This document shows, piece after piece, positions 1-64,000 of a stretch of DNA of 64,000 nucleotides; the stretch's first letter is position 1; each line of letters starts with the position of its first letter. Source of the stretch: Flavobacterium potami (GTDB taxonomy: Bacteria; Bacteroidota; Bacteroidia; Flavobacteriales; Flavobacteriaceae); NCBI RefSeq assembly GCF_020026915.1, contig NZ_JAINUY010000004.1, positions 1 to 64,000 on the forward strand, read 5' to 3'. The translations under genes and the position numbers were made by a program. Under the pieces are notes generated by a model that was given only the letters and a program-made list of their open reading frames with translations, did not search any database and had not been told where the DNA came from.

Positions 1-126
1 CAGTCGCAGTCGCAGTCGCAGTCGCAGTCGCAGTCGCAGTCGCAGTCGCAGTCGCAGTCGCAGTCGCAGTCGCAGTCGCAGTCGCAGTCGCAGTCGCAGT
101 CGCAGTCGCAGTCGCAGTCGCAGTCG
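1..126. repeat. (CAGTCG)21 hexanucleotide tandem repeat
   Basis: Twenty-one perfect copies of CAGTCG run from the first base to 126 with no mismatch, and the array is cut by the left edge so its full length is unknown. No frame on either strand contains a stop codon (QS, SR, VA; RL, DC, TA dipeptides). The unit length of 6 means copy-number changes would keep frame. It lies beyond the terminator at 130-170, so it is outside the transcript of the gene at 239-646. Confidence 0.97.
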
Positions 127-129
127 CCA

Positions 130-170
130 AATAAAAAAGTCCGAAAAAATATTTTTCGGACTTTTTTATT
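130..170. terminator. Bidirectional intrinsic terminator
   Basis: A 19-bp perfect inverted repeat (130-148 with 152-170; core AAAAAAGTCCGAAAAA) has a 3-nt loop and A/T runs on both sides, so it can end transcripts from either strand. It serves the minus-strand gene at 239-646. Confidence 0.85.
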
Positions 171-184
171 TTTTAATATACTTT

Positions 185-236
185 CTCAGACTTCAGAATT
201 TAAGTCTGGGCACTGAGACTAAGACTGAGACTGAAC
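185..236. repeat. CAGACT/GACTGA-rich intergenic repeat with short hairpin
   Basis: CAGACTT (187-193) pairs with AAGTCTG (202-208), followed by iterated CTGAGACT / AGACTGA words. The CAGTC/GACTG word recurs in the hexamer array at 1-126 and in the inverted repeats at 2439-2494 and 25251-25299, suggesting one family of low-complexity intergenic sequence. Confidence 0.55.
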
Positions 237-238
237 AC

Positions 239-646
239 TTACTTCACCATCACTCCTTCAACAAACAAAATCGGCACTTCTTCTGTTTTGTTTTCGTCAA
301 GCGAATTGGCTTTAAAAATGAACTTCTTATCGTATAAAGTATTTCCGATAAAGAAAGTCACCATAAACTCGTTATTAAGTGCTAAAAGGCTTTTTTCTAC
401 CAATTCTATTTTCACAACAGAAACAGATGGAACCTCAACAAAAGCATGACGCAGAATTGACGTTTTTTTCATTTCACCGTCAATTGTTCCGAAAGCTTTT
501 GAAACTACCATTACGCTGTCTAAGTTAAAATCGCTGTCGTTAACTAGATAAGCGTACCACACTTTTTCCATAAAATCGTCGCTCCATTCCTGCACTGCAG
601 CTAGAAACACGTTTTCAACTTCTGGAATTATTATATCTTTTTTCAT
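239..646 (-). CDS. Hypothetical protein downstream of pheS
   Basis: This 135-residue protein has no signal peptide or membrane segment, is acidic overall, and reads as a mixed alpha/beta soluble protein (begins MKKDIIIPEVENVF, ends VEGVMVK). I do not recognise its family. It is the next gene after pheS on the same strand, 80 nt away, but a perfect 12-bp inverted repeat lies in the gap, so co-transcription is possible rather than shown. The ATG at 646 is the only sensible start. It ends at a strong terminator. Its position next to pheS could lead to it being mislabelled as a synthetase subunit, but nothing in it resembles one. Confidence 0.7.
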   Translation of the reverse strand: MKKDIIIPEVENVFLAAVQEWSDDFMEKVWYAYLVNDSDFNLDSVMVVSKAFGTIDGEMKKTSILRHAFVEVPSVSVVKIELVEKSLLALNNEFMVTFFIGNTLYDKKFIFKANSLDENKTEEVPILFVEGVMVK

Positions 647-670
647 TTTTTTAGTAATTAGTAAAAAGTA

Positions 671-709
671 AATAGTGATTAGAAAGAAAGCTTCTCACTA
701 ATCACTATT
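671..709. repeat. 12-bp perfect inverted repeat between pheS and 239-646
   Basis: AATAGTGATTAG (671-682) pairs with CTAATCACTATT (698-709) around a 15-nt loop. There is no clear U-tract directly after it on the minus strand, so it may be a weak terminator, an attenuator, or just one of the palindromic repeats common in this window. Confidence 0.6.
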
Positions 710-726
710 CACTAAATAACTTTTTT

Positions 727-1752
727 TTAAATATTTGCTTTAAACTGCTCTAAGAAACGAACATCATTTTCGTAGAACATTCTAATATCTCCAATTTGGT
801 ATAAAAGCATTGCAATACGCTCAACTCCCATTCCGAAAGCAAATCCGTTGTATTCGTCTGGGTTGATATCACAGTTTTTCAAAACATTTGGATCTACCAT
901 TCCGCAACCTCCAATTTCTAACCAGCCCGTTCCTTTTGTGATTCTGTAATCGGTTTCGGTTTTTAATCCCCAATAGATATCAATCTCAGCACTTGGTTCT
1001 GTAAATGGGAAATAAGACGGACGAAGACGAATCTTAGATTTTCCGAACATTTCTTTAGTGAAATAAAGCAACGTCTGTTTCAAATCGGCGAAAGAAACAT
1101 CTTTATCAATGTATAATCCTTCCACTTGATGGAAAATACAATGCGAACGAGATGAAATTGCTTCGTTACGGAAAACACGTCCCGGAGAAATCGTACGAAT
1201 TGGCGGTTTATGATTTTCCATATAACGCACCTGAACAGACGAAGTATGCGTACGCAATAAAACATCTGGGTTTGTCTGAATGAAAAATGTATCCTGCATA
1301 TCACGAGCTGGGTGATATTCTGGTAAGTTCAATGCTGTAAAGTTATGCCAGTCGTCTTCGATTTCTGGACCTTCAGAAACGTTGAATCCGATATTAGCGA
1401 AAATATCAATGATTTGATTTTTAACGATAGAAATAGGGTGACGAGAACCAATAATTACGGGTTCTGCAGCACGTGTTAAATCTCCAAAAATACCTTTTGA
1501 CTCTTCTTTGCTTTCAAGTTCTTCCTGAATAACTCTTACTTTTTCTTCAGCAACAGCTTTTAAAGTATTTATAACTTGTCCAAAATCCTTTTTCTGGTCG
1601 TTTGGAATATTTTTAAATTCAGTAAAAAGTTCTTTCAACAAACCTTTACTACCTAAATATTTAATACGAAATTGTTCTAAAGATTCTTTGTTTTTTTCAT
1701 TAAAGGCTTTTGCTTCCTCTATATGTTGTTTTATCTTATCTATCATTTTCAT
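727..1752 (-). CDS. pheS: Phenylalanine--tRNA ligase alpha subunit
   Basis: Cytoplasmic catalytic subunit of the alpha2beta2 phenylalanyl-tRNA synthetase, which charges tRNA-Phe with phenylalanine using ATP. The 341-residue length is normal. The N-terminal ~100 residues form the tRNA-binding coiled coil (EEAKAFNEKNKESLEQFRIK), followed by the class II core: motif 1 near GSRHPISIVKNQI, motif 2 near GRVFRNEAISSRSH, and motif 3 near GFAFGMGVERIAML at the C-terminus. The start MKMIDKIKQ is used; the second Met two codons later is an equally good start. pheT is not in the window, so the two subunits are not adjacent here, as is usual in Bacteroidota. Confidence 0.97.
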   Translation of the reverse strand: MKMIDKIKQHIEEAKAFNEKNKESLEQFRIKYLGSKGLLKELFTEFKNIPNDQKKDFGQVINTLKAVAEEKVRVIQEELESKEESKGIFGDLTRAAEPVIIGSRHPISIVKNQIIDIFANIGFNVSEGPEIEDDWHNFTALNLPEYHPARDMQDTFFIQTNPDVLLRTHTSSVQVRYMENHKPPIRTISPGRVFRNEAISSRSHCIFHQVEGLYIDKDVSFADLKQTLLYFTKEMFGKSKIRLRPSYFPFTEPSAEIDIYWGLKTETDYRITKGTGWLEIGGCGMVDPNVLKNCDINPDEYNGFAFGMGVERIAMLLYQIGDIRMFYENDVRFLEQFKANI

Positions 1753-1901
1753 TCAGTTCTGAGAATACAAATTTAAGTATTTTGTTTCAAGTTTAATGTT
1801 TAAAGTTCAAAGTTTCCTTCGCAACTGCAAAACAGAATCCTTAAATTAATGTACAACTCGTTAAATCTCTAAAAATTATATGTTTCTAAATCTCTTTAAA
1901 A

Positions 1902-2429
1902 CTATTTTATTAGACTTAATTTTTCTTCTATATTCTTAATCTTTTCATGCCAATAATCTAAACCTTCCTGATTTCGAACGACTTCTTTTTTATAATTAGA
2001 AGAAATCCTTCCTAATTCGTACCAGTTTTTATTTGCATCGCGTTCTATTTCTTTTTTAGTTGAAGGTTCAACTCGATTACGCCAGAATTCCATATTTTTC
2101 AAATAGGTACTTTTTATTTCTTCAAAATATTCGATTAGCTTTTCCTTTGAATTCGGAATATATCCTGGACCACTGCACCCGCAAGAATGAAATGTAATTC
2201 CAACAGAATATAGACTTTTTAAATGTTCCCATTTCTTTAAATCGTCTTTTTTTGGCGATTCAAAATCCAATCCCATATTCGCCATCAATTCTCCACATTC
2301 AGGACATTTGGCTTCAAAACTCGATTTTTCTCCTTTTTTTATATCGCTCATTAATCTTCTTTTAAAAGTCTTTCGACAATTAAAACAGGCATAATGAGGT
2401 TTGTAGGATGTCATTGCATATCTGTACAT
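1902..2429 (-). CDS. Hypothetical protein with zinc-ribbon CxxC pairs
   Basis: This 175-residue soluble protein is not one I can name. Residues 15-45 hold two Cys pairs (CFNC and CPEC) spaced as in a zinc ribbon, and a further HSCGCSGPGY motif sits near residue 82. The C-terminal half is charged and helical (several EEI/KKE segments) and could be a coiled coil. Metal binding is inferred from the Cys spacing only. The start at 2429 gives MYRYAMTSYK; the Met six residues in (2414) is an alternative closer to the first Cys pair. It follows the gene at 2501-2857 on the same strand across a 71-nt gap filled by an inverted repeat. Confidence 0.65.
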   Translation of the reverse strand: MYRYAMTSYKPHYACFNCRKTFKRRLMSDIKKGEKSSFEAKCPECGELMANMGLDFESPKKDDLKKWEHLKSLYSVGITFHSCGCSGPGYIPNSKEKLIEYFEEIKSTYLKNMEFWRNRVEPSTKKEIERDANKNWYELGRISSNYKKEVVRNQEGLDYWHEKIKNIEEKLSLIK

Positions 2430-2438
2430 ATCTTTAAA

Positions 2439-2494
2439 GTTTTCAGTCGCGGTTTTCAGTCTCAGTACTGCAAACTGCGACTGCGACTGAAAAC
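2439..2494. repeat. CAGTCG-type inverted repeat
   Basis: GTTTTCAGTCGC (2439-2450) is mirrored by GCGACTGAAAAC (2483-2494). The centre contains more CAGTCT/GACTGC words. It carries the same CAGTCG hexamer as the array at 1-126 and fills the gap between two minus-strand genes. Confidence 0.65.
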
Positions 2495-2500
2495 TAAAAA

Positions 2501-2857
2501 CTATTCAATAAGTTTTCTTTCTAAAAAATAATTTACAATTGCTTCTTTCATTAAAACCGATTGTTCGCCTGCCTTTAACGGCGGCAATTGTTCTTTTACT
2601 TTGTAATGCGGCCAGCCTTCTTCGTCAAAATATTCGAATTCGTAAAATCCGTATGGTTCTAATAATCGGCAGATTGCAATATGCATTAAGTTCAGTTTTT
2701 CATCTTTTTTGTATTCGCGGTGCACTTTTCCGTATTCCTGAACTCCGATTAGGTAAATTATAGAATCCAAATCTAAATCTTCGCCTTGCGAAAATTGATT
2801 AGAAAGTATATCAACGAGCTTTTCCCATCGCTCTTTTAATTGTGTATCTCTAGACAT
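2501..2857 (-). CDS. Conserved-looking hypothetical protein
   Basis: This 118-residue cytoplasmic protein starts MSRDTQLKERWEKL and has no signal peptide, membrane segment or recognisable catalytic motif. It is rich in Glu, Tyr and Leu, with a central segment LLEPYGFYEFEYFDEEGWPH and a helical C-terminus. I do not recognise the family. It is divergently placed from cvpA across a ~260 bp gap and is the first gene of a minus-strand run with the zinc-ribbon protein. Codon use matches its neighbours. Its reality is supported by length, clean start and lack of a competing frame. Confidence 0.65.
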   Translation of the reverse strand: MSRDTQLKERWEKLVDILSNQFSQGEDLDLDSIIYLIGVQEYGKVHREYKKDEKLNLMHIAICRLLEPYGFYEFEYFDEEGWPHYKVKEQLPPLKAGEQSVLMKEAIVNYFLERKLIE

Positions 2858-3062
2858 TTGATTTTTGATTTTTGATTGTAGATTTTAGATTGCTGATTTA
2901 CAAAATATAATTCTGAAGGATCAGAAACGCAATCTAACTCTAAAATTAGAGTTGCAAAGATACATACTCTTTACATAAAATGTATACAGAAGCTTTGTAG
3001 TTGTTTTTTAGCTCAAAACCTTTGTCACTTTGTCACTCTGAACCTTTGCCACTTTGAAACCC

Positions 3063-3090
3063 TTGTCCCTCAAAAAAAGACCTATCTTTG
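3063..3090 (+). promoter_or_regulatory. Bacteroidota-type promoter of the CvpA-family gene
   Basis: A TTG at 3063-3065, 17 nt, then TATCTTTG at 3083-3090 fits the Bacteroidota sigma-A pattern TTTG / TAnnTTTG. The start codon follows 26 nt later. The 60 bp just upstream is a string of CTTTGTCACTTTG-like words that resemble repeated -7 boxes. Confidence 0.55.
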
Positions 3091-3116
3091 CGCCTCATTA
3101 AACACCAAACCAAAAC

Positions 3117-3647
3117 ATGAGTTTTTTTGATATTATCGTTGGCGCGCTTTTGTGCTATAGTTTATACAAAGGCATTAAAAACGGACTTTTTGTAGAAATT
3201 GCTTCTTTTATTTCTTTACTATTAGGAATTTATCTCGCGATTAAATTTTCTTCGCTAATGACCGGAATGATTTCAAAACATGTTTCGTGGAATCCGACCA
3301 ATATTCAGATTACGGCTTTTATCTTAACTTTTATTTTGGTTGTTATTGGCGTTTATTTCTTAGCGAAAATTTTAACCGGAATTGCCGATTTCGCCATGTT
3401 AGGCTGGATGAATAAATTAGGAGGCGGATTTTTCAGGATATTAAAAACGATTCTAATTCTAAGTATTTTTATTGCTCTATTCGAAAAGATCAATTTCAAT
3501 AACACTTTTGCAAAACAAGAAACTTTGGATAAATCTATTTTCTATAATCCGGTGAAAAAAGTAGCTGCTTTTGTATATCCGTCAATCGAAAAATGGTACG
3601 AAAGTTTTAAGAAGGAACATTCGGAGAAATCGGAAGAAAAAGAATAA
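3117..3647 (+). CDS. CvpA family inner-membrane protein
   Basis: This 176-residue protein has four hydrophobic segments (about 5-25, 28-48, 65-90 and 105-125) and a charged, Glu/Lys-rich cytoplasmic tail. The opening MSFFDIIVGALLCYSLYKGI and the pattern of short membrane helices match the CvpA family, linked in Escherichia coli to colicin V production and membrane homeostasis; the molecular function remains unclear. Length is typical. It is the first gene of a plus-strand run with its own promoter, and it is followed immediately by a copy of the GTCAGGCTGAG palindromic repeat. Confidence 0.85.
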   Translation: MSFFDIIVGALLCYSLYKGIKNGLFVEIASFISLLLGIYLAIKFSSLMTGMISKHVSWNPTNIQITAFILTFILVVIGVYFLAKILTGIADFAMLGWMNKLGGGFFRILKTILILSIFIALFEKINFNNTFAKQETLDKSIFYNPVKKVAAFVYPSIEKWYESFKKEHSEKSEEKE

Positions 3648-3655
3648 TCTTGTTT

Positions 3656-3720
3656 GTCAGGCTGAGTGAAGTCGAAGCCACGTCCCAATTGGAGCGCCCT
3701 TCGACTTCGCTCAGGGTGAC
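3656..3720. repeat. GTCAGGCTGAG...CTTCGCTCAGGGTGAC palindromic repeat, copy 1
   Basis: A 65-bp element whose ends are inverted (GTCAGGCTGAGTGAAGTCGA with TCGACTTCGCTCAGGGTGAC). The same 65-bp element recurs at 6925-6989 and 7254-7318. It lies just after the CvpA-family gene and resembles REP elements dispersed in Bacteroidota genomes. Confidence 0.85.
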
Positions 3721-3843
3721 ATTCGTTTTTAAAGCAAATTTTGCTTAACGCAGACAAAACATTTCATTTTCAAATATTTGCAAGAAATATTTTATCTTGC
3801 TCCGTATTTCCAACAACCGATTTAACCAAAAATCAAAACCAAT

Positions 3844-4944
3844 ATGTTGTATTTAACGGGCATTATAATTACCTTTTTTCTGGTTGTTATTCTCTCAAGT
3901 AAGAAAAACAAAAGTGATGCCGATAAAATTCTGGCGCTTTGGCTGTTTTTTACAGGATTTCATTTGTTTTTATATTACCTACATTACAAAAACGACTTTG
4001 CTTCGTTTCCTTTTTTATTAGGTTTAGAACTTCCAATGCCGTTACTTCAAGGTCCGTTTTTGTATTTATATACTTCGGCTTTGACGAATCAAAATCAGAA
4101 TAAAAAATACAATCTTTTACACTTTTTGCCTTTTGTAATTGCCATTTTGTTTTTGATGCCTTTTTTCTCTCTTTCATTTGAAGAAAAATTAAAAGTATTC
4201 CAAAATGAAGGAAAAGGGTATGAAAATTTGATTCTGATTTTATACAGCGCCATTTTACTTTCTGGTATTGTGTACGCCTTACTTTCGCTCCAAAAACTTT
4301 CAAAACACCGAAAAAATATCTCGGATCAGTTTTCTTTTAATGAAAAAATCAATCTACGTTGGCTTCAATATTTAATTCTCGGCTCCAGTATTATCTGGAT
4401 TGTTGTCATTTTTTATGAAGACGAATATATTTTCTCTTTTGTAGTTTTCTATCTGATGTTTATTGGTTATTTCGGCATCAAACAAGTTGGAATATTTACG
4501 AATCAAAGCGTAAACGAAAATGCATTTTTGACTATTTCTGCTAATGAAAATATCGAAATTGAAACTGTTTCAGAAAAAGTAAAATACGAAAAATCAGGTT
4601 TAAGCAATACCGAACTGCAATCCATTCATCAAAAATTAAATGAAATTATGACGAATGAAAAGCTGTATAAAAATCCTGATTTGACTTTAACCGAATTATC
4701 TCAAAAATTGAATGTGCATCCGAATGTACTTTCTCAAGTTATCAATTCAGCCGAAGGAACAAACTTTTACGATTATATCAATTCACAACGTGTAGAAGAA
4801 TTTCAAAAACTGATTCTTTTGCCCGAAAACCAAAAATTCACTTTACTTTCTGTCGCTTTTGAATGTGGTTTTAATTCGAAAACAGCTTTTAATAGAAATT
4901 TCAAAAAAGTTACTGGACTTTCGCCGTCTGAATATTTGAAGTAA
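3844..4944 (+). CDS. Membrane-anchored AraC-family transcriptional regulator
   Basis: A 366-residue protein with an N-terminal multi-pass membrane domain (about seven hydrophobic helices within residues 1-220) fused to a C-terminal AraC/XylS DNA-binding domain (about 265-366). The two helix-turn-helix units are visible: LTLTELSQKLNVHPNVLSQV and the signature FNSKTAFNRNFKKVTGLSPSE. This architecture is common in Bacteroidota, where the membrane part is thought to sense an external or lipid signal. The ATG at 3844 starts a clean first helix. The following lipoprotein hydrolase and outer-membrane gene on the same strand may be its targets, although a 254-bp gap with a repeat separates them. Confidence 0.9.
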   Translation: MLYLTGIIITFFLVVILSSKKNKSDADKILALWLFFTGFHLFLYYLHYKNDFASFPFLLGLELPMPLLQGPFLYLYTSALTNQNQNKKYNLLHFLPFVIAILFLMPFFSLSFEEKLKVFQNEGKGYENLILILYSAILLSGIVYALLSLQKLSKHRKNISDQFSFNEKINLRWLQYLILGSSIIWIVVIFYEDEYIFSFVVFYLMFIGYFGIKQVGIFTNQSVNENAFLTISANENIEIETVSEKVKYEKSGLSNTELQSIHQKLNEIMTNEKLYKNPDLTLTELSQKLNVHPNVLSQVINSAEGTNFYDYINSQRVEEFQKLILLPENQKFTLLSVAFECGFNSKTAFNRNFKKVTGLSPSEYLK

Positions 4945-4955
4945 GTTTTTTTAAT

Positions 4956-5059
4956 CTCGCAAAGACGCTAAGTCGCAAAGTTTTTTCTGCCACATATTTT
5001 AAAAAATCTGTTTAAATCTGCGTGAAACAAAAAACTTTGCGCCTTAGCGTCTTTGCGAG
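4956..5059. repeat. CTCGCAAAGACGC inverted-repeat element
   Basis: CTCGCAAAGACGCTAAGTCG near 4956 is mirrored by CGCCTTAGCGTCTTTGCGAG ending at 5059, giving a ~104-bp element with ends inverted. A related half (CTCGCAAAGACGCAGAGACG) sits inside the repeat at 13646-13746, so this is a dispersed family. Confidence 0.7.
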
Positions 5060-5198
5060 CAAATTTCAGCAAGAAAAAAACTTAGTCCCTTAGCCTCTCA
5101 GCAACTTAGCCCCTTTTAAAAAAGACCCACCTTACAAGTTGGGGCGACCCATATTAGCTGGAACAACATCTTTGCATAAACTTTTAAAAAACTATGCA

Positions 5199-6191
5199 AT
5201 GAAAACCAAGGTGTTATATTCGGCTGTAATGGCTTTTTCTATTTTCTTTTTCCTTAGTTGTGAAAATGAAAATAATATTGATGAATCTGGAAATTTAGTT
5301 CCGAAAACGGTCGACGAAGATCCTTCGCTTCCATCGATTTTTGTAAACGGAACACACTTACATTCTGAGACTTTTGGAAATCCAAATGATCCGATGTTGG
5401 TCTTTTTACACGGCGGCCCTGGCTCAGACTATCGAAACGGATTAAATGTACAGCAACTTGCCGACAAAGGCTTTTATGTTGTTTTTTACGATCAGCGCGG
5501 TTCGGGATTATCCAAAAGACATGACAAGAAAAGTTATTCCATTCAATTGGTTTTGGATGATTTGACAGAAGTTATTGCTTATTACAGAACTTCTCCCACT
5601 CAGAAAATATTTTTATTTGGTCATTCTTGGGGAGCGATGTTAGGAGCGGCTTATGTCAATTCGTATCCTGATAAAATCGACGGATTAATTCTTGCCGAAC
5701 CTGGTGGACTCAACAAAAAACTTCTCGACGAATATGGCGAAATGAGCCGTAAAATCAACATTTTTTCTGAGGTTACGAGTAATCTTTTGTACGTCGATCA
5801 GTTTATTACAGGAAAAGAAAATCAGCATGCAATTTTAGATTATAAATACGGAATCTCTTCGAGTTTTTCTTATGCGAAAGGAAATACAGAAGGCATTCCG
5901 GGACCTTCTCCGTTTTGGAGAATCGGAACAACTGTTTTAGAAAGTTTCATCGATATTTCAGAAAATGATGGTTTTGATTTCACGACAAATCTTGCTCAAT
6001 ATCAAACGAAAGTTTTGTTTTTATATGGAGAATTAAACAAATCATACGGATTGAGTTTTGCTCAAAAAGAAGCCGCTTATTTCCCTGTTTCTGAAATTGA
6101 AGAAGTAAAAGGAACAGGCCACGAAATGATTTATTTCAAATGGGAAAATGTCGAGCCTTTAGTGTTGAGTTATTTAAACAATCTAAAATAA
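5199..6191 (+). CDS. Lipoprotein alpha/beta hydrolase (proline iminopeptidase-like)
   Basis: The predicted lipoprotein begins MKTKVLYSAVMAFSIFFFLS followed by the lipobox Cys. I chose the ATG at 5199 over an upstream one (5139) because only this start puts the signal sequence at the N-terminus. The hydrolase fold shows the oxyanion motif HGGPGSD, the strand YDQRGSGLS, the nucleophile elbow GHSWGAML and a late catalytic His in GTGHEM, as in prolyl aminopeptidase-type hydrolases. The natural substrate cannot be read from sequence; a peptidase or esterase in the periplasm or at the outer membrane is likely. It is 5 nt from the next gene, so the two are probably an operon. Confidence 0.85.
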   Translation: MKTKVLYSAVMAFSIFFFLSCENENNIDESGNLVPKTVDEDPSLPSIFVNGTHLHSETFGNPNDPMLVFLHGGPGSDYRNGLNVQQLADKGFYVVFYDQRGSGLSKRHDKKSYSIQLVLDDLTEVIAYYRTSPTQKIFLFGHSWGAMLGAAYVNSYPDKIDGLILAEPGGLNKKLLDEYGEMSRKINIFSEVTSNLLYVDQFITGKENQHAILDYKYGISSSFSYAKGNTEGIPGPSPFWRIGTTVLESFIDISENDGFDFTTNLAQYQTKVLFLYGELNKSYGLSFAQKEAAYFPVSEIEEVKGTGHEMIYFKWENVEPLVLSYLNNLK

Positions 6192-6196
6192 AAGAC

Positions 6197-6871
6197 ATGA
6201 AAGCAATAGTAGCATTAATTACATTTCTCATTTCGCTTCTTATGTCTAGCTTTTTACAAGCACAAACCATAAATTGGGAAAATCTAAAAAGTGAAGAAAA
6301 ACATATTCTGAATGTCAATGCGGGTTGGGATTATAGTTTTGCATATGGTTTGAGTTATGGTTATCATTTAAAAACTAAAATGCCAATAATTCTAGAAAGT
6401 TCATTTTCTCTTGCGTCAGGCGAAGTGATTTTTGATGATTTCAAAACTAAAATTGGCGGACAAATAAATGTGTTTCAAATTGAAAATTTCCGTTTCAACG
6501 CAGCCATTCACGGAATTTACCGAAGATACGAAAACCCGATTGTGACTTTGCAGAATTTTGGTGCCGATGCTTCGACTACAATTGGTTATTATAAACCGAA
6601 ATGGTTTGTCGCGGGAGAATTTGGTTTTGATAAAGCGATTGTCACACATTTTAAACATTCGGAAATTTACAAAGAAGTATATCCAGAAGTAAAAAACGGT
6701 TGGTATGAACCATCAACGGGAGGAAATTTCAATTTCGGAATTCAAGGCGGTTACTCTTTCAACAAAAGCGATTTGACATTAAGAGCCGGAAAAGTTATGA
6801 CGCAAGATTTTAAATCAACACCATTGATTCCTTTTTATTTGCAAATTGGATATAGTTATAAATTGGATTGA
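6197..6871 (+). CDS. Outer-membrane-like beta-strand protein, function unknown
   Basis: This 224-residue protein starts MKAIVALITFLISLLMSSFL with a signal peptide ending near LQAQ. I chose this ATG, 5 nt after the hydrolase stop, over an upstream in-frame ATG that overlaps the hydrolase. The mature part alternates short hydrophobic strands with Gly, Tyr and Asn turns (LSYGYHLKTKMPIILESSFS) and ends in an aromatic strand FYLQIGYSYKLD, as in small outer-membrane beta-barrels. No specific family is recognised. Likely co-transcribed with the lipoprotein hydrolase. A hairpin at 6881-6913 follows it. Confidence 0.7.
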   Translation: MKAIVALITFLISLLMSSFLQAQTINWENLKSEEKHILNVNAGWDYSFAYGLSYGYHLKTKMPIILESSFSLASGEVIFDDFKTKIGGQINVFQIENFRFNAAIHGIYRRYENPIVTLQNFGADASTTIGYYKPKWFVAGEFGFDKAIVTHFKHSEIYKEVYPEVKNGWYEPSTGGNFNFGIQGGYSFNKSDLTLRAGKVMTQDFKSTPLIPFYLQIGYSYKLD

Positions 6872-6874
6872 TAA

Positions 6875-7009
6875 AAAACGAAACCCGACAGGCTTTAAAA
6901 ACCTGTCGGGTTTACTTTACGTTTGTCAGGCTGAGCGGAGTCGAAGCCCAGTCTCAATTGGAGCGCCCTTCGACTTCGCTCAGGGTGACAATAATTATTA
7001 AAAAACAAT
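6875..7009. repeat. 135-bp direct duplication, copy A
   Basis: 6875-7009 and 7204-7338 are near-identical 135-bp direct repeats. Each holds a terminator-like hairpin (AAACCCGACAGG...CCTGTCGGGTTT; 6881-6913 here), a copy of the 65-bp GTCAGGCTGAG palindrome (6925-6989), and a 20-bp tail matching the last codons of the GH95 gene. Confidence 0.85.
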
Positions 7010-7030
7010 TTTCATTAGAATGGAGAAAGA

Positions 7031-7197
7031 AGCCTCAGCGAGGCGAAATATTTATAGAAATTCATTTGAGCACATACAAAAAAGCTCCAGCGGAGCGACA
7101 TATAAATTTATCCACACAATGAATATGTCGCTCCGCTGGAGCTCTTCTATCTTGAACATTTGTTATTTGCTATAAATATTTCGCTCCTCTGGAGCTT
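7031..7197. repeat. Nested inverted repeats (AGCTCCAGCGGAGCG family)
   Basis: An inner perfect 21-bp inverted repeat (7083-7103 with 7123-7143; AGCTCCAGCGGAGCGACATA) sits inside an outer imperfect one (7031-7056 with 7170-7197; AGGCGAAATATTTATAG). Both arms carry the CTCCGCTGGAGCT word. The unit sits exactly between the two 135-bp direct repeats. Confidence 0.8.
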
Positions 7198-7203
7198 AGT
7201 TTG

Positions 7204-7338
7204 AAAACGAAACCCGACAGGCTTTAAAAACCTGTCGGGTTTACTTTACGTTTGTCAGGCTGAGCGAAGTCGAAGCCCAGTCCCAATTAGAGCGCCCTTC
7301 GACTTCGCTCATGGTGACTATAATTATTCAAAAACAAT
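7204..7338. repeat. 135-bp direct duplication, copy B
   Basis: Second copy of the duplication, containing the hairpin at 7210-7242 and the palindrome at 7254-7318. It overlaps the last ~15 bp of the GH95 coding sequence, which ends at 7324, so the hairpin also serves as the 3' end of the polysaccharide utilisation locus transcript. Confidence 0.85.
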
Positions 7339-9735
7339 CTCTTTCTTCTCTCCTTTTTTCAAAATAACATCCTGTTTTTGATCACCAAAAATCAGAGTTG
7401 TTTTTCCTCCAATTTTAGAAGAAACGATTACTTTTTGTGGTTTTTTATTACTCCAATTCATTTCAATTTCAAAACCTCCACGAGCGCAGATTCCTTTTGC
7501 AGAACCTTCTTCCCAAGCGTCTGGCAAAGCAGGAAGCAATCTGATTTCGTTTTCATCTGACTGAACCAACATTTCGGCAACAGCTGCTGCACCTCCAAAA
7601 TTCCCATCAATTTGAAATGGTGGATGCGCATCAAATAAATTCGGATAGGTTCCTCCGCCTCTTCTTGGTGTTGCCGTTTTTTTACCGTCGGGATCAACGT
7701 AGCGCAATAATTCACGGTACATTTTATAAGCACGATTTCCGTCCCAAAGTCTTGCCCAAAGATTAATTCTCCAACCTTTTGACCAACCTGTAGTTTCGTC
7801 GCCTTTTATTTCTAAAGTTTTCTTTGAAGCTTCTGCCAAATCTGGAGTTTTCAAAGGCGTAATATGATCGCCAGGAAAAAGTCCGAATAAATGCGATTGA
7901 TGACGATGTTTTGGATCATTATCTTCCCAATCAAAATACCATTCTTGCAGATTTCCTTTTTTACCAATCTGATACGGATGCAATTTTGCCAATGCTTTTT
8001 CTAATTTATCTCTAAAAGCCGTATCCGTATTTAGCACTTTTGAAGCTTTTATTGTTTTATCGAAACATTCGCGAATCATCGCTAAATCGGCTGTTCCTCC
8101 GTAGAATGTTGCACCAACAAATCCGTCTGCTAGTTTGTATTGGTTTTCTGGCGAAGTGGATGGCGATGTAATTAGATTTCCGTCTTTATCGGTCACCAAC
8201 CAACCCAAACAAAATTCTGCCGCGCCTTTCATTAACGGATAACCTTCTTTTTTCAAATAACTTTGATCTTGAGTAAAAGTATAATGCTCCCAAATATGTG
8301 TACTCAGCCAGGCGCCTGCCATTGGCCAACACGCCCACATTGGATCTTCTTTTCCGAATTGTCCAACCGGATTCGTCATGGCCCAAATGTCTGAATTGTG
8401 CGCCGCTGCCCAACCTTCGTTTACACCATAAAAAGTCTTTGCCGTAATTTTCCCCGTTACCGAAAGGTTTTTAATAAAACTCAAAAGCGAAGAATGCATT
8501 TCTGAAAGATTGGTATTTTCTGCCAGCCAATAATTTTCTTCCAGATTAATATTCATGGTATAATTACTGCTCCAAGGCGGACTCAAATGCGGATTCCAAA
8601 GTCCTTGTAAATTAGCAGGAACACCCAACGTTCTTGAAGAACTAATTAACAAATATCGTCCGAAATTAAAATACAGAATTTCTAGATTTTTATCTTCTTT
8701 TCCGTCGGCATAACGCAATAAACGTTCGTCTGTTGGTAAATCTGGAGCGGCTGTTTTTCCTAGATTTAAGTCAACTCGATTGAAAAATTTTTGATAATCT
8801 GCAATGTGACTTTCTTTTACTTTACCGAATGGTTTTGTATAAGCTTTATTCAAATTTTGTGCAGCGAGTGCTACATCATCAATACCTTCTGATGCTGGAT
8901 TTTTGTCAAATCCGCTAAAACTCGTTGCAACCGAAACATAGATGTAAACCTCAGAAGCTTTTTTTATTGTTAAAGCATCTCTAGAACTTGTTAACTGTCC
9001 GTCCGTTTTTTTGACTTGCAGTAAAGTTGTAAATCTTGTTCCTCTTTCTTTAATCTGTAAATATTTTTCTGGTACTTTATATCCAGCATTTTCATGAATT
9101 GGCGCTGTGCCGTTCATCATTAAAACATTATTTCGAACAGAAACTTCCGATTTTAATAAACTTTTTAAACTAATATCGAAGTTTAAAGCACCTTTTTCGC
9201 TACTCGTCAGTTTAACAACCATAACTTGATCTGGAGCCGAAACAAAATATTCGCGTGTATATTTTACGCCGTCCATTTCATAAGTTACTTTTGAGGTTGC
9301 ATTGGCAAGATCAAGTTCTCTGTAATAATTGGTCGCTTTTCCTTTCTCTGAATTGTTGATTTCTAATGTTCCTAAAGGTGCATACGATTCAGAGTTTTTT
9401 CCCTGAACTTTTTTATTTAGTTCTTCGGCTAGTTTATAGTTTTCGTTTTTTAATGCTTCGCGAATAGCTGGAATATTTTTATACGCTTCTGGATTCATGT
9501 TTGCATTTACAGGTTCGCCAGACCAAAGGGTAATATCATTCAAACAAATTTTATCCGAATTCACGCCACCAAAAACCGTTGCACCCATTTTTCCGTTTCC
9601 TAAAACCAAGCTTTCTTCGAAGAATTCTGCGGGCTGTTTGTACCATAAAACATTTTTGGATTGTGCCGAAATGTTTTTTGCGTAAAATGTTAGAAGTAAG
9701 ATGAAAAATGTTTTTTTGATGATGGTTGGATTCAT
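7324..9735 (-). CDS. GH95 alpha-L-fucosidase (secreted)
   Basis: An 803-residue protein with a signal peptide (MNPTIIKKTFFILLLTFYAK, cleavage near SAQ). The N-terminal domain has the family start WYKQPAEFFEESLVLGNGKM. The (alpha/alpha)6 domain carries the Asn pair that activates water in this inverting family (YTMNIN; N395 and N397), the likely general-acid Glu530 in TSPEN and the late FQIDGNFG motif. GH95 removes alpha-1,2-linked L-fucose, the terminal sugar of the F side chain of xyloglucan; some members act on alpha-L-galactose instead. It is the last gene of the locus and would act in the periplasm on imported oligosaccharides. Length is normal for the family. Confidence 0.92.
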   Translation of the reverse strand: MNPTIIKKTFFILLLTFYAKNISAQSKNVLWYKQPAEFFEESLVLGNGKMGATVFGGVNSDKICLNDITLWSGEPVNANMNPEAYKNIPAIREALKNENYKLAEELNKKVQGKNSESYAPLGTLEINNSEKGKATNYYRELDLANATSKVTYEMDGVKYTREYFVSAPDQVMVVKLTSSEKGALNFDISLKSLLKSEVSVRNNVLMMNGTAPIHENAGYKVPEKYLQIKERGTRFTTLLQVKKTDGQLTSSRDALTIKKASEVYIYVSVATSFSGFDKNPASEGIDDVALAAQNLNKAYTKPFGKVKESHIADYQKFFNRVDLNLGKTAAPDLPTDERLLRYADGKEDKNLEILYFNFGRYLLISSSRTLGVPANLQGLWNPHLSPPWSSNYTMNINLEENYWLAENTNLSEMHSSLLSFIKNLSVTGKITAKTFYGVNEGWAAAHNSDIWAMTNPVGQFGKEDPMWACWPMAGAWLSTHIWEHYTFTQDQSYLKKEGYPLMKGAAEFCLGWLVTDKDGNLITSPSTSPENQYKLADGFVGATFYGGTADLAMIRECFDKTIKASKVLNTDTAFRDKLEKALAKLHPYQIGKKGNLQEWYFDWEDNDPKHRHQSHLFGLFPGDHITPLKTPDLAEASKKTLEIKGDETTGWSKGWRINLWARLWDGNRAYKMYRELLRYVDPDGKKTATPRRGGGTYPNLFDAHPPFQIDGNFGGAAAVAEMLVQSDENEIRLLPALPDAWEEGSAKGICARGGFEIEMNWSNKKPQKVIVSSKIGGKTTLIFGDQKQDVILKKGEKKEIVFE

Positions 9736-9774
9736 GGGCTTGTTGTTTTTGGTTTTTATTTATCGCCTTTTATT

Positions 9775-9904
9775 TTGTCATTCCGAGGAACGAGACCCGA
9801 GCGATAGTGAACAGGCGAAGCAAATCACACTAGAAATTCCGCAAAGAGAATCATCAATCTTTGTAGATTTACTAGTGTGATTCCTCGTTCCTCGGAATGA
9901 CAAA
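9775..9904. repeat. TTGTCATTCCGAGGAACGAG inverted-repeat element
   Basis: TTGTCATTCCGAGGAACGAG at the left end is mirrored by CTCGTTCCTCGGAATGACAA at the right end, with a second nested pairing (CACACTAG / CTAGTGTG) around 9828 and 9874. About 130 bp long, it shares the 314-bp GH95-esterase gap with the structured repeat at 9928-10044. Confidence 0.8.
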
Positions 9905-9927
9905 CGAAACGTTAATTAATGCTTTGT

Positions 9928-10044
9928 CCGCGTGAGGGATAGGAGCAAGCTACCGAAGTAGCGCGGATAGCCCGACCGTATCCTGATAAGTGGGCGAATA
10001 AGCGCAAAGATTGTTTGCCCACTTATAAGGATGCGGTCACGCCC
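9928..10044 (-). ncRNA. Structured RNA-like repeat, copy 1 (3' of the acetylesterase gene)
   Basis: Read on the minus strand it begins GGGCGTG 5 nt after the esterase stop codon and ends CACGCGG. Three helices can be drawn: a closing GCGTG/CACGC pair; a long hairpin ATAAGTGGGC/GCCCACTTAT with a lower ATCCT/AGGAT extension; and GCTAC-UUCG-GTAGC with a cUUCGg loop. The second copy at 41711-41827 keeps these helices with paired changes. Its function is unknown; 3' UTR processing or stability is one possibility. A mobile REP-like element is the alternative. Confidence 0.65.
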
Positions 10045-10049
10045 AAATA

Positions 10050-11996
10050 TTATTTACTTACACTATATTTCTCGTTTTCTGTAACCATTTCCCAATTATC
10101 GGTTCTGAATTGCGATGCAGGGAATTTTTCTTTGTTGAAAAGATTAATCGCCGTATCGTCGTCTGCCCAGCCGTAATGCACTGCAACTGGATTTTGAACC
10201 TGATCACTAGAAACGATTATTTTGTTGTCTTTTATTATCGCTTTCGCGGAATGAAAAACTTTGTCTGAACCTGCGATTTCAAATCCTTTTAATTCATCGT
10301 TATTTGGAGTTGATAGTCCGCTGCCAATGTTATCGAAAGTAAGGGTAATTTGTTTTCCTTTTATTTCCTGAGATTTATAAGTTGGTCCGCTGTGAACTTG
10401 TTTTTTACCGTAAATATCGTTCATCGCGATGGCTGCCAAACGTAAGCCAATGTCTTGTTTGTTGGTTGGGTGAATGTCTTTTGCGTTTCCGATATCGGTT
10501 GTCACGGCCATTCCTGTGTTTGGCAATTTTAAAGTTTCAGATTGTGCTTCGCGAAGTTCTGCCCAGCGGCTTCCTTTTTGGCTGTTTCCTCCAAATTCGT
10601 CGAACGTCGATAATTGAACGAAATAGAATGGAAAATTACCTTGTTTGAATTTCGTTCTCCAATCGTTGATCATTAGCGGAAATGCTGTTTTGTACTGTTT
10701 CGCTCTCCAAACATTCGCTTCGCCTTGATACCACAAAACGCCCTGCATCGCATAAGGAACCAGCGGATTTACCATGGCGTTGTACAATAATGACGGATAA
10801 CTATTTGGAGAAACGGAAATTTTAACCTGAATAACATTGAATTTCCAAAGTCCGTCTAAAGCTAAACTGGAATCTTTAAAGTCTATTTTTAGATCTTCTG
10901 GATCGCCGTAGATTCCGCCGCCGCCAGTGTTATCAGTGACTCTGACAGCGATTACATTTTGGCCTTCTTTTAGAACATTTGCCGGAATTTTATAAACCCT
11001 TAATTTGTCATAAAGAATATTAGTTCCGACTTCAACTCCATTTACGTAAGTTATGTCTTCATCGTCTACTTTTGCCAAATGTAAAACGGCTTCTTTTTTG
11101 GCTTGTTCAGCTGTTAAAACAATTGTTTTTCGCATCCAGACAATTCCGTCTATATTTCCGATTTGTTGATTTTCCCAAAGTGAAGGTAATTTTATTTCTG
11201 GCCAGTTTTTATCTTGAAAGTTTGGATTTTTGAATTGCTCTTCGTTTTTCATTGAAATATCAAATCCCTGTATTTTTTTAAGATTTTCGAAAACTGATTT
11301 TTTATTAATCTCCAAAATAGCATCAACATCTACGTTTGGCACATCAGCAATCATTGATTTGAATTCTGTGTTGTTTTGGAAAGCTTCACGACTTGTCCAA
11401 GTTTCTACATTCGTTCCGCCCCAAGAAGTATTAATGATTCCGATTGGAATTTTTAATTCTGAATATAATTTTCTAGCAAAATAATATCCAACAGCGGTAA
11501 AGTTGCCTACGTTTTCTTTGTTGGCTACTTCCCATTTTCCTTGTTTTAAATCGTCTTTTGGAGTTCCGCTTAAATCTTGCGCCACGCCAAAATGACGAAT
11601 CATAGGATAATTCGCTTCAGCAATTTCTTTTTCTGAATTCATAGTTTTCACAACCTGAAATTCCATATTCGATTGTCCGCTGCAAATCCAAACTTCTCCA
11701 ACCAAAACATTTTTGATAGTAATTGTATTTTTTCCGATTACGATCAATTCGAATGGTCCGCCTGCTTTTTCGGCAGCTAAATTTACCGTCCATTTTCCGT
11801 TTTTATCGGCTGTAGTTTTCTTGATTTGTTTGTTGAAATGAATTTCTACACTCTCATTTGCATCGGCAAAACCCCAAATCGGAATTTGCTTGTTTCTCTG
11901 CAATACCATTCCGTCAGAGAATATTAAAGGCATTCTTACGTTAGCGTTAGATATTGCACTAAATATCAATAAAATAAAAACTATTAACTTTTTCAT
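10050..11996 (-). CDS. SGNH acetylesterase (sialate O-acetylesterase-like; CE20-type)
   Basis: A 648-residue protein with a signal peptide (MKKLIVFILLIFSAISNA). An N-terminal beta domain precedes an SGNH hydrolase core: block I SGQSNM with nucleophile near Ser109, SWGGTNVETW, WYQGEANV, and the late DIHPTNK with the catalytic Asp-His. The core is interrupted at about residues 260-370 by an inserted jelly-roll domain like the sugar-binding domain of GH2 enzymes (WMRKTIVL...VIAVRVTDNTGGGG). This arrangement is typical of bacterial sialate O-acetylesterase homologues and of CE20 xyloglucan acetylesterases. Beside alpha-fucosidase and beta-galactosidase genes, removal of acetyl groups from xyloglucan galactose is the likely job. 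Confidence 0.85.
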   Translation of the reverse strand: MKKLIVFILLIFSAISNANVRMPLIFSDGMVLQRNKQIPIWGFADANESVEIHFNKQIKKTTADKNGKWTVNLAAEKAGGPFELIVIGKNTITIKNVLVGEVWICSGQSNMEFQVVKTMNSEKEIAEANYPMIRHFGVAQDLSGTPKDDLKQGKWEVANKENVGNFTAVGYYFARKLYSELKIPIGIINTSWGGTNVETWTSREAFQNNTEFKSMIADVPNVDVDAILEINKKSVFENLKKIQGFDISMKNEEQFKNPNFQDKNWPEIKLPSLWENQQIGNIDGIVWMRKTIVLTAEQAKKEAVLHLAKVDDEDITYVNGVEVGTNILYDKLRVYKIPANVLKEGQNVIAVRVTDNTGGGGIYGDPEDLKIDFKDSSLALDGLWKFNVIQVKISVSPNSYPSLLYNAMVNPLVPYAMQGVLWYQGEANVWRAKQYKTAFPLMINDWRTKFKQGNFPFYFVQLSTFDEFGGNSQKGSRWAELREAQSETLKLPNTGMAVTTDIGNAKDIHPTNKQDIGLRLAAIAMNDIYGKKQVHSGPTYKSQEIKGKQITLTFDNIGSGLSTPNNDELKGFEIAGSDKVFHSAKAIIKDNKIIVSSDQVQNPVAVHYGWADDDTAINLFNKEKFPASQFRTDNWEMVTENEKYSVSK

Positions 11997-12018
11997 TTAT
12001 TCTAATTTTATTTTTTTG

Positions 12019-12096
12019 AACCATCTAAGTGATATAAGATATTTTAAGTTTTTATTTAGCTTTGCGCTTAAATTTACTTATATCACTTATATGGTT
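12019..12096. repeat. AACCATATAAGTGATATAAG inverted-repeat element, copy 1
   Basis: AACCATCTAAGTGATATAAG at 12019 is mirrored by a diverged CTTATATCACTTATATGGTT ending at 12096, with a TTAAG/CTTAA inner pair and a TTTGCGC loop. It fills the gap between the GH5 and esterase genes. A related element is at 13646-13746. Confidence 0.75.
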
Positions 12097-12109
12097 TAAC
12101 TACATTTTT

Positions 12110-13609
12110 TTACTTTAATCCGTCGATTAATGCGTTTAAAGCTTGTGTGTCGAAGACGGTATTGTTCGTTCTATTTATGATTCCGAAACCATTATTTGTT
12201 AAGCTTCCTTCATCCCAATAAAAAGGTAATAATCCGTTTGCTTTTGCTGTTTTTACCACCGTTTTTAAATAATAGGCTCTAGAATTTAGATGTAAAGTCA
12301 AAGCATCTCCTGTTAAAGTTGTTCTGCGAATTGCTCCAAATTCTCCTAAAAGAACCGGAATTCCTTTATCAACAAACTGGGTTTTCATCAATTTGAAATT
12401 CTTTTCTAGATCGGCTTCTTCTCCCCAATTTGCATTTCGTTCTGTATCAGTTGTAGAATGAAATCCCGAACCCCAATAATAGAACATTTTGCCCCAAGTT
12501 TCGTCTTTAGTTAAACCTGCGAAATTCCACGGAGAATAATAATGCACTTCAACCATCATTCTGCCAGTAACTTTATCAGTAGGCAATGTAGTCATTAATT
12601 TGTTTGTTTTTTCAATATCTGTTGTTGGACCTTGAACTACTAAAACACGAGTAGCGTTTTTTCCTCCTGTCGAACGAACAGCATCAATAAAAGTTTGGTG
12701 ATACGAAGTCAAAACTGCCATTTGAGTCGCATCTTCAACCGCTGGTTCATTAGCACTTGCAAAAAGCAAATGTTCATCGAAACCTCTTAAATGTGTTGCG
12801 ATTTGTTCCCAGAAAGCTTTTTGTTTGGCGTTGTTTTCTACTTTTTTAGCTTCGGTAATATTGTTTTCTAACCAGCCACCGTCCCAGTGAATATTTACCA
12901 CAACATACATATCATTGTCTACGCAGTATTGTACGACTTCTTTAACGCGGTTCAGCCAATCTAATTTAATTTTTGCCGTAGCAACATTTTCTAAGTTCTG
13001 ATTCCAAGAACACGGAATTCTAATTGCATTGAATCCGTTTGCTTTTACAGCATCGATTAAAGCTTTTGTCACTTTTGGATTTCCCCAAGCGGTTTCGCCT
13101 CCAGTTGCTTCCAAAGTATTTCCGATATTCCATCCTAATTTGATTTTTGCAGCTAATTCAACTGCAGAACTTCCCATTCCTGCTGCATCTGCCGCGATTG
13201 GATTGGTGTTGTAACTCGGATATAAACTTGTTGCTACAGCCGCCGCTTGCGAAACTGATATTGTTGCAGAAGGCACTTCATTTCCGGTTAAAGTAATTGT
13301 TGCGTTTCGTACTGAAGTAGTCGTGTTTTCTAAAGCTGTAATTTTAACCACTGTGCTTCCAGAGGCTCCCACGGTCTGACTTACTTTAATCCAGTTAACT
13401 GGATTACTCAAAGTCCAAGCAACTCCATTAGAGTTAACCGTTACATCAATTGTATTTTCTTTGCTTTCAAAATCAACTTTATTGGTACTTGTACTTAATG
13501 TTTTTATACTCACTGGGGTATTTTCTTTATCTGAACTGCAAGCTAAAACTCCTAAAAAAGCAAAACATAAAATAAAACTCAAGAGGTAATCTTTGATTGT
13601 TTTTTTCAT
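12110..13609 (-). CDS. BACON-GH5 endo-glucanase, probable endo-xyloglucanase
   Basis: A 499-residue lipoprotein: MKKTIKDYLLSFILCFAFLG then lipobox LACSS. I placed the start at 13609; an upstream in-frame ATG at 13651 lies inside a dispersed repeat and gives no signal sequence. Residues ~40-125 form a BACON domain, common in Bacteroidota glycanases as a spacer from the cell surface. The GH5 barrel shows GWNIGNTLEA and ETAWGNP, typical of subfamily 4, acid/base Glu288 (NEP) and nucleophile Glu423 (GEFG). As the only endo-acting enzyme of the locus it likely cuts the xyloglucan backbone at the cell surface, making oligosaccharides for the SusC/SusD importer. Confidence 0.9.
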   Translation of the reverse strand: MKKTIKDYLLSFILCFAFLGVLACSSDKENTPVSIKTLSTSTNKVDFESKENTIDVTVNSNGVAWTLSNPVNWIKVSQTVGASGSTVVKITALENTTTSVRNATITLTGNEVPSATISVSQAAAVATSLYPSYNTNPIAADAAGMGSSAVELAAKIKLGWNIGNTLEATGGETAWGNPKVTKALIDAVKANGFNAIRIPCSWNQNLENVATAKIKLDWLNRVKEVVQYCVDNDMYVVVNIHWDGGWLENNITEAKKVENNAKQKAFWEQIATHLRGFDEHLLFASANEPAVEDATQMAVLTSYHQTFIDAVRSTGGKNATRVLVVQGPTTDIEKTNKLMTTLPTDKVTGRMMVEVHYYSPWNFAGLTKDETWGKMFYYWGSGFHSTTDTERNANWGEEADLEKNFKLMKTQFVDKGIPVLLGEFGAIRRTTLTGDALTLHLNSRAYYLKTVVKTAKANGLLPFYWDEGSLTNNGFGIINRTNNTVFDTQALNALIDGLK

Positions 13610-13645
13610 TTGGTCTGGTTTAATTTTACAAATAGGATCAAAAAA

Positions 13646-13746
13646 AACCATATAAGCAATTTAAGTTCATTTGGTCAAACTTCAAATTAATCTCGCAAAG
13701 ACGCAGAGACGCAAAGTTTAAATGAACTTAAATTACTTATATGGTT
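13646..13746. repeat. AACCATATAAG inverted-repeat element, copy 2
   Basis: AACCATATAAGCAATTTAAG at the left is mirrored by CTTAAATTACTTATATGGTT at the right. The centre carries CTCGCAAAGACGCAGAGACG, a word from a different repeat (4956-5059), so this looks like a composite. It fills the gap between GH3 and GH5. Confidence 0.78.
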
Positions 13747-13753
13747 AAAAAGA

Positions 13754-15991
13754 CTACTTAATTATTACAGAAATTTCTTTTTTGATGTCTCTAGAAGAAG
13801 TTCCTACTTTAATAGTATATTTTCCTGGCTCAACTGTCCATTTTTTAGCAGCAACATCATAATAAGCTAGTTCTTTTACAGGAACTTTAATAGTTACTGT
13901 TTGTGAACTTCCAGCTTTTACATCAACTTTTTTGAAACCTTTTAATTCCTGCGCTGCACGAGTAATTTTAGAATCCGGTTTTGAAGTATATAACTGAATA
14001 ACTTCTTTTCCATCAACTTTTCCTGTGTTTTTAACGTCAACAGAAACTTCGATTACATCTGTTTGAGCATATGAATCTTTGTTTGCTTTTGCATTATCTA
14101 AGGCAAAAGTCGTGTATGATAATCCATAACCGAAAGGATATAATGGTGCTACATTTTTAGTATCAAACCAACGGTATCCGATTAAAAGTCCTTCTGCATA
14201 GTTTACCGCTTTGTCTCCAGGGAAACTGTTTGTTGCGTGTGCAGGAGAATCTTTCAATTGTTTTGGCATTGTCCAAGGTAATTTTCCTGACGGATTTACT
14301 TTTCCTAAAATAACATCTGCCAAAGCATTTCCTCCTTCAGAACCATTAAACCAGCTCCAAACTAAGGCAGAAGTTTTTTGACTTACTTCATTCAAATCAA
14401 ATGGAGCACCAGCAACCATAACTACAATAGTTTTTGGATTTACAGCCAAAACTTGTTTGATTAATTCTTCTTGTCCGAATGGCAAATGTAGATCTCTTCT
14501 ATCCGAAGCTTCTGTTTCATAATCACGATTTGAACCCGCAAAAATGATCGCAACATCTGAGTTTTTAGCTGCTTCAACTGCTTCTTTTACTTTTGCATCA
14601 TCTAATTTATCAATTGTAACTGGTCCTGTAGAAGTGATATTTCCTAAGTTTCCTTTGTTTTTCTCATCGTAACGCTCTAAATATCCTTCTGCATAATTGA
14701 TTTTGATTGAAGAAGGCAATCTGTTTTTAAGACCTTCAAGAGGTGTAACTTCTCTTTTTGTTTTTACACCAGCTCCAAATCCGCCAAGAGCGTTTTTCTT
14801 TGTTGCGTTGTTTCCAATAACTGCGATAGATTTTACTCCGTCCAGTTTTAAAGGCAACGCATTGTTTTCGTTTTTCAACAATACAATAGCTTCTGCAGCA
14901 ATTTTGTAAGCGTCTTGGTAATGTGCTTCTGTTGCGATGCTTCCTTTTGCACGCTCGCCTCCGCCCATTGCTTTAATATGGAATAAACCGCGTAAAATAC
15001 GTTTTACATGAAGATCAATTTCTTTTTCTGAAACTTCTCCAGATTTTACTGCCGCGATTAATTTATCAGCTAAGAAAAATTCGTTGAAAGGTTTTGGTGT
15101 TCCCATTTCAATATCTAAACCGCTTTTTAAAGATTTTGCTGTAGAATGCACCGCTGCCCAATCTGAAACTACAATACCTTTAAATCCCCATTCGTCACGA
15201 AGGATTTTGTTTAACATATAGTCATTTTCACATAAATATTCACCTCTAAATTTATTGTAAGCCCCCATTATACTGTATGCTTTCCCTTCTTTTACAGTAG
15301 CTTCAAAAGCTGGAAGATAAATTTCGCGAAGTGTACGCTCATCAATTTGCACATCTACAAAATCACGATTGGTTTCCTGATTGTTTGCTGCGTAATGTTT
15401 TACGCAAGCCATTACATCTTTTTCCTGTAAACCCACAACCAAAGGCACAGCAATTTTTTTATTTAAAAATGGATCTTCCGACATGTATTCGTAAGTTCTT
15501 CCTCCAAGCGGTGTTCTTACCATATTGATGGCTGGCGAAAGCAACATATCTTTATCTCTTGCACGTAATTCTTCTCCTAAACTAGTTCCGAAAGTATGCG
15601 CCATTTCAGCATTCCACGTTGCCGCCAAAGCGCCTCCTGCTGGATAATAGGTTGCAAAATCATTTGTCCATCCTGCCGGAGCCCAATTGTCTCTTGAGAT
15701 TTCCTCACGAACTCCCAACGGACCATCAGCCATTTTTAATTCTGGAATTCCTAAACGTTTTACACCTGCATTTGCAAACATGCTGTTACCGTGAAGCATT
15801 CCGATTTTTTCTTCTAATGTCATTTGCGAAATCAGTTTATCGATTTCTGCATCATGTTCTGTACCTATTTCTTTTCCAACGTATTCTTCAGTCTCCGCCG
15901 AAGTTGAAGCCGTAGTCTTCGCATCATTTTTACAAGAAGCAAAAAATGCAAAAACCAAAGCTGCCGAAAGGTATATCATTTTGTTTTTCAT
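13754..15991 (-). CDS. GH3 beta-glucosidase (lipoprotein)
   Basis: A 745-residue protein starting MKNKMIYLSAALVFAFFASC, a lipoprotein signal. The order of domains is the standard GH3 one: a TIM barrel with the KHYAANNQETNRD binding motif and nucleophile Asp277 in VVSDWAAVHS, an alpha/beta sandwich, and a C-terminal fibronectin-III-like domain (GKVDGKEVIQLYTS). The family removes terminal beta-D-glucose, and some members beta-xylose, from non-reducing ends. In this locus the likely role is hydrolysis of the cello-oligosaccharide backbone after side chains are removed. The gene sits between GH39 and GH5 with ~100-bp gaps, all on one strand. Confidence 0.93.
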   Translation of the reverse strand: MKNKMIYLSAALVFAFFASCKNDAKTTASTSAETEEYVGKEIGTEHDAEIDKLISQMTLEEKIGMLHGNSMFANAGVKRLGIPELKMADGPLGVREEISRDNWAPAGWTNDFATYYPAGGALAATWNAEMAHTFGTSLGEELRARDKDMLLSPAINMVRTPLGGRTYEYMSEDPFLNKKIAVPLVVGLQEKDVMACVKHYAANNQETNRDFVDVQIDERTLREIYLPAFEATVKEGKAYSIMGAYNKFRGEYLCENDYMLNKILRDEWGFKGIVVSDWAAVHSTAKSLKSGLDIEMGTPKPFNEFFLADKLIAAVKSGEVSEKEIDLHVKRILRGLFHIKAMGGGERAKGSIATEAHYQDAYKIAAEAIVLLKNENNALPLKLDGVKSIAVIGNNATKKNALGGFGAGVKTKREVTPLEGLKNRLPSSIKINYAEGYLERYDEKNKGNLGNITSTGPVTIDKLDDAKVKEAVEAAKNSDVAIIFAGSNRDYETEASDRRDLHLPFGQEELIKQVLAVNPKTIVVMVAGAPFDLNEVSQKTSALVWSWFNGSEGGNALADVILGKVNPSGKLPWTMPKQLKDSPAHATNSFPGDKAVNYAEGLLIGYRWFDTKNVAPLYPFGYGLSYTTFALDNAKANKDSYAQTDVIEVSVDVKNTGKVDGKEVIQLYTSKPDSKITRAAQELKGFKKVDVKAGSSQTVTIKVPVKELAYYDVAAKKWTVEPGKYTIKVGTSSRDIKKEISVIIK

Positions 15992-16090
15992 AGATAGTTA
16001 GGTGTTTTTAGATTTGAAGATTTTGATTCCTCACACATTGTCTTCAAATCCAGTTAATAATTATATCGTTTGTGGTTTTTTGTTTTTAGT

Positions 16091-17656
16091 TTATTGTTTT
16101 ATCAGATTAAGAAAAAACACATCATTTTCATTGATTTTGAATTCTCTACTGAAAGTACCTTTTGCATCAATTGTAATTTTTTCTGTTGCAATTGGCGCTC
16201 CGTTATTTTTCTCTTTTATTGAATTTACTTGTTCACGCGTTAACTGACTTGGTTTATTCATCGCTAGATAATCCGCGTAAGCGTCATTTACTTTATAGCC
16301 TACTTTATAAATTTCCAATACATATTTGCCTTTCTGCATTCCGTACACTTCAATTTTGACTTTTCCTTTTTCTTTTGATGGAAGGTCTTTAATGTAATAC
16401 GTTTGATTCAGCTCTTTATCACCCGGATGCGTATTCGTAAAATCCCACAATAAAACCTGAACATCACCTTTTGCATTTTTAGAAGTCCAAGAAGCTTTAT
16501 CAGAATTTTGAAGTTCTGTTTCTCCTAATTTATTCATTAAATAATAAGAGAAATAAGCCGGCTTTTTAATTCCCTGCGTATTCAATAATCCGAAACCGCC
16601 ATGAAAAGGTGTAAATCTTGGTCCAGCTTCTTCAAAAATATCAGTAAAAACCCAATACGACATGGAATTTGCTGCGTTGCCAACTTGTTTCAATTTCTGC
16701 AAAATATATGCTGCCGAATGATAACTATCGTGAATTGGATCTGCAGGTGTGTAAGACGCGCTCCATTCAGTATAATGCAATTCAAGATTTGGCTTAGCCG
16801 ATTCTGTAATCTGTTTGCGAGAATTTATCACTTCGCCGCTTACGCTAAATTCATCTTTACTTAAGATTGTTCCAGAAGTCCCGAATTCATCCAAATATCC
16901 ATGTTTTACACCATAAGTATGCGTTGAAATAAAATCGATTGGCACGTTATTCTTTTCGCAAAAAGCAATTGTTTCCGGAACCCAAGCTGCGCCCGCTGTC
17001 GCAGGACCTCCAACTTTATACGCAGGATTTACTGCTTTTACACCGCGAACCGCGTAATCGTATAATTTATAATATTCGTCTTGTGTACTGCTCCAAAATC
17101 CAGGTGAAAGATTAGGCTCGTTCCACACTTCAAAATACCATGTTTTTACTTCTTCGTCTCCGTAACGTTCTTTAAAATGCGCCGTTAGATTTCTAATTAA
17201 ATCTTCCCATTTTTTATAATCTTTTGGTGGTGTTACATTTCCTTTCCACCAAAAAATAGTTTCTTTTCCGCTTGCTAAAGCATTCGGCATAAAACCTAAT
17301 TCAACAAAAGGTTTCATTTTCAGACTCACAATATAATCGAACAAAACGTCTACATATTGATAGTTGTATTCTGGATTTCCTTTTTCATCTTCACGATAAA
17401 TGGCCATATCATCAGTCAATAAACCATGAAAACGGATGTATTTAAAATCGCATTCTTTTTTGACCATTGCCAATTGCTGCTGCCAATCGGCACGAAGACC
17501 TTCATTTGCTCTTCCCGCACCGATGCATTCTTTGAACATCTTGTTTATTTTGCCCGCAGTTTTATTGAAATCGACTTTTATGATTCGGTTTTCATTTTGT
17601 CCAAACGAATGGATCGAACTAAATAAAACTGCTACTAATATTAAAAGTTTTTTCAT
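16091..17656 (-). CDS. GH39 glycosidase, probable beta-xylosidase
   Basis: A 521-residue secreted protein with signal MKKLLILVAVLFSSIHSFGQ. I chose the ATG at 17656 because the one at 17680 adds MIIKKHFQ before the signal. The TIM barrel has acid/base Glu180 in YFEVWNEPNL and nucleophile Glu297 in HYTEWSAS, matching clan GH-A family GH39, and a C-terminal beta domain follows. GH39 members are mostly beta-xylosidases or alpha-L-iduronidases; the bacterial context favours xylosidase. A beta-xylosidase is not needed for common xyloglucans, so the substrate is open: beta-xylosylated side chains, xylan fragments, or arabinose-containing branches are candidates. Confidence 0.85.
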   Translation of the reverse strand: MKKLLILVAVLFSSIHSFGQNENRIIKVDFNKTAGKINKMFKECIGAGRANEGLRADWQQQLAMVKKECDFKYIRFHGLLTDDMAIYREDEKGNPEYNYQYVDVLFDYIVSLKMKPFVELGFMPNALASGKETIFWWKGNVTPPKDYKKWEDLIRNLTAHFKERYGDEEVKTWYFEVWNEPNLSPGFWSSTQDEYYKLYDYAVRGVKAVNPAYKVGGPATAGAAWVPETIAFCEKNNVPIDFISTHTYGVKHGYLDEFGTSGTILSKDEFSVSGEVINSRKQITESAKPNLELHYTEWSASYTPADPIHDSYHSAAYILQKLKQVGNAANSMSYWVFTDIFEEAGPRFTPFHGGFGLLNTQGIKKPAYFSYYLMNKLGETELQNSDKASWTSKNAKGDVQVLLWDFTNTHPGDKELNQTYYIKDLPSKEKGKVKIEVYGMQKGKYVLEIYKVGYKVNDAYADYLAMNKPSQLTREQVNSIKEKNNGAPIATEKITIDAKGTFSREFKINENDVFFLNLIKQ

Positions 17657-17680
17657 CTGAAAATGTTTTTTTATTATCAT

Positions 17681-17837
17681 AACAGGTTTTGAAAACCTGT
17701 TAGGTATCTTTTGCGATTCTAATATTTTTCAAACTATACTTAATTAAATACCTAATAGGTTTCGGAAACCTGTTAGGATAACTTAACTTTATTTTTGCGT
17801 TGCCAAACCCGACAGGTTTTAAAAACCTGTCGGGTTT
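17681..17837. repeat. Three AACAGGTTTT/AAAACCTGTT hairpins in tandem
   Basis: Hairpins at 17681-17701, 17751-17777 and 17805-17837 share the core ACAGGTTT(N)AAACCTGT with different outer bases. The third (AAACCCGACAGGTTTT) is the same family as the hairpins at 6881-6913 and 7210-7242. They fill the gap between GH97 and GH39 and could trim or attenuate the polycistronic RNA. Confidence 0.7.
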
Positions 17838-17880
17838 ACCATCTAACTTCTGACATCTAACATTTAACGCCTAACCTCAA

Positions 17881-19887
17881 TTACAATTTTTTAAACCTAA
17901 CAGCTCCACCGCCAGCTCCTCCTAAATTCAATTTTAGAGAATCTGTAGATTTTACTGTTTTCTTCGAAATTGCCACTGCTTCTGGATTGTTCTTTTGATT
18001 TGTTCCTTCCGCATCAACATAAATCTGAGCTTCGTAAGTTGCATTTGGATCTAAGAATGATAATGAAACATTTACGTTTCTTGGATTTTCATTTGTCAAA
18101 GTTCCCAAATACCAATCTGCGCTGTTTCTGTCTTTTCTAGCTGTTGTGATGTATTCACCAATTTTTCCTTCTAAGATTTTAGTGTCTTCCCAATCTGTTG
18201 GAACATCTTTTAAGAATTGTAAAGCTGGTTTTCCTTCGTAGTTTTCAGGAAGATCTGCTAACATTTGAATTGGAGAATAAATTGTAACGTACAATGCCAA
18301 TTGCTGCCCAACTGTTCCTTGAATTCTTTTTCCTGGATAACCTTGTTTTACCTCAACATCAAAAATTCCAGGTGTAAAATCCATTGGTCCAGAAAGCAAT
18401 CTTGTGAATGGAATAATGCTTAAGTGATTTGGCGGATTTCCTTCGCTCCACGCGTTGTATTCTTGTCCACGCGCTGCTTCTCTCGAAACCATGTTTGGAT
18501 ACGTTCTTCTTTCTCCTGTATCTTTAATTGATTCGTGGTATAAAACTGCTAAATCGTATTGTGCTGCTTTTTCTAAAATGTATCTGAAATAATTTACTCC
18601 AAATTGTCCAAAGTGCATTTGATTCATGTTTAATTTAGAACCTACATGACCAATTTTCACCGTGTGAATTCCTAATTTTTTGTATAAAGCAAAACCTTCG
18701 TCAACTTGTTTTAAATAGTTAATTAAGTTGGAGCCCGTTTCGTGATAACCGATTAATTCGATGTTCTTTTTCTTTCCGTATTCAACTACTTTTTCTAAGT
18801 CGAAATTGTCAGCGTTTTTCGTGAAGCTGAACATGTGCATACGGTTTTCATACCAACCCGGCGTCCATCCTTTATTCCATCCTTCGATTAATAAATGGTG
18901 GAAACCTTCTTTTGCTGTAAAATCTATGTATTCTTCAGCATGTTTTGTTGTTGCGCCTTGTTTGTCGCTTTCCCAGAACGTATATTTTCCGATGTGCATT
19001 CCCCACCAAATTCCTAAATATTTGTATGGTTTGAAATAGCTGTTTGTATTCTTTAATTTGTTTGGTTCGTTTAAGTTTAAAACCAAATATGAAGTAATCA
19101 ATTCTCCCGGATTTTCTCCAATTTGAATCGTTCTCCAAGAAGAAGTAAACGAATCTTTCACACGAACTTTTACTCCGTCAGCCCAAGGCACTAGATCAGA
19201 TTTTAATTCTGTTCCTTTTGTGTTTACCAAAGTCATACTTGCAAAATCAATCAAGTTTGCTTCGTGAAAACTTAAAGCCAATCCGCTTTTGCTTTCGATT
19301 GTTAATGGAGTTAAAACCGTATCAAGCGTACTAACTGGAGCATCTTTAAACAAATATTCGTCACGGTTTTCTCTGTTTGCAGGAATCCACCATGCTTTTC
19401 CGTCTTCTTTTAAGTTGAAAGTCGTTTTTTCATCCATAATGAAAATACTGTCTTTCACATTTTGTTTTGGATACACATATCTAAAAGCAACTCCGTCGTC
19501 AAAAGCACGGAACTGAATTTGTAATTTTCTTTTGTTTCCTGTTTTTTGCTGTAAATCGACTACTAACTGATTATAGTGATTTCTGATATTTTTCTTTTCT
19601 CCCCAAACTTGTTCCCAAGTTTCGTCAAACGTAGAAGTTTTTGCACCTTTGATTTCGAAGTTGGTGCTTAAATCTTCGTTTCCTTTTAATACAAATCCCA
19701 TTTCAGAAGGCGTAATCACTTCGGTTTTTCCGTGAGAAACAGCATATTTTGGAGCGTTTTTCACCAACTCAAATTTGATTTTATTTTGTCCGTTTGGCGA
19801 TGCCAACTCGTAAGCGTTTTTCGTTTTTTGGCTGTAGCCCACTGCAACTGAAAACAGTACGGCTGGGAGAATTAGATAGTTTTTCAT
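17881..19887 (-). CDS. GH97 glycosidase (SusB-like)
   Basis: A 668-residue protein with signal MKNYLILPAVLFSVAVGYSQ. The N-terminal beta-sandwich starts at YELASPNGQNKIKFEL. The barrel contains YHESIKDTGERRTYPN, RGQEYNAWSEGNPP and TRLLSGPMDFTPG. The Glu in YHESI and the Gly-rich IGHVGSK segment, rather than an Asp nucleophile, place it nearer the inverting SusB alpha-glucosidase group than the retaining alpha-galactosidase group; this is a by-eye judgement. GH97 is calcium dependent and periplasmic in the starch system of Bacteroides. Its substrate in a xyloglucan-type locus is not obvious, which makes the gene notable. Confidence 0.88.
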   Translation of the reverse strand: MKNYLILPAVLFSVAVGYSQKTKNAYELASPNGQNKIKFELVKNAPKYAVSHGKTEVITPSEMGFVLKGNEDLSTNFEIKGAKTSTFDETWEQVWGEKKNIRNHYNQLVVDLQQKTGNKRKLQIQFRAFDDGVAFRYVYPKQNVKDSIFIMDEKTTFNLKEDGKAWWIPANRENRDEYLFKDAPVSTLDTVLTPLTIESKSGLALSFHEANLIDFASMTLVNTKGTELKSDLVPWADGVKVRVKDSFTSSWRTIQIGENPGELITSYLVLNLNEPNKLKNTNSYFKPYKYLGIWWGMHIGKYTFWESDKQGATTKHAEEYIDFTAKEGFHHLLIEGWNKGWTPGWYENRMHMFSFTKNADNFDLEKVVEYGKKKNIELIGYHETGSNLINYLKQVDEGFALYKKLGIHTVKIGHVGSKLNMNQMHFGQFGVNYFRYILEKAAQYDLAVLYHESIKDTGERRTYPNMVSREAARGQEYNAWSEGNPPNHLSIIPFTRLLSGPMDFTPGIFDVEVKQGYPGKRIQGTVGQQLALYVTIYSPIQMLADLPENYEGKPALQFLKDVPTDWEDTKILEGKIGEYITTARKDRNSADWYLGTLTNENPRNVNVSLSFLDPNATYEAQIYVDAEGTNQKNNPEAVAISKKTVKSTDSLKLNLGGAGGGAVRFKKL

Positions 19888-19933
19888 GTTTTTTGGTATT
19901 ATGTTTTTTGCCTAAATGCTGGCGATATTTTTT

Positions 19934-20073
19934 AACACATAGAATCATAGTTTATTGGAATCTTTAAAAGAGGCGTTTCACTTGTTTAAATTCACATAGT
20001 TTTCTATGTGTTAGAAACTAGTTTCTTTCCAATTTCTTTATTCACAAGCAAAAATCTATGTCTCTATGTGTTT
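19934..20073. repeat. AACACATAG / CTATGTGTT repeat cluster
   Basis: AACACATAGAATCATAG (19934-19950) faces CTATGTGTT (20004-20012) and CTATGTCTCTATGTGTTT (20056-20073), giving alternative hairpins. The next 80 bp up to the GH31 stop are CGCAAATT-type low-complexity words. Together these make the 272-bp GH31-GH97 gap non-coding. Confidence 0.6.
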
Positions 20074-20159
20074 AAATATTTTTTATTTTTTCACCGCAAA
20101 TTCCGCAAATTACCACAGATTTAATTCGTGGAAATTCGTGCAATTTGTGTTTAACTTTT

Positions 20160-22559
20160 TTATTTAGCCCACTCGGTTTTGAAAGTGGTTTTTCCGTTTA
20201 ACGGATTTGTTGTTACGTCAAAATTGTTTCCTGTTTTGGTCACTTTTATTTCTTGTAGCGCCTCTCCATTTGGCAAATAAACTTTGGCTGAAGCCGAAGT
20301 TGTTTTATCGCTTGCAAATACTTTTAAAGTCAATTTGCTCCAATCCATATCTTTTGTCGACTGCGCTAAACCGATGTGTGGCAATGCAGTTCCGTCTTTA
20401 ACTAAAACTACGATTGGAATTTCCCCCGCTTTGATTTTATGCCAGCCTGATTGATACACTTTTTTAGTTTGATAATCAATCCAAGTTCCTTCTGGAAGGT
20501 AAACGTCTCTTTCTTCTACTTCTTCAAAAAGTGGTGCAACCAACATGCTTGAACCGAATAAATATTGATTATCTACTAACCAAGCTCCTGGATCATTTGG
20601 ATATTCTACGAATAAAGCACGCATCATTGGCAATCCTTTTTCTGAACTTTCTTTTGCTTGAGCGTAGATATATGGCATTAATTCGTAACGCATATTATCA
20701 GCTTTTCTAAATCCTTCTAAGAAATCTTTGCTGTACAACCAAGGTTCGCGAGGTGGCTCTCCGTGGCTTCTTACGTGTGAAGTCAACATTCCGAATGGCG
20801 TCCATCTTCTGTAAATGTTCTCAGGAGATTTAGTTGCGAAGCCTCCAACATCATGACTCCAGAAACTAAATCCGCTTAAACCTAATGAAAGTCCGCCGCG
20901 TAATTCTGCCGACATTGCTCCGTTTGTAGTTTCAGAATCTCCTCCCCAATGTAAAGGATAACGCTGAGATCCTGCCCAAGTACTTCTAGCCCAGATTAAA
21001 GTATATCCTTTTTCTTTCTGAGTGATTTCAGCAACTGCTTTATTGTATCTTAACGGATATAAATTATGCTCATAAAAACCTGTTCTTCCTGAATGGTAAA
21101 TTCCGTCTGGCGGTGCAGCTTCTCCAAAATCTACTTTGAAAACCGCAACTCCTTCGTCAAATAACTTTTTCAGTTTTCCTTGGTACCAAGAAATTGTTTC
21201 AGGATTTGAGAAATCTAGAACCGCATCTTCGTACGGAAGATTTCCTTTTCTGTCTCTTACAGCCAAGTTTTTATCCATAATTTCTGGAAACAAAGTGTTT
21301 TTTGGCGTGAAATAGGGTAATTGCCAAAGACAAACTTGGAAACCGTCTTTCTTTAAATCAGACATCATTTTTGTTGCATCTGGGAAACGAGATTTTGCAA
21401 ACTCGTAATTGTTTCTCCAATCTACATCAAACCAACCTGTATCAAAGTGAATTACGTCTGTTGGGATTTTGTATTTGCGTAAATCTCTTGCAACATCGCG
21501 TCCTTCTTTTTCTGAGAAATACGTAATACGGCTCATCCAAAAACCAAATGACCAAAGTGGCGGCATTGCAGCTTTTCCAGTCAAATTAGTGTATTGATCT
21601 AAAATGTCTTTTGGTTCTCCAATAAAGAAAAACAAATCAGCTTCGTCGTCTCCAATGTACATTTCGTTGGCACTTGAAAAATATTTTCCGAAATCAACTG
21701 TAATTGGTGTTGAATGATGCATGAAAACGCCGTAACCACGGCTACTCATGTAAAACGGAATCGGTTTGTACATGGTTTCATTTTGGATTCCGTTTGCATC
21801 ATCTGCCCATAAAACTACTTTTGAACCGCGTTTGTTGAACTGTGTGAATGATTCACCGCAACCAAATATTTTTTCGTCTGGTTCTAAACTGAACGCTGCG
21901 CCCATACTTCTTGAATAATCGCTGTTTCTGCGAACATACGAAAACGGAAGTGTCGGCGTATACGTGTTTTTAAAGTCAGTATCGTGAAGTGTGTTTGTTA
22001 GTAGTTTTCCTTTTTCATCGTATATTTTTACGTGCCAAGGTTTTGTCAAAATTTCAACTTTTCCGTGTTTGCTTGTATAGCTATGTCCACCTTCGATTTT
22101 AGCATATTTCCATAATTCTGGGTGATTTGGAGCTACTCCGTTTACCAACATTAAAGATTCTGCTTGTGGATGAAATTGCGGTCCAGAAGTTGTTTTGATA
22201 CGAACTGTTCTATCTGAAACAAACTGAATTTCGAATGGCAAAACTGGAGATTCTGCATATTCTGTTGTTGGGAATTCGTTTGCTTTTTCCACGTCCGGTT
22301 TCATCATCATGTTGTTGAAAGCCTGACGAGTTTTATAGTTGTATCTTAAATATTTAATCGTTCCTTTTCCCGTTGCAGGATCAAAAGAAGCTAGTTCGTC
22401 TGCGAAATAAAAAGTGTTCAGATAGTTCTGAAAATCTTTACTGATATCTATTGGTGCATTCAGTACATCTGCGTTTTGAATTTGTGCTGATGCTTTTGGC
22501 GTCAAAACAAATCCAAGCATAAAAGCTGAAAACAATGCGGTTAGTTGTCTGTTTTTCAT
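20160..22559 (-). CDS. GH31 alpha-xylosidase
   Basis: A 799-residue protein with a signal peptide (MKNRQLTALFSAFMLGFVLT, cleavage near ASA). It has the domain order of YicI-type alpha-xylosidases: N-terminal beta-sandwich, (beta/alpha)8 barrel, and C-terminal beta domains. The nucleophile is Asp477 in VFKVDFGE and the acid/base Asp541 in LHWGGDSETT. The motifs WMSRITYFSE, HFDTGWF, SGFSFWSHDVGGF and RWTPFGMLTSHVR also match alpha-xylosidases rather than alpha-glucosidases. It would remove alpha-1,6-xylose from the non-reducing end of xyloglucan oligosaccharides in the periplasm. It is the most diagnostic gene for calling the locus xyloglucan-directed. Confidence 0.93.
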   Translation of the reverse strand: MKNRQLTALFSAFMLGFVLTPKASAQIQNADVLNAPIDISKDFQNYLNTFYFADELASFDPATGKGTIKYLRYNYKTRQAFNNMMMKPDVEKANEFPTTEYAESPVLPFEIQFVSDRTVRIKTTSGPQFHPQAESLMLVNGVAPNHPELWKYAKIEGGHSYTSKHGKVEILTKPWHVKIYDEKGKLLTNTLHDTDFKNTYTPTLPFSYVRRNSDYSRSMGAAFSLEPDEKIFGCGESFTQFNKRGSKVVLWADDANGIQNETMYKPIPFYMSSRGYGVFMHHSTPITVDFGKYFSSANEMYIGDDEADLFFFIGEPKDILDQYTNLTGKAAMPPLWSFGFWMSRITYFSEKEGRDVARDLRKYKIPTDVIHFDTGWFDVDWRNNYEFAKSRFPDATKMMSDLKKDGFQVCLWQLPYFTPKNTLFPEIMDKNLAVRDRKGNLPYEDAVLDFSNPETISWYQGKLKKLFDEGVAVFKVDFGEAAPPDGIYHSGRTGFYEHNLYPLRYNKAVAEITQKEKGYTLIWARSTWAGSQRYPLHWGGDSETTNGAMSAELRGGLSLGLSGFSFWSHDVGGFATKSPENIYRRWTPFGMLTSHVRSHGEPPREPWLYSKDFLEGFRKADNMRYELMPYIYAQAKESSEKGLPMMRALFVEYPNDPGAWLVDNQYLFGSSMLVAPLFEEVEERDVYLPEGTWIDYQTKKVYQSGWHKIKAGEIPIVVLVKDGTALPHIGLAQSTKDMDWSKLTLKVFASDKTTSASAKVYLPNGEALQEIKVTKTGNNFDVTTNPLNGKTTFKTEWAK

Positions 22560-22586
22560 TCGTTAATAATTCTAATTGTTAGCTCT

Positions 22587-22676
22587 CCTGCAAGGTTTCC
22601 AAAACCTTGTAGGTCTTTACTTTTTTACTTCTTCAAAATATTATAGATACCTACAAGGTTTTGGAAACCTTGCAGG
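22587..22676. repeat. Two 27-bp hairpins in perfect inverted orientation
   Basis: CCTGCAAGGTTTCC... (22587-22613) and CCTACAAGGTTTTGG... (22650-22676) are exact reverse complements of each other, and each also folds on itself (CAAGGTTT/AAACCTTG). The pair fills the 128-bp GH2-GH31 gap. Confidence 0.8.
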
Positions 22677-22687
22677 AACGTGGTAAC

Positions 22688-25174
22688 TTATTCTGTTGTA
22701 ATTACGATTGTAGACGATTTCAATCCGTTTGCACTTGCGGTTAATTCCAATCTTCCTGATTTATCTCCCGATTGTACAATTACCAAACATTTTCCAGCCA
22801 ATGCTGTATGTTTAGTTCCTTTGTACGGTTCATGGCTTACCGGATCTCCACTGCAAACGCCTACGATTTTTCCATTTCCTTTTAATGAGAAATTGATTTC
22901 GTTGTTTGCATTTGGCGCTATTGTTCCTTTGGCATCCAAAATATCTACGGTTACAAATGACAAATCATTTTTATCTGCTTTGATCGTACTTCTGTCAGCC
23001 GTTAATTTCAATTGTGAAGGATTTCCAGCTGTTTTGATTTCTTTTTCTAAAACCACTTTTCCACCTTTGCGAGAAACTGCTTTAAGCGTTCCTGCTTCAA
23101 AAGGAATTCTCCACATAACATGTAAATCATCTCCTTTTTTAGCTCTTTTTCCAACTGATTTTCCATTTACGAAAAGTTCAACCTCATCAGCATTATTATA
23201 ATACGCCCAAACATCAACTGTTTGTCCAACTTTCCAGTTCCAATGTGGAAAAACGTGAAGAACCGTTTTGTTCGTCCATTCGCTTTGGTACATATAATAC
23301 ACGTCTTTTGGGAAACCGGCTAAATCGACAATTCCGAAATACGAACTTACCGATGGCCATTCGTACGGAGTTGGTTCTCCAATATAATCGAAACCTGTCC
23401 AAACGTACATTCCAGCCAAGAAATCATGTTTTTTAATGATTTTCCAAGTGGCTTCGTGCGTAGATCCCCAAGGCGTTTGCACTTGATCGTAAGCCGAAAC
23501 GGTATTCCCTGGATTTCCTTCCGTAAATTTAAGATCCCATCTTACCGGCCATTTTTTGATTGTGTCTGAAACGGCATCATAATATCCTCTTGTCTGTAAA
23601 CCTGAAGTAGTTTCGGTCGCAATGAAAGGAGTTTTTGGAAAGTTTTCTAAATGATGTTCAAAAGTCTGATGCGCATAATTGTATCCGATTAAATCTAAAA
23701 CTCCAGATCCGGCTAGTGGATTAATCGAAACATTTTTTTTCTCGAATTGTAATGTTACGGCATCAATATTCATGTTTACCGGCGGATTCATTCCTGCTGT
23801 AAGTGGTCTTGTTTTATCGTATTGGCGTGTAATTGCGGCTAATTCTTTAGCAATTTCAACACCTGTTTCGCTCCATTGTTCCGGAATTTCGTTTCCGATA
23901 CTCCACATAAAAATACTCGCATGATTTCGGTCGCGTAACAACTGATCTATTAAATCTTGTTTATGCCATTTGTCCCAATCATTTCCGTAGTCGTATTTTG
24001 TTTTGGTCTGTTTCCACATATCGAAAGCTTCATCCATGACAATGAAACCCATTTTATCGCAAAGCTGTAAAAGTTCTGGAGCAGGCGGATTGTGAGAAGT
24101 TCTGATTCCGTTTACACCCATTTCTTTCAGGATTTCTAACTGACGTTCAATTGCACGCGTGTTGATTGCTGAACCCAACGGGCCTAAATCGTGGTGCATA
24201 CAAACTCCTTTTATTTTAACTTGTTTTCCATTCAAAATAAAACCTTTGTTCAAATCAAATTTAAAATCTCTGATTCCGAAACTGGTTTTGTATTGATCTA
24301 TGATTTTATCGTCAAGCGAAATTTCGGTAACTGCCCTGTACAATTCCGGATTTTCATCTGACCATAGAGCAGGGTTTTCAACCTCGGCCAATTGTTTTAT
24401 CGTTTGATTTCCGTTGGCATTGATGGTTATATCTTGAGTAACCGTTGTTACTTTAGTGTCTTCTTTAAAGATTGTTGTAGTTACAGTTGCTTTTTTACCT
24501 TCTGCATATTGATTTTTAATCGTTGTTTCAATATTTACCAAAGCTTTTTCAGCCGTAACTTTTGGAGTTGTAATATACGTTCCCCATTGTCCAACGTGAA
24601 GTTTATCTGTGGTTTCGATCCATACATTTCTGAAAATTCCTGAACCCGAATACCACCGTGAATTAGGTTGTTTTGAATTGTCAACCTTAACAATGATTTC
24701 GTTGTTTTTGTCTCCGTAATTTAAGTATGGAGTCATTTCATATTGAAAACCGATATATCCGTTTGGACGTTTTCCTAAGTAGTGTCCGTTTATCCAAACT
24801 TCGCTGTTTTTGTAAACGCCATCAAAGGTTATTGATATTATTTTATTTATATCTTCTTTTGCTATTTTGAATGTTTTTTTATACCAACCTAACCCTCCGT
24901 TTAGTGATCCACCTCCATATCCTGCGGGGCTTTTTTCATCAAATTTTCCTTCGATGCTCCAATCGTGAGGAACGTCTAAAGTTCTCCATTTTGTAGCAGC
25001 TCCAATAGTGTCTTTATCGACAAGACTGTCATTAAGATGAAAGCTCCAATCTTCATTAAAAGAAACTTTTCGGTTTATAAAGGAGTCTTCTTTTTTAGCA
25101 CAGGAATTCAATAAAAAAATGCTAGTCGTAACTGCTATTAAACTTATGCTTTTTAAGGTTTTTATAATTTGCAT
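22688..25174 (-). CDS. GH2 beta-galactosidase (lipoprotein)
   Basis: An 828-residue lipoprotein (MQIIKTLKSISLIAVTTSIF then LLNSCAKK). The GH2 order is clear: sugar-binding jelly roll (VPHDWSIEGKFD, GWYKKTFKI), immunoglobulin-like domain (ALWSDENPELY), TIM barrel (IRTSHNPPAPELLQLCDKMG), then C-terminal beta domains. The acid/base is Glu429 in WSIGNEIPEQW and the nucleophile Glu521 in FIATETTSG. GH2 covers beta-galactosidase, beta-glucuronidase and beta-mannosidase; the sequence around the active site and the neighbours favour removal of beta-1,2-galactose from xyloglucan side chains after the fucosidase has acted. Confidence 0.9.
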   Translation of the reverse strand: MQIIKTLKSISLIAVTTSIFLLNSCAKKEDSFINRKVSFNEDWSFHLNDSLVDKDTIGAATKWRTLDVPHDWSIEGKFDEKSPAGYGGGSLNGGLGWYKKTFKIAKEDINKIISITFDGVYKNSEVWINGHYLGKRPNGYIGFQYEMTPYLNYGDKNNEIIVKVDNSKQPNSRWYSGSGIFRNVWIETTDKLHVGQWGTYITTPKVTAEKALVNIETTIKNQYAEGKKATVTTTIFKEDTKVTTVTQDITINANGNQTIKQLAEVENPALWSDENPELYRAVTEISLDDKIIDQYKTSFGIRDFKFDLNKGFILNGKQVKIKGVCMHHDLGPLGSAINTRAIERQLEILKEMGVNGIRTSHNPPAPELLQLCDKMGFIVMDEAFDMWKQTKTKYDYGNDWDKWHKQDLIDQLLRDRNHASIFMWSIGNEIPEQWSETGVEIAKELAAITRQYDKTRPLTAGMNPPVNMNIDAVTLQFEKKNVSINPLAGSGVLDLIGYNYAHQTFEHHLENFPKTPFIATETTSGLQTRGYYDAVSDTIKKWPVRWDLKFTEGNPGNTVSAYDQVQTPWGSTHEATWKIIKKHDFLAGMYVWTGFDYIGEPTPYEWPSVSSYFGIVDLAGFPKDVYYMYQSEWTNKTVLHVFPHWNWKVGQTVDVWAYYNNADEVELFVNGKSVGKRAKKGDDLHVMWRIPFEAGTLKAVSRKGGKVVLEKEIKTAGNPSQLKLTADRSTIKADKNDLSFVTVDILDAKGTIAPNANNEINFSLKGNGKIVGVCSGDPVSHEPYKGTKHTALAGKCLVIVQSGDKSGRLELTASANGLKSSTIVITTE

Positions 25175-25250
25175 AGGTACTTTTTGTGGTTTTTGGAATT
25201 GGAAGATAGAAATAAAAATCGATACCGTTTATTTCTTACTAAAATAATTT

Positions 25251-25299
25251 AAGTCTCAGTCTTAAAGAACATTACAAAATGCTTTTAGGACTGAGACTT
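25251..25299 (-). repeat. AAGTCTCAGTCTTA inverted repeat
   Basis: AAGTCTCAGTCTTAAA (25251-25266) faces TTTTAGGACTGAGACTT (25283-25299). It sits just after the stop of the glycan-binding lipoprotein gene and could act as an internal processing hairpin. The CAGTC word links it to the family at 1-236 and 2439-2494. Confidence 0.65.
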
Positions 25300-25313
25300 C
25301 AAAACTAACTAAC

Positions 25314-26189
25314 CTAAGATTTTGGAACTAAATGATAAATCAAATAATCATTATCTGCTCGTATTGCAATAAAACATAAACTGTTATCTGTCAATTCAAC
25401 AATCTTTACATTAGTAAAACTGAATGACGGACTAAAGTAACTTGGTTCATTTGGATGAAGCATTTCTGTTCCTCCATTGAATGAGATTCTATCATTTGTT
25501 TCACCAGTTGTCAAACTAAAATTGAATGTTCCTGTTTTTGTTGTTTTAGCTGTGCTTCCTAATGTTGGATTGGTTTGCGTTACCGAAACATTATAACCTC
25601 CATTAAGATTAAAAGTAATTTCTCCCCAATCTTTATTTTCCAAACCAGCCCAAGAAATATCAGTAAGATTTGGCCACCATCCTGGACCGCTTACTGCTCT
25701 ATTTACATAACTTGGCGTGTTTCCAATAAATTCTAATGGAGCCGTCATGTACAATACCCAAGTTTTTCCAGCTTGTCCGTTGGTTAATTTTTCCCATCTT
25801 GGATCACTGAAGAAAGCATCGTCATTTTCTGGAACCTCAATTGTTACTGGTGCAGCTTCAACAGAACCTCCGCGTACGAAAGCTGTGTAAAAAACAGTGT
25901 ATTTTCCAGCAAAAGGAAAAGTTACCTTATCATCACTTTTGTTCGAATGTCCCAGCTCATTTCCGTTACCATCAACATATCTCCAAAATGGAATTACTGT
26001 TGGGTCATCATTCTTTAAAACTACTTCATTCTTTTTTGCCGTGTTTTGTGTTATAGAAAACTTAAGTGTTTCTGGTGTCTGTGTTACTTCTGGCAAGCTT
26101 TCACGATCTTCAACAGGCTCGCAAGAGAATAAAAACGAACTGATTGTTACAGCCGCTAATACTATATATAATATACGTTTCATAATCAA
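25314..26189 (-). CDS. Surface glycan-binding lipoprotein (SusE/SusF position)
   Basis: A 291-residue lipoprotein: a hydrophobic N-terminus (MIMKRILYIVLAAVTISSFL) and lipobox FSCEPVED. After a linker there is a PKD/Ig-like domain (about 50-125; VTFPFAGKYTVFYTAFVRGG), then a C-terminal domain rich in Trp, Asn and Gly (GPGWWPNLTDISWAG) ending NDYLIYHLVPKS. The position directly after susD, 12 nt away, is that of surface glycan-binding proteins. It has no catalytic motif. The Met at residue 3 is an equally good start. Glycan specificity cannot be read, but the exposed Trp-rich segments are plausible binding platforms. Confidence 0.8.
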   Translation of the reverse strand: MIMKRILYIVLAAVTISSFLFSCEPVEDRESLPEVTQTPETLKFSITQNTAKKNEVVLKNDDPTVIPFWRYVDGNGNELGHSNKSDDKVTFPFAGKYTVFYTAFVRGGSVEAAPVTIEVPENDDAFFSDPRWEKLTNGQAGKTWVLYMTAPLEFIGNTPSYVNRAVSGPGWWPNLTDISWAGLENKDWGEITFNLNGGYNVSVTQTNPTLGSTAKTTKTGTFNFSLTTGETNDRISFNGGTEMLHPNEPSYFSPSFSFTNVKIVELTDNSLCFIAIRADNDYLIYHLVPKS

Positions 26190-26201
26190 TTAGTTTAAAT
26201 A

Positions 26202-27791
26202 TTAATTCCAACCTGGATTTTGCTGAATAGTACCATTTGAAAGTACGATCTGCGATTGTGGTAAAGCAAACCAACCTAGAGTTTCTGGTCTAAAAGTCAC
26301 ATTAAATTGAGAATCTCCTGTATTGTTATCAATAGCAGATTTCATTACTCCCATTCCTTGTCTGATTAAGTCAAAATAACGTAATCCTTCTAATGCTAAC
26401 TCTAAACGGCGCTCTTCCATAATATTCGTTTTATTTGCTGTAACTCTGTGAGCAGCATCTTTAAAAGCACGATCACGAACTCTGTCTAAATTTGTTTGAG
26501 CTAAACCTGCGTTTGCGTCTAAATTCAATTCGGCAGCCATTAACAGAACATCTGCAAAACGAATAATAGCATAATCTTGGTAGTTGTCAATTTGAAAGTT
26601 TCCTCCGTTTGCTTCTACAACAGCTGTTCCTGCTGCATTGGTAATTGGACAGTATTTTTTCCAAGAATATCCAGTGTACTGGCGTTGTTCTCTTGTCTGT
26701 GCATCAAAACTTAATCCTTCTCCAACGTAATCAATAAACGAGGCTTTTCTTCTGGTATCGGCAAGATCATATGCGGCAACCAATTTCGGGTTTACGGTTG
26801 CTCCTCCCCATCCTGTTGCATATCTTCCGATTGCTCCTCCACGTGGTGCAATGTTTACCTGGAAACGGTTTCCTTCATGAAGATCCCAGTTTCCTTTTCC
26901 AGAACCGTTAAAACGAACTGCCCAAACCATTTCTGTATTGTCTTCTCCAACGAAGTTTTCTAAAGAAGCCGCCAGCCAAAGATTAGCAAAATCAGGAACT
27001 AAATCATGACCACTATTCGCTACTACATCATTGATGTAAGTTGTTGCCTGCGCTTTTGTAATTACTCCTGCTAAATCTGTTTTGTTGTAAGCTCCGGTGT
27101 AAAACAAGAAAGTTCTAGCCAAATACGCTTCTGCAGCCCATTTTGTAATACGTCCGAAGTTTGCATTTCCTGCTTTTGAATAATTGTCATTGCTTAAGTT
27201 ATCTGCAGCAAATTTCAAATCATTAGCAATTAAAGCATATGTAACTTCTGGTGCTTGTCTTGGCAATTGGAATTCGCTTGTTGTAACCGTATGATCCAAC
27301 GGAACAATATCACCAAACATTTTTGCTGCCTGAAAGTGAAAGTGTGCTCTTAAGAAACGAGCTTCTGCTTCGTAACGCGTTTTCAAAGCAACATCTGTTC
27401 CCCAGTTTACTTTGTCTAAGTTTTCTAACAAAATGTTCGCTCTGTAAATTCCAAGATAAGAATTTGTCCATGTTAGAGCGTTCATATCTTTATCGGTAGT
27501 GTACTGAAAGCGATCCCATTGCAAATCTACAGTTGGATCTGCAAGACCAAATCCGCCGAAGCAGTTGTCAGATGCTTGCTCGCTTACAATCAATTGCGTA
27601 CCATAAGCTTCTCTTTGCAATACGTCATAAACAGCAACCAAACCTTCAAAAGCGTCAGATGGAGTTTTATAAAAATTCTCCGTTACTTTATCTGTATATG
27701 GCTCGTTTTCTAAAAAATCCTCCGAACAAGAACCTAAAACAAGAAGGCTTGAAAGGGCAAATAATTTTATATATGTTTTCATCGTTTTCAA
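26202..27791 (-). CDS. SusD/RagB family glycan-binding outer-membrane lipoprotein
   Basis: A 529-residue lipoprotein (KTYIKLFALSSLLVLGSC) with the family opening SEDFLENEPYTDKVTENFYK and the TPR-like helices that pack on SusC (YEAEARFLRAHFHFQAAKMF). The C-terminal RagB signature region is present (NIMEERRLELALEGLRYFDL, then QNPGWN at the end). It caps the SusC transporter at the cell surface and hands oligosaccharides to it. Its ATG lies 3 nt after the susC stop, so translation is probably coupled. Met1 and Met4 are both possible starts. Confidence 0.95.
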   Translation of the reverse strand: MKTMKTYIKLFALSSLLVLGSCSEDFLENEPYTDKVTENFYKTPSDAFEGLVAVYDVLQREAYGTQLIVSEQASDNCFGGFGLADPTVDLQWDRFQYTTDKDMNALTWTNSYLGIYRANILLENLDKVNWGTDVALKTRYEAEARFLRAHFHFQAAKMFGDIVPLDHTVTTSEFQLPRQAPEVTYALIANDLKFAADNLSNDNYSKAGNANFGRITKWAAEAYLARTFLFYTGAYNKTDLAGVITKAQATTYINDVVANSGHDLVPDFANLWLAASLENFVGEDNTEMVWAVRFNGSGKGNWDLHEGNRFQVNIAPRGGAIGRYATGWGGATVNPKLVAAYDLADTRRKASFIDYVGEGLSFDAQTREQRQYTGYSWKKYCPITNAAGTAVVEANGGNFQIDNYQDYAIIRFADVLLMAAELNLDANAGLAQTNLDRVRDRAFKDAAHRVTANKTNIMEERRLELALEGLRYFDLIRQGMGVMKSAIDNNTGDSQFNVTFRPETLGWFALPQSQIVLSNGTIQQNPGWN

Positions 27792-27794
27792 AAA

Positions 27795-30700
27795 TTAAAA
27801 GTTAACATTTAGACCCATCATGTAGGTTCTTGGCTGTGGGTAATATCCAACATCGATTCCTTTTGCCCAAGACTGATTTACGTTTCCGAAACCAATCTCC
27901 GGATCCATTCCTTTGTATTTCGTGAAAGTATAAATGTTATTTCCTGCCACGTACAATCTGAATTTAGAGAAGAATTTCAATTTGTCTGTCAACTTTGTTA
28001 AATCACATCCAATTGTAGCATTTTTAATTCTGAAGAAATCTGAATCCTGAATATACAAATCAGAGAATTTAGTGTAGTTACCATTATCATCTGTTCCATA
28101 AGTTACTCTTGGAATTCTGTTTGAGGTTCCTTCACTTGTCCATCTGTTCAATACATCTGTAGTATTGTTTGTGTAAGCACGAGTATAATCGTGAATACCA
28201 AAAACGTTTTGTCCTCCGGCAGTACCATATGTATTAATAGTGATATCAAACGCTTTATAAGATAAATCTAAATTGATACCATAGGTGATATCCGGATTCG
28301 GATTACCTACTTGTGTTTTATCATTAGCATCAATTTTTCCGTCACCATTTAAATCCACGAAACGAACATCTCCAGGTTGAGCACTTGGCTGAACACCTGC
28401 TGCAACTTCAGCTGCATTTTGGAAAATTCCGTCTGTTTTTAATCCGTAGAAATAGCCCATTGGTTTTCCAACTTCAACACGGTTCATCTCATCTAAACCT
28501 TGGAATAATACATTTGATTCTCCGTGAATGATTCCTTCGCTGTTTGCAATTCTCAACACTTCATTTTCGTTACGCGAAAGATTTGCATTAATTCCGAAAT
28601 TCCAGTCTTTTCCGAAACGTGTACGGTAAGCCAACCCAATTTCAAAACCTTTGTTGCTAACGTCTCCACCATTAATATAAGGCGCAGTTGCTCCGGCATA
28701 GGTCGGAATCGACGCTAATACCAACCAGTCTTTGGTTTTCTTATCGTAATAATCGAAAGTTAAAGTGAAGTTGGTAAATAATGTAGCATCAAAACCTAAA
28801 TCCAATTGTTCAGAAGTTTCCCATTTTAAGTTACGGTTTGCCAATTGATCAGGACTTGAACCTACTAATAAAGTTTCGTCGCCAGTTCCGAAATGATAGG
28901 TTTTGTCTGTTGAATTTACAGTTGACAAATAAGCAAATCTTCTACCAAATTGGTCGTTACCATTTTGTCCCCAGCTTGCTCTAAATTTGAAACTATTTAA
29001 AACTTTATTTTCTTTAAAGAAAGCTTCTTTGTCTAAATTCCATCCTGCAGAGAACGAAGGGAAAATAGCGTATTTGTTATCTGGGCCAAATTCTGATGAA
29101 CCGTCACGACGAACTGTTGCAGAGAATAAGTATTTATTGTTGTAATCGTACAATAAACGTCCGAAATAAGATTGAATCGCATAATCTTTACGATTTCCTT
29201 TTACCACATTCGAAGTCGGATCTTTTGCATTATCCAAATACGCATGTTCGAAATCATCAAAAATTAAGTTTCTTCCTTGGCCTTCCATATAATCTGACGT
29301 ATTCTTTTTAGCAGAAGTACCTACTAAAACATCAAAATTATGAGAAGAAGCAAGATTGAATTTGTATTGAAGAGTGTTTTCAAAAATCCATCCCGTAGAT
29401 TTAGTAGCACTCTGAGTCACACTAGAAACGGTATTATTATCGTTTGAAGAAAGAGAGTAAACTGGTCTGAAAGCGCGGTAGTTGCTATCTGTCATATCAA
29501 CACCAAAACTTGTTCTGAAAGTAAGGTCTTTAATAACTTTCAATTCAGCAAAAATATTCCCAACATAACGATTGGTTTTCGTTTGATTGAAGTTGTTGTA
29601 GTATAAAGATCCAACTGGATTTGTTACGTCATTCGAAATAATGGAACGAGCAAAATTTCCATCTTCGTCATAAGCCTGATCGATTGGAGCAGCATTTAAG
29701 AAACTTCTAATCGCATTTCCATAAATACCATCATCTGCTACACCTTTAGATTTAATGTTGGATAAGGTAAAGTTTTCACCAATTTTCAAATATCCTTTAA
29801 TAACTTCAGAAGTAGAATTTACAGAAAACGTGATACGATCGTACTGAGATTGATTCGTAGAACCTCCAATCATACCATCTTGTCCGTAGTAAGACAAACC
29901 AGTGGCAATAGTAGATTTTTCGTCACCACCTGTAATCAAAAGAGAATGATTTTGTTTCATTGCTCCTTCGTAAAACAAATCTTTCTGCCAGTCATTGTTT
30001 GGAAATCCAGCAATTTGCTCTTTTGTATACAATGGCGCATAACCAGAGTTTACACGAGCTTCGTTAATAATTGTGGTATATTCTTGTGTGTTCATCAAAT
30101 CCAGTTTTTTAGCAATCTGCTGAAAACCTGTGTATGAACTAAAAGATACATTCATTTTACCATCTTTTCCTTTTTTAGTCGTAACCAAAATAACTCCATT
30201 TGCCGCTCTTGCTCCATAGATAGAAGCTGCAGAAGCATCTTTTAGAATATCCATCCTTTCAATTACCGAAGGATCCAGATATCCGATTCCGTTATCTACT
30301 ACCACACCATCTACAACATAAAGAGGATCACTGTTTCCAGCTGTACCTGCACCACGAATATTTACCACCATATTCGCTCCCGGCTGACCAGAAGAAGAAG
30401 TTACCGAAACCCCAGAAGCCTGACCTTGCAAAGCATTTACAACATCTAGACTCGCTACTTGCTGAATGTCTTTTCCAGACACCAAAGAGGTTGCCGCAGT
30501 ATTAACTTTCTTCTTTTGAGTACCGTAACCAATTACTACAATTTCTTTAAGTTCTGCTGTTTCTGGACTCAAAACCACGTTTACTGTTTTTTGAGTTCCA
30601 ACCGTAATATTCTGAGTTTTGAAACCCACAAAACTCACCACTAAAACATCTCCTGTTTTAGCTTCTACTTTATATTTTCCATCAAAATCGGTAACAGTAC

Positions 30701-30884
30701 TCGATTTTGTTCCCTGTACTTGTACAGTTGCTCCGGGAACTCCAAATCCGTCTTCGGCAGAAGTGATTGTTCCACTTACAGTTTTAGATTCTTGTGCAAA
30801 TCCAAACTGCATCATAAATACGCTAAGCAGCACCGTCATAAAATACGACAGCTTTGTTGTTTTAATACAATTTTTGCTTTTCAT
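27795..30884 (-). CDS. SusC/RagA TonB-dependent outer-membrane transporter
   Basis: A 1029-residue protein, normal for the family. After the signal peptide (ends near QFGFAQ) come a carboxypeptidase-regulatory-like domain (about 35-110; VSGTITSAEDGFGVPGATVQ), the TonB box region (LKEIVVIGYGTQKKK), the plug domain (VNIRGAGTAGNSDPLYVVDG, DASAASIYGARAANGVILVT) and a beta-barrel ending in TYMMGLNVNF. It imports oligosaccharides across the outer membrane using TonB energy. It is the first gene of the 23.5-kb locus, so its upstream 630-bp region should hold the main promoter and operator. Confidence 0.96.
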   Translation of the reverse strand: MKSKNCIKTTKLSYFMTVLLSVFMMQFGFAQESKTVSGTITSAEDGFGVPGATVQVQGTKSSTVTDFDGKYKVEAKTGDVLVVSFVGFKTQNITVGTQKTVNVVLSPETAELKEIVVIGYGTQKKKVNTAATSLVSGKDIQQVASLDVVNALQGQASGVSVTSSSGQPGANMVVNIRGAGTAGNSDPLYVVDGVVVDNGIGYLDPSVIERMDILKDASAASIYGARAANGVILVTTKKGKDGKMNVSFSSYTGFQQIAKKLDLMNTQEYTTIINEARVNSGYAPLYTKEQIAGFPNNDWQKDLFYEGAMKQNHSLLITGGDEKSTIATGLSYYGQDGMIGGSTNQSQYDRITFSVNSTSEVIKGYLKIGENFTLSNIKSKGVADDGIYGNAIRSFLNAAPIDQAYDEDGNFARSIISNDVTNPVGSLYYNNFNQTKTNRYVGNIFAELKVIKDLTFRTSFGVDMTDSNYRAFRPVYSLSSNDNNTVSSVTQSATKSTGWIFENTLQYKFNLASSHNFDVLVGTSAKKNTSDYMEGQGRNLIFDDFEHAYLDNAKDPTSNVVKGNRKDYAIQSYFGRLLYDYNNKYLFSATVRRDGSSEFGPDNKYAIFPSFSAGWNLDKEAFFKENKVLNSFKFRASWGQNGNDQFGRRFAYLSTVNSTDKTYHFGTGDETLLVGSSPDQLANRNLKWETSEQLDLGFDATLFTNFTLTFDYYDKKTKDWLVLASIPTYAGATAPYINGGDVSNKGFEIGLAYRTRFGKDWNFGINANLSRNENEVLRIANSEGIIHGESNVLFQGLDEMNRVEVGKPMGYFYGLKTDGIFQNAAEVAAGVQPSAQPGDVRFVDLNGDGKIDANDKTQVGNPNPDITYGINLDLSYKAFDITINTYGTAGGQNVFGIHDYTRAYTNNTTDVLNRWTSEGTSNRIPRVTYGTDDNGNYTKFSDLYIQDSDFFRIKNATIGCDLTKLTDKLKFFSKFRLYVAGNNIYTFTKYKGMDPEIGFGNVNQSWAKGIDVGYYPQPRTYMMGLNVNF

Positions 30885-31168
30885 AATAAGAATTGATTAA
30901 GTTTAAGTTATAGTTAGTAATTTCTACCCTAAGAGAAACTCCGGAAAAATTCCCAAGCAGGTCATGCCAAAAATGAGGGCCTGAATCTCATTTCCAACAT
31001 TTAGTACTTGCTGACTATAAGCAGATGTTTCTTTATTTTTTAAAACATCTAAATCAATTCTTTTTGCATTTTTTAATGATGATTATTTCATCAAAAAAGC
31101 TATTTCAATCAATTTTCAAAAAAACAATTGTGGTAAGTTTAAGTTAAGTTGTAGTTTTGTCTTTTTTA

Positions 31169-31206
31169 CTTATGGTCAATTTGAATTTATCTTATGGTAA
31201 ATTTGA
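31169..31206. promoter_or_regulatory. Direct-repeat operator candidate between susC and the Nudix regulators
   Basis: CTTATGGTCAATTTGA (31169-31184) and CTTATGGTAAATTTGA (31191-31206) differ at one base and are spaced 22 bp start to start, two helical turns, so two regulator molecules could bind one DNA face. They lie 285 bp from the susC start and 310 bp from the first regulator's start. The rest of this 630-bp gap is AT-rich with no coding potential that I can see. Confidence 0.5.
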
Positions 31207-31515
31207 CTACAAGTGTAAAACAATTTTCTATATTAACAAAATATTAGGCTTAATTTTTTTCTATTCTGATAAATTCTATTTCATTTTTATGAATGTTATA
31301 AAAATCAAATTAGATTTAAAATAAAAAATATAGAAAAAACAACGTTTTATAAAATTGACAATCAACTATTTAAGAATCCTTTAAAAAAAAGACCATTTCT
31401 GAACGATTTATAATTACCTGATTATCAAAATTTTGTTTCGTTAAAAAAATATAAAGCTTTCAAAGAAGCCTCTTAATCATTTAATTTATTTAATTTGTCA
31501 AAATTTATCTCGAGT

Positions 31516-32232
31516 ATGATTGAAAATGTAGACGACAAACCTGCACCAAAAAATGAACACAGCGCCATGAATGCCATCACAATTGACTGTGTGATTTTTG
31601 GTTTTGATCAGGGAAGTCTTGAGGTACTTTTAGTACAGCACGGCGAAGGTATCAGCAAAGGAAAATGGGGTCTTCCAGGAGGATGGATTTACAAGAAGGA
31701 AAGCACCGACGCAGCTGCCCATCGTTTATTGCATGAACTTACAAGCCTTGAAGATATTTATTTAGAACAGCTGAAAGCATTTGGAGATCCCGATCGCTTT
31801 CCGCTTCGACGTGTTATCACTATTGGATATTATGCACTTGTAAAAAGAGAAGATTACAATATTAAGGCAGGTTTTACAGCTTCGGATGCGAAATGGTATA
31901 AAATCAGTGAAATTCCGGATTTGATTTACGATCACAACGAAATTTTAGATTATAGTATAAAACACCTAAGAAGCAAAGTTCGCCAAACACCAATTGGTTT
32001 TAACTTATTGCCAGAAAAATTTACTTTATTGCAATTGATGCATTTGTATGGAGAAATTTTAGGGATTGAGATGGACAAACCCAATTTTAGAAGAAAAATT
32101 CTTCACATGAAATTATTGGTCGCTTTAGACGAAAAACAACAGGATGTCTCGCACAGAGCGGCACAATTGTACAAATTTGATCCCGAAATTTATACCAAAT
32201 TAACCGAAAAAGGATTCAATTTCGAATTTTGA
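31516..32232 (+). CDS. Nudix-like winged-helix regulator, copy 1
   Basis: A 238-residue protein. I use the ATG at 31516 rather than a TTG seven codons upstream. The N-terminal half is a Nudix fold (ITIDCVIFGFDQGSLEVLLV, GKWGLPGGW), but the catalytic box is broken: G-x5-E is followed by HRLLHELTSL where hydrolases have REUxEExGU, so it should bind but not cut a ligand. The C-terminal half (TPIGFNLLPEKFTLLQLMHL, NFRRKILHMKLL) is the winged helix of the NrtR/AraR family. AraR of Bacteroides, of this type, senses a sugar. It faces the locus divergently and is probably its regulator. Confidence 0.88.
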   Translation: MIENVDDKPAPKNEHSAMNAITIDCVIFGFDQGSLEVLLVQHGEGISKGKWGLPGGWIYKKESTDAAAHRLLHELTSLEDIYLEQLKAFGDPDRFPLRRVITIGYYALVKREDYNIKAGFTASDAKWYKISEIPDLIYDHNEILDYSIKHLRSKVRQTPIGFNLLPEKFTLLQLMHLYGEILGIEMDKPNFRRKILHMKLLVALDEKQQDVSHRAAQLYKFDPEIYTKLTEKGFNFEF

Positions 32233-32291
32233 TTTTCGTCTAAAATAAATTTAAAAAAGCACTTTTTACACTTCGAAACAACACAACAAAA

Positions 32292-32993
32292 TTGACAGAC
32301 ACAACTACTCAACATAACAAACCTGCCGTAGACGGAATCACAATTGACTGCGTTTTCTTCGGCTTCAATAAAGAAAGCCTCGAAGTGCTTCTGGTGCAGC
32401 ATGCTCAAGGTGAAAGTAAAGGAAAATGGGGACTTCTTGGTGGATGGCTTCAACTTGAAGAAAGTGCCGATGATGCCGCGCAGCGTATTTTGCAGGAACT
32501 TACAGGTCTTGAAGATATTTATCTGGAGCAGTTAAAGGCATTTACAAATCCGAAACGTGTTTTAGAAAGACGCGTTGTAACAATTGGCTATTATACTTTG
32601 GTTAACCGAGAAGATTATAACATTAAAGCCAGTTTAAAAGTTATTGAAGCCAAATGGTATAAAATCAATGAAATTCCAGATTTGATTTTTGACCACAATG
32701 AAATTCTCGATTTCAGCTTATTGCAATTAAGAAACCGTGTTCGTCAGGCACCGATTGGTTTTAATTTATTACCTGAAAAATTCACCTTATTGCAATTAAT
32801 GCATTTATATGAAGAAATTTTAGGAATCGAATTGGACAAGTCAAATTTCAGAAGAAAAATTCTTCACATGAAACTGCTCACAGCATTAGACGAAAAGCAA
32901 AAAGATGTTTCGCACAGGGCAGCCAAACTTTATAAATTTGATGCTGAAATGTACAAGAAATTAACAGAAAAAGGATTCAATTTTGAATTTTAG
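32292..32993 (+). CDS. Nudix-like winged-helix regulator, copy 2 (tandem paralogue)
   Basis: A 233-residue paralogue of the preceding gene, similar over its whole length and ending with the same LTEKGFNFEF tail. No ATG exists near the N-terminus, so the TTG at 32292 (TDTTTQHNKPAVDGITIDC) is taken as the start. The Nudix box is degenerate in the same way (AQRILQELTGL). Differences cluster in the ligand half (GLLGGWLQLEESADD against GLPGGWIYKKESTDA), while the winged helix is nearly unchanged, which suggests the same DNA site with a different or shifted ligand. It lies 59 nt after copy 1, probably in one transcript. Confidence 0.87.
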   Translation: MTDTTTQHNKPAVDGITIDCVFFGFNKESLEVLLVQHAQGESKGKWGLLGGWLQLEESADDAAQRILQELTGLEDIYLEQLKAFTNPKRVLERRVVTIGYYTLVNREDYNIKASLKVIEAKWYKINEIPDLIFDHNEILDFSLLQLRNRVRQAPIGFNLLPEKFTLLQLMHLYEEILGIELDKSNFRRKILHMKLLTALDEKQKDVSHRAAKLYKFDAEMYKKLTEKGFNFEF

Positions 32994-33058
32994 CCCTGTT
33001 TTTAATTCATTCCTATTAACTATCGAAGATCAGCATTCCAGAATCCAAAACTTTGCGC

Positions 33059-33066
33059 TATCTTTG
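33059..33066 (+). promoter_or_regulatory. Possible -7 box upstream of lepA
   Basis: TATCTTTG fits TAnnTTTG and is followed by GCGCC, the same context as the box before the CvpA-family gene. No good -33 TTTG is seen at the expected distance, so the call is tentative. The start codon is 90 nt downstream. Confidence 0.35.
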
Positions 33067-33156
33067 CGCCTTAATAACATGCTTTAAAGCAATTGCTTTA
33101 GTCTGTTTTAAACCCAAAAATACTTAAACTCGTTTTTAGAGAACTGATATATACAA

Positions 33157-34953
33157 ATGAAGAAGATACGTAATTTTTGCATTATTGCACACATTGACCA
33201 CGGTAAAAGTACATTGGCAGACCGATTACTAGCCGCAACGCAAACTGTGACAGCCCGTGAAGAAAAAGCGCAATTGCTTGACAACATGGACTTAGAGCGT
33301 GAGCGTGGAATTACCATTAAGAGTCATGCCATCCAGATGGAATACAAATACAAAGGCGAAGAATATATCTTAAACTTAATTGATACTCCTGGGCACGTTG
33401 ACTTTTCATACGAAGTTTCGAGATCGATCGCTGCCTGTGAAGGGGCGCTATTGATTGTTGATGCTGCACAAAGTATTCAAGCACAAACGATTTCAAATTT
33501 ATATTTAGCTCTTGAAAACGACTTGGAAATTATTCCAGTTTTAAACAAAGTCGATTTGCCAAGTGCTAATCCAGAAGAAGTTAGTGATGACATTATCGAT
33601 TTACTTGGGTGTAAATTAGAAGATATTATTCACGCATCTGGAAAAACTGGTTTTGGTGTAGAGAACATTCTTGCTGCCATTATCGAAAAAATTCCTGCTC
33701 CAAAAGGAAATCCAGAGGAGCCATTACAAGCTTTAATTTTTGACTCGGTTTACAATCCGTTTCGTGGAATTGAGGTAATCTTTAGAGTGGTAAACGGTGA
33801 AATCAAAAAAGGGCAGAAAATTAAATTCATGGCTACGGACAATGAATATTTTGCTGACGAAATTGGAACATTAAAATTAAATCAAGTTCCGAAAAATGTG
33901 GTTTCTGCCGGAGACGTAGGTTATTTGATTTCTGGAATTAAAGAAGCACGCGAAGTAAAAGTTGGTGATACGATTACAGATGCAAAAGTGCCAACAACCA
34001 ATATGATTACTGGTTTCGAAGATGTAAAACCAATGGTATTTGCTGGAATTTATCCTGTTGATACAGAAGATTATGAGGATTTACGTTCTTCAATGGAAAA
34101 ATTACAATTAAATGATGCTTCATTGGTTTTTAGTCCTGAAAGTTCTGCTGCTTTAGGTTTTGGTTTCCGTTGCGGATTCTTAGGAATGCTTCACATGGAA
34201 ATCATTCAGGAACGTCTAGAGCGTGAGTTCGATATGACTGTTATTACAACTGTTCCTAACGTTTCGTATTTGGCTTATACTAAAAAACATCCTGAAACGC
34301 CTTTAATTGTAAACAATCCATCAGATTTACCAGAGCCTTCAAAACTAGACAGAGTTGAAGAGCCGTTTATTAAAGCAACCATTATTACAAAAGCCGATTT
34401 CGTTGGAAACGTAATGAGTTTATGTATCGAAAAACGTGGTTTAATTACCAACCAAACCTACCTGACAACGGAAAGAGTTGAATTGAATTTTGATATGCCT
34501 TTGGCGGAAATTGTATTCGATTTCTACGATCGTTTAAAAACAGTTTCTAAAGGTTATGCTTCTTTCGATTATTCTCCAATCGGAATGAGAACTTCGAAAT
34601 TGGTGAAATTGGACGTTCTTTTGAATGCTCAGACTGTTGATGCACTTTCTGCATTGATTCACGAAGATAACGCTTACAACATCGGTAAAAAAATGACCGA
34701 AAAATTACGTGAACTTATCCCAAGACAGCAATTTGATATTCCGATTCAAGCTGCAATTGGAGCTAAGATTATTGCTCGTGAAACGATTAAAGCACTTCGT
34801 AAAGACGTTACCGCAAAATGTTACGGTGGAGATATTTCGCGTAAGCGTAAATTACTTGAAAAACAGAAAAAAGGTAAAAGACGTATGCGTCAAGTAGGAA
34901 ATGTTGAGATTCCGCAAGAAGCATTTATGGCTGTTTTGAAATTGAATGACTAG
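33157..34953 (+). CDS. lepA: Elongation factor 4 (LepA), ribosome back-translocase GTPase
   Basis: A 598-residue translational GTPase of standard length. The G1 motif AHIDHGKST is at the N-terminus, followed by [11 protein letters not shown] (switch I), [11 protein letters not shown] (G3) and NKVDLPSA (G4). The C-terminal domain unique to LepA is present ([20 protein letters not shown], ending [19 protein letters not shown]). LepA binds ribosomes and helps with stalled or mis-translocated complexes and ribosome assembly. It stands alone with its own terminator at 34998-35030. Confidence 0.98.
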
Positions 34954-34997
34954 ATCTTTTTTAAGAGAAAAGAAGAAAGATATAAGAATATAGACCT

Positions 34998-35030
34998 ACC
35001 CAACAACTATTCGTTGTTGGGTTTTTTATT
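34998..35030 (+). terminator. Intrinsic terminator of lepA
   Basis: ACCCAACAAC (34998-35007) pairs with GTTGTTGGGT (35013-35022) across a 5-nt loop, followed by TTTTTATT. Confidence 0.9.
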
Positions 35031-35182
35031 AATTTACATTCAATAATTAAAAAGATAAAACTTACAAATTTATCAAAATATTAACTTGATTAATTCAATT
35101 TTAACGCGATAAATCAAATTTTTGGTTTCTTATAACATTGAAAACTAATTTTAATCTTACAAACAATTAAATATGTAAGATT

Positions 35183-35797
35183 ATGAAAACCAAATTATCA
35201 CTTATTTTAGCCCTTTTTACTTTTTGTTTCGCAAACGCTCAAGAAAACGAAGCCGAATCGGAAATGAACTCAGCAAAAGGTGTTACTTTTTCACAAGGCG
35301 ATATGTTTCTTGAAGGTTCTATAAAAATAAGTACTGGCGGTGAAGAAGATTATTATGGTTTTAGTCCAAAATTTGGCTATTTCCTAAATGATAAATTTGC
35401 TGTTGGAGCGAAACTAAATTATGCAAGTATCAAACAAGAAACTCCATATGAGAAAACAAATGTATTTGGAGCTGGAGCTTTTGCACGTTACTATTTCTTA
35501 GAATTAGATAAAAAACGTTTTAAAACTTATGCAGAAGTAGGTTTAGGATTCGGAAGAAATAAATATGAAAGTGATGTTATTGACGACACTACAAATAGTA
35601 TAACAGCAGATGTAAATATTGGATTAAACTACTTTATTACCAAGAACGTTGCAGTAACTTTTGTATTAGCCAATATGCTTTCTTACAACAGTGTTGCTCC
35701 AGAAAATGGTCCGTCATCCGATACTTTTCAATTAAACATTAACTTATTTGAAAACATCTTCGACCAACCACAATTCGGATTATTATACAGATTCTAA
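35183..35797 (+). CDS. Outer-membrane beta-barrel protein
   Basis: A 204-residue protein with a clear signal peptide (MKTKLSLILALFTFCFANAQ). The mature part has alternating strands (FLEGSIKIS, YYGFSPKFGYFLNDKFAVGA, KTYAEVGLGFGRNKYES) and a terminal aromatic residue (QPQFGLLYRF), the signature of small eight-strand OmpW/porin-type barrels of Bacteroidota. Ligand and role cannot be read. It stands alone between two strong terminators, so it is monocistronic. The 5' gap of 229 bp is AT-rich with no other gene. Confidence 0.82.
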   Translation: MKTKLSLILALFTFCFANAQENEAESEMNSAKGVTFSQGDMFLEGSIKISTGGEEDYYGFSPKFGYFLNDKFAVGAKLNYASIKQETPYEKTNVFGAGAFARYYFLELDKKRFKTYAEVGLGFGRNKYESDVIDDTTNSITADVNIGLNYFITKNVAVTFVLANMLSYNSVAPENGPSSDTFQLNINLFENIFDQPQFGLLYRF

Positions 35798-35820
35798 TTC
35801 GTTCATTCAAATTATAAATC

Positions 35821-35853
35821 AAAAGCTGTCTCAATTTGGGACAGCTTTTTTAT
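35821..35853 (+). terminator. Intrinsic terminator of the outer-membrane barrel gene
   Basis: AAAAGCTGTC (35821-35830) pairs with GACAGCTTTT (35840-35849) and runs into a T-tract. Confidence 0.88.
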
Positions 35854-35915
35854 TTCGCAAAACATTTAACCTTTGTAACTTTGAACCTCTGAACCTTTGT
35901 AACTAAAAGAAAAAA

Positions 35916-36875
35916 ATGCTCGACGAAACTCCAAAACGATTTGACCGAATTGTTGCCATTCTGATACAATTGCAATCTAAAAAGATTGTAAAAGCACAGG
36001 AATTGGCCGATCGTTTTGATTGCAGTTTAAGAACCATTTATCGAGACATTCGAACATTGGAAGCTTCCGGAGTTCCTATTTATAGCGAAGCGGGAGTTGG
36101 TTACGCTTTAATGGACGGTTATCGTCTTCCGCCCGTTATGTTTACGCGCGAAGAAGTGAGCAGTTTTATCGCGGCCGAAAAATTAATCCAGAAATTTACC
36201 GATCCTGTTTTAGGAAATCATTATGCGAGTGCGATGTACAAACTAAAATCGGTTCTTCGAAATAGTGATAAAGACTGGCTTTCGAACATAGAATCGCGTG
36301 TGATTATGCAGACTGCTGAACCGATGTTTCATGATAATTCTCCTAATACTTTAACCGCTTTGTTTGAAAGTATTGCCGAAAAAAAGCAAATTTTACTTTC
36401 GTACAAAACCTTCGGAAAAGATGAATTAACCGAAAGAAACCTAGAGCCTGTTGGTGTTTTTCATGATAATAACAATTGGTATTTTTTAGGTTTCTGTCAT
36501 TTGCGAAAAGATTACAGACAGTTTCGAACCGACAGAATTCAGAACCTCAAAAAAACAGATTTAGATTTTACAATCGAGCATGATTCATTGGAAACTTATC
36601 TGAGTAAAAACGAAACCATTCCGACCACCAAAGTTCGACTTTTGGTCGACAGGAAAATCGCAAGGTATCTGACTTTTGATAGAAAATATCACGGATTTGT
36701 TTCTGAAAAAGAAGTTGGAGACAAACTAGAAATGACCTTTTTATCTCGTGATATCGAAAGCGGTTTTCCACGCTGGTTCTTAATGTTTGGTGATTATGCC
36801 GAAATTCTGGAACCCGAAATATTGAAAACAAAAGTTTTAGATTTAATCGAAATCAATAAAAAAAGACTTTTATAA
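35916..36875 (+). CDS. HTH-WYL domain transcriptional regulator (YafY-like)
   Basis: A 319-residue protein with an N-terminal HTH_11 winged helix (FDRIVAILIQLQSKKIVKAQ, LADRFDCSLRTIYRDIRTLE) and a WYL domain from about residue 140 (ERNLEPVGVFHDNNNWYFLG, YRQFRTDRIQNLKK), then the WCX-type C-terminal extension. WYL domains sense ligands or nucleic acids. The convergent neighbour encodes a DinB-like protein; a YafY-type regulator paired with DinB or other detoxification genes is a common arrangement, so that gene is a plausible target, although the two converge and do not share a promoter. Confidence 0.9.
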   Translation: MLDETPKRFDRIVAILIQLQSKKIVKAQELADRFDCSLRTIYRDIRTLEASGVPIYSEAGVGYALMDGYRLPPVMFTREEVSSFIAAEKLIQKFTDPVLGNHYASAMYKLKSVLRNSDKDWLSNIESRVIMQTAEPMFHDNSPNTLTALFESIAEKKQILLSYKTFGKDELTERNLEPVGVFHDNNNWYFLGFCHLRKDYRQFRTDRIQNLKKTDLDFTIEHDSLETYLSKNETIPTTKVRLLVDRKIARYLTFDRKYHGFVSEKEVGDKLEMTFLSRDIESGFPRWFLMFGDYAEILEPEILKTKVLDLIEINKKRLL

Positions 36876-36920
36876 AAAAACTCTCAAAAGAGAATTATTC
36901 TGTCTTTTGAGAGTTTTTTT
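36874..36920. terminator. Bidirectional terminator between WYL and DinB genes
   Basis: AAAAAAACTCTCAAAAGA (36874-36891) pairs with TCTTTTGAGAGTTTTTTT (36903-36920), an 18-bp stem with A and T runs on both sides, serving the two convergent genes. Confidence 0.9.
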
Positions 36921-36937
36921 ATTTCGTTTTCAGAGAA

Positions 36938-37417
36938 TTATCTTTCCCAGAAAAATGGTGGCTCAATATTTAAAGCTCTTAAATATACGTAACCTTGTCC
37001 ACGGTGATGCACTTCATTATCAATAAAATATAAAATATTTTGGATGATTGGAAACTCATATTGTCCAAATAAATTGAAAGTTTCGTTGAAATCTTCAATA
37101 GATAATTCCTCCCAATATTTATTGATTTCAGCTGTAGCTTCATCCCATTTTTCAAGATATTGCGCTTTAAAAATCAATTTTTCTGTTCCTTCTGTGTAAG
37201 GCTGTGCATCTCTGTTTACGATTCCTTTCATTGCCGGACCTCCAATTGCCAAAAGTTCGTCTACCAATTTTGAAAAAGGTCGCATTCCACCAATTGAAAA
37301 TTCAAAGAAATCCTTTTCAGGGAAAATTTCAATTAAACGACGTGTTAAAGCGCGATGACCTTGCCAATGTTTCAATAAATCTTCTGAACTGATTACTTGT
37401 GCTTCTAATGTTTTCAT
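36938..37417 (-). CDS. DinB superfamily metal-binding protein
   Basis: A 159-residue four-helix-bundle protein. The helix starts SEDLLKHWQGHRALTRRLIE, KLVDELLAIGGPAMKG, and the late motif FIDNEVHHRGQGYVYLRAL with conserved His residues match the DinB/YfiT-like family, which binds a divalent metal with three histidines. Members are involved in thiol transfer or detoxification, but most are uncharacterised. The ATG at 37417 is clear and the length is typical. It converges with the WYL regulator and shares a terminator with it. Confidence 0.85.
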   Translation of the reverse strand: MKTLEAQVISSEDLLKHWQGHRALTRRLIEIFPEKDFFEFSIGGMRPFSKLVDELLAIGGPAMKGIVNRDAQPYTEGTEKLIFKAQYLEKWDEATAEINKYWEELSIEDFNETFNLFGQYEFPIIQNILYFIDNEVHHRGQGYVYLRALNIEPPFFWER

Positions 37418-37648
37418 GATTTTTTAAGTTTTAAATTTCTACCCTTCAAAAGTAAAATGGGCCGGTGACAACAGTTTGTCAGTAGGAAAAAAAATTATAA
37501 AAACTTCTGTAATTTTCTATTTTAACAAAATTTGAATTCTTCTTCTTTTTTCATTAAACGACATTAAAAAATCATAAAATACTGACAATCAAAAAAATAA
37601 AATAAAATAATTCGTATCTTTAAGTTAGTAGACAAATGAAAATGAATT

Positions 37649-40600
37649 ATGAGAGCTGTCCTGTTTCTACTTTTACTACTATATTCGACCCTATCTTCAT
37701 CTCAAGGAATTGCAGTCGATACTACAACTTTGAGCATCCCAGAATTGGTGCGAACGGAGTTGATGCAAAATGGCTGTTCAAACGAAAGTAATTTTAAATT
37801 TTCCTCACATCAGGGTATCGGTAAATTCACCAATACCAATCCGAACTTTCCAATTTCTAGCGGAATAATTATACGAAACGGAATCGCCAAATATACCGAA
37901 GGTCCATACAACGGCACAAATGAAAGTAGTAAAATCAATAATGCGACCGATAGTGATCTACAGGAAATCAGTGATAATAACGGGCAAACTGTACCTGTTA
38001 CCGATGTCAGCTTTCTTCAATTTGATTTTACCCCTTTATCCAGTAATTTTAGCTTTGATTTTCTTTTTGCCTCCAATGAATATGGAGAATTTCAATGCGG
38101 ATTTAGTGATGTTTTTGCCTTTATATTAACAGATTTAACCACAGGAATTACCACCAATCTTGCCGTAGTGCCAGGAACAACGACGCCTGTTTCTGTCAAA
38201 AACATTAGAGACCAGCAATATAATTCGTCTTGTTTATCTGCCAACGCAAATCTATTTGATCGTTACAATGTTGCGAATCCTGTTCAGTCACCTCTTAATA
38301 TGAGAGGCGAAACCAAAGTTTTAACTGCTAGCTCAACGGTTATTCCGAACAGAACGTATCGCATAAAACTGGCAATTGGCGATTACAACGACAGTAATTA
38401 TGACTCAGCAGTATTTATAAAAGGAGGTAGTTTTATGACTACTCTAAATCTAGGACCAGATCGAACGATTTGCCAAAGCGAAAAAATTACCCTTACAGCC
38501 GAACTTGTGGGGAATTTTAATTATGAATGGACATTAAACGGACTTGTAATTCCTAATGAAACCAGCAATTCAATCACAGTAGATAAAGCCGGAACTTATG
38601 GCGTAACAGCAACACTTTCAGGCTGTGTTATTAAAGACGAAGTTGTTATTCAAGACCTCATCATAAGATCTCCTCAAAATCTAACTGCCTGTTATAACAC
38701 AAATGGTATTTATCAATATGATTTAACGGTAAATAATTTAGCCGCATTAGGAATTGATCCTGAAAAATATGCCATTTATTACTTTGATTCTTTAGCTTCA
38801 GCGAATGCTAACGGACCAACGATACCTGAAAATCAATTAAAATCATATACCAGTTCTGGCAATCAGACCATTTATATAAAAGCGGTTCCAATTTATGATA
38901 AAACTTTCTTTTGCAGTAATCTTGTTTCTTTTAATTTATTAGTAACTCAGCCAATTAATGTTGCAAAACCGCCAGATTTAAGTGGTTGTGATGATTTAGC
39001 TAAAAATGTTACTTTCGATTTAACCGCTCAGGAAACCATCATTTTGAATGGCTTAAATCCTGCTGAATACAAAATCAGTTATCACAATAGCCAAACAGAT
39101 GCCAACAACAAAACAAACAACATTTCAAATCCAAAAACATTCAGAACATCTTTATCAGAATCACCAAAAACAATTTGGGTTCGAGTTGAAAATATTTCGA
39201 GTGCTGCTTGTTACGCCACAGTTAGTTTCAACATTATCATCAATCCACTTCCTGTTGTAGATAAAATTCCGAATGTTGTTGCCTGTAACAGTTATACCTT
39301 ACCGCCAATTCAAAATGGAGAATATAATACAGCCCCAAATGGAACTGGAACGAAACTAAATGCAGGAGATGTCATTACCACGGGCGGTCTTTATTATATC
39401 TATAAGGGACCAAATGCGAACAACTGCACCAATGAAACCAGTTTTAATGTTATCCTGATTTACGAAATTGATTTTAAAAAAGAAGCCTGCGGTCAGTATA
39501 TCGTTCCAAGAGTACCTGCGGGAGGTTTTTTTACACAACCTGGAGAAAAAGGGGATTCTATTCCTGAAGGAACAGCATTTACGGCGAGTCAAACAATTTA
39601 CTATTATGTAGTAATCAATGGTTCGGTATGTCGCGATATAGCAGTACCTTTTATAGTGTATCCTTTACCATTGGTAGACAAACCTGCCAATATCATTACT
39701 TGCGATTCTTATGCATTGCCTCCACTAACTAACGGAAATTATTTTACTTTATCTGGAGGTTTGGGTACAAAATTGAATGCCGGAGACAGAATAACAACAA
39801 GCCAGACCGTTTTTGTTTTTGCAAATGATGGAAGATGTACCAATGAAAATTCGTTTAAAATAGACATCATCAATTCTCCCATATTTGTTCCAGTTTCAAG
39901 ATGCGGAAGTTTTACTTTACCTCCAGTTGCCGTTGGTGGTTATTATGACAGCCCTGGTGGTCAGGGCAAAAATATCCCGGCCGGAACTGTTATTACCAAT
40001 TCGCAAACTGTCTACTATTTTGCCACAACAACAACTTCGCCCAATTGCACCGAAAATCTTAAATATGTCATTACTATAAATCCTCTTCCCCTAGTTGATA
40101 CACCAGTCAATAGATTAGAATGCAACCGTTATGTATTACCACCATTGACAAATGGCAATTATTTTACGCAAAGCAATGGTAAAGGAAAAGCATTAAAAGC
40201 AGGTGACATCATTACTTCTACACAAACTATTTACGTTTATTCCGTAGGGCCTTTATGTACAAACGAACATAGTTTTACTGTCGAAATTAGGCCTCTTCCT
40301 CCAGTTGACAGTTTCACAGACGTTGTAACCTGTAATGATTTTATACTTCCTAAATTAAAAAATGGAAAATATTACACAGCTACCGGAGGACCAAAAGGAA
40401 CGGGAACGCAACTTACTGAAGGAACAAGAATTAACACAACCCAGACTATTTACATTTATAACGAATGGGCAGATTTTAAATCCTGCAGTAACGAAACGTT
40501 TTTCAAAGTCAATTATAACGGAATAGACGTTGGTAATTTTAGCAATATAAATGCATGCGATAGTTATACTTTACCTGCTTTAACATTAGGAAATTATTAT

Positions 40601-41704
40601 ACACAGTCTGGAGGAAAAGGTCCTGTTATTCCGGCTGGAACTGTCATCACCAACTCGCAAACCCTATATGTTTATGCTATTGTCGGTACACGTTTAACTT
40701 GTGTCAGCGAAAAGAGTTTCTTGGTTACTATTTCCAAAACTCCAATCTTGGTTAGCACTCCTGATATTGCTATTTGCGAAAGCTATACGCTGCCTGCTTC
40801 AACCGTGGGAAATTATTATAGCGGCCCCAATGCAACCGGAACCCAATATATGGCAGGACAAAAAATAAATAATAGTCAAAAAATGTATATTTATGCATCG
40901 GCGGCGACAAATTCCAGTTGTTTTGCTCAGGATGATTTTGATATAACTATTTATCCTCTTAAAAATTTATCGATACCAAACGGAATCATTTGTGTTGATT
41001 TCCAAACAGGAACCTTGCGACATTCAGCACTATTAAATTCTGGAATAAATTCACCCGATTATACTGTAGAATGGTATCTAAAAGGCTCAAAAGTCAGTAC
41101 AGGCCCAACCTATTCTGCAACTCAAGAAGGAATTTACACTGTTGTACCTGTCAAAAACGTACCCGATGTCGGCAACGACTGTGGTTATAATCAGACTACC
41201 GTTACCGTCGAAAAATCTAGTCAGGCAGTTGCAACGGTTTCTGTATCTGATAATTTCACAGATGACATCGACATCATTGTAAATCTTACAAACGGATTCG
41301 GAACCTACGAATACCAATTGGATGATGGTGAATTTCAGACTAGCAATACCTTTGTGGACGTTGATTCCGGAGAACATGCCATTACAATAAGAGATATAAA
41401 AGCCAATTGCGACAATCTTATTTTATTTGCCAAAGTACTCAAATATCCAAAATTTTTCACCCCAAACAACGATGGGTATAACGATACTTGGAACATTCCT
41501 GATCTCGCAGATCAGCCCGATGCCGTTATCACTATTTTCGACCGATACGGCAAACTCATAAAAACAATTAAACCTTCCGGTATTGGCTGGGACGGCAATT
41601 ATGACGGTGCTCCCCTTCCTTCTACAGATTACTGGTTTGTGGCAACCTACACCCAAAATGGCATAATTCAGGAATTTAAAGCTCATTTTAGTATGAAACG
41701 ATAA
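37649..41704 (+). CDS. Large T9SS cargo protein with eight Cys repeats and CHU_C end
   Basis: A 1351-residue secreted protein (signal MRAVLFLLLLLYSTLSSSQG). Residues ~30-260 form a choice-of-anchor-L-type domain (FLQFDFTPLSSNFSFDFLFA, NEYGEFQCGFSDVFAF). An Ig-like domain follows, then from ~540 eight repeats of ~80 residues with the pattern C-x2-Y-x-LPP-x5-G-x-Y, each with a second Cys before a (T/S)(N/E)E(N/T)SF strand, suggesting a disulphide per repeat. The last ~85 residues are the gliding-motility-associated CHU_C domain (FFTPNNDGYNDTWNIPDL, ITIFDRYGKLIKTI), the type B T9SS signal. Such proteins act as surface adhesins. A structured repeat follows 6 nt after the stop. Confidence 0.9.
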   Translation: MRAVLFLLLLLYSTLSSSQGIAVDTTTLSIPELVRTELMQNGCSNESNFKFSSHQGIGKFTNTNPNFPISSGIIIRNGIAKYTEGPYNGTNESSKINNATDSDLQEISDNNGQTVPVTDVSFLQFDFTPLSSNFSFDFLFASNEYGEFQCGFSDVFAFILTDLTTGITTNLAVVPGTTTPVSVKNIRDQQYNSSCLSANANLFDRYNVANPVQSPLNMRGETKVLTASSTVIPNRTYRIKLAIGDYNDSNYDSAVFIKGGSFMTTLNLGPDRTICQSEKITLTAELVGNFNYEWTLNGLVIPNETSNSITVDKAGTYGVTATLSGCVIKDEVVIQDLIIRSPQNLTACYNTNGIYQYDLTVNNLAALGIDPEKYAIYYFDSLASANANGPTIPENQLKSYTSSGNQTIYIKAVPIYDKTFFCSNLVSFNLLVTQPINVAKPPDLSGCDDLAKNVTFDLTAQETIILNGLNPAEYKISYHNSQTDANNKTNNISNPKTFRTSLSESPKTIWVRVENISSAACYATVSFNIIINPLPVVDKIPNVVACNSYTLPPIQNGEYNTAPNGTGTKLNAGDVITTGGLYYIYKGPNANNCTNETSFNVILIYEIDFKKEACGQYIVPRVPAGGFFTQPGEKGDSIPEGTAFTASQTIYYYVVINGSVCRDIAVPFIVYPLPLVDKPANIITCDSYALPPLTNGNYFTLSGGLGTKLNAGDRITTSQTVFVFANDGRCTNENSFKIDIINSPIFVPVSRCGSFTLPPVAVGGYYDSPGGQGKNIPAGTVITNSQTVYYFATTTTSPNCTENLKYVITINPLPLVDTPVNRLECNRYVLPPLTNGNYFTQSNGKGKALKAGDIITSTQTIYVYSVGPLCTNEHSFTVEIRPLPPVDSFTDVVTCNDFILPKLKNGKYYTATGGPKGTGTQLTEGTRINTTQTIYIYNEWADFKSCSNETFFKVNYNGIDVGNFSNINACDSYTLPALTLGNYYTQSGGKGPVIPAGTVITNSQTLYVYAIVGTRLTCVSEKSFLVTISKTPILVSTPDIAICESYTLPASTVGNYYSGPNATGTQYMAGQKINNSQKMYIYASAATNSSCFAQDDFDITIYPLKNLSIPNGIICVDFQTGTLRHSALLNSGINSPDYTVEWYLKGSKVSTGPTYSATQEGIYTVVPVKNVPDVGNDCGYNQTTVTVEKSSQAVATVSVSDNFTDDIDIIVNLTNGFGTYEYQLDDGEFQTSNTFVDVDSGEHAITIRDIKANCDNLILFAKVLKYPKFFTPNNDGYNDTWNIPDLADQPDAVITIFDRYGKLIKTIKPSGIGWDGNYDGAPLPSTDYWFVATYTQNGIIQEFKAHFSMKR

Positions 41705-41710
41705 TGCTTT

Positions 41711-41827
41711 GGGCGTGCCACCGTTCTAATAAGAGGGCAAACTTAGATTGCGGTTCTTCGCCCTCTTATCAGAATGCTGTCAGGCTGTCCGCGTTACTTC
41801 GGTAACTTGCTCCCATCCTTCACGCGG
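41711..41827 (+). ncRNA. Structured RNA-like repeat, copy 2 (3' of the T9SS protein gene)
   Basis: It starts GGGCGTG 6 nt after the stop codon and ends CACGCGG. Helices: GCGTG/CACGC closing stem; ATAAGAGGGC/GCCCTCTTAT with TTCT/AGAA extension; GTTAC-UUCG-GTAAC. Compared with 9928-10044, the long stem changes T-A to A-T (AAGTGGG to AAGAGGG with the partner also changed) and the UUCG stem changes C-G to T-A, both keeping pairing. That is the signature of a conserved RNA fold. The rest of the 339-bp gap to thiL holds TTTG-rich promoter-like words. Confidence 0.65.
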
Positions 41828-41979
41828 TTAGCAAGAACTTTTAGGAAATTTGAGATTATTATTATCTATTTAGAAATACTGAGCGAAAGACGCATAAAAA
41901 AACTTAGAACCTTAGCAACTCAGAATCTTAGCATCTTTAAAAAAAACCAAAAAACTTTGTATCTCTGAACCTTTGTTTC

Positions 41980-42015
41980 TTTGTCACTTAAAAAGAAAAA
42001 ACCTTTGTACCTTTG
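41980..42015 (+). promoter_or_regulatory. Candidate thiL promoter
   Basis: TTTG at 41980-41983 and TACCTTTG at 42008-42015 are 24 nt apart, slightly long for the Bacteroidota pattern. The thiL ATG follows 28 nt later. A TTG at 41981 that would extend the reading frame is part of this promoter, not a start. Confidence 0.45.
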
Positions 42016-42043
42016 CAGCTTACAAACTTTGGAACTTAAAAAA

Positions 42044-43090
42044 ATGATAGAAGATAAAAATCAGCAACGAACTAGTATAGCGCAATTGGGAGAATTTGGT
42101 TTAATTGATCATTTAACCAAAAATTTTGATGTTACTCAAGAATCGACTTTAAAAAGTATTGGTGACGACGCAGCTGTTCTTGATTTTAAAGACAAAAAAG
42201 TAGTAGTTTCTACCGATTTACTGATTGAAGGAGTTCACTTTGACCTGGCTTATATGCCTTTGAAACATTTAGGGTACAAAGCAGTTGTGGTAAATGTTTC
42301 TGACATTTGCGCAATGAACGCAAAACCGACCCAGATTACAGTTTCTGTAGCAGTTTCAAATCGTTTTCCTCTTGAAGCTTTAGAAGAATTGTTTGCAGGA
42401 ATTACACATGCGGCAAAAGAATATAAAGTTGATGTAATTGGAGGGGACACTACCTCATCTCAAAAAGGCTTGATTATAAGTATTACAGCAATCGGAGAAG
42501 CTGACGAAAACGAATTGGTTTACCGTAACGGTGCCAAACAAACCGATTTATTAGTCGTTACAGGAGATATTGGTGCCGCTTACATGGGATTGCAAGTTTT
42601 AGAACGTGAGAAACAAGTTTTCCAGGTTAACCCAAACAATCAGCCAGATTTAGATCCTTATACGTATTTGGTAGAACGCCAGTTAAAACCAGAAGCTCGA
42701 AAAGATGTTCGCACTTTGCTTCATGCATTAGACATAAAACCAACGGCTATGATTGATATTTCAGACGGATTATCTTCTGAGATTATGCATATCTGCAAAC
42801 AATCTAAAGTGGGTTGTAATTTATACGAAGACAAATTGCCTCTAGATCCGCAGTTTATTTCGACTTGCGAAGAATTTAATATCGACAGTACCACTGTTGC
42901 CATTAACGGAGGTGAAGATTATGAACTTTTGTTTACTATTGACATCAACGATTTTGATAAAATAAAAGGAAATCCGAATTTCTCTGTTATCGGACATATG
43001 GCAGAAGAAAACGAAGGAATTCATCTCGTAACTCGTGCCAACACAAAAATTGCTCTAAAAGCACGTGGCTGGGACGCTCTAAGCGAATAA
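42044..43090 (+). CDS. thiL: Thiamine-monophosphate kinase
   Basis: A 348-residue enzyme that phosphorylates thiamine monophosphate with ATP to give thiamine diphosphate, in the cytoplasm. The AIRS/ThiL fold is visible: KSIGDDAAVLDFKDKKVVVS (metal-binding Asp pair), STDLLIEGVHFDLAYMPL, VNVSDICAMNAKPTQI, VIGGDTTSS, MIDISDGLSSEIMH and INGGEDYELLFT. The start MIEDKNQQ (42044) was chosen because 21 further upstream codons would be translated promoter sequence. No TPP riboswitch is visible upstream, as expected for a gene outside the biosynthetic operon. Confidence 0.97.
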   Translation: MIEDKNQQRTSIAQLGEFGLIDHLTKNFDVTQESTLKSIGDDAAVLDFKDKKVVVSTDLLIEGVHFDLAYMPLKHLGYKAVVVNVSDICAMNAKPTQITVSVAVSNRFPLEALEELFAGITHAAKEYKVDVIGGDTTSSQKGLIISITAIGEADENELVYRNGAKQTDLLVVTGDIGAAYMGLQVLEREKQVFQVNPNNQPDLDPYTYLVERQLKPEARKDVRTLLHALDIKPTAMIDISDGLSSEIMHICKQSKVGCNLYEDKLPLDPQFISTCEEFNIDSTTVAINGGEDYELLFTIDINDFDKIKGNPNFSVIGHMAEENEGIHLVTRANTKIALKARGWDALSE

Positions 43091-43110
43091 TCCTCAAAAA
43101 TATCAAATAA

Positions 43111-43155
43111 AAAATTCCAAATTCCAAACGTTAAGTCATTGGAATTTGGAATTTT
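43111..43155. terminator. Bidirectional terminator between thiL and the response regulator
   Basis: AAAATTCCAAATTCCA (43111-43126) pairs with TGGAATTTGGAATTTT (43140-43155). It serves the convergent thiL and response-regulator genes. Confidence 0.85.
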
Positions 43156-43176
43156 ACTTTTACTGGAATTTCTTTT

Positions 43177-43875
43177 CTAAAAGAGTCCTTTACTTTTTGC
43201 TTCTTTGAGTAAATCATCATCAGAATTGTTTTTGATTTTCAGCAATTCTTTTAAGTGTTTTTTTCTTTTTTCGATTGCATTTAAAGAAATGGGAATATTT
43301 TGCAGCATGTCATTACTTGAAATTCCTTTTGCTAAATGAATTAAAATCTGCTTATCGTACTGATCAATTTCAATGGCATTGTGCGTAGACTGATTTAGCA
43401 TTTTTACCACTGATTGGCTGTAATATTTTTCATTTTTCATTACTTTATCAAAAGCCAGAAGCAGCTCATCAAAAGTGAGATCATTTTTAATAATTAAACC
43501 ATTTGGCTGAATTGATCTGATAATTGTTTTAATTTTCAGTAATTCTGTATACATGGTCAGCAGAATAATATTGCAGGAAGGCATTTTCCTCAAAAGCAGT
43601 TTGGCCAGATCTTCTCCAGAAAAAATCTCTTTTTCTTCATAAGGAGGCATACTGATATCTAAAAATGCAATATCAAATTGTGGTGAATTAGGATCTTCAA
43701 TAATTTCGTAACCCGATTTACAATCGTGCGCCTGAAAAATTGAAAATTCATACTGTTGTGGATTATACCGCGTAATGGCATTCTTGTATCCTTCAATAAT
43801 AAATGGATGATCATCTACTATTAAAATGTTTTTTTTAACTAATTGCGAAACGGAGGCTGTTACATCAAATGTCAT
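43177..43875 (-). CDS. NarL/LuxR-type response regulator
   Basis: A 232-residue regulator. The receiver has the acidic pair in ILIVDDHPFI, the phospho-acceptor Asp near residue 72 in IAFLDISMPP, the Thr in ILLTMYT and the Lys in LIIKND. The C-terminal domain (about 165-225; DKQILIHLAKGISSNDMLQN, NAIEKRKKHLKELL) is a LuxR/GerE-like helix-turn-helix. Its ATG overlaps the kinase gene by 11 nt, so the two are translationally coupled and are cognate partners. It is the last gene of the signalling cluster and ends at a terminator. Confidence 0.92.
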   Translation of the reverse strand: MTFDVTASVSQLVKKNILIVDDHPFIIEGYKNAITRYNPQQYEFSIFQAHDCKSGYEIIEDPNSPQFDIAFLDISMPPYEEKEIFSGEDLAKLLLRKMPSCNIILLTMYTELLKIKTIIRSIQPNGLIIKNDLTFDELLLAFDKVMKNEKYYSQSVVKMLNQSTHNAIEIDQYDKQILIHLAKGISSNDMLQNIPISLNAIEKRKKHLKELLKIKNNSDDDLLKEAKSKGLF

Positions 43876-45922
43876 TATTATGCAGGTAAGTATTAGGTAT
43901 TATTGGGATTTTGACAGTAAGCTTAGTTCCTTCTCCTTTAACAGATTTTATAGCAACTGTTCCTTTACATTCTTTCGCTCTGTATTCGATATTGTGCAGA
44001 CCAATTCCGTTTTTGGTCCTTTTGGTATTAAATCCTATTCCGTCATCTTCAATAGTTAATACCAAAACTTCATTTTGATTTTTCATCTCCACTTTAATAA
44101 AATCTGCATTGGCATATTTATTACAATTTTGAAGTCCTTCCTGGATAATTCTATATAAATTGATTTTGACAATGTTGCTTATCAATTCCCATTTAATGTT
44201 GGGATCAAAATTGGTAATCAATTTAGAATTATACGTATTTATTTGATTTTCAAATAGTTTATTTAAAATCGCGATAAAATTATTAATTAATTCCGATTTT
44301 TCTCTATTTAAATCATGAGAAATTTCACGAATATCCTGCTCGATATTTTTTAACTCTGCAAGATACTTTTTTCTTTTAGAAGCCGCCTCCTCTTCATCAA
44401 GTTTATCGAGACTGTCAAGACTAATTCTAATACCAAACATACGCCCCAAAACTCCGTCATGCAGTTCCTGAGCCACATTTTTCTTTTCTCTTATCCTTGT
44501 TAATTCAATTTCGTTCTGCTGTGAAATCATCAAATTGTAAATATCTTCATTTGCAATTTGCTGTTGTTGTTTAAAAAGCAATTCACGATTTTTAGCCTGC
44601 TGGGTTTTATAAACGTAAAAAAACAATCCGAGCAATGTACAAATACTAAAAACATAAACCAAAGTTTTGTTTTTTTCCTGAAGGTTGGAGTTTTGATCTT
44701 TTATTTCATTGGTTTCGTATTCTATTCGAGAGAATTTTTCACCCATTTTTCGTTCTTCCTTCAACATTTTATCGTTGAGTTTGATATATTCTCTCGAATA
44801 AACAGAGGCATTTTTTGGATCAACAATAGCCGTTTGCTTAAGAGCTTCTAAAGTATTTACAAATTTGGCTGTAGTTCGGGAAAGCGTCAAAGCCTGTTTG
44901 GATAATTCTAATGCCTTTGCAGTATCTTTATTAAAAGCATAATATTCAGACAAATGGATTTTACTGGACACTACCCCAGAAAACAAATCAAGGCTATCTC
45001 TAATTTGCAGTGATCTATAAAAAAGATCTGGCAATTGGGTAGAATCATTAAGTTTGAATTTCGAATATCCGAGATTATCAAGTAAAATGGCATATAAACT
45101 TGCCCTATCGTGAAAAAGATTTTTTTGACTCAGTCCGTCTTCAAAATAACTTTTTGCTTCTGTATAATTCCCCATATTCATATAGATGAAACCGATATTA
45201 TTTAAAGAAGCTGCCTTATATTGAAATTCTGAGGCTATACTTTTATCCTGAAGAATCTTTAAAGCGTTATTCTGAAATTCCAAAGCCTTTTTATATTCTT
45301 CCCTTTCATTATATAAAACTCCGAGCAGGTTATAACTTTCGTATAGAAGTTCGTTTACATTTTTCTCCTTTTTTAAAATACTCAAAGTTTTAAAAACAGT
45401 GATTTCGCTTTCAAAAAAATCTCCTTCATTGTATTGCAGATTCGCTTTACTCAAAAATGTTTTCGCCAGATTTAGTTGATCTTTTATTTTTAAATATGTT
45501 TTCTCTGCGCTATAATAATACATGAATGCACTATCAGAAACAGATTGAGAAACGTAGTAATCACCCAAATAAGTGTATGCTTTGGCCACGTGTACAGAAT
45601 CTCTAGATTTCTGCGATCGATCCAAAATTAATTTTGTGGTACTGAGGTAAGATTTCCAGTCGCTCATATTGTAAAAACGATTGGCAACTTTGAAAAGATT
45701 AACCTTATTTATGGAATCATTTTTTTGAGCTAAAATGATATTTAGCGCCTTCTGATTATAACTTTGTTTGAATTTGAAAGGAATAGTATCCTCATTAGCA
45801 AGAGAAAGATAGATGGGAAGACTATCAGCTGAAGAAATTGTATTAGTATCTAACCCTGTTTTCTTGGTACAACCCAACAAAACCAAGAGTATAAGTAATA
45901 CTATTTTGCTTGTGTCTTTCAA
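43865..45922 (-). CDS. TPR-containing HisKA_3 sensor histidine kinase (lipoprotein-type)
   Basis: A 685-residue sensor starting at TTG 45922: LKDTSKIVLLILLVLLGCTK, a lipoprotein signal. An ATG at 45985 is rejected because it lies in the loop of the upstream gene's terminator and upstream of a near-perfect promoter. Residues ~70-380 are tetratricopeptide repeats (ESYNLLGVLYNEREEYKKAL, NIGFIYMNMGNYTEAKSYFE). A membrane helix at about 421-439 leads to a coiled coil, a HisKA_3 dimerisation domain with His488 in QELHDGVLGRM, and an HATPase_c domain (DDGIGFNTKRTKNGIGLHNI). The TPR part should be periplasmic and bind a protein or peptide. It signals to the overlapping NarL-type regulator. Confidence 0.9.
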   Translation of the reverse strand: MKDTSKIVLLILLVLLGCTKKTGLDTNTISSADSLPIYLSLANEDTIPFKFKQSYNQKALNIILAQKNDSINKVNLFKVANRFYNMSDWKSYLSTTKLILDRSQKSRDSVHVAKAYTYLGDYYVSQSVSDSAFMYYYSAEKTYLKIKDQLNLAKTFLSKANLQYNEGDFFESEITVFKTLSILKKEKNVNELLYESYNLLGVLYNEREEYKKALEFQNNALKILQDKSIASEFQYKAASLNNIGFIYMNMGNYTEAKSYFEDGLSQKNLFHDRASLYAILLDNLGYSKFKLNDSTQLPDLFYRSLQIRDSLDLFSGVVSSKIHLSEYYAFNKDTAKALELSKQALTLSRTTAKFVNTLEALKQTAIVDPKNASVYSREYIKLNDKMLKEERKMGEKFSRIEYETNEIKDQNSNLQEKNKTLVYVFSICTLLGLFFYVYKTQQAKNRELLFKQQQQIANEDIYNLMISQQNEIELTRIREKKNVAQELHDGVLGRMFGIRISLDSLDKLDEEEAASKRKKYLAELKNIEQDIREISHDLNREKSELINNFIAILNKLFENQINTYNSKLITNFDPNIKWELISNIVKINLYRIIQEGLQNCNKYANADFIKVEMKNQNEVLVLTIEDDGIGFNTKRTKNGIGLHNIEYRAKECKGTVAIKSVKGEGTKLTVKIPIIPNTYLHNNDI

Positions 45923-45942
45923 TTCTGTTTTTTGAATTTTAC

Positions 45943-45971
45943 CAAAAATACTAAAAAACTTGAGACACAAA
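45943..45971 (-). promoter_or_regulatory. Promoter of the sensor kinase gene
   Basis: On the minus strand TTTG (45971-45968), exactly 17 nt, then TATTTTTG (45950-45943): a close match to the Bacteroidota consensus. It follows directly after the terminator of the repeat-peptide gene and precedes the TTG start by 20 nt. This decides the start codon. Confidence 0.7.
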
Positions 45972-45997
45972 AAAAAAGCTGTCATTTCTGACAGCTT
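45969..45997 (-). terminator. Terminator of the repeat-peptide gene
   Basis: On the minus strand AAGCTGTCA (45997-45989) pairs with TGACAGCTT (45984-45976) and runs into a T-tract. It separates the small peptide gene from the kinase transcript, so the two are probably expressed at different levels. Confidence 0.88.
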
Positions 45998-46018
45998 AAA
46001 TATATATTTTGATGTAGA

Positions 46019-46300
46019 TTAGTCTACTTTTTTATCATTTCCGATAGATTGATTAACGCTAGCAAAGTTAACAGGAGCGTCTTTCTTTTTGATTACTCCA
46101 CCTGCAGCACCACCATCGATTGGCAACATTGCATAAGCATCTTTCTTTTTAATTACTCCACCGGCAGCACCTCCGTCAATTGCAAAAGCATCTTTCTTCT
46201 TGATTACTCCACCTGCAGCTCCACCGTCGATTGGTGTGCTAAAAGAAGTTGCTATTACTACTAAAGAAAATAATCCGATTGATAAAGCTGTGTTTTTCAT
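46019..46300 (-). CDS. Small secreted protein with three identical 15-residue repeats
   Basis: A 93-residue protein: signal peptide MKNTALSIGLFSLVVIATSF, then three copies of IDGGAAGGVIKKKDA (residues 24-38, 41-55 and 61-75; DNA 46187-46231, 46136-46180, 46076-46120), then a tail ending GNDKKVD. Eight of 15 codons differ between copies and every difference is synonymous, so the peptide sequence itself is under selection. Each unit joins a Gly/Ala-rich core to a basic KKKD end, a possible processing site. It has its own terminator and lies between a LytTR regulator and a TPR histidine kinase on the same strand. I know no named family; a peptide precursor or small envelope protein is possible. 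Confidence 0.82.
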   Translation of the reverse strand: MKNTALSIGLFSLVVIATSFSTPIDGGAAGGVIKKKDAFAIDGGAAGGVIKKKDAYAMLPIDGGAAGGVIKKKDAPVNFASVNQSIGNDKKVD

Positions 46301-46476
46301 GACCTGAGGTTTTAAATGTTTGTTTTAATTTTTGGAGAAATGATTGCTGTTTGTTGCAAATCATGGTGTAAAACTAATACGAAGGCCAAGAAAAATTTAT
46401 ACGAAAAATTGAGATTGTGGTAGATCATACCCAATTGATAGTCAATGGATAGCAAATCTGAGTAAATGTCTACTTT

Positions 46477-47331
46477 TTAGATTTCCAAATAATTACCAGC
46501 TGCAAAATCAGCAATTATCTGATCGACGTTTGCTTTGTAAGTCTTAGAAAAAGGGATTTTCTTTGAAGAATTTTTAATGTAACAGATTGAGTTTCCGCTA
46601 TGAATTCTGGAAATATAATTTCGATTAATGACATAACTGTTATGAATACGAATAAACGGATACGTTAATATGCTTTCAAAATGCTTTAACGTTTTAAATG
46701 CGGTAATCATTTCACCGGTATTCAAATAAATATCGGTCGAATTGTTATCTGCCTGAAAATAACATATATCGGCTGCGTTTAAATAACGATAATCTCCATA
46801 AGATTTTATACAGATGGTTAATGGTCGTTCGACATTTTGCGGAATTGTCACATTATTCACATTATCTATGACAATAGAAGTTGGCTCTTCTTTAATTGGT
46901 GCTGTTTTATGGTCTAAATTTGCTTTTTTAAGCCTTAAAACAGTTTTTAGAAGATCGAGATGAGCAACAGGCTTTAAAATATAATCAAAGACACCGTATT
47001 GAATTGCATCAAAGGCTTTCTCTTTTTTATGGGTCGTAATAATAATTTTGGGAATTTCTTGAAAAAACCGATGCAGTTCACTTATAAAACCTAAAGACAA
47101 TTGACTTGAAGAATTTTTAGGATCGATTTCCAGAAAAACCAAAGTGGGTTTGTGCTCCAAAACCAAATTTAAACCGTCTTGAAAATTGGATGCCGATGCA
47201 ATAAAAGATAATTCTGAAAAACCTGCAGCGGTTGTCTTGGTTTTCAAAATACTTTCAGCATCATCATCAACAATAATATACGAATATTTCCTCAATTTTT
47301 GGTTTTGTTGATTTCCTCCATAAGCGATCAC
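46477..47331 (-). CDS. LytTR-type response regulator with Glu at the phospho-acceptor site
   Basis: A 284-residue protein with a receiver domain (VDDDAESI acidic residues, ITTHKK, YILKPVAHLDLL) and a C-terminal LytTR DNA-binding domain (about 175-280; RYLNAADICYFQADNNSTDI, FIRIHNSYVINRNYI). Where receivers have FLD, this one has FLEIDP: Glu68 replaces the phosphorylated Asp, which often mimics the active state. No kinase gene of the LytS type is next to it. The start is GTG at 47331; a TTG at 47295 (LRKYSYIIVDDD) is an alternative giving a standard-length receiver. The product probably acts as a constitutive or ligand-controlled DNA-binding protein. Confidence 0.88.
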   Translation of the reverse strand: MIAYGGNQQNQKLRKYSYIIVDDDAESILKTKTTAAGFSELSFIASASNFQDGLNLVLEHKPTLVFLEIDPKNSSSQLSLGFISELHRFFQEIPKIIITTHKKEKAFDAIQYGVFDYILKPVAHLDLLKTVLRLKKANLDHKTAPIKEEPTSIVIDNVNNVTIPQNVERPLTICIKSYGDYRYLNAADICYFQADNNSTDIYLNTGEMITAFKTLKHFESILTYPFIRIHNSYVINRNYISRIHSGNSICYIKNSSKKIPFSKTYKANVDQIIADFAAGNYLEI

Positions 47332-47516
47332 ATCAAAAATTAAGTTTTTGATTTAATGTACTGGCGAAAAAATTGGTTTTGGCTTTTTACCCGAATTTAA
47401 AAATACGGATTTAAACATTTTAAGCCATTCATTGTTAACACATTACAACAAAATGTTGATACAAAATGATGAAAAGCAAAAAACATCGATAAAATACGTG
47501 TTTTTTAAAATCAAAA

Positions 47517-47545
47517 ATCCCAAACTCCTTTACGGAATTTGGGAT
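47517..47545 (-). terminator. Terminator of glyS
   Basis: On the minus strand ATCCCAAATTCC pairs with GGAGTTTGGGAT (imperfect, 47545-47518) followed by TTTTTGATTTT. The 235-bp gap between glyS and the LytTR gene otherwise holds no gene that I can see. Confidence 0.75.
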
Positions 47546-47566
47546 CAATACTATAATTTGTAAAGA

Positions 47567-49108
47567 TTACATTTTCATTAACCAGTTTTTCATCGAAACT
47601 TCATTTTCGATTATATCTCTTAATTCTGAAATTTTTACACGATCTTGTTTCATAGTATCTCTATGACGAATTGTTACCGTTTCGTCTTCAAGCGTTTGAT
47701 GATCAACCGTAATACAGAATGGAGTTCCTAATGCATCTTGTCTTCTATAACGACGACCTACTGCATCTTTTTCATCATAAGAAACATTGAAATCCCATTT
47801 CAAATCTTCGATGATTTTTCTTGAAATTTCTGGTAAACCATCTTTTTTCACCAATGGCAATACCGCCGCTTTAGTTGGCGCTAAAACTGCTGGCAATTTT
47901 AAAACTGTTCTTGTAGAACCGTCTTCTAATGTTTCTTCTTTTAATGACGTTGCAAAAACAGCCAAGAACATACGATCTAAACCAACTGAAGTTTCTACTA
48001 CGTAAGGAACATAGTTTTCGTTTAATTCAGGATCGAAATATTGTAATTTTCTTCCAGAATATTCTTCGTGTGCTTTTAAATCGAAATCGGTACGAGAGTG
48101 AATTCCTTCCAATTCTTTAAATCCAAATGGGAAATTAAATTCAATATCAGCTGCTGCGTTTGCGTAGTGAGCCAATTTCTCGTGATCATGGAAACGATAG
48201 TTTTCTTTTCCTAATCCTAAAGATAAATGCCATTTCAAACGAGTTTCTTTCCAGTATTCATATGATTTCATTTCTTCTCCAGGACGAACGAAAAATTGCA
48301 TTTCCATTTGTTCAAACTCACGCATACGGAAAATAAATTGTCTTGCTACAATCTCATTTCTAAATGCTTTACCAGTTTGAGCAATTCCAAAAGGAACTTT
48401 CATACGACCAGATTTCTGAACGTTTAAGAAGTTCACAAAAATACCTTGAGCCGTTTCTGGACGTAAATATAAATCCATTGCATTTTCTGCAGATGCACCT
48501 AATTTAGTTCCGAACATCAAGTTAAATTGTTTTACCTCTGTCCAGTTTTTAGAACCCGTTTCAGGATCTGAAATTTCTAGTTCTTCGATTAAAGCTTTAA
48601 CATCAGCTAAATCTCCGTTTCCTAAAGAACGTCCTAAACGCTCTCTAATTTCTTTTTCTTTAGCCAAATATTCAATTACACGAGCATTTGTAGTTACAAA
48701 CTCTTGTTCGTTGAATGCATCACCAAAACGAGCTTTTGCTTTGTCAATTTCTTTTTGAGCTTTTTGGTGAATTTTTTCAGCATGATCTTCAACCAAAACG
48801 TCAGCTCTATATCTTTTTTTAGAATCTTTATTATCAATTAATGGATCATTGAACGCATCAACGTGGCCTGAAGCTTTCCAAGTTGTTGGATGCATCAATA
48901 TTGCAGCATCAAGGCCGACAATATTTTCATTCATCTGAACCATTGATTTCCACCAATATTCACGGATATTCTTTTTTAATTCGACTCCATTTTGTGCATA
49001 ATCGTAGACTGCACTTAATCCGTCGTAAACTTCGCTTGACGGAAAAATAAATCCGTACTCTTTTGCGTGCGAAACCACATTCTTAAATATATCTTCTTGT
49101 TTTGCCAT
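47567..49108 (-). CDS. glyS: Glycine--tRNA ligase (alpha2 type)
   Basis: A 513-residue class II synthetase that charges tRNA-Gly. It is the single-chain homodimer type, not the alpha/beta heterotetramer. It starts MAKQEDIFKNVVSHAKEYGF with the family motif FPSSEVYDGLSAVYDYAQNG, then RPETAQGIFVNF, motif 2 (GKAFRNEIVARQFIFRMREF, EMQFF), and motif 3 (VVETSVGLDRMFLAVFATSL). The C-terminal anticodon domain (APTKAAVLPLVKKDGLPEIS) follows. A short terminator at 47517-47545 ends the gene. Confidence 0.97.
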   Translation of the reverse strand: MAKQEDIFKNVVSHAKEYGFIFPSSEVYDGLSAVYDYAQNGVELKKNIREYWWKSMVQMNENIVGLDAAILMHPTTWKASGHVDAFNDPLIDNKDSKKRYRADVLVEDHAEKIHQKAQKEIDKAKARFGDAFNEQEFVTTNARVIEYLAKEKEIRERLGRSLGNGDLADVKALIEELEISDPETGSKNWTEVKQFNLMFGTKLGASAENAMDLYLRPETAQGIFVNFLNVQKSGRMKVPFGIAQTGKAFRNEIVARQFIFRMREFEQMEMQFFVRPGEEMKSYEYWKETRLKWHLSLGLGKENYRFHDHEKLAHYANAAADIEFNFPFGFKELEGIHSRTDFDLKAHEEYSGRKLQYFDPELNENYVPYVVETSVGLDRMFLAVFATSLKEETLEDGSTRTVLKLPAVLAPTKAAVLPLVKKDGLPEISRKIIEDLKWDFNVSYDEKDAVGRRYRRQDALGTPFCITVDHQTLEDETVTIRHRDTMKQDRVKISELRDIIENEVSMKNWLMKM

Positions 49109-49206
49109 AGTGATGCAAAAATATAAAAAGTACCATTAAAAAAAAGAAAAATAATAAAGTTTGAAGCAATGATTTTGCTTTATTTGTAAATAAAATCTTT
49201 CTTTTA

Positions 49207-49887
49207 ATGATTAATTACCTAATAAATCTGTTTTTCCCTAAAGTCTGTGACGGATGCCGCTCTATTTTACTTCAAAATGAAAATGTTTTCTGTACGAGTT
49301 GTCGTCATGAAATGCCTCTTACTCAATATCATTTAGATCCAAAAAATGAAGCTAAAAAAAAGTTCTACGGCAAAGTCGATATTCAATTTGCAGCAGCATT
49401 TTTATATTTCAACAAAAAAGGAATTGTTCAGGAATTAATTCATAACCTAAAATACAAAGGCCATCAAGAAATTGGAACCGCTTTGGGAAATTGGTATGTC
49501 GAAGATTTAAAAGAAATTGTTTTAGATACTCCTTTTGATGCCGTAATTCCGGTTCCGCTTCACAAAAGAAAATTTAAGGAACGAGGTTATAACCAAATAA
49601 CCACATTTGGAAAAGCAATTGCAGAAGGTTTTAATATTTCTTTTAATGAAAATCTTTTATTCCGAAAGGTTTATTCTAAAACACAATCCAAAAAAAATCT
49701 CTTAGGAAGATCGGAAAACATCGAAAATATTTTTGATGTTGAATTTACCGAAATCGACCATAATAAGCATTTTTTACTTGTAGATGACGTTCTCACAACC
49801 GGCGCTACAATTGAGGCTTGCTCTAGGGCTTTATTAAAAATTCCGGGCGCCAAAATAAGTACAGTTTGTATTGCAATGGCGCATTAG
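49207..49887 (+). CDS. comF: ComF-family phosphoribosyltransferase-like protein
   Basis: A 226-residue protein with an N-terminal zinc finger (CDGC at 14-17 and CTSC at 30-33) and a phosphoribosyltransferase fold carrying the PRPP motif HFLLVDDVLTTGATIEACS near residue 193 and PVPLHKRKFKERGYNQ before it. In naturally competent bacteria ComF helps single-stranded DNA enter the cytoplasm; in many others its role is unknown. The start at 49207 gives MINYLINLFFPKVCDGC, the usual beginning. It converges with the protease gene, with only 4 nt between the stops. Confidence 0.92.
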   Translation: MINYLINLFFPKVCDGCRSILLQNENVFCTSCRHEMPLTQYHLDPKNEAKKKFYGKVDIQFAAAFLYFNKKGIVQELIHNLKYKGHQEIGTALGNWYVEDLKEIVLDTPFDAVIPVPLHKRKFKERGYNQITTFGKAIAEGFNISFNENLLFRKVYSKTQSKKNLLGRSENIENIFDVEFTEIDHNKHFLLVDDVLTTGATIEACSRALLKIPGAKISTVCIAMAH

Positions 49888-49891
49888 AAAA

Positions 49892-52570
49892 TTAATTGAC
49901 TATAATTTTTCTTACCGTTCTTTTTTCGCCGTCTGTAATGGTTACGAAATAAACACCCGCAGGAACATTTGGCAATTGAATATCTTGAATAAAATAGCCG
50001 GAACCTTGGAATGTTTTGTTGTACACATATTTTCCTAAAATATCGTGTACATAGACTTTAATATCTTTCACAGAATCTCTTGCAAACTGTATCGTAAAAT
50101 TCCCTTTATTCGGATTTGGAAATAAAGCAAAATCTACATTCTGAAAATCTTCTGTATCCAGCGTATACGTTGTATTACAAATGTTTACAGAAGCTGAATT
50201 TATGGTTCCTAACATTCCGACAACATTATCGCGAACTCTAAAAGTCCAAGTTCCCTCAGGATTTTGACCATTAAAAGCACTTAAAGCGCTGGCAGGAATT
50301 ACAATCTGACTCGTTGTTGTACTACAATTTAAAGCATTTCCGCTATCATCAAACTGTAGCGCAAGTGTTGAATTTGTGCTGCCACAACTTTTGTTAAACA
50401 AACTTACCACTGTCCCACTTGGGCTCACGATCTGCATTTCCAGATCTGAGAATCGTGCATGAGTCACATTTACGGTAACATTTACATCTGAAATTGTTCC
50501 TGTTGAAGACGGAACTGTAATTGTTTTATTTATAAAAGTTGAACTATTTCCTGTCGAATATCCACCTTCGAAATTATAAGTAGAACAGCTTGTAGTAACA
50601 TTGTAACCAATTGCAAATGGGGTTTTATTGACAGCATAATAAATATTGTTAACAGGCTCGATCAAAAGTCTGCAATTTGTAGATGGTGTAATTCCCGTCG
50701 GAATTAAAACTGTTTCTGATCCGTCATTCAAGGTATTTGAAGCCAGAACGGTAGGAAATGTCAAACCTCCATCTAAAGACAATCTAATATTAACGTTTGC
50801 CGATCCTGGAAGTGTATTGGTATTATTTACACTCCAAGTAACGGTTTGTGTGGAACCTTTTTCCCATCCGATATTGTCTGTGTTTTGAGAAGTTACAGCA
50901 AATGGCCCAGCTGCAGCACTTACTGTCACAACCATTGCATCTGTACTGGTTTGAGCCGTATATTCTGCTGTGATATCTCTTCCCGTTAAGGTAAAATTCA
51001 TTGTTTTGGCAATAGAAGAAACAGATTCCCAAGTTGTTGTTAACTGATTATTTAATACAGAACTTAAAGCTGGCATATAACGAACTGGAGATGCAGTTGG
51101 AGGAAACGATCGAAACATTGGTCCGTCTGGTTTGGTTGCATACGCAATACTATTTGCACCCGTTGTTGTTATGGCGCTATCAAATTGCTCCCAGGTATAG
51201 GTTATAGAATTACCTTCAGGATCTGTACCTGTTCCGGTTAAAACAAATGGCGTACTAATTGGAATAGTATAATCTGCCCCTGCATTAATAACGGGTGGAT
51301 TATTAGCAATAACTGTTGTCACCGCACAAGTTTTTCCTGCCAAATTATTCTGTATCTGATTGATACTTCCGTAAGAGAAATAATCATCAGAATTATTCTG
51401 AATATCGTAAGTTCCGGTAACTCCGGCATATCCCATAATGGTCGAACCACTTCCCGGCTCATAATGCGTTCCTAATCCTTCTGCTTTATAAGAAAAAGTA
51501 TGCGTTCCGCCTAGTTGATGCCCCATTTCATGAGCAACAAAATCAATATCAAAAGTATCTCCTAATGGTCTTTGGTTAGATGGAGAAGTATAAGCACTTC
51601 CTTTTCCCATTGGAATACTGGTTGTTGGACTCACACAAACACATCCGATACACCCCGAATTTCCGCCTCCGCCAGATGCTCCAAACAAATGCCCGATATC
51701 GTAATTTGCTTCTCCAATTACATTTGTCAAAGTAGTTTGAACTTCCTGACCCCATGTACCACCCGGATCTGCAGTTCCAGCCGAAGCGTTAGAATACGGG
51801 TCTGTAGTGGCATTGGTATAAATTACGGCATCGTTATTGGCAATCAAAACCAATTTTACAGAAAGATCTTTATCAAAAACCCCATTTACTCTTGTCATTG
51901 TCGCATTCATTCCAGCTAAAGCGCCCTCTTTTGTACCGCCAAAAAAAGCCGTGTATTCTCCCGTACAGGACAAAGCCAAACGAAACGTTTTGAATTGTTT
52001 AGCATTTGAAGCCGTTTTACCCATAGTCGAAGATTGGCTTTCTGAGATTGAATTGATAGTTTTACAATCTAGACGCATTTTTGAATCGGCATTGTCTGCA
52101 GATTTAAACAATACATATTCCGATTTATCATCAGGATTTTGCTCAATAAATTCTGTTGGTTTTTCTACGCGGAAAACCATTGTCTGTATTCCTATCGGTG
52201 CAACACTAAAATGTATTTTAGCACTTTTATCGTCTATTCCTATTCCTTGATACGCTCTAATTTCAGGATATTTTGCCTGCAATTCCGGATCAAAATTAGA
52301 AGATTCCCAAACCGAAAAACGCTCTAAACTTCCATCATAATTTGGAATTGTTATTTCGGCAGTATTACTTTTTGAAGTTTTATTTGTTGCAGAAACCAAT
52401 TTTGAACTAAAAAGTTCTGCATTTAATTTATAATATAATTTGTTTGAATCTGAAGCACTTACCTTTCGCGTAAGCGAAGAAGAATTTACTTTTTGCCACA
52501 AAACAGTACTCTGAGCGTTAACGCCGGCACAACAAAAAATAAAAAATAAATAAAGTAATTGTTTTTTCAT
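49892..52570 (-). CDS. Secreted metzincin (reprolysin-like) protease, T9SS type A
   Basis: An 892-residue protein with signal MKKQLLYLFFIFCCAGVNAQ; I place the start at 52570 because an ATG at 52636 adds 22 residues ahead of the signal. A propeptide region is followed by a metzincin catalytic domain with HEMGHQLGGTH (three His and Glu) and Met-turn TIMGYAG. Next come Ig/PKD-like domains (NAGADYTIPISTPFVLTGTG), a proprotein-convertase P-type domain (SDVNVTVNVTHARFSDLEMQ) and a type A sorting domain (FALFPNPNKGNFTIQF, AGVYFVTITDGEKRTVRKII). It is exported across the outer membrane by T9SS and likely digests extracellular protein. Confidence 0.92.
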   Translation of the reverse strand: MKKQLLYLFFIFCCAGVNAQSTVLWQKVNSSSLTRKVSASDSNKLYYKLNAELFSSKLVSATNKTSKSNTAEITIPNYDGSLERFSVWESSNFDPELQAKYPEIRAYQGIGIDDKSAKIHFSVAPIGIQTMVFRVEKPTEFIEQNPDDKSEYVLFKSADNADSKMRLDCKTINSISESQSSTMGKTASNAKQFKTFRLALSCTGEYTAFFGGTKEGALAGMNATMTRVNGVFDKDLSVKLVLIANNDAVIYTNATTDPYSNASAGTADPGGTWGQEVQTTLTNVIGEANYDIGHLFGASGGGGNSGCIGCVCVSPTTSIPMGKGSAYTSPSNQRPLGDTFDIDFVAHEMGHQLGGTHTFSYKAEGLGTHYEPGSGSTIMGYAGVTGTYDIQNNSDDYFSYGSINQIQNNLAGKTCAVTTVIANNPPVINAGADYTIPISTPFVLTGTGTDPEGNSITYTWEQFDSAITTTGANSIAYATKPDGPMFRSFPPTASPVRYMPALSSVLNNQLTTTWESVSSIAKTMNFTLTGRDITAEYTAQTSTDAMVVTVSAAAGPFAVTSQNTDNIGWEKGSTQTVTWSVNNTNTLPGSANVNIRLSLDGGLTFPTVLASNTLNDGSETVLIPTGITPSTNCRLLIEPVNNIYYAVNKTPFAIGYNVTTSCSTYNFEGGYSTGNSSTFINKTITVPSSTGTISDVNVTVNVTHARFSDLEMQIVSPSGTVVSLFNKSCGSTNSTLALQFDDSGNALNCSTTTSQIVIPASALSAFNGQNPEGTWTFRVRDNVVGMLGTINSASVNICNTTYTLDTEDFQNVDFALFPNPNKGNFTIQFARDSVKDIKVYVHDILGKYVYNKTFQGSGYFIQDIQLPNVPAGVYFVTITDGEKRTVRKIIVN

Positions 52571-52738
52571 ATTTCGATCGGGATATAATATCAAAATTAC
52601 TTTAATTAATTTTAAAATATACAAGATATAAGACAATTAACGCTTTTTAATCGACGAGTTGGTCTGTTTTCTCAAAAAGAAATCAGCAGAATAGTTAAAA
52701 TTCGATTTAGCCAGTACTAAATTTAAGACAGAATAGTA

Positions 52739-52746
52739 TAAATTTG
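52739..52746 (+). promoter_or_regulatory. -7 box of ribF
   Basis: TAAATTTG matches TAnnTTTG. The TTG start lies 21 nt downstream, a short leader usual in this phylum. The -33 element is weak. Confidence 0.5.
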
Positions 52747-52767
52747 CACCATCTTAAATAATTTGTT

Positions 52768-53697
52768 TTGAAGCTCTTTCATTCTATAAACGATTTTCAG
52801 TCAACCAAGAAAACTATTTTAACTCTTGGTACTTTTGACGGTGTACATATTGGTCACAAAAAAATTCTGGAAAGAATTACCCAAAATACAGAAGAAGGAA
52901 AGTATGAAAGTTTGGTTCTTACCTTTTTTCCGCATCCGAGAATGGTTCTTCAGGAAAAATCGGAAATCAAATTATTGAATACCATCAATGAAAAAACAAA
53001 ATTATTGGAAGCAACAGGAATTGAAAATCTAGTTGTTCATCCGTTTAATGAAAGTTTTTCAAGATTGACTGCAGAAGAATTTGTTCACACTATTTTAGTC
53101 GATAAATTTCAAATTCAAAAAATCATAATTGGCCATGATCACCGTTTTGGACGTAATAGAACTGCCAATATTGATGACCTAATCGCTTTCGGAAAAGAAT
53201 ATGGTTTTGAAGTTGAACAAATTTCAGCGCAAGAAATCCAGGATGTTTCGGTAAGTTCAACCAAAATCAGAAAAGCTTTAAATGAAGGTAATATGGCTTT
53301 GGCAAACAAATATTTGGGATACGACTATTTCTTAAACGGAACTATTGTAAAGGGCAAACAATTAGGTAGAACAATTGGTTTTCCTACGGCAAATATTCAT
53401 ATCGAGGAAGATTACAAACTAATTCCAAAAGTTGGGGTTTACGTTGTTAAGGCAACTGTAAACGAAGAAACTGTTTTTGGAATGATGAATATTGGTTTTA
53501 ATCCGACTGTAAATGGCGAAAAACAAACCATCGAAGTGCATCTTTTTGATTTTGAAAAAGACATTTATGATCAAAATATTGAAGTTTCGTTGTTGCATTA
53601 TATTCGCGAAGAGCAAAAATTCAGTTCTGTTGATGCACTAAAAGAGCAGCTGAATCAAGACAGAACTGTTGCTTTGGATTTTGTAAATCTTCTTTAA
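52768..53697 (+). CDS. ribF: Bifunctional riboflavin kinase / FAD synthetase
   Basis: A 309-residue enzyme that makes FMN and FAD from riboflavin. The N-terminal nucleotidyl-transferase half has LTLGTFDGVHIGHKKIL (residues ~19-35), FFPHPRMVL and IIGHDHRFGRNRTAN. The C-terminal kinase half has GKQLGRTIGFPTANIHIEED, GMMNIGFNPTVNG and EVHLFDFEKDIYDQNIEVSL. The start is TTG at 52768 (LKLFHSIND); no ATG is available upstream and the -7 box lies just before. No FMN riboswitch is seen, as usual for ribF outside the riboflavin operon. Confidence 0.96.
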   Translation: MKLFHSINDFQSTKKTILTLGTFDGVHIGHKKILERITQNTEEGKYESLVLTFFPHPRMVLQEKSEIKLLNTINEKTKLLEATGIENLVVHPFNESFSRLTAEEFVHTILVDKFQIQKIIIGHDHRFGRNRTANIDDLIAFGKEYGFEVEQISAQEIQDVSVSSTKIRKALNEGNMALANKYLGYDYFLNGTIVKGKQLGRTIGFPTANIHIEEDYKLIPKVGVYVVKATVNEETVFGMMNIGFNPTVNGEKQTIEVHLFDFEKDIYDQNIEVSLLHYIREEQKFSSVDALKEQLNQDRTVALDFVNLL

Positions 53698-53812
53698 CAA
53701 TCTGTTACACAGTTTTTCACTGTTTTTAAATCATCGTAGTTATTTTTTTAGTAAATTTGATAGAACACTGTTCTTCAATTATTTACTATTAACTTCTTTA
53801 AAAATAACCACT

Positions 53813-54250
53813 ATGAAATTACCTAAAGAAATTACCAACGGTTTTCTGATTTTTCTCGGAATTGGCATTTATTTTTTATTGATGAATGTATTAGGTTTAG
53901 CAGATTTGTTTTATTTAAGAACACTCAATGTTTTCTTTATATTCTACGGAGTTAACAGAACAATGCAAATGAATCTTCATGAAGGAGAAACCAACTTTGT
54001 AACAAATGCCGTTTCTGCTATGACTACTTCTGTAGTTGGTGTATCGATGAGTGTATTTGGTTTATTGGTGTATAGTTATGCCCGAGGCGGAGACGCATAT
54101 GTAAAGTCACTATCTGAAGCATTTATGTTCGGAGGAAATCCTTCAGTACCAACTTATTGTATTTGTTTATTGTTTGAAGGACTGGCTTCTTCAGTGATTG
54201 TCACTTTAATGATGATGCTTTACTGGAATAACAAATATGCGGCCGATTAA
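53813..54250 (+). CDS. Four-helix inner-membrane protein, unknown function
   Basis: A 145-residue protein with four hydrophobic segments (about 9-30, 32-48, 65-88 and 118-138) and almost no soluble domain. It begins MKLPKEITNGFLIFLGIGIY and ends LYWNNKYAAD. I do not recognise the family. It lies 115 nt after ribF on the same strand, but the gap has no obvious terminator, so read-through is possible. A hairpin at 54358-54392 ends the transcript. The clean start, length and amphipathic pattern support a real gene. Confidence 0.75.
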   Translation: MKLPKEITNGFLIFLGIGIYFLLMNVLGLADLFYLRTLNVFFIFYGVNRTMQMNLHEGETNFVTNAVSAMTTSVVGVSMSVFGLLVYSYARGGDAYVKSLSEAFMFGGNPSVPTYCICLLFEGLASSVIVTLMMMLYWNNKYAAD

Positions 54251-54357
54251 TCTTTTCTATAATTTTTTTTAAACAAATTAATCATTACGAAACATTAAGG
54301 CTTCGATTCAATCAAAAATTTAGTCAAAAGAGTTAATCTATCTCGATAAACAATTTT

Positions 54358-54392
54358 AAATTGCTTGTAGCTCAATGTTATAAGCAATTTTT
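54358..54392 (+). terminator. Probable terminator after the membrane-protein gene
   Basis: AAATTGCTT (54358-54366) pairs with AAGCAATTT (54382-54390), with T-tract TTTTTTT after. It lies 13 nt before the next ATG, so it could also attenuate that gene. Confidence 0.6.
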
Positions 54393-54404
54393 TTATTTAA
54401 TAAA

Positions 54405-55271
54405 ATGAAATTAAAACAAATAGAAAGGGTAAAAAAAATCTCAAAATCTGATTTTATTTCCCAATATGTAAAAAAACAAATTCCTGTTGTTGTTGAAGAA
54501 TTAACCGAAGACTGGCCTGCTTACAACAAATGGAAATTATCTTATATGAAAGAAATCGCAGGCGAAACTGTTGTGCCTTTATACGACAATCGTCCTGTAA
54601 ATCATGAAGATGGATTTAATGAGGCACACACCAAAATGAAAATGAGTGAGTACATCGATCTTCTGGAAGAGAAACCTACCAATTATCGCATATTTCTTTA
54701 TAATTTGATGAAAGAGATTCCGTCCTTAAAAGATGATTTTCTCTGGCCGGATATTGGCCTAAAATTAGTAAAACAATTGCCAATGTTATTTTTTGGCGGC
54801 GAAAGCTCGAGAGTATTTATGCATTATGATATTGATTATTCTAATATTCTTCATTTTCATTTTCATGGAGAAAAACAATGTATGCTTTTTGCTCCCAATC
54901 AGTCAAAATACATGTACAAAGTACCTCATGCTTTAATATCGAGGGAAGATATCGATTTTGACAATCCGGATTATGAAAAATTTCCAGCGCTTAAAAACGC
55001 AGAAGGTTATATTACGAATCTTAAACATGGAGAAATGCTTTATATGCCTGAAGGATATTGGCATTATATGAAATATCTAACGCCTGGATTTTCTATGAGT
55101 TTAAGGTCTTTTCCAAAAAACATTGTCAACTTATCTAAAGCTGCCTATAATGTTTTCATAATGCGTCATTTCGATATTATGATGCGAAAAATTCAAGGTC
55201 AAAAATGGATTGATTATAAGAATGAAAAAGCCATACGGAATACAAATCAAAATCTCCAGCGAACATTCTAA
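54405..55271 (+). CDS. Cupin-like (JmjC-type) Fe(II)/2-oxoglutarate oxygenase
   Basis: A 288-residue cytoplasmic protein of the cupin_8/JmjC type. The N-terminal FISQYVKKQIPVVVEELTED is the typical beginning. The metal facial triad is His140 and Asp142 in RVFMHYDIDYSN and His220 in MPEGYWHYMKYL; the region NILHFHFHGEKQCMLFAPNQ matches the core strand. Related proteins hydroxylate protein side chains, as FIH does; ribosomal or outer-membrane targets are possible but cannot be inferred. The C-terminal 40 residues are basic and helical. It is alone, with a terminator on each side. Confidence 0.88.
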   Translation: MKLKQIERVKKISKSDFISQYVKKQIPVVVEELTEDWPAYNKWKLSYMKEIAGETVVPLYDNRPVNHEDGFNEAHTKMKMSEYIDLLEEKPTNYRIFLYNLMKEIPSLKDDFLWPDIGLKLVKQLPMLFFGGESSRVFMHYDIDYSNILHFHFHGEKQCMLFAPNQSKYMYKVPHALISREDIDFDNPDYEKFPALKNAEGYITNLKHGEMLYMPEGYWHYMKYLTPGFSMSLRSFPKNIVNLSKAAYNVFIMRHFDIMMRKIQGQKWIDYKNEKAIRNTNQNLQRTF

Positions 55272-55277
55272 AAAAAC

Positions 55278-55313
55278 AAAAAAGCGGTTGAGTTAGTCCT
55301 CAACCGCTTTTTT
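55278..55313. terminator. Bidirectional terminator
   Basis: AAAAAAGCGGTTGAG (55278-55292) pairs with CTCAACCGCTTTTTT (55299-55313), serving the convergent cupin and T9SS protein genes. Confidence 0.92.
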
Positions 55314-55323
55314 ATTTTACGAC

Positions 55324-58300
55324 TTAAAAGGCTACCTTTTTGGTTATCGTATATCCGTTGTCTAATGTTATTTTTATTAGTAAGATCTGATAGGCAGGTT
55401 GCAAATTTGTAATTAGAAATTCTTTATTATTAATATCCTTTTTATGATACAACAACTTGCCGCCAATATCATAAACAGAAGTTTCTTTTAGATTATTGCT
55501 TTCAGAAATTGACTCCAGTTTAATCTTTTTATCTTTTACAGAAACTAAAACATTTTCATCAAGGCTGGCGAAACTATCGGTGCCTAAAGTGTTGTCGGTA
55601 TAACGCAATACAAAACGCTCGCGAAAAACACCGCTTTGAGTTGTAAATGTATAGGCTCCCGTTCTAAGATTGTGTATCGTTTTGGTAACCTTATCCTGTA
55701 AATAAATTGCGTGATTACTCAAATTTCCATCTGAACGATCAATGGCAATAGTAAAATCTCCTGCAGTAGCAGATCTATAACCTAACGGAATGGTATCAGA
55801 TTCGACAAAAGGTAGTGCACGTCCTTGAATGATTAATTTTTTGTCTTCATTTATGCTATAAAAATCCAACAATGGGTTTGCATCCAATGTAATACCGTCA
55901 TAATTATCGTCCCAGAAATTAGTTGCGCCTTCTATATATCCCACTAATATTTGTTTATATGCTCCCTGTGTATTTGTCATATTAAGCCATACTCTATGTC
56001 TCTCGAGCTCTCCAATCGAAGATTTAAAAAACTGACTATTATAACCTGCAACTCTCATAGTGTTGGTAAAAACCGCTTTTTGTCCTGTTTTCGATTTTGC
56101 AATAAATCCTTGGCCGGCTGCAATATAACCCAATGGAGGATTCTGATTTCCGGGTGATGTTGCCCCATTACCTGTCATAGAACCAATGACTGTAGTTCCA
56201 GAAAGGTTATAGATTGCAAAATCATTATTTGTATAATAATAAACACCTTCTCCTGGCACTCTTTCGGTAGGAAGCGTATTATGTGTCCAAAAATACAAGG
56301 TCCCATAATAATTGGCTTGATTATCAAAAATAAATCGATCGGCATAAATAGCTGATGGATATGGATTACCTAATAAATTGGATTTTCCTGCTACAGCTGT
56401 CGGCCCTAAAATCGTTCCGTTGTTAGGCACCCCAATAAATTCTCCACCATAGATTTGAGTTGAAGTAGGATCGTAAGGTTGAGGCGCTCGAATACTATAA
56501 CCATTTCCTTTAACCATTTCTTCTGTTCCATTTAGAATACTTACCCACGCCAAGTTTGGATCATATCTATAGTATTTGTCTAATAATGTATTTGGAGAAA
56601 GGTCGTGCAATGTAAACGCAGGAACTCTGGTAACAGGAGATGACCAATAGGTTAAATCTAAACGACGTATAGGTGTAGAATTTCTTCTATAAGTAATATT
56701 TCCTGTATTTACAGCTTCTGAAACCTGAACTAAACTGGAATTATTTTCGAAAATGAAAACCCCGTTTCCTAATACTTTTACCTCATTAGTAACCGTAAGG
56801 GTATTAGTACCTTGCACAATTATTGATCCATTATTCTCAACCGTTAATCTATTCGCAAAAAAGGACCCATTGGTTCCAGAAATAACCGGACTGGTTGTCA
56901 TCGCAGGAATATCAACACAATCAGACGCTAGAGGAACTCCCGACGGAGTCCAGTTTGCCGGAGTAGCCCAATTAGCACTAACGCTACCATTCCAAGTTTT
57001 AACAATTAATGGATTTACAGTAACCAATACCGATGGAGATTGACAAAGTGTACTATTATTTCTCACTGAAACATTATATCCACCAGCTGTCAAACCTGTA
57101 AATATTCCTGTAGTATTACTAAAATTGGAACCATCAATACTATATGAAAAACCGGTTCCTGCCGCAGGTGAAGTAACAGTGATAATCCCTGAATTATCTG
57201 CACAACTTGGCTGCTGAGTAGCAGATGTTGTTGGTGCAACTGGCGAAGCAATTACACTTAACGAAACTGCCTGTGTACTAAAACATCCATTTGCGGATGT
57301 AATGGTCATCACTCCAGGATAAGTTCCAGCCGGAGTATTTGCCGGTACACTAATCGTATTAATATTTCCTGTTCCAGAAGCAAAAGCAAATGGAGTTGTA
57401 TTCTGATCTGTCAATGTGGCCCAATCAATCGAATAACTTGTTGGTGTATTTGTTGTGGCACTATATGCTAAAGAAGTGGTCTGCACTAGTGTACTCGAAC
57501 AAACTGCTGTTACTGTACCAGAAGTCGTAATTGTTGGAGTCGCCCTAACAACCAAAGAAACTGCTTGCGTGGATAAACAACCATTTGCATTTCTAATTGT
57601 CATTACACCAGGATAAGTTCCTGCTGGAGTATTGGCGGGCACAATGATTGTATTAATATTGCCACCACCAGAAGAAAAAGTAAATGGTGTAGTATTCTGA
57701 GCAGCCAATGTGGTCCAGGCAATCGAATAACTTATAGGTGAATTTGTGGTAGCAGTGTATGCTAAAGAAGCAGTTGCTGTGTTTTGACAAACAGTTAAAT
57801 TTCCAGTAGTTGTAATTGTTGGAAGCGGATTGACTGTAATAGTAAAAGTATTACCGGTAGAAGAACAGTTATTCGCATTTTTCACTACAAGCGTTCCCGT
57901 GTAAGTTCCCGCCAATGTACCTGCTGGAACTGGTATCGTAATCGAACCGCCCGTTAAAGTTGCATTTGAAACTGGCGCAAAAGTATTCGTTGGGTTTCCT
58001 GCAGACCAAGTTATACTATAGGCATTGGGTGCATTAGTTGGCGAACTATAAGTCAAAGTTGCATTTTGTACTGCCGAATTAAAACAGACCGAAGCATTGC
58101 TAACCGCAATTGTTGGCAATTCATTTACAACTACATTAAAATTAGCTGAAGTAGATACACATTCTCCCGCATTTTTCACGATAATTGTCCCAACATAAGT
58201 TCCTGCCGCAGTCCCCGCTGGAACAGCAATAGAAATCGGACTAGCTGGCAAAGGTGCATTATTCACCGCAGCAAAAGTATTCGTCGGTGATGTAGCCCAT

Positions 58301-59535
58301 GTAATACTATAGGTTGTTGGAGCATTTGTTGCCGTATAATTTAATGCCGTAGACTGTGCACTCGCACTTCTACAAACTGCAGCTACAGACCCTAATGTTA
58401 TTGTAGGAGGTAAAGCACTAACACCAATTGTAAAAGTATTTCCTGGACCTGAAATTGCACTTGTACAGTCCTGAGAAGCTATATTCGTTACTGTAATTGT
58501 ACTGCTACCTGCAGCAGTTAATCCAGTTGCTGTAAAAGTACCTTTTCCGCTTCCATCGTTGATAACCATTGTTGCTGTCGAGGCAGGTCCTGAAGGAAGA
58601 CTTTTAGTATAAGTTACAACATAACTACCGTTTGGTAAAGTCGTAGGTGTACCTGTCAATTCAACCAAAGAGGTAGTTCCATTTGCCAAACAAACATTGG
58701 CAGCTTTCATAGTGGTAAAACTATAGGTTTTACAAGTATATGAAAGGGTCATATGACCAGCAGCACCGGCACCTCCATTCATTCCATTTCCCGAACTGAC
58801 AGCACCGCCACCGCCACCGCCATAAGTAGCTCCTGGATTTCCAGTGAAACTTGCCAATATTAATGTGTTAATTACAGCTCCACCAGCACCTCCACCTCCA
58901 GCTGTATTACCTGCGGCACCACCACCACCAGATGCAAGGCCTAAACTTACTGCAAAAGTACCTCCTGCTGTTCCGCTGACACCATTTGCCGTTGTTTGAT
59001 TTCCTACAGCAAGAGGAGCAAGAACTCCTCCTCCTGATCCACCATTGGGTGGATTACCATTTCCACCAATACCTCCGACACCTCCGGGGGCATAAAAAGA
59101 AGAATTAAATCCGGTTATAAAAGATGCACCTCCATTCGCACCATCACCAGTGCCTATTGCTGTTGTTCCTCCTACGTTGATAGTTAAAACCTGAGATGGC
59201 TGAACAGTAATTGTTCCTTTTGCGTAGGCACCACCACCACCACCACCACCGCTTCGACCAGATAAAAATGCAGCACTGGCACCACCACCTGAACCACCAG
59301 CTCCCCATCCTTCGACGGTTATGCTTGTTAGTCCAGCAGGAACAGTTAAGCTACCATTGGATGGAAACTGACGAACTATATTTTGTGCTGTTAAAGGATT
59401 GCAGAAGAAGGATACAAACAAAATCAGAAGCAACCTTAATTTGAAAAGTATGTCAATTTTTTTTTGCTTTTCAATAATTCTTTCGAAAGACAAAAACTTT
59501 TGAAGATTAAACTGTATAAGTAATTTTTTTTTCAT
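55324..59535 (-). CDS. Large T9SS protein: Gly-rich domain, Ig-like repeats, sorting domain
   Basis: A ~1400-residue secreted protein. I use the ATG at 59535 (MKKKLLIQFNLQKF); one at 59562 is also possible. A long basic N-region precedes the hydrophobic core (LFKLRLLLILFVSFFCNPLT). Residues ~70-255 are very Gly-rich (GGGGGGGAYAKGTITV, GSGGGVLAPL). Four Ig-like repeats of ~85 residues follow (each PAGTxAGTYxGTxxxxNAxxC), then a SprB-like unit. A ~450-residue region (YWSSPVTRVPAFTL, LLGNPYPSAIYADRF) is shared with the next gene's product. The end (SVYDIGGKLLYHKKDI, ITLDNGYTITKKVAF) is a type A sorting domain. Likely a surface matrix or adhesion protein. Confidence 0.88.
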   Translation of the reverse strand: MKKKLLIQFNLQKFLSFERIIEKQKKIDILFKLRLLLILFVSFFCNPLTAQNIVRQFPSNGSLTVPAGLTSITVEGWGAGGSGGGASAAFLSGRSGGGGGGGAYAKGTITVQPSQVLTINVGGTTAIGTGDGANGGASFITGFNSSFYAPGGVGGIGGNGNPPNGGSGGGVLAPLAVGNQTTANGVSGTAGGTFAVSLGLASGGGGAAGNTAGGGGAGGAVINTLILASFTGNPGATYGGGGGGAVSSGNGMNGGAGAAGHMTLSYTCKTYSFTTMKAANVCLANGTTSLVELTGTPTTLPNGSYVVTYTKSLPSGPASTATMVINDGSGKGTFTATGLTAAGSSTITVTNIASQDCTSAISGPGNTFTIGVSALPPTITLGSVAAVCRSASAQSTALNYTATNAPTTYSITWATSPTNTFAAVNNAPLPASPISIAVPAGTAAGTYVGTIIVKNAGECVSTSANFNVVVNELPTIAVSNASVCFNSAVQNATLTYSSPTNAPNAYSITWSAGNPTNTFAPVSNATLTGGSITIPVPAGTLAGTYTGTLVVKNANNCSSTGNTFTITVNPLPTITTTGNLTVCQNTATASLAYTATTNSPISYSIAWTTLAAQNTTPFTFSSGGGNINTIIVPANTPAGTYPGVMTIRNANGCLSTQAVSLVVRATPTITTSGTVTAVCSSTLVQTTSLAYSATTNTPTSYSIDWATLTDQNTTPFAFASGTGNINTISVPANTPAGTYPGVMTITSANGCFSTQAVSLSVIASPVAPTTSATQQPSCADNSGIITVTSPAAGTGFSYSIDGSNFSNTTGIFTGLTAGGYNVSVRNNSTLCQSPSVLVTVNPLIVKTWNGSVSANWATPANWTPSGVPLASDCVDIPAMTTSPVISGTNGSFFANRLTVENNGSIIVQGTNTLTVTNEVKVLGNGVFIFENNSSLVQVSEAVNTGNITYRRNSTPIRRLDLTYWSSPVTRVPAFTLHDLSPNTLLDKYYRYDPNLAWVSILNGTEEMVKGNGYSIRAPQPYDPTSTQIYGGEFIGVPNNGTILGPTAVAGKSNLLGNPYPSAIYADRFIFDNQANYYGTLYFWTHNTLPTERVPGEGVYYYTNNDFAIYNLSGTTVIGSMTGNGATSPGNQNPPLGYIAAGQGFIAKSKTGQKAVFTNTMRVAGYNSQFFKSSIGELERHRVWLNMTNTQGAYKQILVGYIEGATNFWDDNYDGITLDANPLLDFYSINEDKKLIIQGRALPFVESDTIPLGYRSATAGDFTIAIDRSDGNLSNHAIYLQDKVTKTIHNLRTGAYTFTTQSGVFRERFVLRYTDNTLGTDSFASLDENVLVSVKDKKIKLESISESNNLKETSVYDIGGKLLYHKKDINNKEFLITNLQPAYQILLIKITLDNGYTITKKVAF

Positions 59536-59765
59536 CTTGTGGTATTTTAATAATTGAAACATAAATTCAAACTCAATACAAGATCAATTGAAAAATCAGG
59601 AAAATTTAAATACCAAATAGTCTGAATGATAAATGTTATGCCAATTTATCATTGAGAACTATTTCCAGAATTTTGAATATTGCAATTTTCCAATCAACTT
59701 TTAGGCAGATAAAAATGATTTAGGCGTGATAAAAAAAATATAAAAAAGGCTTAACAAAAAAGCAC

Positions 59766-59799
59766 TTTAGTCGATTTAAAATGCATTTTGTCGACTAAA
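59766..59799. promoter_or_regulatory. TTTAGTCGA palindrome upstream of the Gly-rich T9SS gene
   Basis: TTTAGTCGA (59766-59774) and TCGACTAAA (59791-59799) form a perfect 9-bp inverted repeat with a 16-nt AT-rich spacer, ~230 bp before the gene start. There is no T-tract, so it is operator-like rather than a terminator. The rest of this ~480-bp gap is AT-rich and empty except for the terminator at 59960-60000. Confidence 0.35.
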
Positions 59800-59959
59800 T
59801 ACTACAACAAGGTACGATTTTATTTACATTGAAATTGTAATTGTAGTATTAAACTTTAAATTTTAACACCTAAATTGAGGAATTTATAAAAAATAGGAAA
59901 AAACTGTTAATTTTGATTTTAAACACATTTAAAATACTGATTATCAAAATTGTAAAATA

Positions 59960-60000
59960 AAAAAAGCCTTTTACTTATGAAAAATGTAAAAGGCTTTTTT
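59960..60000. terminator. Terminator of the delta-60 repeat gene
   Basis: AAAAAAGCCTTTTAC (59960-59974) pairs with GTAAAAGGCTTTTTT (59986-60000). The A and T runs make it usable on both strands, chiefly for the minus-strand gene ending at 60019. Confidence 0.9.
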
Positions 60001-60018
60001 AATTGGTACAAATCTATC

Positions 60019-63000
60019 TTAAAAGAGTATTTTCTTTGAAATTATGCTTCCGTTTTCTAAAAGCACTTTGACAAATAAAACTTGACGTACAAATAATTTT
60101 TGAACTGTTAATTTTCTTTCTTCGATCTTATCTTTTCTGTACAATTTCTTACCAGAAACATCATATACAATCACTTCTTTTAAATTTTCATTTGATGATT
60201 CTATGACAATTATTTGATTATTAACCGACACAAAAATCTCGTCCGGTTTTTTCTCAATATCATTTGTATGGAGCTGTTTATCATCAAAAATAATTAGAAA
60301 TCGATTGTTAAAAGTTCCTGCTTCAGACTCAAACTCATATGCTTTTTCGCTAAGATTATGGATTCTATTTAAAGTCTTATCGACCAAAAAAATGTGCTTT
60401 TGATCAAAAAATTGATCTTGCTGCTCTTTTTCTAATTTAAAAATACCTTTGTTGGCTGTTTTATACCCTAAAACAATCGAATCACTTTCTACAAATGGCA
60501 ATGCTTTTCCTTGAATTACGAGTTTTTTATTTTCCAAAAAGCTATAAAAATCAAACATCGGATTTGAGGATAAAGATTCTGCATCATAATTAAAATCCAA
60601 ATCATTGGAAGCACCATCAATGTAACCAACCAGAATTTGTTTAAAGTTTCCTTCCTGAGTTTTTAAATTGAGCCAAAAACGATATTTTTCTATTTCGTTT
60701 ATGGTTTTCAGGTCTTTCGCAGGTTTAAAAAAGGAACTATTGTTGCTTGAAATTCTCATTGCGTTGTTAAATTCTAAAGAACCAATTTCATTTGATTTCA
60801 AAAAGAATCCCTGACCCGAAGCAATTGTTCCATCTGGAATGACATTATTAACTCCAAAACTAGAAGCCTTACTTGTTCCAACTCCACCCAAAAGATTGTA
60901 AGTTGCAAAATCATCATTTGTATATTGATTACTTGTCAGTGGAGTGTTGTGTGTCCAAAAATATATTGCTCCTTTTATTTTGGTCAAGTTCTGCTTTAAG
61001 AAAGCATCTGCGCTCATGGCGGAAGGATACGGATTACCGACCAAATAGCAACGATTAGCAAACTCAACATCAACATAAAATTTTCCATTATTCGGAATTC
61101 CTTTAAAAATCCCTTCAAATACAGTTCTTTCGGTTATTGAAAAATTTTGTGGAGCTCTAATACTATACCCGTGGCCAGGCTTCATTATCATCGAGCCCCT
61201 TAAATCTGAGACCCAACCGGAAACAGGGTTGTACCAATAAAATTTATCCAGCAAAGTCTCAGGAGAAAAATCAATCATTTTTTGATTGTCGACGGGAGAA
61301 GACCAATATGTCAAATCATATCTAAGCAGAGGATTTGTCTTTCTTTTTAGATTGATAATTCCCGTATTGATTATCTCATCATCGTTCTGATAAAGACTCG
61401 CGGCATTTTCAAGCACCAAGGTACCGAAACCGGTATAGGCAAACTCAATGGAAAGTGTATTGTTTTCTAGTAACGTAACTATTTTATCCTTTTCTATATG
61501 GCATCCGCATATTGAGGTTGTGGTAAGATTTGGATAATTTTCATTAAAAAAAACATCTTTACCCACAGATGGAAAACCGTTTGACCATGAAATTCCGTTC
61601 CAGATGGTGGTATTTACACAAAGTTTCAAACGAGCAATTCTGTGCTTTGAAATTCCTGAAACTGAATTAAAATTACCTCCAATTAACAAGCGATAATCTT
61701 CGGTAAAATTCATTGAAAAAAGAGTATTATTTAAAGGTGCTGAAAACGAATTATCATAAGAGCCCGATGGCAATAATCGAATTAATCTTAAAGCTGTTAC
61801 ATCTTTATAAGTTCCAGAAAACGTTCCTCCGACCAAGATTCTGTCATCTGGCTGTATCAAAATAGTTCTAACATCTCCTTTGTTGAAAGCAATTCCTGAA
61901 TCAAAAGTATTGTCTAGACTTCCATCATTGTTTAAACGAAGTATTCTCTTTTGCGAACTTCCATCGAAAGTTAAAAATGATCCTCCAACTATAATCTTTT
62001 GATTCGTTTGTAAAGCGATCGTATACACATTTTTATCAAAACCGGCTTTGATATTAAAATTAGAATCGATAGTTCCATCCGAATTTAAACGAACCAAACC
62101 TGCAAAAGGCAATCCGTTAAAAGTTTTAAAATGACCACCAACCAAAATCTTTCCATCTAGTTGCAACACTACACTTTCGATGATATTATCTGCACCTGAA
62201 CCAATATTAAAATCCGAATCTTTTGTACCATCAGGAAGTAATCTCACTATTCTGTTTGTATTAACTGTAGATCCGTTGTATTTTGTAAATGCACCAGCAG
62301 CAATTATTTTAAAATCAGATTGAACTGCTATTGTATATACCTGACCATTAAACCCTTCTCCACTAACAAAAGAGTCGTCAATGGATCCATTTTGCAAAAT
62401 CCGGACAATTCTATTATTTAAAACATCATTATATTTTGTAAAATTACCTCCCACAATTATTTTCTGATCGGTCTGTAGAACAGTCGTTTTGACCAGGTTG
62501 TTTGCCCCAGACATTCCTTCATTAAAAGAAGTATCTATGGAACCGTTTTCTAAAAGACAAACAATTTTTGAAACCGCAACGCCATTAAACTTTTTAAAAT
62601 TTCCGCCAACAATAATTTTTTTATTTGGAAGTGGTAAAATATTCAAAACAGAACTATCAAATCCGATTCCTGAAGACAAATATTCAATATCATGTTCTCC
62701 CTCATTACTAATCTTAACCAATCTCCCTTGATTTTGTCCGTTAAAAACAGAAAAGGAACCTCCGGCGAACCATGAACCTTCATCATCAAATTCGAGCGCT
62801 AAAATGGAAGCTGAGGCGGGTCCTGAACCAATATCAAAATCCGGTTTCGCTTTTCCGTCAGGGTTGAGAAAAACCAATCTGGTAACTGGTGTAGTATCAT
62901 AATAACCAGTAAAAGAACCTCCAATCATTATTTCATCATTTTGGTTGATTTTAATTACTTCAACTCCTCCTTTGCCAAAACCCGTCCCGGATATAAAACT

Positions 63001-63873
63001 TGGATCTATGGTTCCATTTTCATTTAAGCGAATAATCCGATTTGCATCTATAGAATTGTAAGCTGTAAAATCGCCTCCTAAAACAATCTTTCCATCTGAT
63101 TGCATAGCAATTGCATTAACATCATCATTAAAACCATTTCCGGTTGCAAAACTTGTATCGACACTTCCGTTGTTATTTAAACGAATTATTCGATTCGCCG
63201 GCGTCCCATTAAATCCTGTAAAATTTCCGGTAAGAATTATTCTTTGATCATGCAAAATTTTTACATGAGTTACATTTGTGGCTGATCCTGAATTAGTGAG
63301 AAACGAATTATCTAGTGAACCGTTGGAAAATAAACGGGCAATTCGATTTACGGTAACTGAGTTATATTTTGTAAAACTGCCTACAATAATTAGTTTTCCA
63401 TCCGATTGTAAAGCGATATCATAAACAATTCCTGTTGTGGCCCCAATTTTTGTATCAAAACTTGGATCGTAAGTTCCATCTGCATTTAAGCGTATGATTC
63501 TTCCGGCGCTGATTCCGTTGTACATTGTAAAACTTCCTCCAACTATAATTTTACCGTCGTCCTGCAAGATTGAAGAATAAATTTTTCCATTAAATCCAGT
63601 TCCCGTATCGAAACTTTCGTCTATTGAGCCATCGGGATTTAAACGGGTAAGATACGAAACCGGAATTCCGTTTAGACTTAAATAATCTCCGCCGACTATG
63701 AGGTTTCCATTTCTTTGAATTAGTAGTGTTCGTACTGTACTATTAAAACCGTCTCCGTTTTCTCCGTTATCTACAACATTAAACGAATTATCGACTTTGC
63801 CTTGCTGTGCAAAAACTATTGCTTGTAAAGAAAATAAAATCAATATCAACAAATAAGGTAACTTTTTAATCAA
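60019..63873 (-). CDS. Delta-60 repeat T9SS protein
   Basis: A 1284-residue secreted protein (signal MIKKLPYLLILILFSLQAIV). Residues ~25-730 are a long run of ~52-residue repeats of the type GRIxRLNxDGSxDxSFxxGxG followed by ALQxDGKIIVGGxFTxYNG, the delta-60 family expected to fold as a beta-propeller or solenoid. The following ~450 residues (RYDLTYWSSPVDNQKMIDFS, CYLVGNPYPSAMSADAF) are homologous to the product of the neighbouring Gly-rich gene, and the end (VIVYDVSGKKLYRKDKIEER, VLLENGSIISKKILF) is a type A sorting domain. The two genes therefore arose by sharing a C-terminal cassette. Likely a surface protein. Confidence 0.9.
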   Translation of the reverse strand: MIKKLPYLLILILFSLQAIVFAQQGKVDNSFNVVDNGENGDGFNSTVRTLLIQRNGNLIVGGDYLSLNGIPVSYLTRLNPDGSIDESFDTGTGFNGKIYSSILQDDGKIIVGGSFTMYNGISAGRIIRLNADGTYDPSFDTKIGATTGIVYDIALQSDGKLIIVGSFTKYNSVTVNRIARLFSNGSLDNSFLTNSGSATNVTHVKILHDQRIILTGNFTGFNGTPANRIIRLNNNGSVDTSFATGNGFNDDVNAIAMQSDGKIVLGGDFTAYNSIDANRIIRLNENGTIDPSFISGTGFGKGGVEVIKINQNDEIMIGGSFTGYYDTTPVTRLVFLNPDGKAKPDFDIGSGPASASILALEFDDEGSWFAGGSFSVFNGQNQGRLVKISNEGEHDIEYLSSGIGFDSSVLNILPLPNKKIIVGGNFKKFNGVAVSKIVCLLENGSIDTSFNEGMSGANNLVKTTVLQTDQKIIVGGNFTKYNDVLNNRIVRILQNGSIDDSFVSGEGFNGQVYTIAVQSDFKIIAAGAFTKYNGSTVNTNRIVRLLPDGTKDSDFNIGSGADNIIESVVLQLDGKILVGGHFKTFNGLPFAGLVRLNSDGTIDSNFNIKAGFDKNVYTIALQTNQKIIVGGSFLTFDGSSQKRILRLNNDGSLDNTFDSGIAFNKGDVRTILIQPDDRILVGGTFSGTYKDVTALRLIRLLPSGSYDNSFSAPLNNTLFSMNFTEDYRLLIGGNFNSVSGISKHRIARLKLCVNTTIWNGISWSNGFPSVGKDVFFNENYPNLTTTSICGCHIEKDKIVTLLENNTLSIEFAYTGFGTLVLENAASLYQNDDEIINTGIINLKRKTNPLLRYDLTYWSSPVDNQKMIDFSPETLLDKFYWYNPVSGWVSDLRGSMIMKPGHGYSIRAPQNFSITERTVFEGIFKGIPNNGKFYVDVEFANRCYLVGNPYPSAMSADAFLKQNLTKIKGAIYFWTHNTPLTSNQYTNDDFATYNLLGGVGTSKASSFGVNNVIPDGTIASGQGFFLKSNEIGSLEFNNAMRISSNNSSFFKPAKDLKTINEIEKYRFWLNLKTQEGNFKQILVGYIDGASNDLDFNYDAESLSSNPMFDFYSFLENKKLVIQGKALPFVESDSIVLGYKTANKGIFKLEKEQQDQFFDQKHIFLVDKTLNRIHNLSEKAYEFESEAGTFNNRFLIIFDDKQLHTNDIEKKPDEIFVSVNNQIIVIESSNENLKEVIVYDVSGKKLYRKDKIEERKLTVQKLFVRQVLFVKVLLENGSIISKKILF

Positions 63874-63970
63874 AACAATATAATTAAAGTTAAAAAATGT
63901 AAGAATTAAACTAAAATTATAAAGGATAGTTAAATTCTACAATACCTAGATTTAGGGATATTGCCAATAA

Positions 63971-64000
63971 AAAAAGCCCATTCTACAATAAGAATGGGCT
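63971..64000 (-). terminator. Terminator of a gene beyond the right edge
   Basis: On the minus strand AGCCCATTCT (64000-63991) pairs with AGAATGGGCT (63984-63975), followed by TTTTTTATTGG. It marks the 3' end of a minus-strand gene that lies outside the window. Confidence 0.8.

Follow-up and report, generated by a model that had tools for sequence, protein, structure and literature searches.

Four genes in tandem between glyS and thiL

The window, by which we mean the whole 64,000-nucleotide stretch of Flavobacterium potami analyzed here, carries four minus-strand ORFs in tandem at positions 43177-47331, encoding a LytTR protein, a small peptide precursor, a TPR kinase and a response regulator. 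This is the run of four genes that the original prediction had described, all of them present, and the interval from glyS to thiL in the window holds no other genes. The LytTR DNA-binding protein (46477..47331, minus strand) has a GTG start in the ORF list, and translation may in fact begin at a TTG further inside. Its description as a LytTR regulator stands with regard to its domains, LytTR and Response_reg (Pfam PF04397 and PF00072), and has to be qualified for the receiver, where Glu replaces the phospho-accepting Asp in 102 of the 102 aligned Flavobacterium loci. A wider alignment of the LytTR proteins of 57 other loci and the window retains the Asp in 4 of its 58 rows.

The precursor (46019..46300, minus strand; 93 aa) was delimited from the ORF and the alignment. 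It has a leader that we judge from its sequence to be of the Sec type, three identical units and a diverged C-terminal unit. Three identical 15-residue units had been predicted, and three copies of IDGGAAGGVIKKKDA are indeed there, identical in protein and with synonymous differences in the DNA; the pattern has to be extended by a fourth, diverged C-terminal segment, ASVNQSIGNDKKVD (46022..46063, minus strand), which is conserved in the family alignment. The three units IDGGAAGGVIKKKD lie on the minus strand at 46190..46231 (unit 1), 46139..46180 (unit 2) and 46079..46120 (unit 3). Throughout the family, a conserved leader is followed by 1-6 units. These are often 14 residues long and either abut or have short spacers between them, and 48 of 103 precursors contain repeats. 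Copies within one gene show a pN of 0.017 vs a pS of 0.331, the pN being biased downward since the repeats were found by amino-acid similarity. Between species the units differ, with 57 distinct core 14-mers among 63 loci. The precursor is small, Gly/Lys-rich, hypervariable and, as predicted from sequence, secreted. It could be assigned to no known family, phage protein or solved structure, the Pfam and PHROGs matches listed having E values of 0.3. Its units resemble a PID-CTERM sorting signal (PIDGG... KK). We rejected this reading, since NCBIfam gives no match at E<=1 and members of the family differ freely in the core.

The next gene encodes, as had been claimed, a TPR-lipoprotein histidine kinase (43865..45922, minus strand; start at 45985 in the ORF list). 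Pfam identifies TPR, HisKA_3 (PF07730, above the cut-off) and HATPase_c domains, and both the lipobox Cys and the H-box His are conserved in 103/103 loci. The kinase probably starts at the TTG at 45922, giving 685 aa; a TTG is found 14-22 codons 5' of the lipobox Cys in 102 of 103 loci, and the ATG at 45985 sits within a terminator-like hairpin. Kinase lengths range from 685 to 706 aa. The extracytoplasmic TPR sensor part (44663..45871, minus strand), supported by the structure model and covariation, begins at the lipobox Cys, ends at the membrane helix and comprises 403 residues. The hairpin, which resembles a Rho-independent terminator, lies between the peptide and kinase genes (45976..45997, minus strand; 97/103 loci, z -3.8).

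The response regulator (43177..43875, minus strand; Pfam Response_reg and DUF5932) combines a receiver, whose phospho-accepting Asp is intact in 103/103 loci, with a LuxR/NarL-like C-terminal part. It had been described as an overlapping NarL-type regulator. Its ORF does overlap that of the kinase, by 11 nt; the NarL type is a resemblance alone, the matches to the NCBIfam NarL/UvrY-type models being far under the cut-offs.

Upstream of the peptide gene, a footprint of 102 loci reveals a conserved element (46415..46442, minus strand) in which two WCTAYCA-like words are separated by 18 nt and to which the LytTR protein may bind. In a scan of the 5.69-Mb genome, we found no second site with fewer than 3 mismatches; a wider regulon controlled through this element was rejected, the window site being alone under this threshold. 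At 3 mismatches there are five sites vs three for the reversed control, and therefore no further targets can be named.

Conservation of the locus in Flavobacterium

The precursor profile matches 227 of 398 Flavobacterium genomes. We read the loci of 112 of these (103 closely and 9 more), setting 115 weaker matches aside. A TPR kinase lies directly downstream of the precursor in every locus, 103/103 of those read closely and 112/112 overall. This agrees with the expectation that the small protein always adjoins such a kinase, and a wide occurrence of homologues lacking a nearby kinase was not seen in the 112 loci read of the 227 positive genomes. The LytTR gene is upstream in 102 of 103 loci and the response regulator, by an automatic rule, is present in 101.

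In 98 of 102 loci, the gap between the LytTR and kinase genes (median 546 nt) contains a small ORF whose start is signal-like. Such ORFs occupy 2 of 100 control gaps between glyS and the LytTR gene (median 288 nt) and, after shuffling, 13 of 1020 gaps; small ORFs were found in 0 of 92 gaps between the regulator and thiL, a weak control because these gaps are short (median 90 nt). Given the low counts in the controls and the number of genomes matched by the profile, we conclude that the small ORF is not a chance occurrence. Neighboring LytTR and TPR genes without a small ORF do occur in the family (L246, L247).

The mature peptide varies with the TPR sensor

Covariation was analyzed in the 63 loci whose kinase catalytic half (CAT) has at least 74% identity to that of the window, which excludes 37 of the 100 usable loci. 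The matrix tests omit three of the 103 loci (L068, L125 and L126), in which the stretch does not include glyS or the LytTR gene. In the 63 loci, the mature peptide correlates with the TPR half at r=0.717 (partial 0.719, p=0.002), vs 0.19 for CAT, 0.19 for LytTR, 0.16 for the regulator and 0.16 for glyS. With all 100 usable loci, the partial correlation is 0.486 for TPR vs -0.01 for CAT. Residual partial correlations are found with LytTR (0.172 in the 63 loci, p=0.004; 0.215 in the 100 loci) and with glyS (0.080, p=0.020). Column by column, the kinase shows the signal in its leader/TPR half, with values of up to 0.54 in TPR; the signal never exceeds 0.21 in LytTR or 0.18 in the regulator. The core 14-mer and the C-terminal 14-mer alone each give r=0.60 with the TPR sensor. 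When peptides are grouped into 25 classes, cut at one threshold and with 11 of the 25 consisting of a single locus, they require 24 changes on the TPR tree, which is the minimum, and 40 on both the CAT and the LytTR trees (shuffled mean 48). Of all parts of the locus, the TPR half of the kinase covaries by far the most with the mature peptide. Peptide variation follows the sensor domain and no other part, bar the small residual partial correlation with LytTR.

The structure model of the TPR sensor (pLDDT 90.1, pTM 0.84) has a fold resembling the peptide-binding TPRs of LGN, Rap-Phr and NprR-NprX, and it superposes on Rap and NprR with Z of about 23-26. When precursor and TPR domain were modeled fused in a single chain, the units were disordered (pLDDT about 30), with a best value of 67 in the block of the C-terminal unit. 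Positions of the TPR groove are marginally enriched among covarying columns (mean 0.162 vs 0.118, p=0.056).

A putative peptide signal and its periplasmic receptor

The sequences establish the anatomy of the locus, its conservation, the constraint on the identity of the units, the covariation of peptide and TPR sensor, the terminator-like hairpin and the missing phospho-Asp. We consider it likely that the locus encodes a peptide ligand together with an adjacent periplasmic TPR receptor, in the manner of a pherotype. These comparisons support the original interpretation, in which the TPR domain senses the peptide. The precursor would be exported by Sec and its leader then removed, after which proteolysis would free peptides of ~14 residues, mostly with a (K/R)-x-Asp end, and these could be released to other cells. 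The peptide would bind the neighboring kinase, inside the superhelix of its lipid-anchored TPR domain in the periplasm, and thereby alter the phosphorylation state of the response regulator encoded alongside. The promoter of the peptide gene is most likely the target of the LytTR protein, whose receiver cannot accept phosphate as receivers normally do. The terminator could yield much peptide mRNA, with read-through and the TTG start giving little kinase. The specificities of peptide and sensor would shift together, the mature part and the sensor half being swapped between species as a cassette.

Other explanations can be proposed for these patterns. The small protein could be a periplasmic partner of the kinase that never passes between cells as a signal: the precursor or pieces of it would bind TPR in the same cell, as an accessory subunit or a means of self-sensing, and report on secretion, proteolysis or the state of the envelope. 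Synteny, covariation and cassette inheritance would be explained equally well by such a partner. Furthermore, the sensor of the kinase is periplasmic, and many of the ORFs that we found in other genera are lipoprotein-like and may remain in the envelope. Yet it does not easily account for units that are repeated and identical, nor for their fast change between species, as seen in the many distinct core 14-mers, and accessory proteins of this type are usually folded and conserved; we regard this explanation as unlikely. That the small protein is a bacteriocin or another secreted effector, placed under the control of the flanking two-component genes, would fit a small, secreted, Gly/Lys-rich and hypervariable product, and LytTR regulators often adjoin the bacteriocins that they regulate. 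However, between glyS and thiL in the window there is no candidate immunity or export gene, the precursor has no family match, and neither identical tandem copies nor a match to the sensor would be expected of an effector. We give this possibility hardly any credence.

The covariation could also result from physical linkage alone, if recombination carries the peptide gene along with the 5' half of the kinase gene and their products make no contact. Synonymous sites of the TPR half do covary with the peptide (r 0.22-0.39), and therefore part of the signal is the co-inheritance of a block. Distance from the peptide gene nevertheless fits poorly with linkage: the last residues of LytTR, closer to this gene than most of TPR, are at background (synonymous 0.09, amino acid 0.18), whereas kinase residues 326-400, about 1 kb away, reach 0.60 at the amino acid level. 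The precursor leader, part of the peptide gene itself, follows species markers and not the sensor (r=-0.02), a null result of limited power because the leader is nearly invariant. An origin of the whole signal in linkage seems to us very improbable.

Comparison with known systems

Sensing of the peptide by the TPR kinase, the reading that we favor, has partial counterparts elsewhere. Bacterial peptide signaling is known chiefly from Gram-positives. The RRNPP_detector study (PMC10075063) likewise describes oligopeptide signaling as known mainly from this group, and it covered only Firmicutes and viruses. As in RRNPP systems (Rap-Phr, NprR-NprX, PlcR-PapR), the gene of a small, predicted secreted propeptide adjoins that of a TPR receptor (103/103 loci), whose TPRs appear from Pfam and the fold model to be of the peptide-binding kind. 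RRNPP receptors differ from the Flavobacterium kinase in being cytoplasmic proteins of about 250-500 aa that are not kinases, whereas in this Gram-negative family the putative receptor is the sensor, outside the cytoplasm, of a 685-aa kinase. The parallel would thus be one of fold and logic.

The ComQXPA system of Bacillus shares a HisKA_3-type kinase, a NarL-type regulator (here a resemblance far below NCBIfam cut-offs) and a secreted peptide (here a prediction), as well as a specificity cassette spanning the peptide gene and the sensor half of the kinase. In Bacillus, sensing by ComP relies on membrane helices, and ComQ attaches a prenyl group to ComX. In contrast, sensing in Flavobacterium would fall to a TPR domain anchored by lipid in the periplasm, and the precursor carries repeats of its unit; we found no isoprenyl transferase ComQ or other modifying enzyme at the window locus between glyS and thiL. 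Agr, ComCDE and bacteriocin peptide systems also bring a peptide gene, a kinase and a LytTR protein together in one locus and show pherotype diversity. Their kinases have polytopic sensors, and their LytTR regulator is phosphorylated. In Flavobacterium, unlike in Agr and ComCDE, the LytTR receiver lacks the Asp, the kinase adjoins another regulator and the sensor is a 403-residue TPR domain. Finally, the leader followed by several identical copies of a short peptide recalls tandem-repeat pheromone precursors such as yeast alpha-factor, although the Flavobacterium precursor is bacterial and has short spacers or none.

Related pairs beyond the genus

In other genera, different small secreted ORFs occupy the same slot in 25/25 loci with the kinase in view, some with tandem repeats and many lipoprotein-like. 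A second family of TPR kinases has small lipoproteins in front in 16 of 30 loci and none in 14 of 30. Among the matches listed, 23 LytTR proteins from other families (25-30% identity; L217-L226, L228-L236, L238-L241) do not have the module kinase alongside within a 1.5 kb flank searched with one kinase query, apart from two weak neighbors that scored 27-28 bits.

We are inclined to believe that Flavobacteriaceae have family-wide ribosomal peptide pheromones read by periplasmic TPR kinases, with each species or species group having its own peptide, often in tandem, and with peptide and sensor swapped as a cassette. If so, Bacteroidota would have their first peptide language, and peptide pheromones a new class of receptors; a single genome would carry more than one pair of this kind. 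Our literature search revealed no system of this kind described for Bacteroidota, in line with what the original prediction had said. Such a system would also reveal the stimulus of some of the numerous TPR histidine kinases in Bacteroidota, and could provide a hypervariable, species-specific marker of communication in an abundant environmental group. The 57 distinct core 14-mers in 63 loci, each with its presumed matching sensor, are ready-made ligand/receptor pairs, on which synthetic peptides could be used to probe specificity.

The 93-aa protein occurs once in the window's genome, a search at E<=10 giving one match. The precursor profile has five weak matches outside the genus (E 0.002-0.007). 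Elsewhere in the window's genome there is a second pair, in which a 59-aa lipoprotein-like ORF lies directly upstream of another TPR kinase; this kinase is one of four weaker kinase matches in the genome.

A repeat-bearing precursor in a conserved neighborhood

An open reading frame listing confirmed the positions of the four minus-strand genes of the original prediction, and a Pfam search their domain assignments: a LytTR protein (46477-47331), a 93-residue precursor (46019-46300), a TPR kinase with a probable TTG start (43865-45922), and a regulator (43177-43875). The precursor begins with MKNTALSIGLFSLVVIATSFSTP, continues with three copies of IDGGAAGGVIKKKD(A), and closes with ...NFASVNQSIGNDKKVD. 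The copies do not differ at the amino-acid level, as already noted, and their DNA differs at synonymous positions. Searches of Pfam, NCBIfam, PHROGs, and the PDB gave no significant match to the precursor. With the single sequence as query, relatives were recovered from 109 of 398 Flavobacterium genomes, and a profile built from 25 members was positive in 227 of these 398. The same profile gave 7 matches in 299 genomes drawn across the family, two of them from the genus and five weak.

We compared 103 loci: the window, 100 matches (in stretches of up to 9 kb), Flavobacterium notoginsengisoli, and F. chungbukense. The gene order is glyS, LytTR, precursor, TPR kinase, and regulator, with thiL in the opposite orientation. 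An automatic adjacency rule recovered the kinase downstream in 102 loci, LytTR upstream in 102, the regulator in 101, thiL in 92, and glyS in 100. In the one locus where the rule missed the kinase, L077, the gene immediately after the precursor codes for a divergent TPR kinase, with a second kinase behind it. The expectation that the small protein always lies next to a TPR kinase was thus borne out in 103/103 loci, and nine additional profile-positive loci agree (9/9); these counts cover 112 of the 227 positive genomes, the remaining 115 having weaker scores. Tandem TPR kinases occur within three loci, L077 (0-4520), L108 (3835-8405), and L142 (0-4167), and in the last of these a separate small precursor accompanies each kinase, the two differing in sequence.

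The aligned precursors share a common leader, then one to six units and often a conserved end, NQSxGxxKKxD; 48 of the 103 have internal repeats by our own repeat criterion. Unit copies within one gene differ at 362 of 1096 synonymous sites (pS 0.331) and at 60 of 3542 nonsynonymous sites (pN 0.017), a contrast somewhat inflated by the selection of repeats on amino-acid similarity. Hence, the copies are mostly old and kept alike, not recent duplicates. Among species the unit varies (LVGGAATGGNKKLD, IDGGSRNIKTDN, EIGGQESRGSRRI, EVGGERSKPVL, IIGGQSAGGNMKLD, etc.), with 57 distinct core 14-mers in the 63 loci whose catalytic half is at least 74% identical to that of the window. The most frequent repeat period is 14 (15 of the 48 repeat-bearing precursors), and Asp is the last residue in 90 of the 103 precursors. 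This pattern points to a unit length of about 14 residues, with Asp at the C terminus.

The peptide covaries with the sensor half of the kinase

After aligning the locus gene by gene, we scored similarity between mature peptides by local alignment. In the 63-locus set, peptide similarity correlates with identity of the TPR half, the extracytoplasmic sensor (r=0.717), and far less with the catalytic half (0.19), LytTR (0.19), the regulator (0.16), or glyS (0.16). Given the other four, the partial correlation is 0.719 for the TPR half (p=0.002, the lowest value attainable with 499 permutations), 0.02 for the catalytic half, and -0.11 for the regulator, with small residuals for LytTR (0.172, p=0.004) and glyS (0.080, p=0.020). 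Over all 100 usable loci the partials are 0.486 (TPR), 0.215 (LytTR), 0.02 (glyS), -0.01 (catalytic half), and -0.30 (regulator). By alignment column, 21 columns of the kinase leader and TPR half have an association above 0.3; LytTR and the regulator have none, and mean association is about zero in both and in the catalytic half. On quick maximum-likelihood trees, 25 peptide classes (set by a single threshold, 11 of them holding one locus each) need 24 changes on the TPR tree, the theoretical minimum, and 40 on both the catalytic and the LytTR trees; shuffled class labels need 48 on average and at least 43-44.

Does this reflect matching or linkage? Synonymous identity of the TPR half also tracks the peptide (r 0.22-0.39), which indicates that peptide and sensor moved jointly as a block. 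This block, however, has functional edges. The amino-acid association of LytTR is at background (0.14-0.18), although the end of LytTR is closer to the peptide gene than the bulk of the TPR half is. Kinase residues 326-400, about 1 kb from the peptide gene, reach 0.60; residues 401-475, which include the membrane helix, reach 0.36, and the catalytic half drops to 0.14-0.20. Within the precursor, the core unit and the C-terminal unit each correlate with the sensor at 0.60; the leader (residues 1-20) gives -0.02 against the sensor and 0.30 against the species marker glyS, being nearly invariant and so not a strong control by itself. Taken together, the edges of the block and the contrast between leader and units are what a matched ligand and receptor would be expected to give.

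The predicted structure of the TPR part (pLDDT 90.1, pTM 0.84) has as its best PDB matches TPR superhelices, most of whose structures include a peptide or partner: LGN/Pins (Z 27-29), NprR (Z 26.1 apo, 24.6 with NprX), and Rap proteins (Z about 23-26, several with bound pheromones). Sequence-profile matches include Rap3T and RapF among many, with engineered and kinesin light chain TPRs ranking above them. The modeled fold is shared with peptide-binding TPRs, which does not establish function. Enrichment of covarying columns at groove positions is only marginal (p=0.056), and a single-chain model of precursor plus sensor placed no unit confidently.

As far as ligand and receptor are concerned, the proposal that the peptide is sensed by the TPR domain has good support. 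The likeliest reading of these sequence patterns is that the peptide is a diffusible cell-to-cell signal; the main rival is a private, self-sensing function in the envelope. Read as a signal, the locus would have its closest functional parallel in pherotype systems such as ComQXPA, where the peptide gene and the sensor half are exchanged together as a cassette. It is not a member of that group, with no ComQ beside it in the window. It would also use the TPR principle of RRNPP receptors, here moved to the periplasm, but those receptors are intracellular and are not kinases, and the locus does not belong to them either. Among the papers listed by the literature searches, which took in few subscription articles and no preprints, none describes a system of this kind from Bacteroidota; a description may already exist.

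Predicted control of the locus

In 97 of 103 loci the gap from precursor to kinase contains a terminator-like hairpin (45997-45976 in the window). Of the gaps that precede the precursor, 1 of 102 has one in the same scan, as do 7 of 1030 shuffled gaps and 74 of 100 gaps behind glyS, the last as expected 3' of a gene. A TTG stands 14-22 codons ahead of the lipobox Cys in 102 of 103 kinase genes, and an ATG in 6. From hairpin and start codon we infer a layout favoring much precursor and little kinase.

The kinase has its lipobox Cys and an intact H-box in 103/103 loci, and the adjacent regulator retains its Asp in all 103. Unlike a normal response regulator, the LytTR protein has a degenerate receiver: its phospho-acceptor position is Glu in 102/102 loci, and a wider alignment of 58 rows (57 other loci plus the window; some alignment doubt for the most distant rows) has 23 Asn, 15 Glu, and 4 Asp. 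Hence, the kinase most likely acts on the adjacent regulator, and the LytTR protein is likely to be phosphorylation independent. Its target is most likely the precursor promoter, by our prediction; a block around 46415-46442, upstream of the precursor, is conserved across 102 loci and unique in the genome.

Other occupants of the slot

Seventy genus genomes without a profile match were examined; LytTR matched at 1e-20 in 30 and in none of the other 40. Twenty-six of the 30 have a TPR kinase downstream within the stretch, and in 25 of these 26 the interval between the two contains a small ORF whose start looks like a leader or a lipoprotein, such starts being judged throughout by our hydropathy rule; in the 26th (L134) this ORF precedes a second kinase instead. 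Applied to the main set, the rule marks a small ORF in 98 of 102 LytTR-kinase gaps (median 546 nt), against 2 of 100 glyS-LytTR gaps (median 288 nt), 13 of 1020 shuffled gaps, and 0 of 92 regulator-thiL gaps, the last a weak control given their short length (median 90 nt). Across the family, LytTR matched at 1e-25 in 51 of 198 genera, Flavobacterium included. Among 28 loci from 28 other genera (1.5-kb flanks), the kinase start was visible in 25, each of which carries one or more such ORFs in the slot; in L180, L194, and L195 a second one overlaps the first and is probably spurious. Two further genera (L215 and L216) have the same arrangement. Most of these ORFs look like lipoproteins and have variable acidic ends; tandem repeats recur in L180 (CDDCAHDSDDRETLA), L191 (STDGDDTPTDDRQ), L193 (TDDDDNPVVEREG), and L195 (DSPDGDDIPDIET). 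The module was not seen in 23 LytTR loci from other families, and in two paralogous LytTR loci within the family (L246 and L247) a TPR protein follows LytTR immediately, with no small ORF.

The genome of the window has a further TPR kinase on a different contig (L254:5130-6839), with no LytTR alongside; its TPR scores above the Pfam cut-off and its HATPase_c below. Directly upstream is a 59-residue lipoprotein-like ORF ending in ADGPGDDKTPPTKPADPDE, the pair spanning L254:5130-7070. Relatives of this kinase occur in 20 of 60 genomes searched. At 30 such loci, some of them other paralogues or divergent, a small lipoprotein-like ORF with a variable end (e.g., ADGPGDD..PP) lies directly upstream in 16 and is missing in 14. 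A small secreted ORF paired with a TPR kinase may be a general theme in these bacteria.

Locus L144 (2951-3305) has two separate small genes with near-identical products (ending ...QEPGGVVIDF) before one TPR kinase, a repetition of whole genes rather than of units. Six loci (L133, L136, L138, L147, L148, and L149) represent a second LytTR locus type in the genus, in which small lipoproteins with DNGDxxLPKPP-like ends lie between LytTR and the TPR kinase and the regulator gene is divergent. Elsewhere in the window, and outside the finding, inspection by eye revealed a secreted-looking protein of 1351 residues (37649-41704) in which a CDSYTLPxLxxGxYYTxxxGxG-type repeat recurs many times and the C-terminal part resembles surface-sorted proteins, and a secreted metalloprotease-like protein (49892-52636) with an HEMGHQLGGTH motif and a C-terminal tail resembling a type IX sorting domain.
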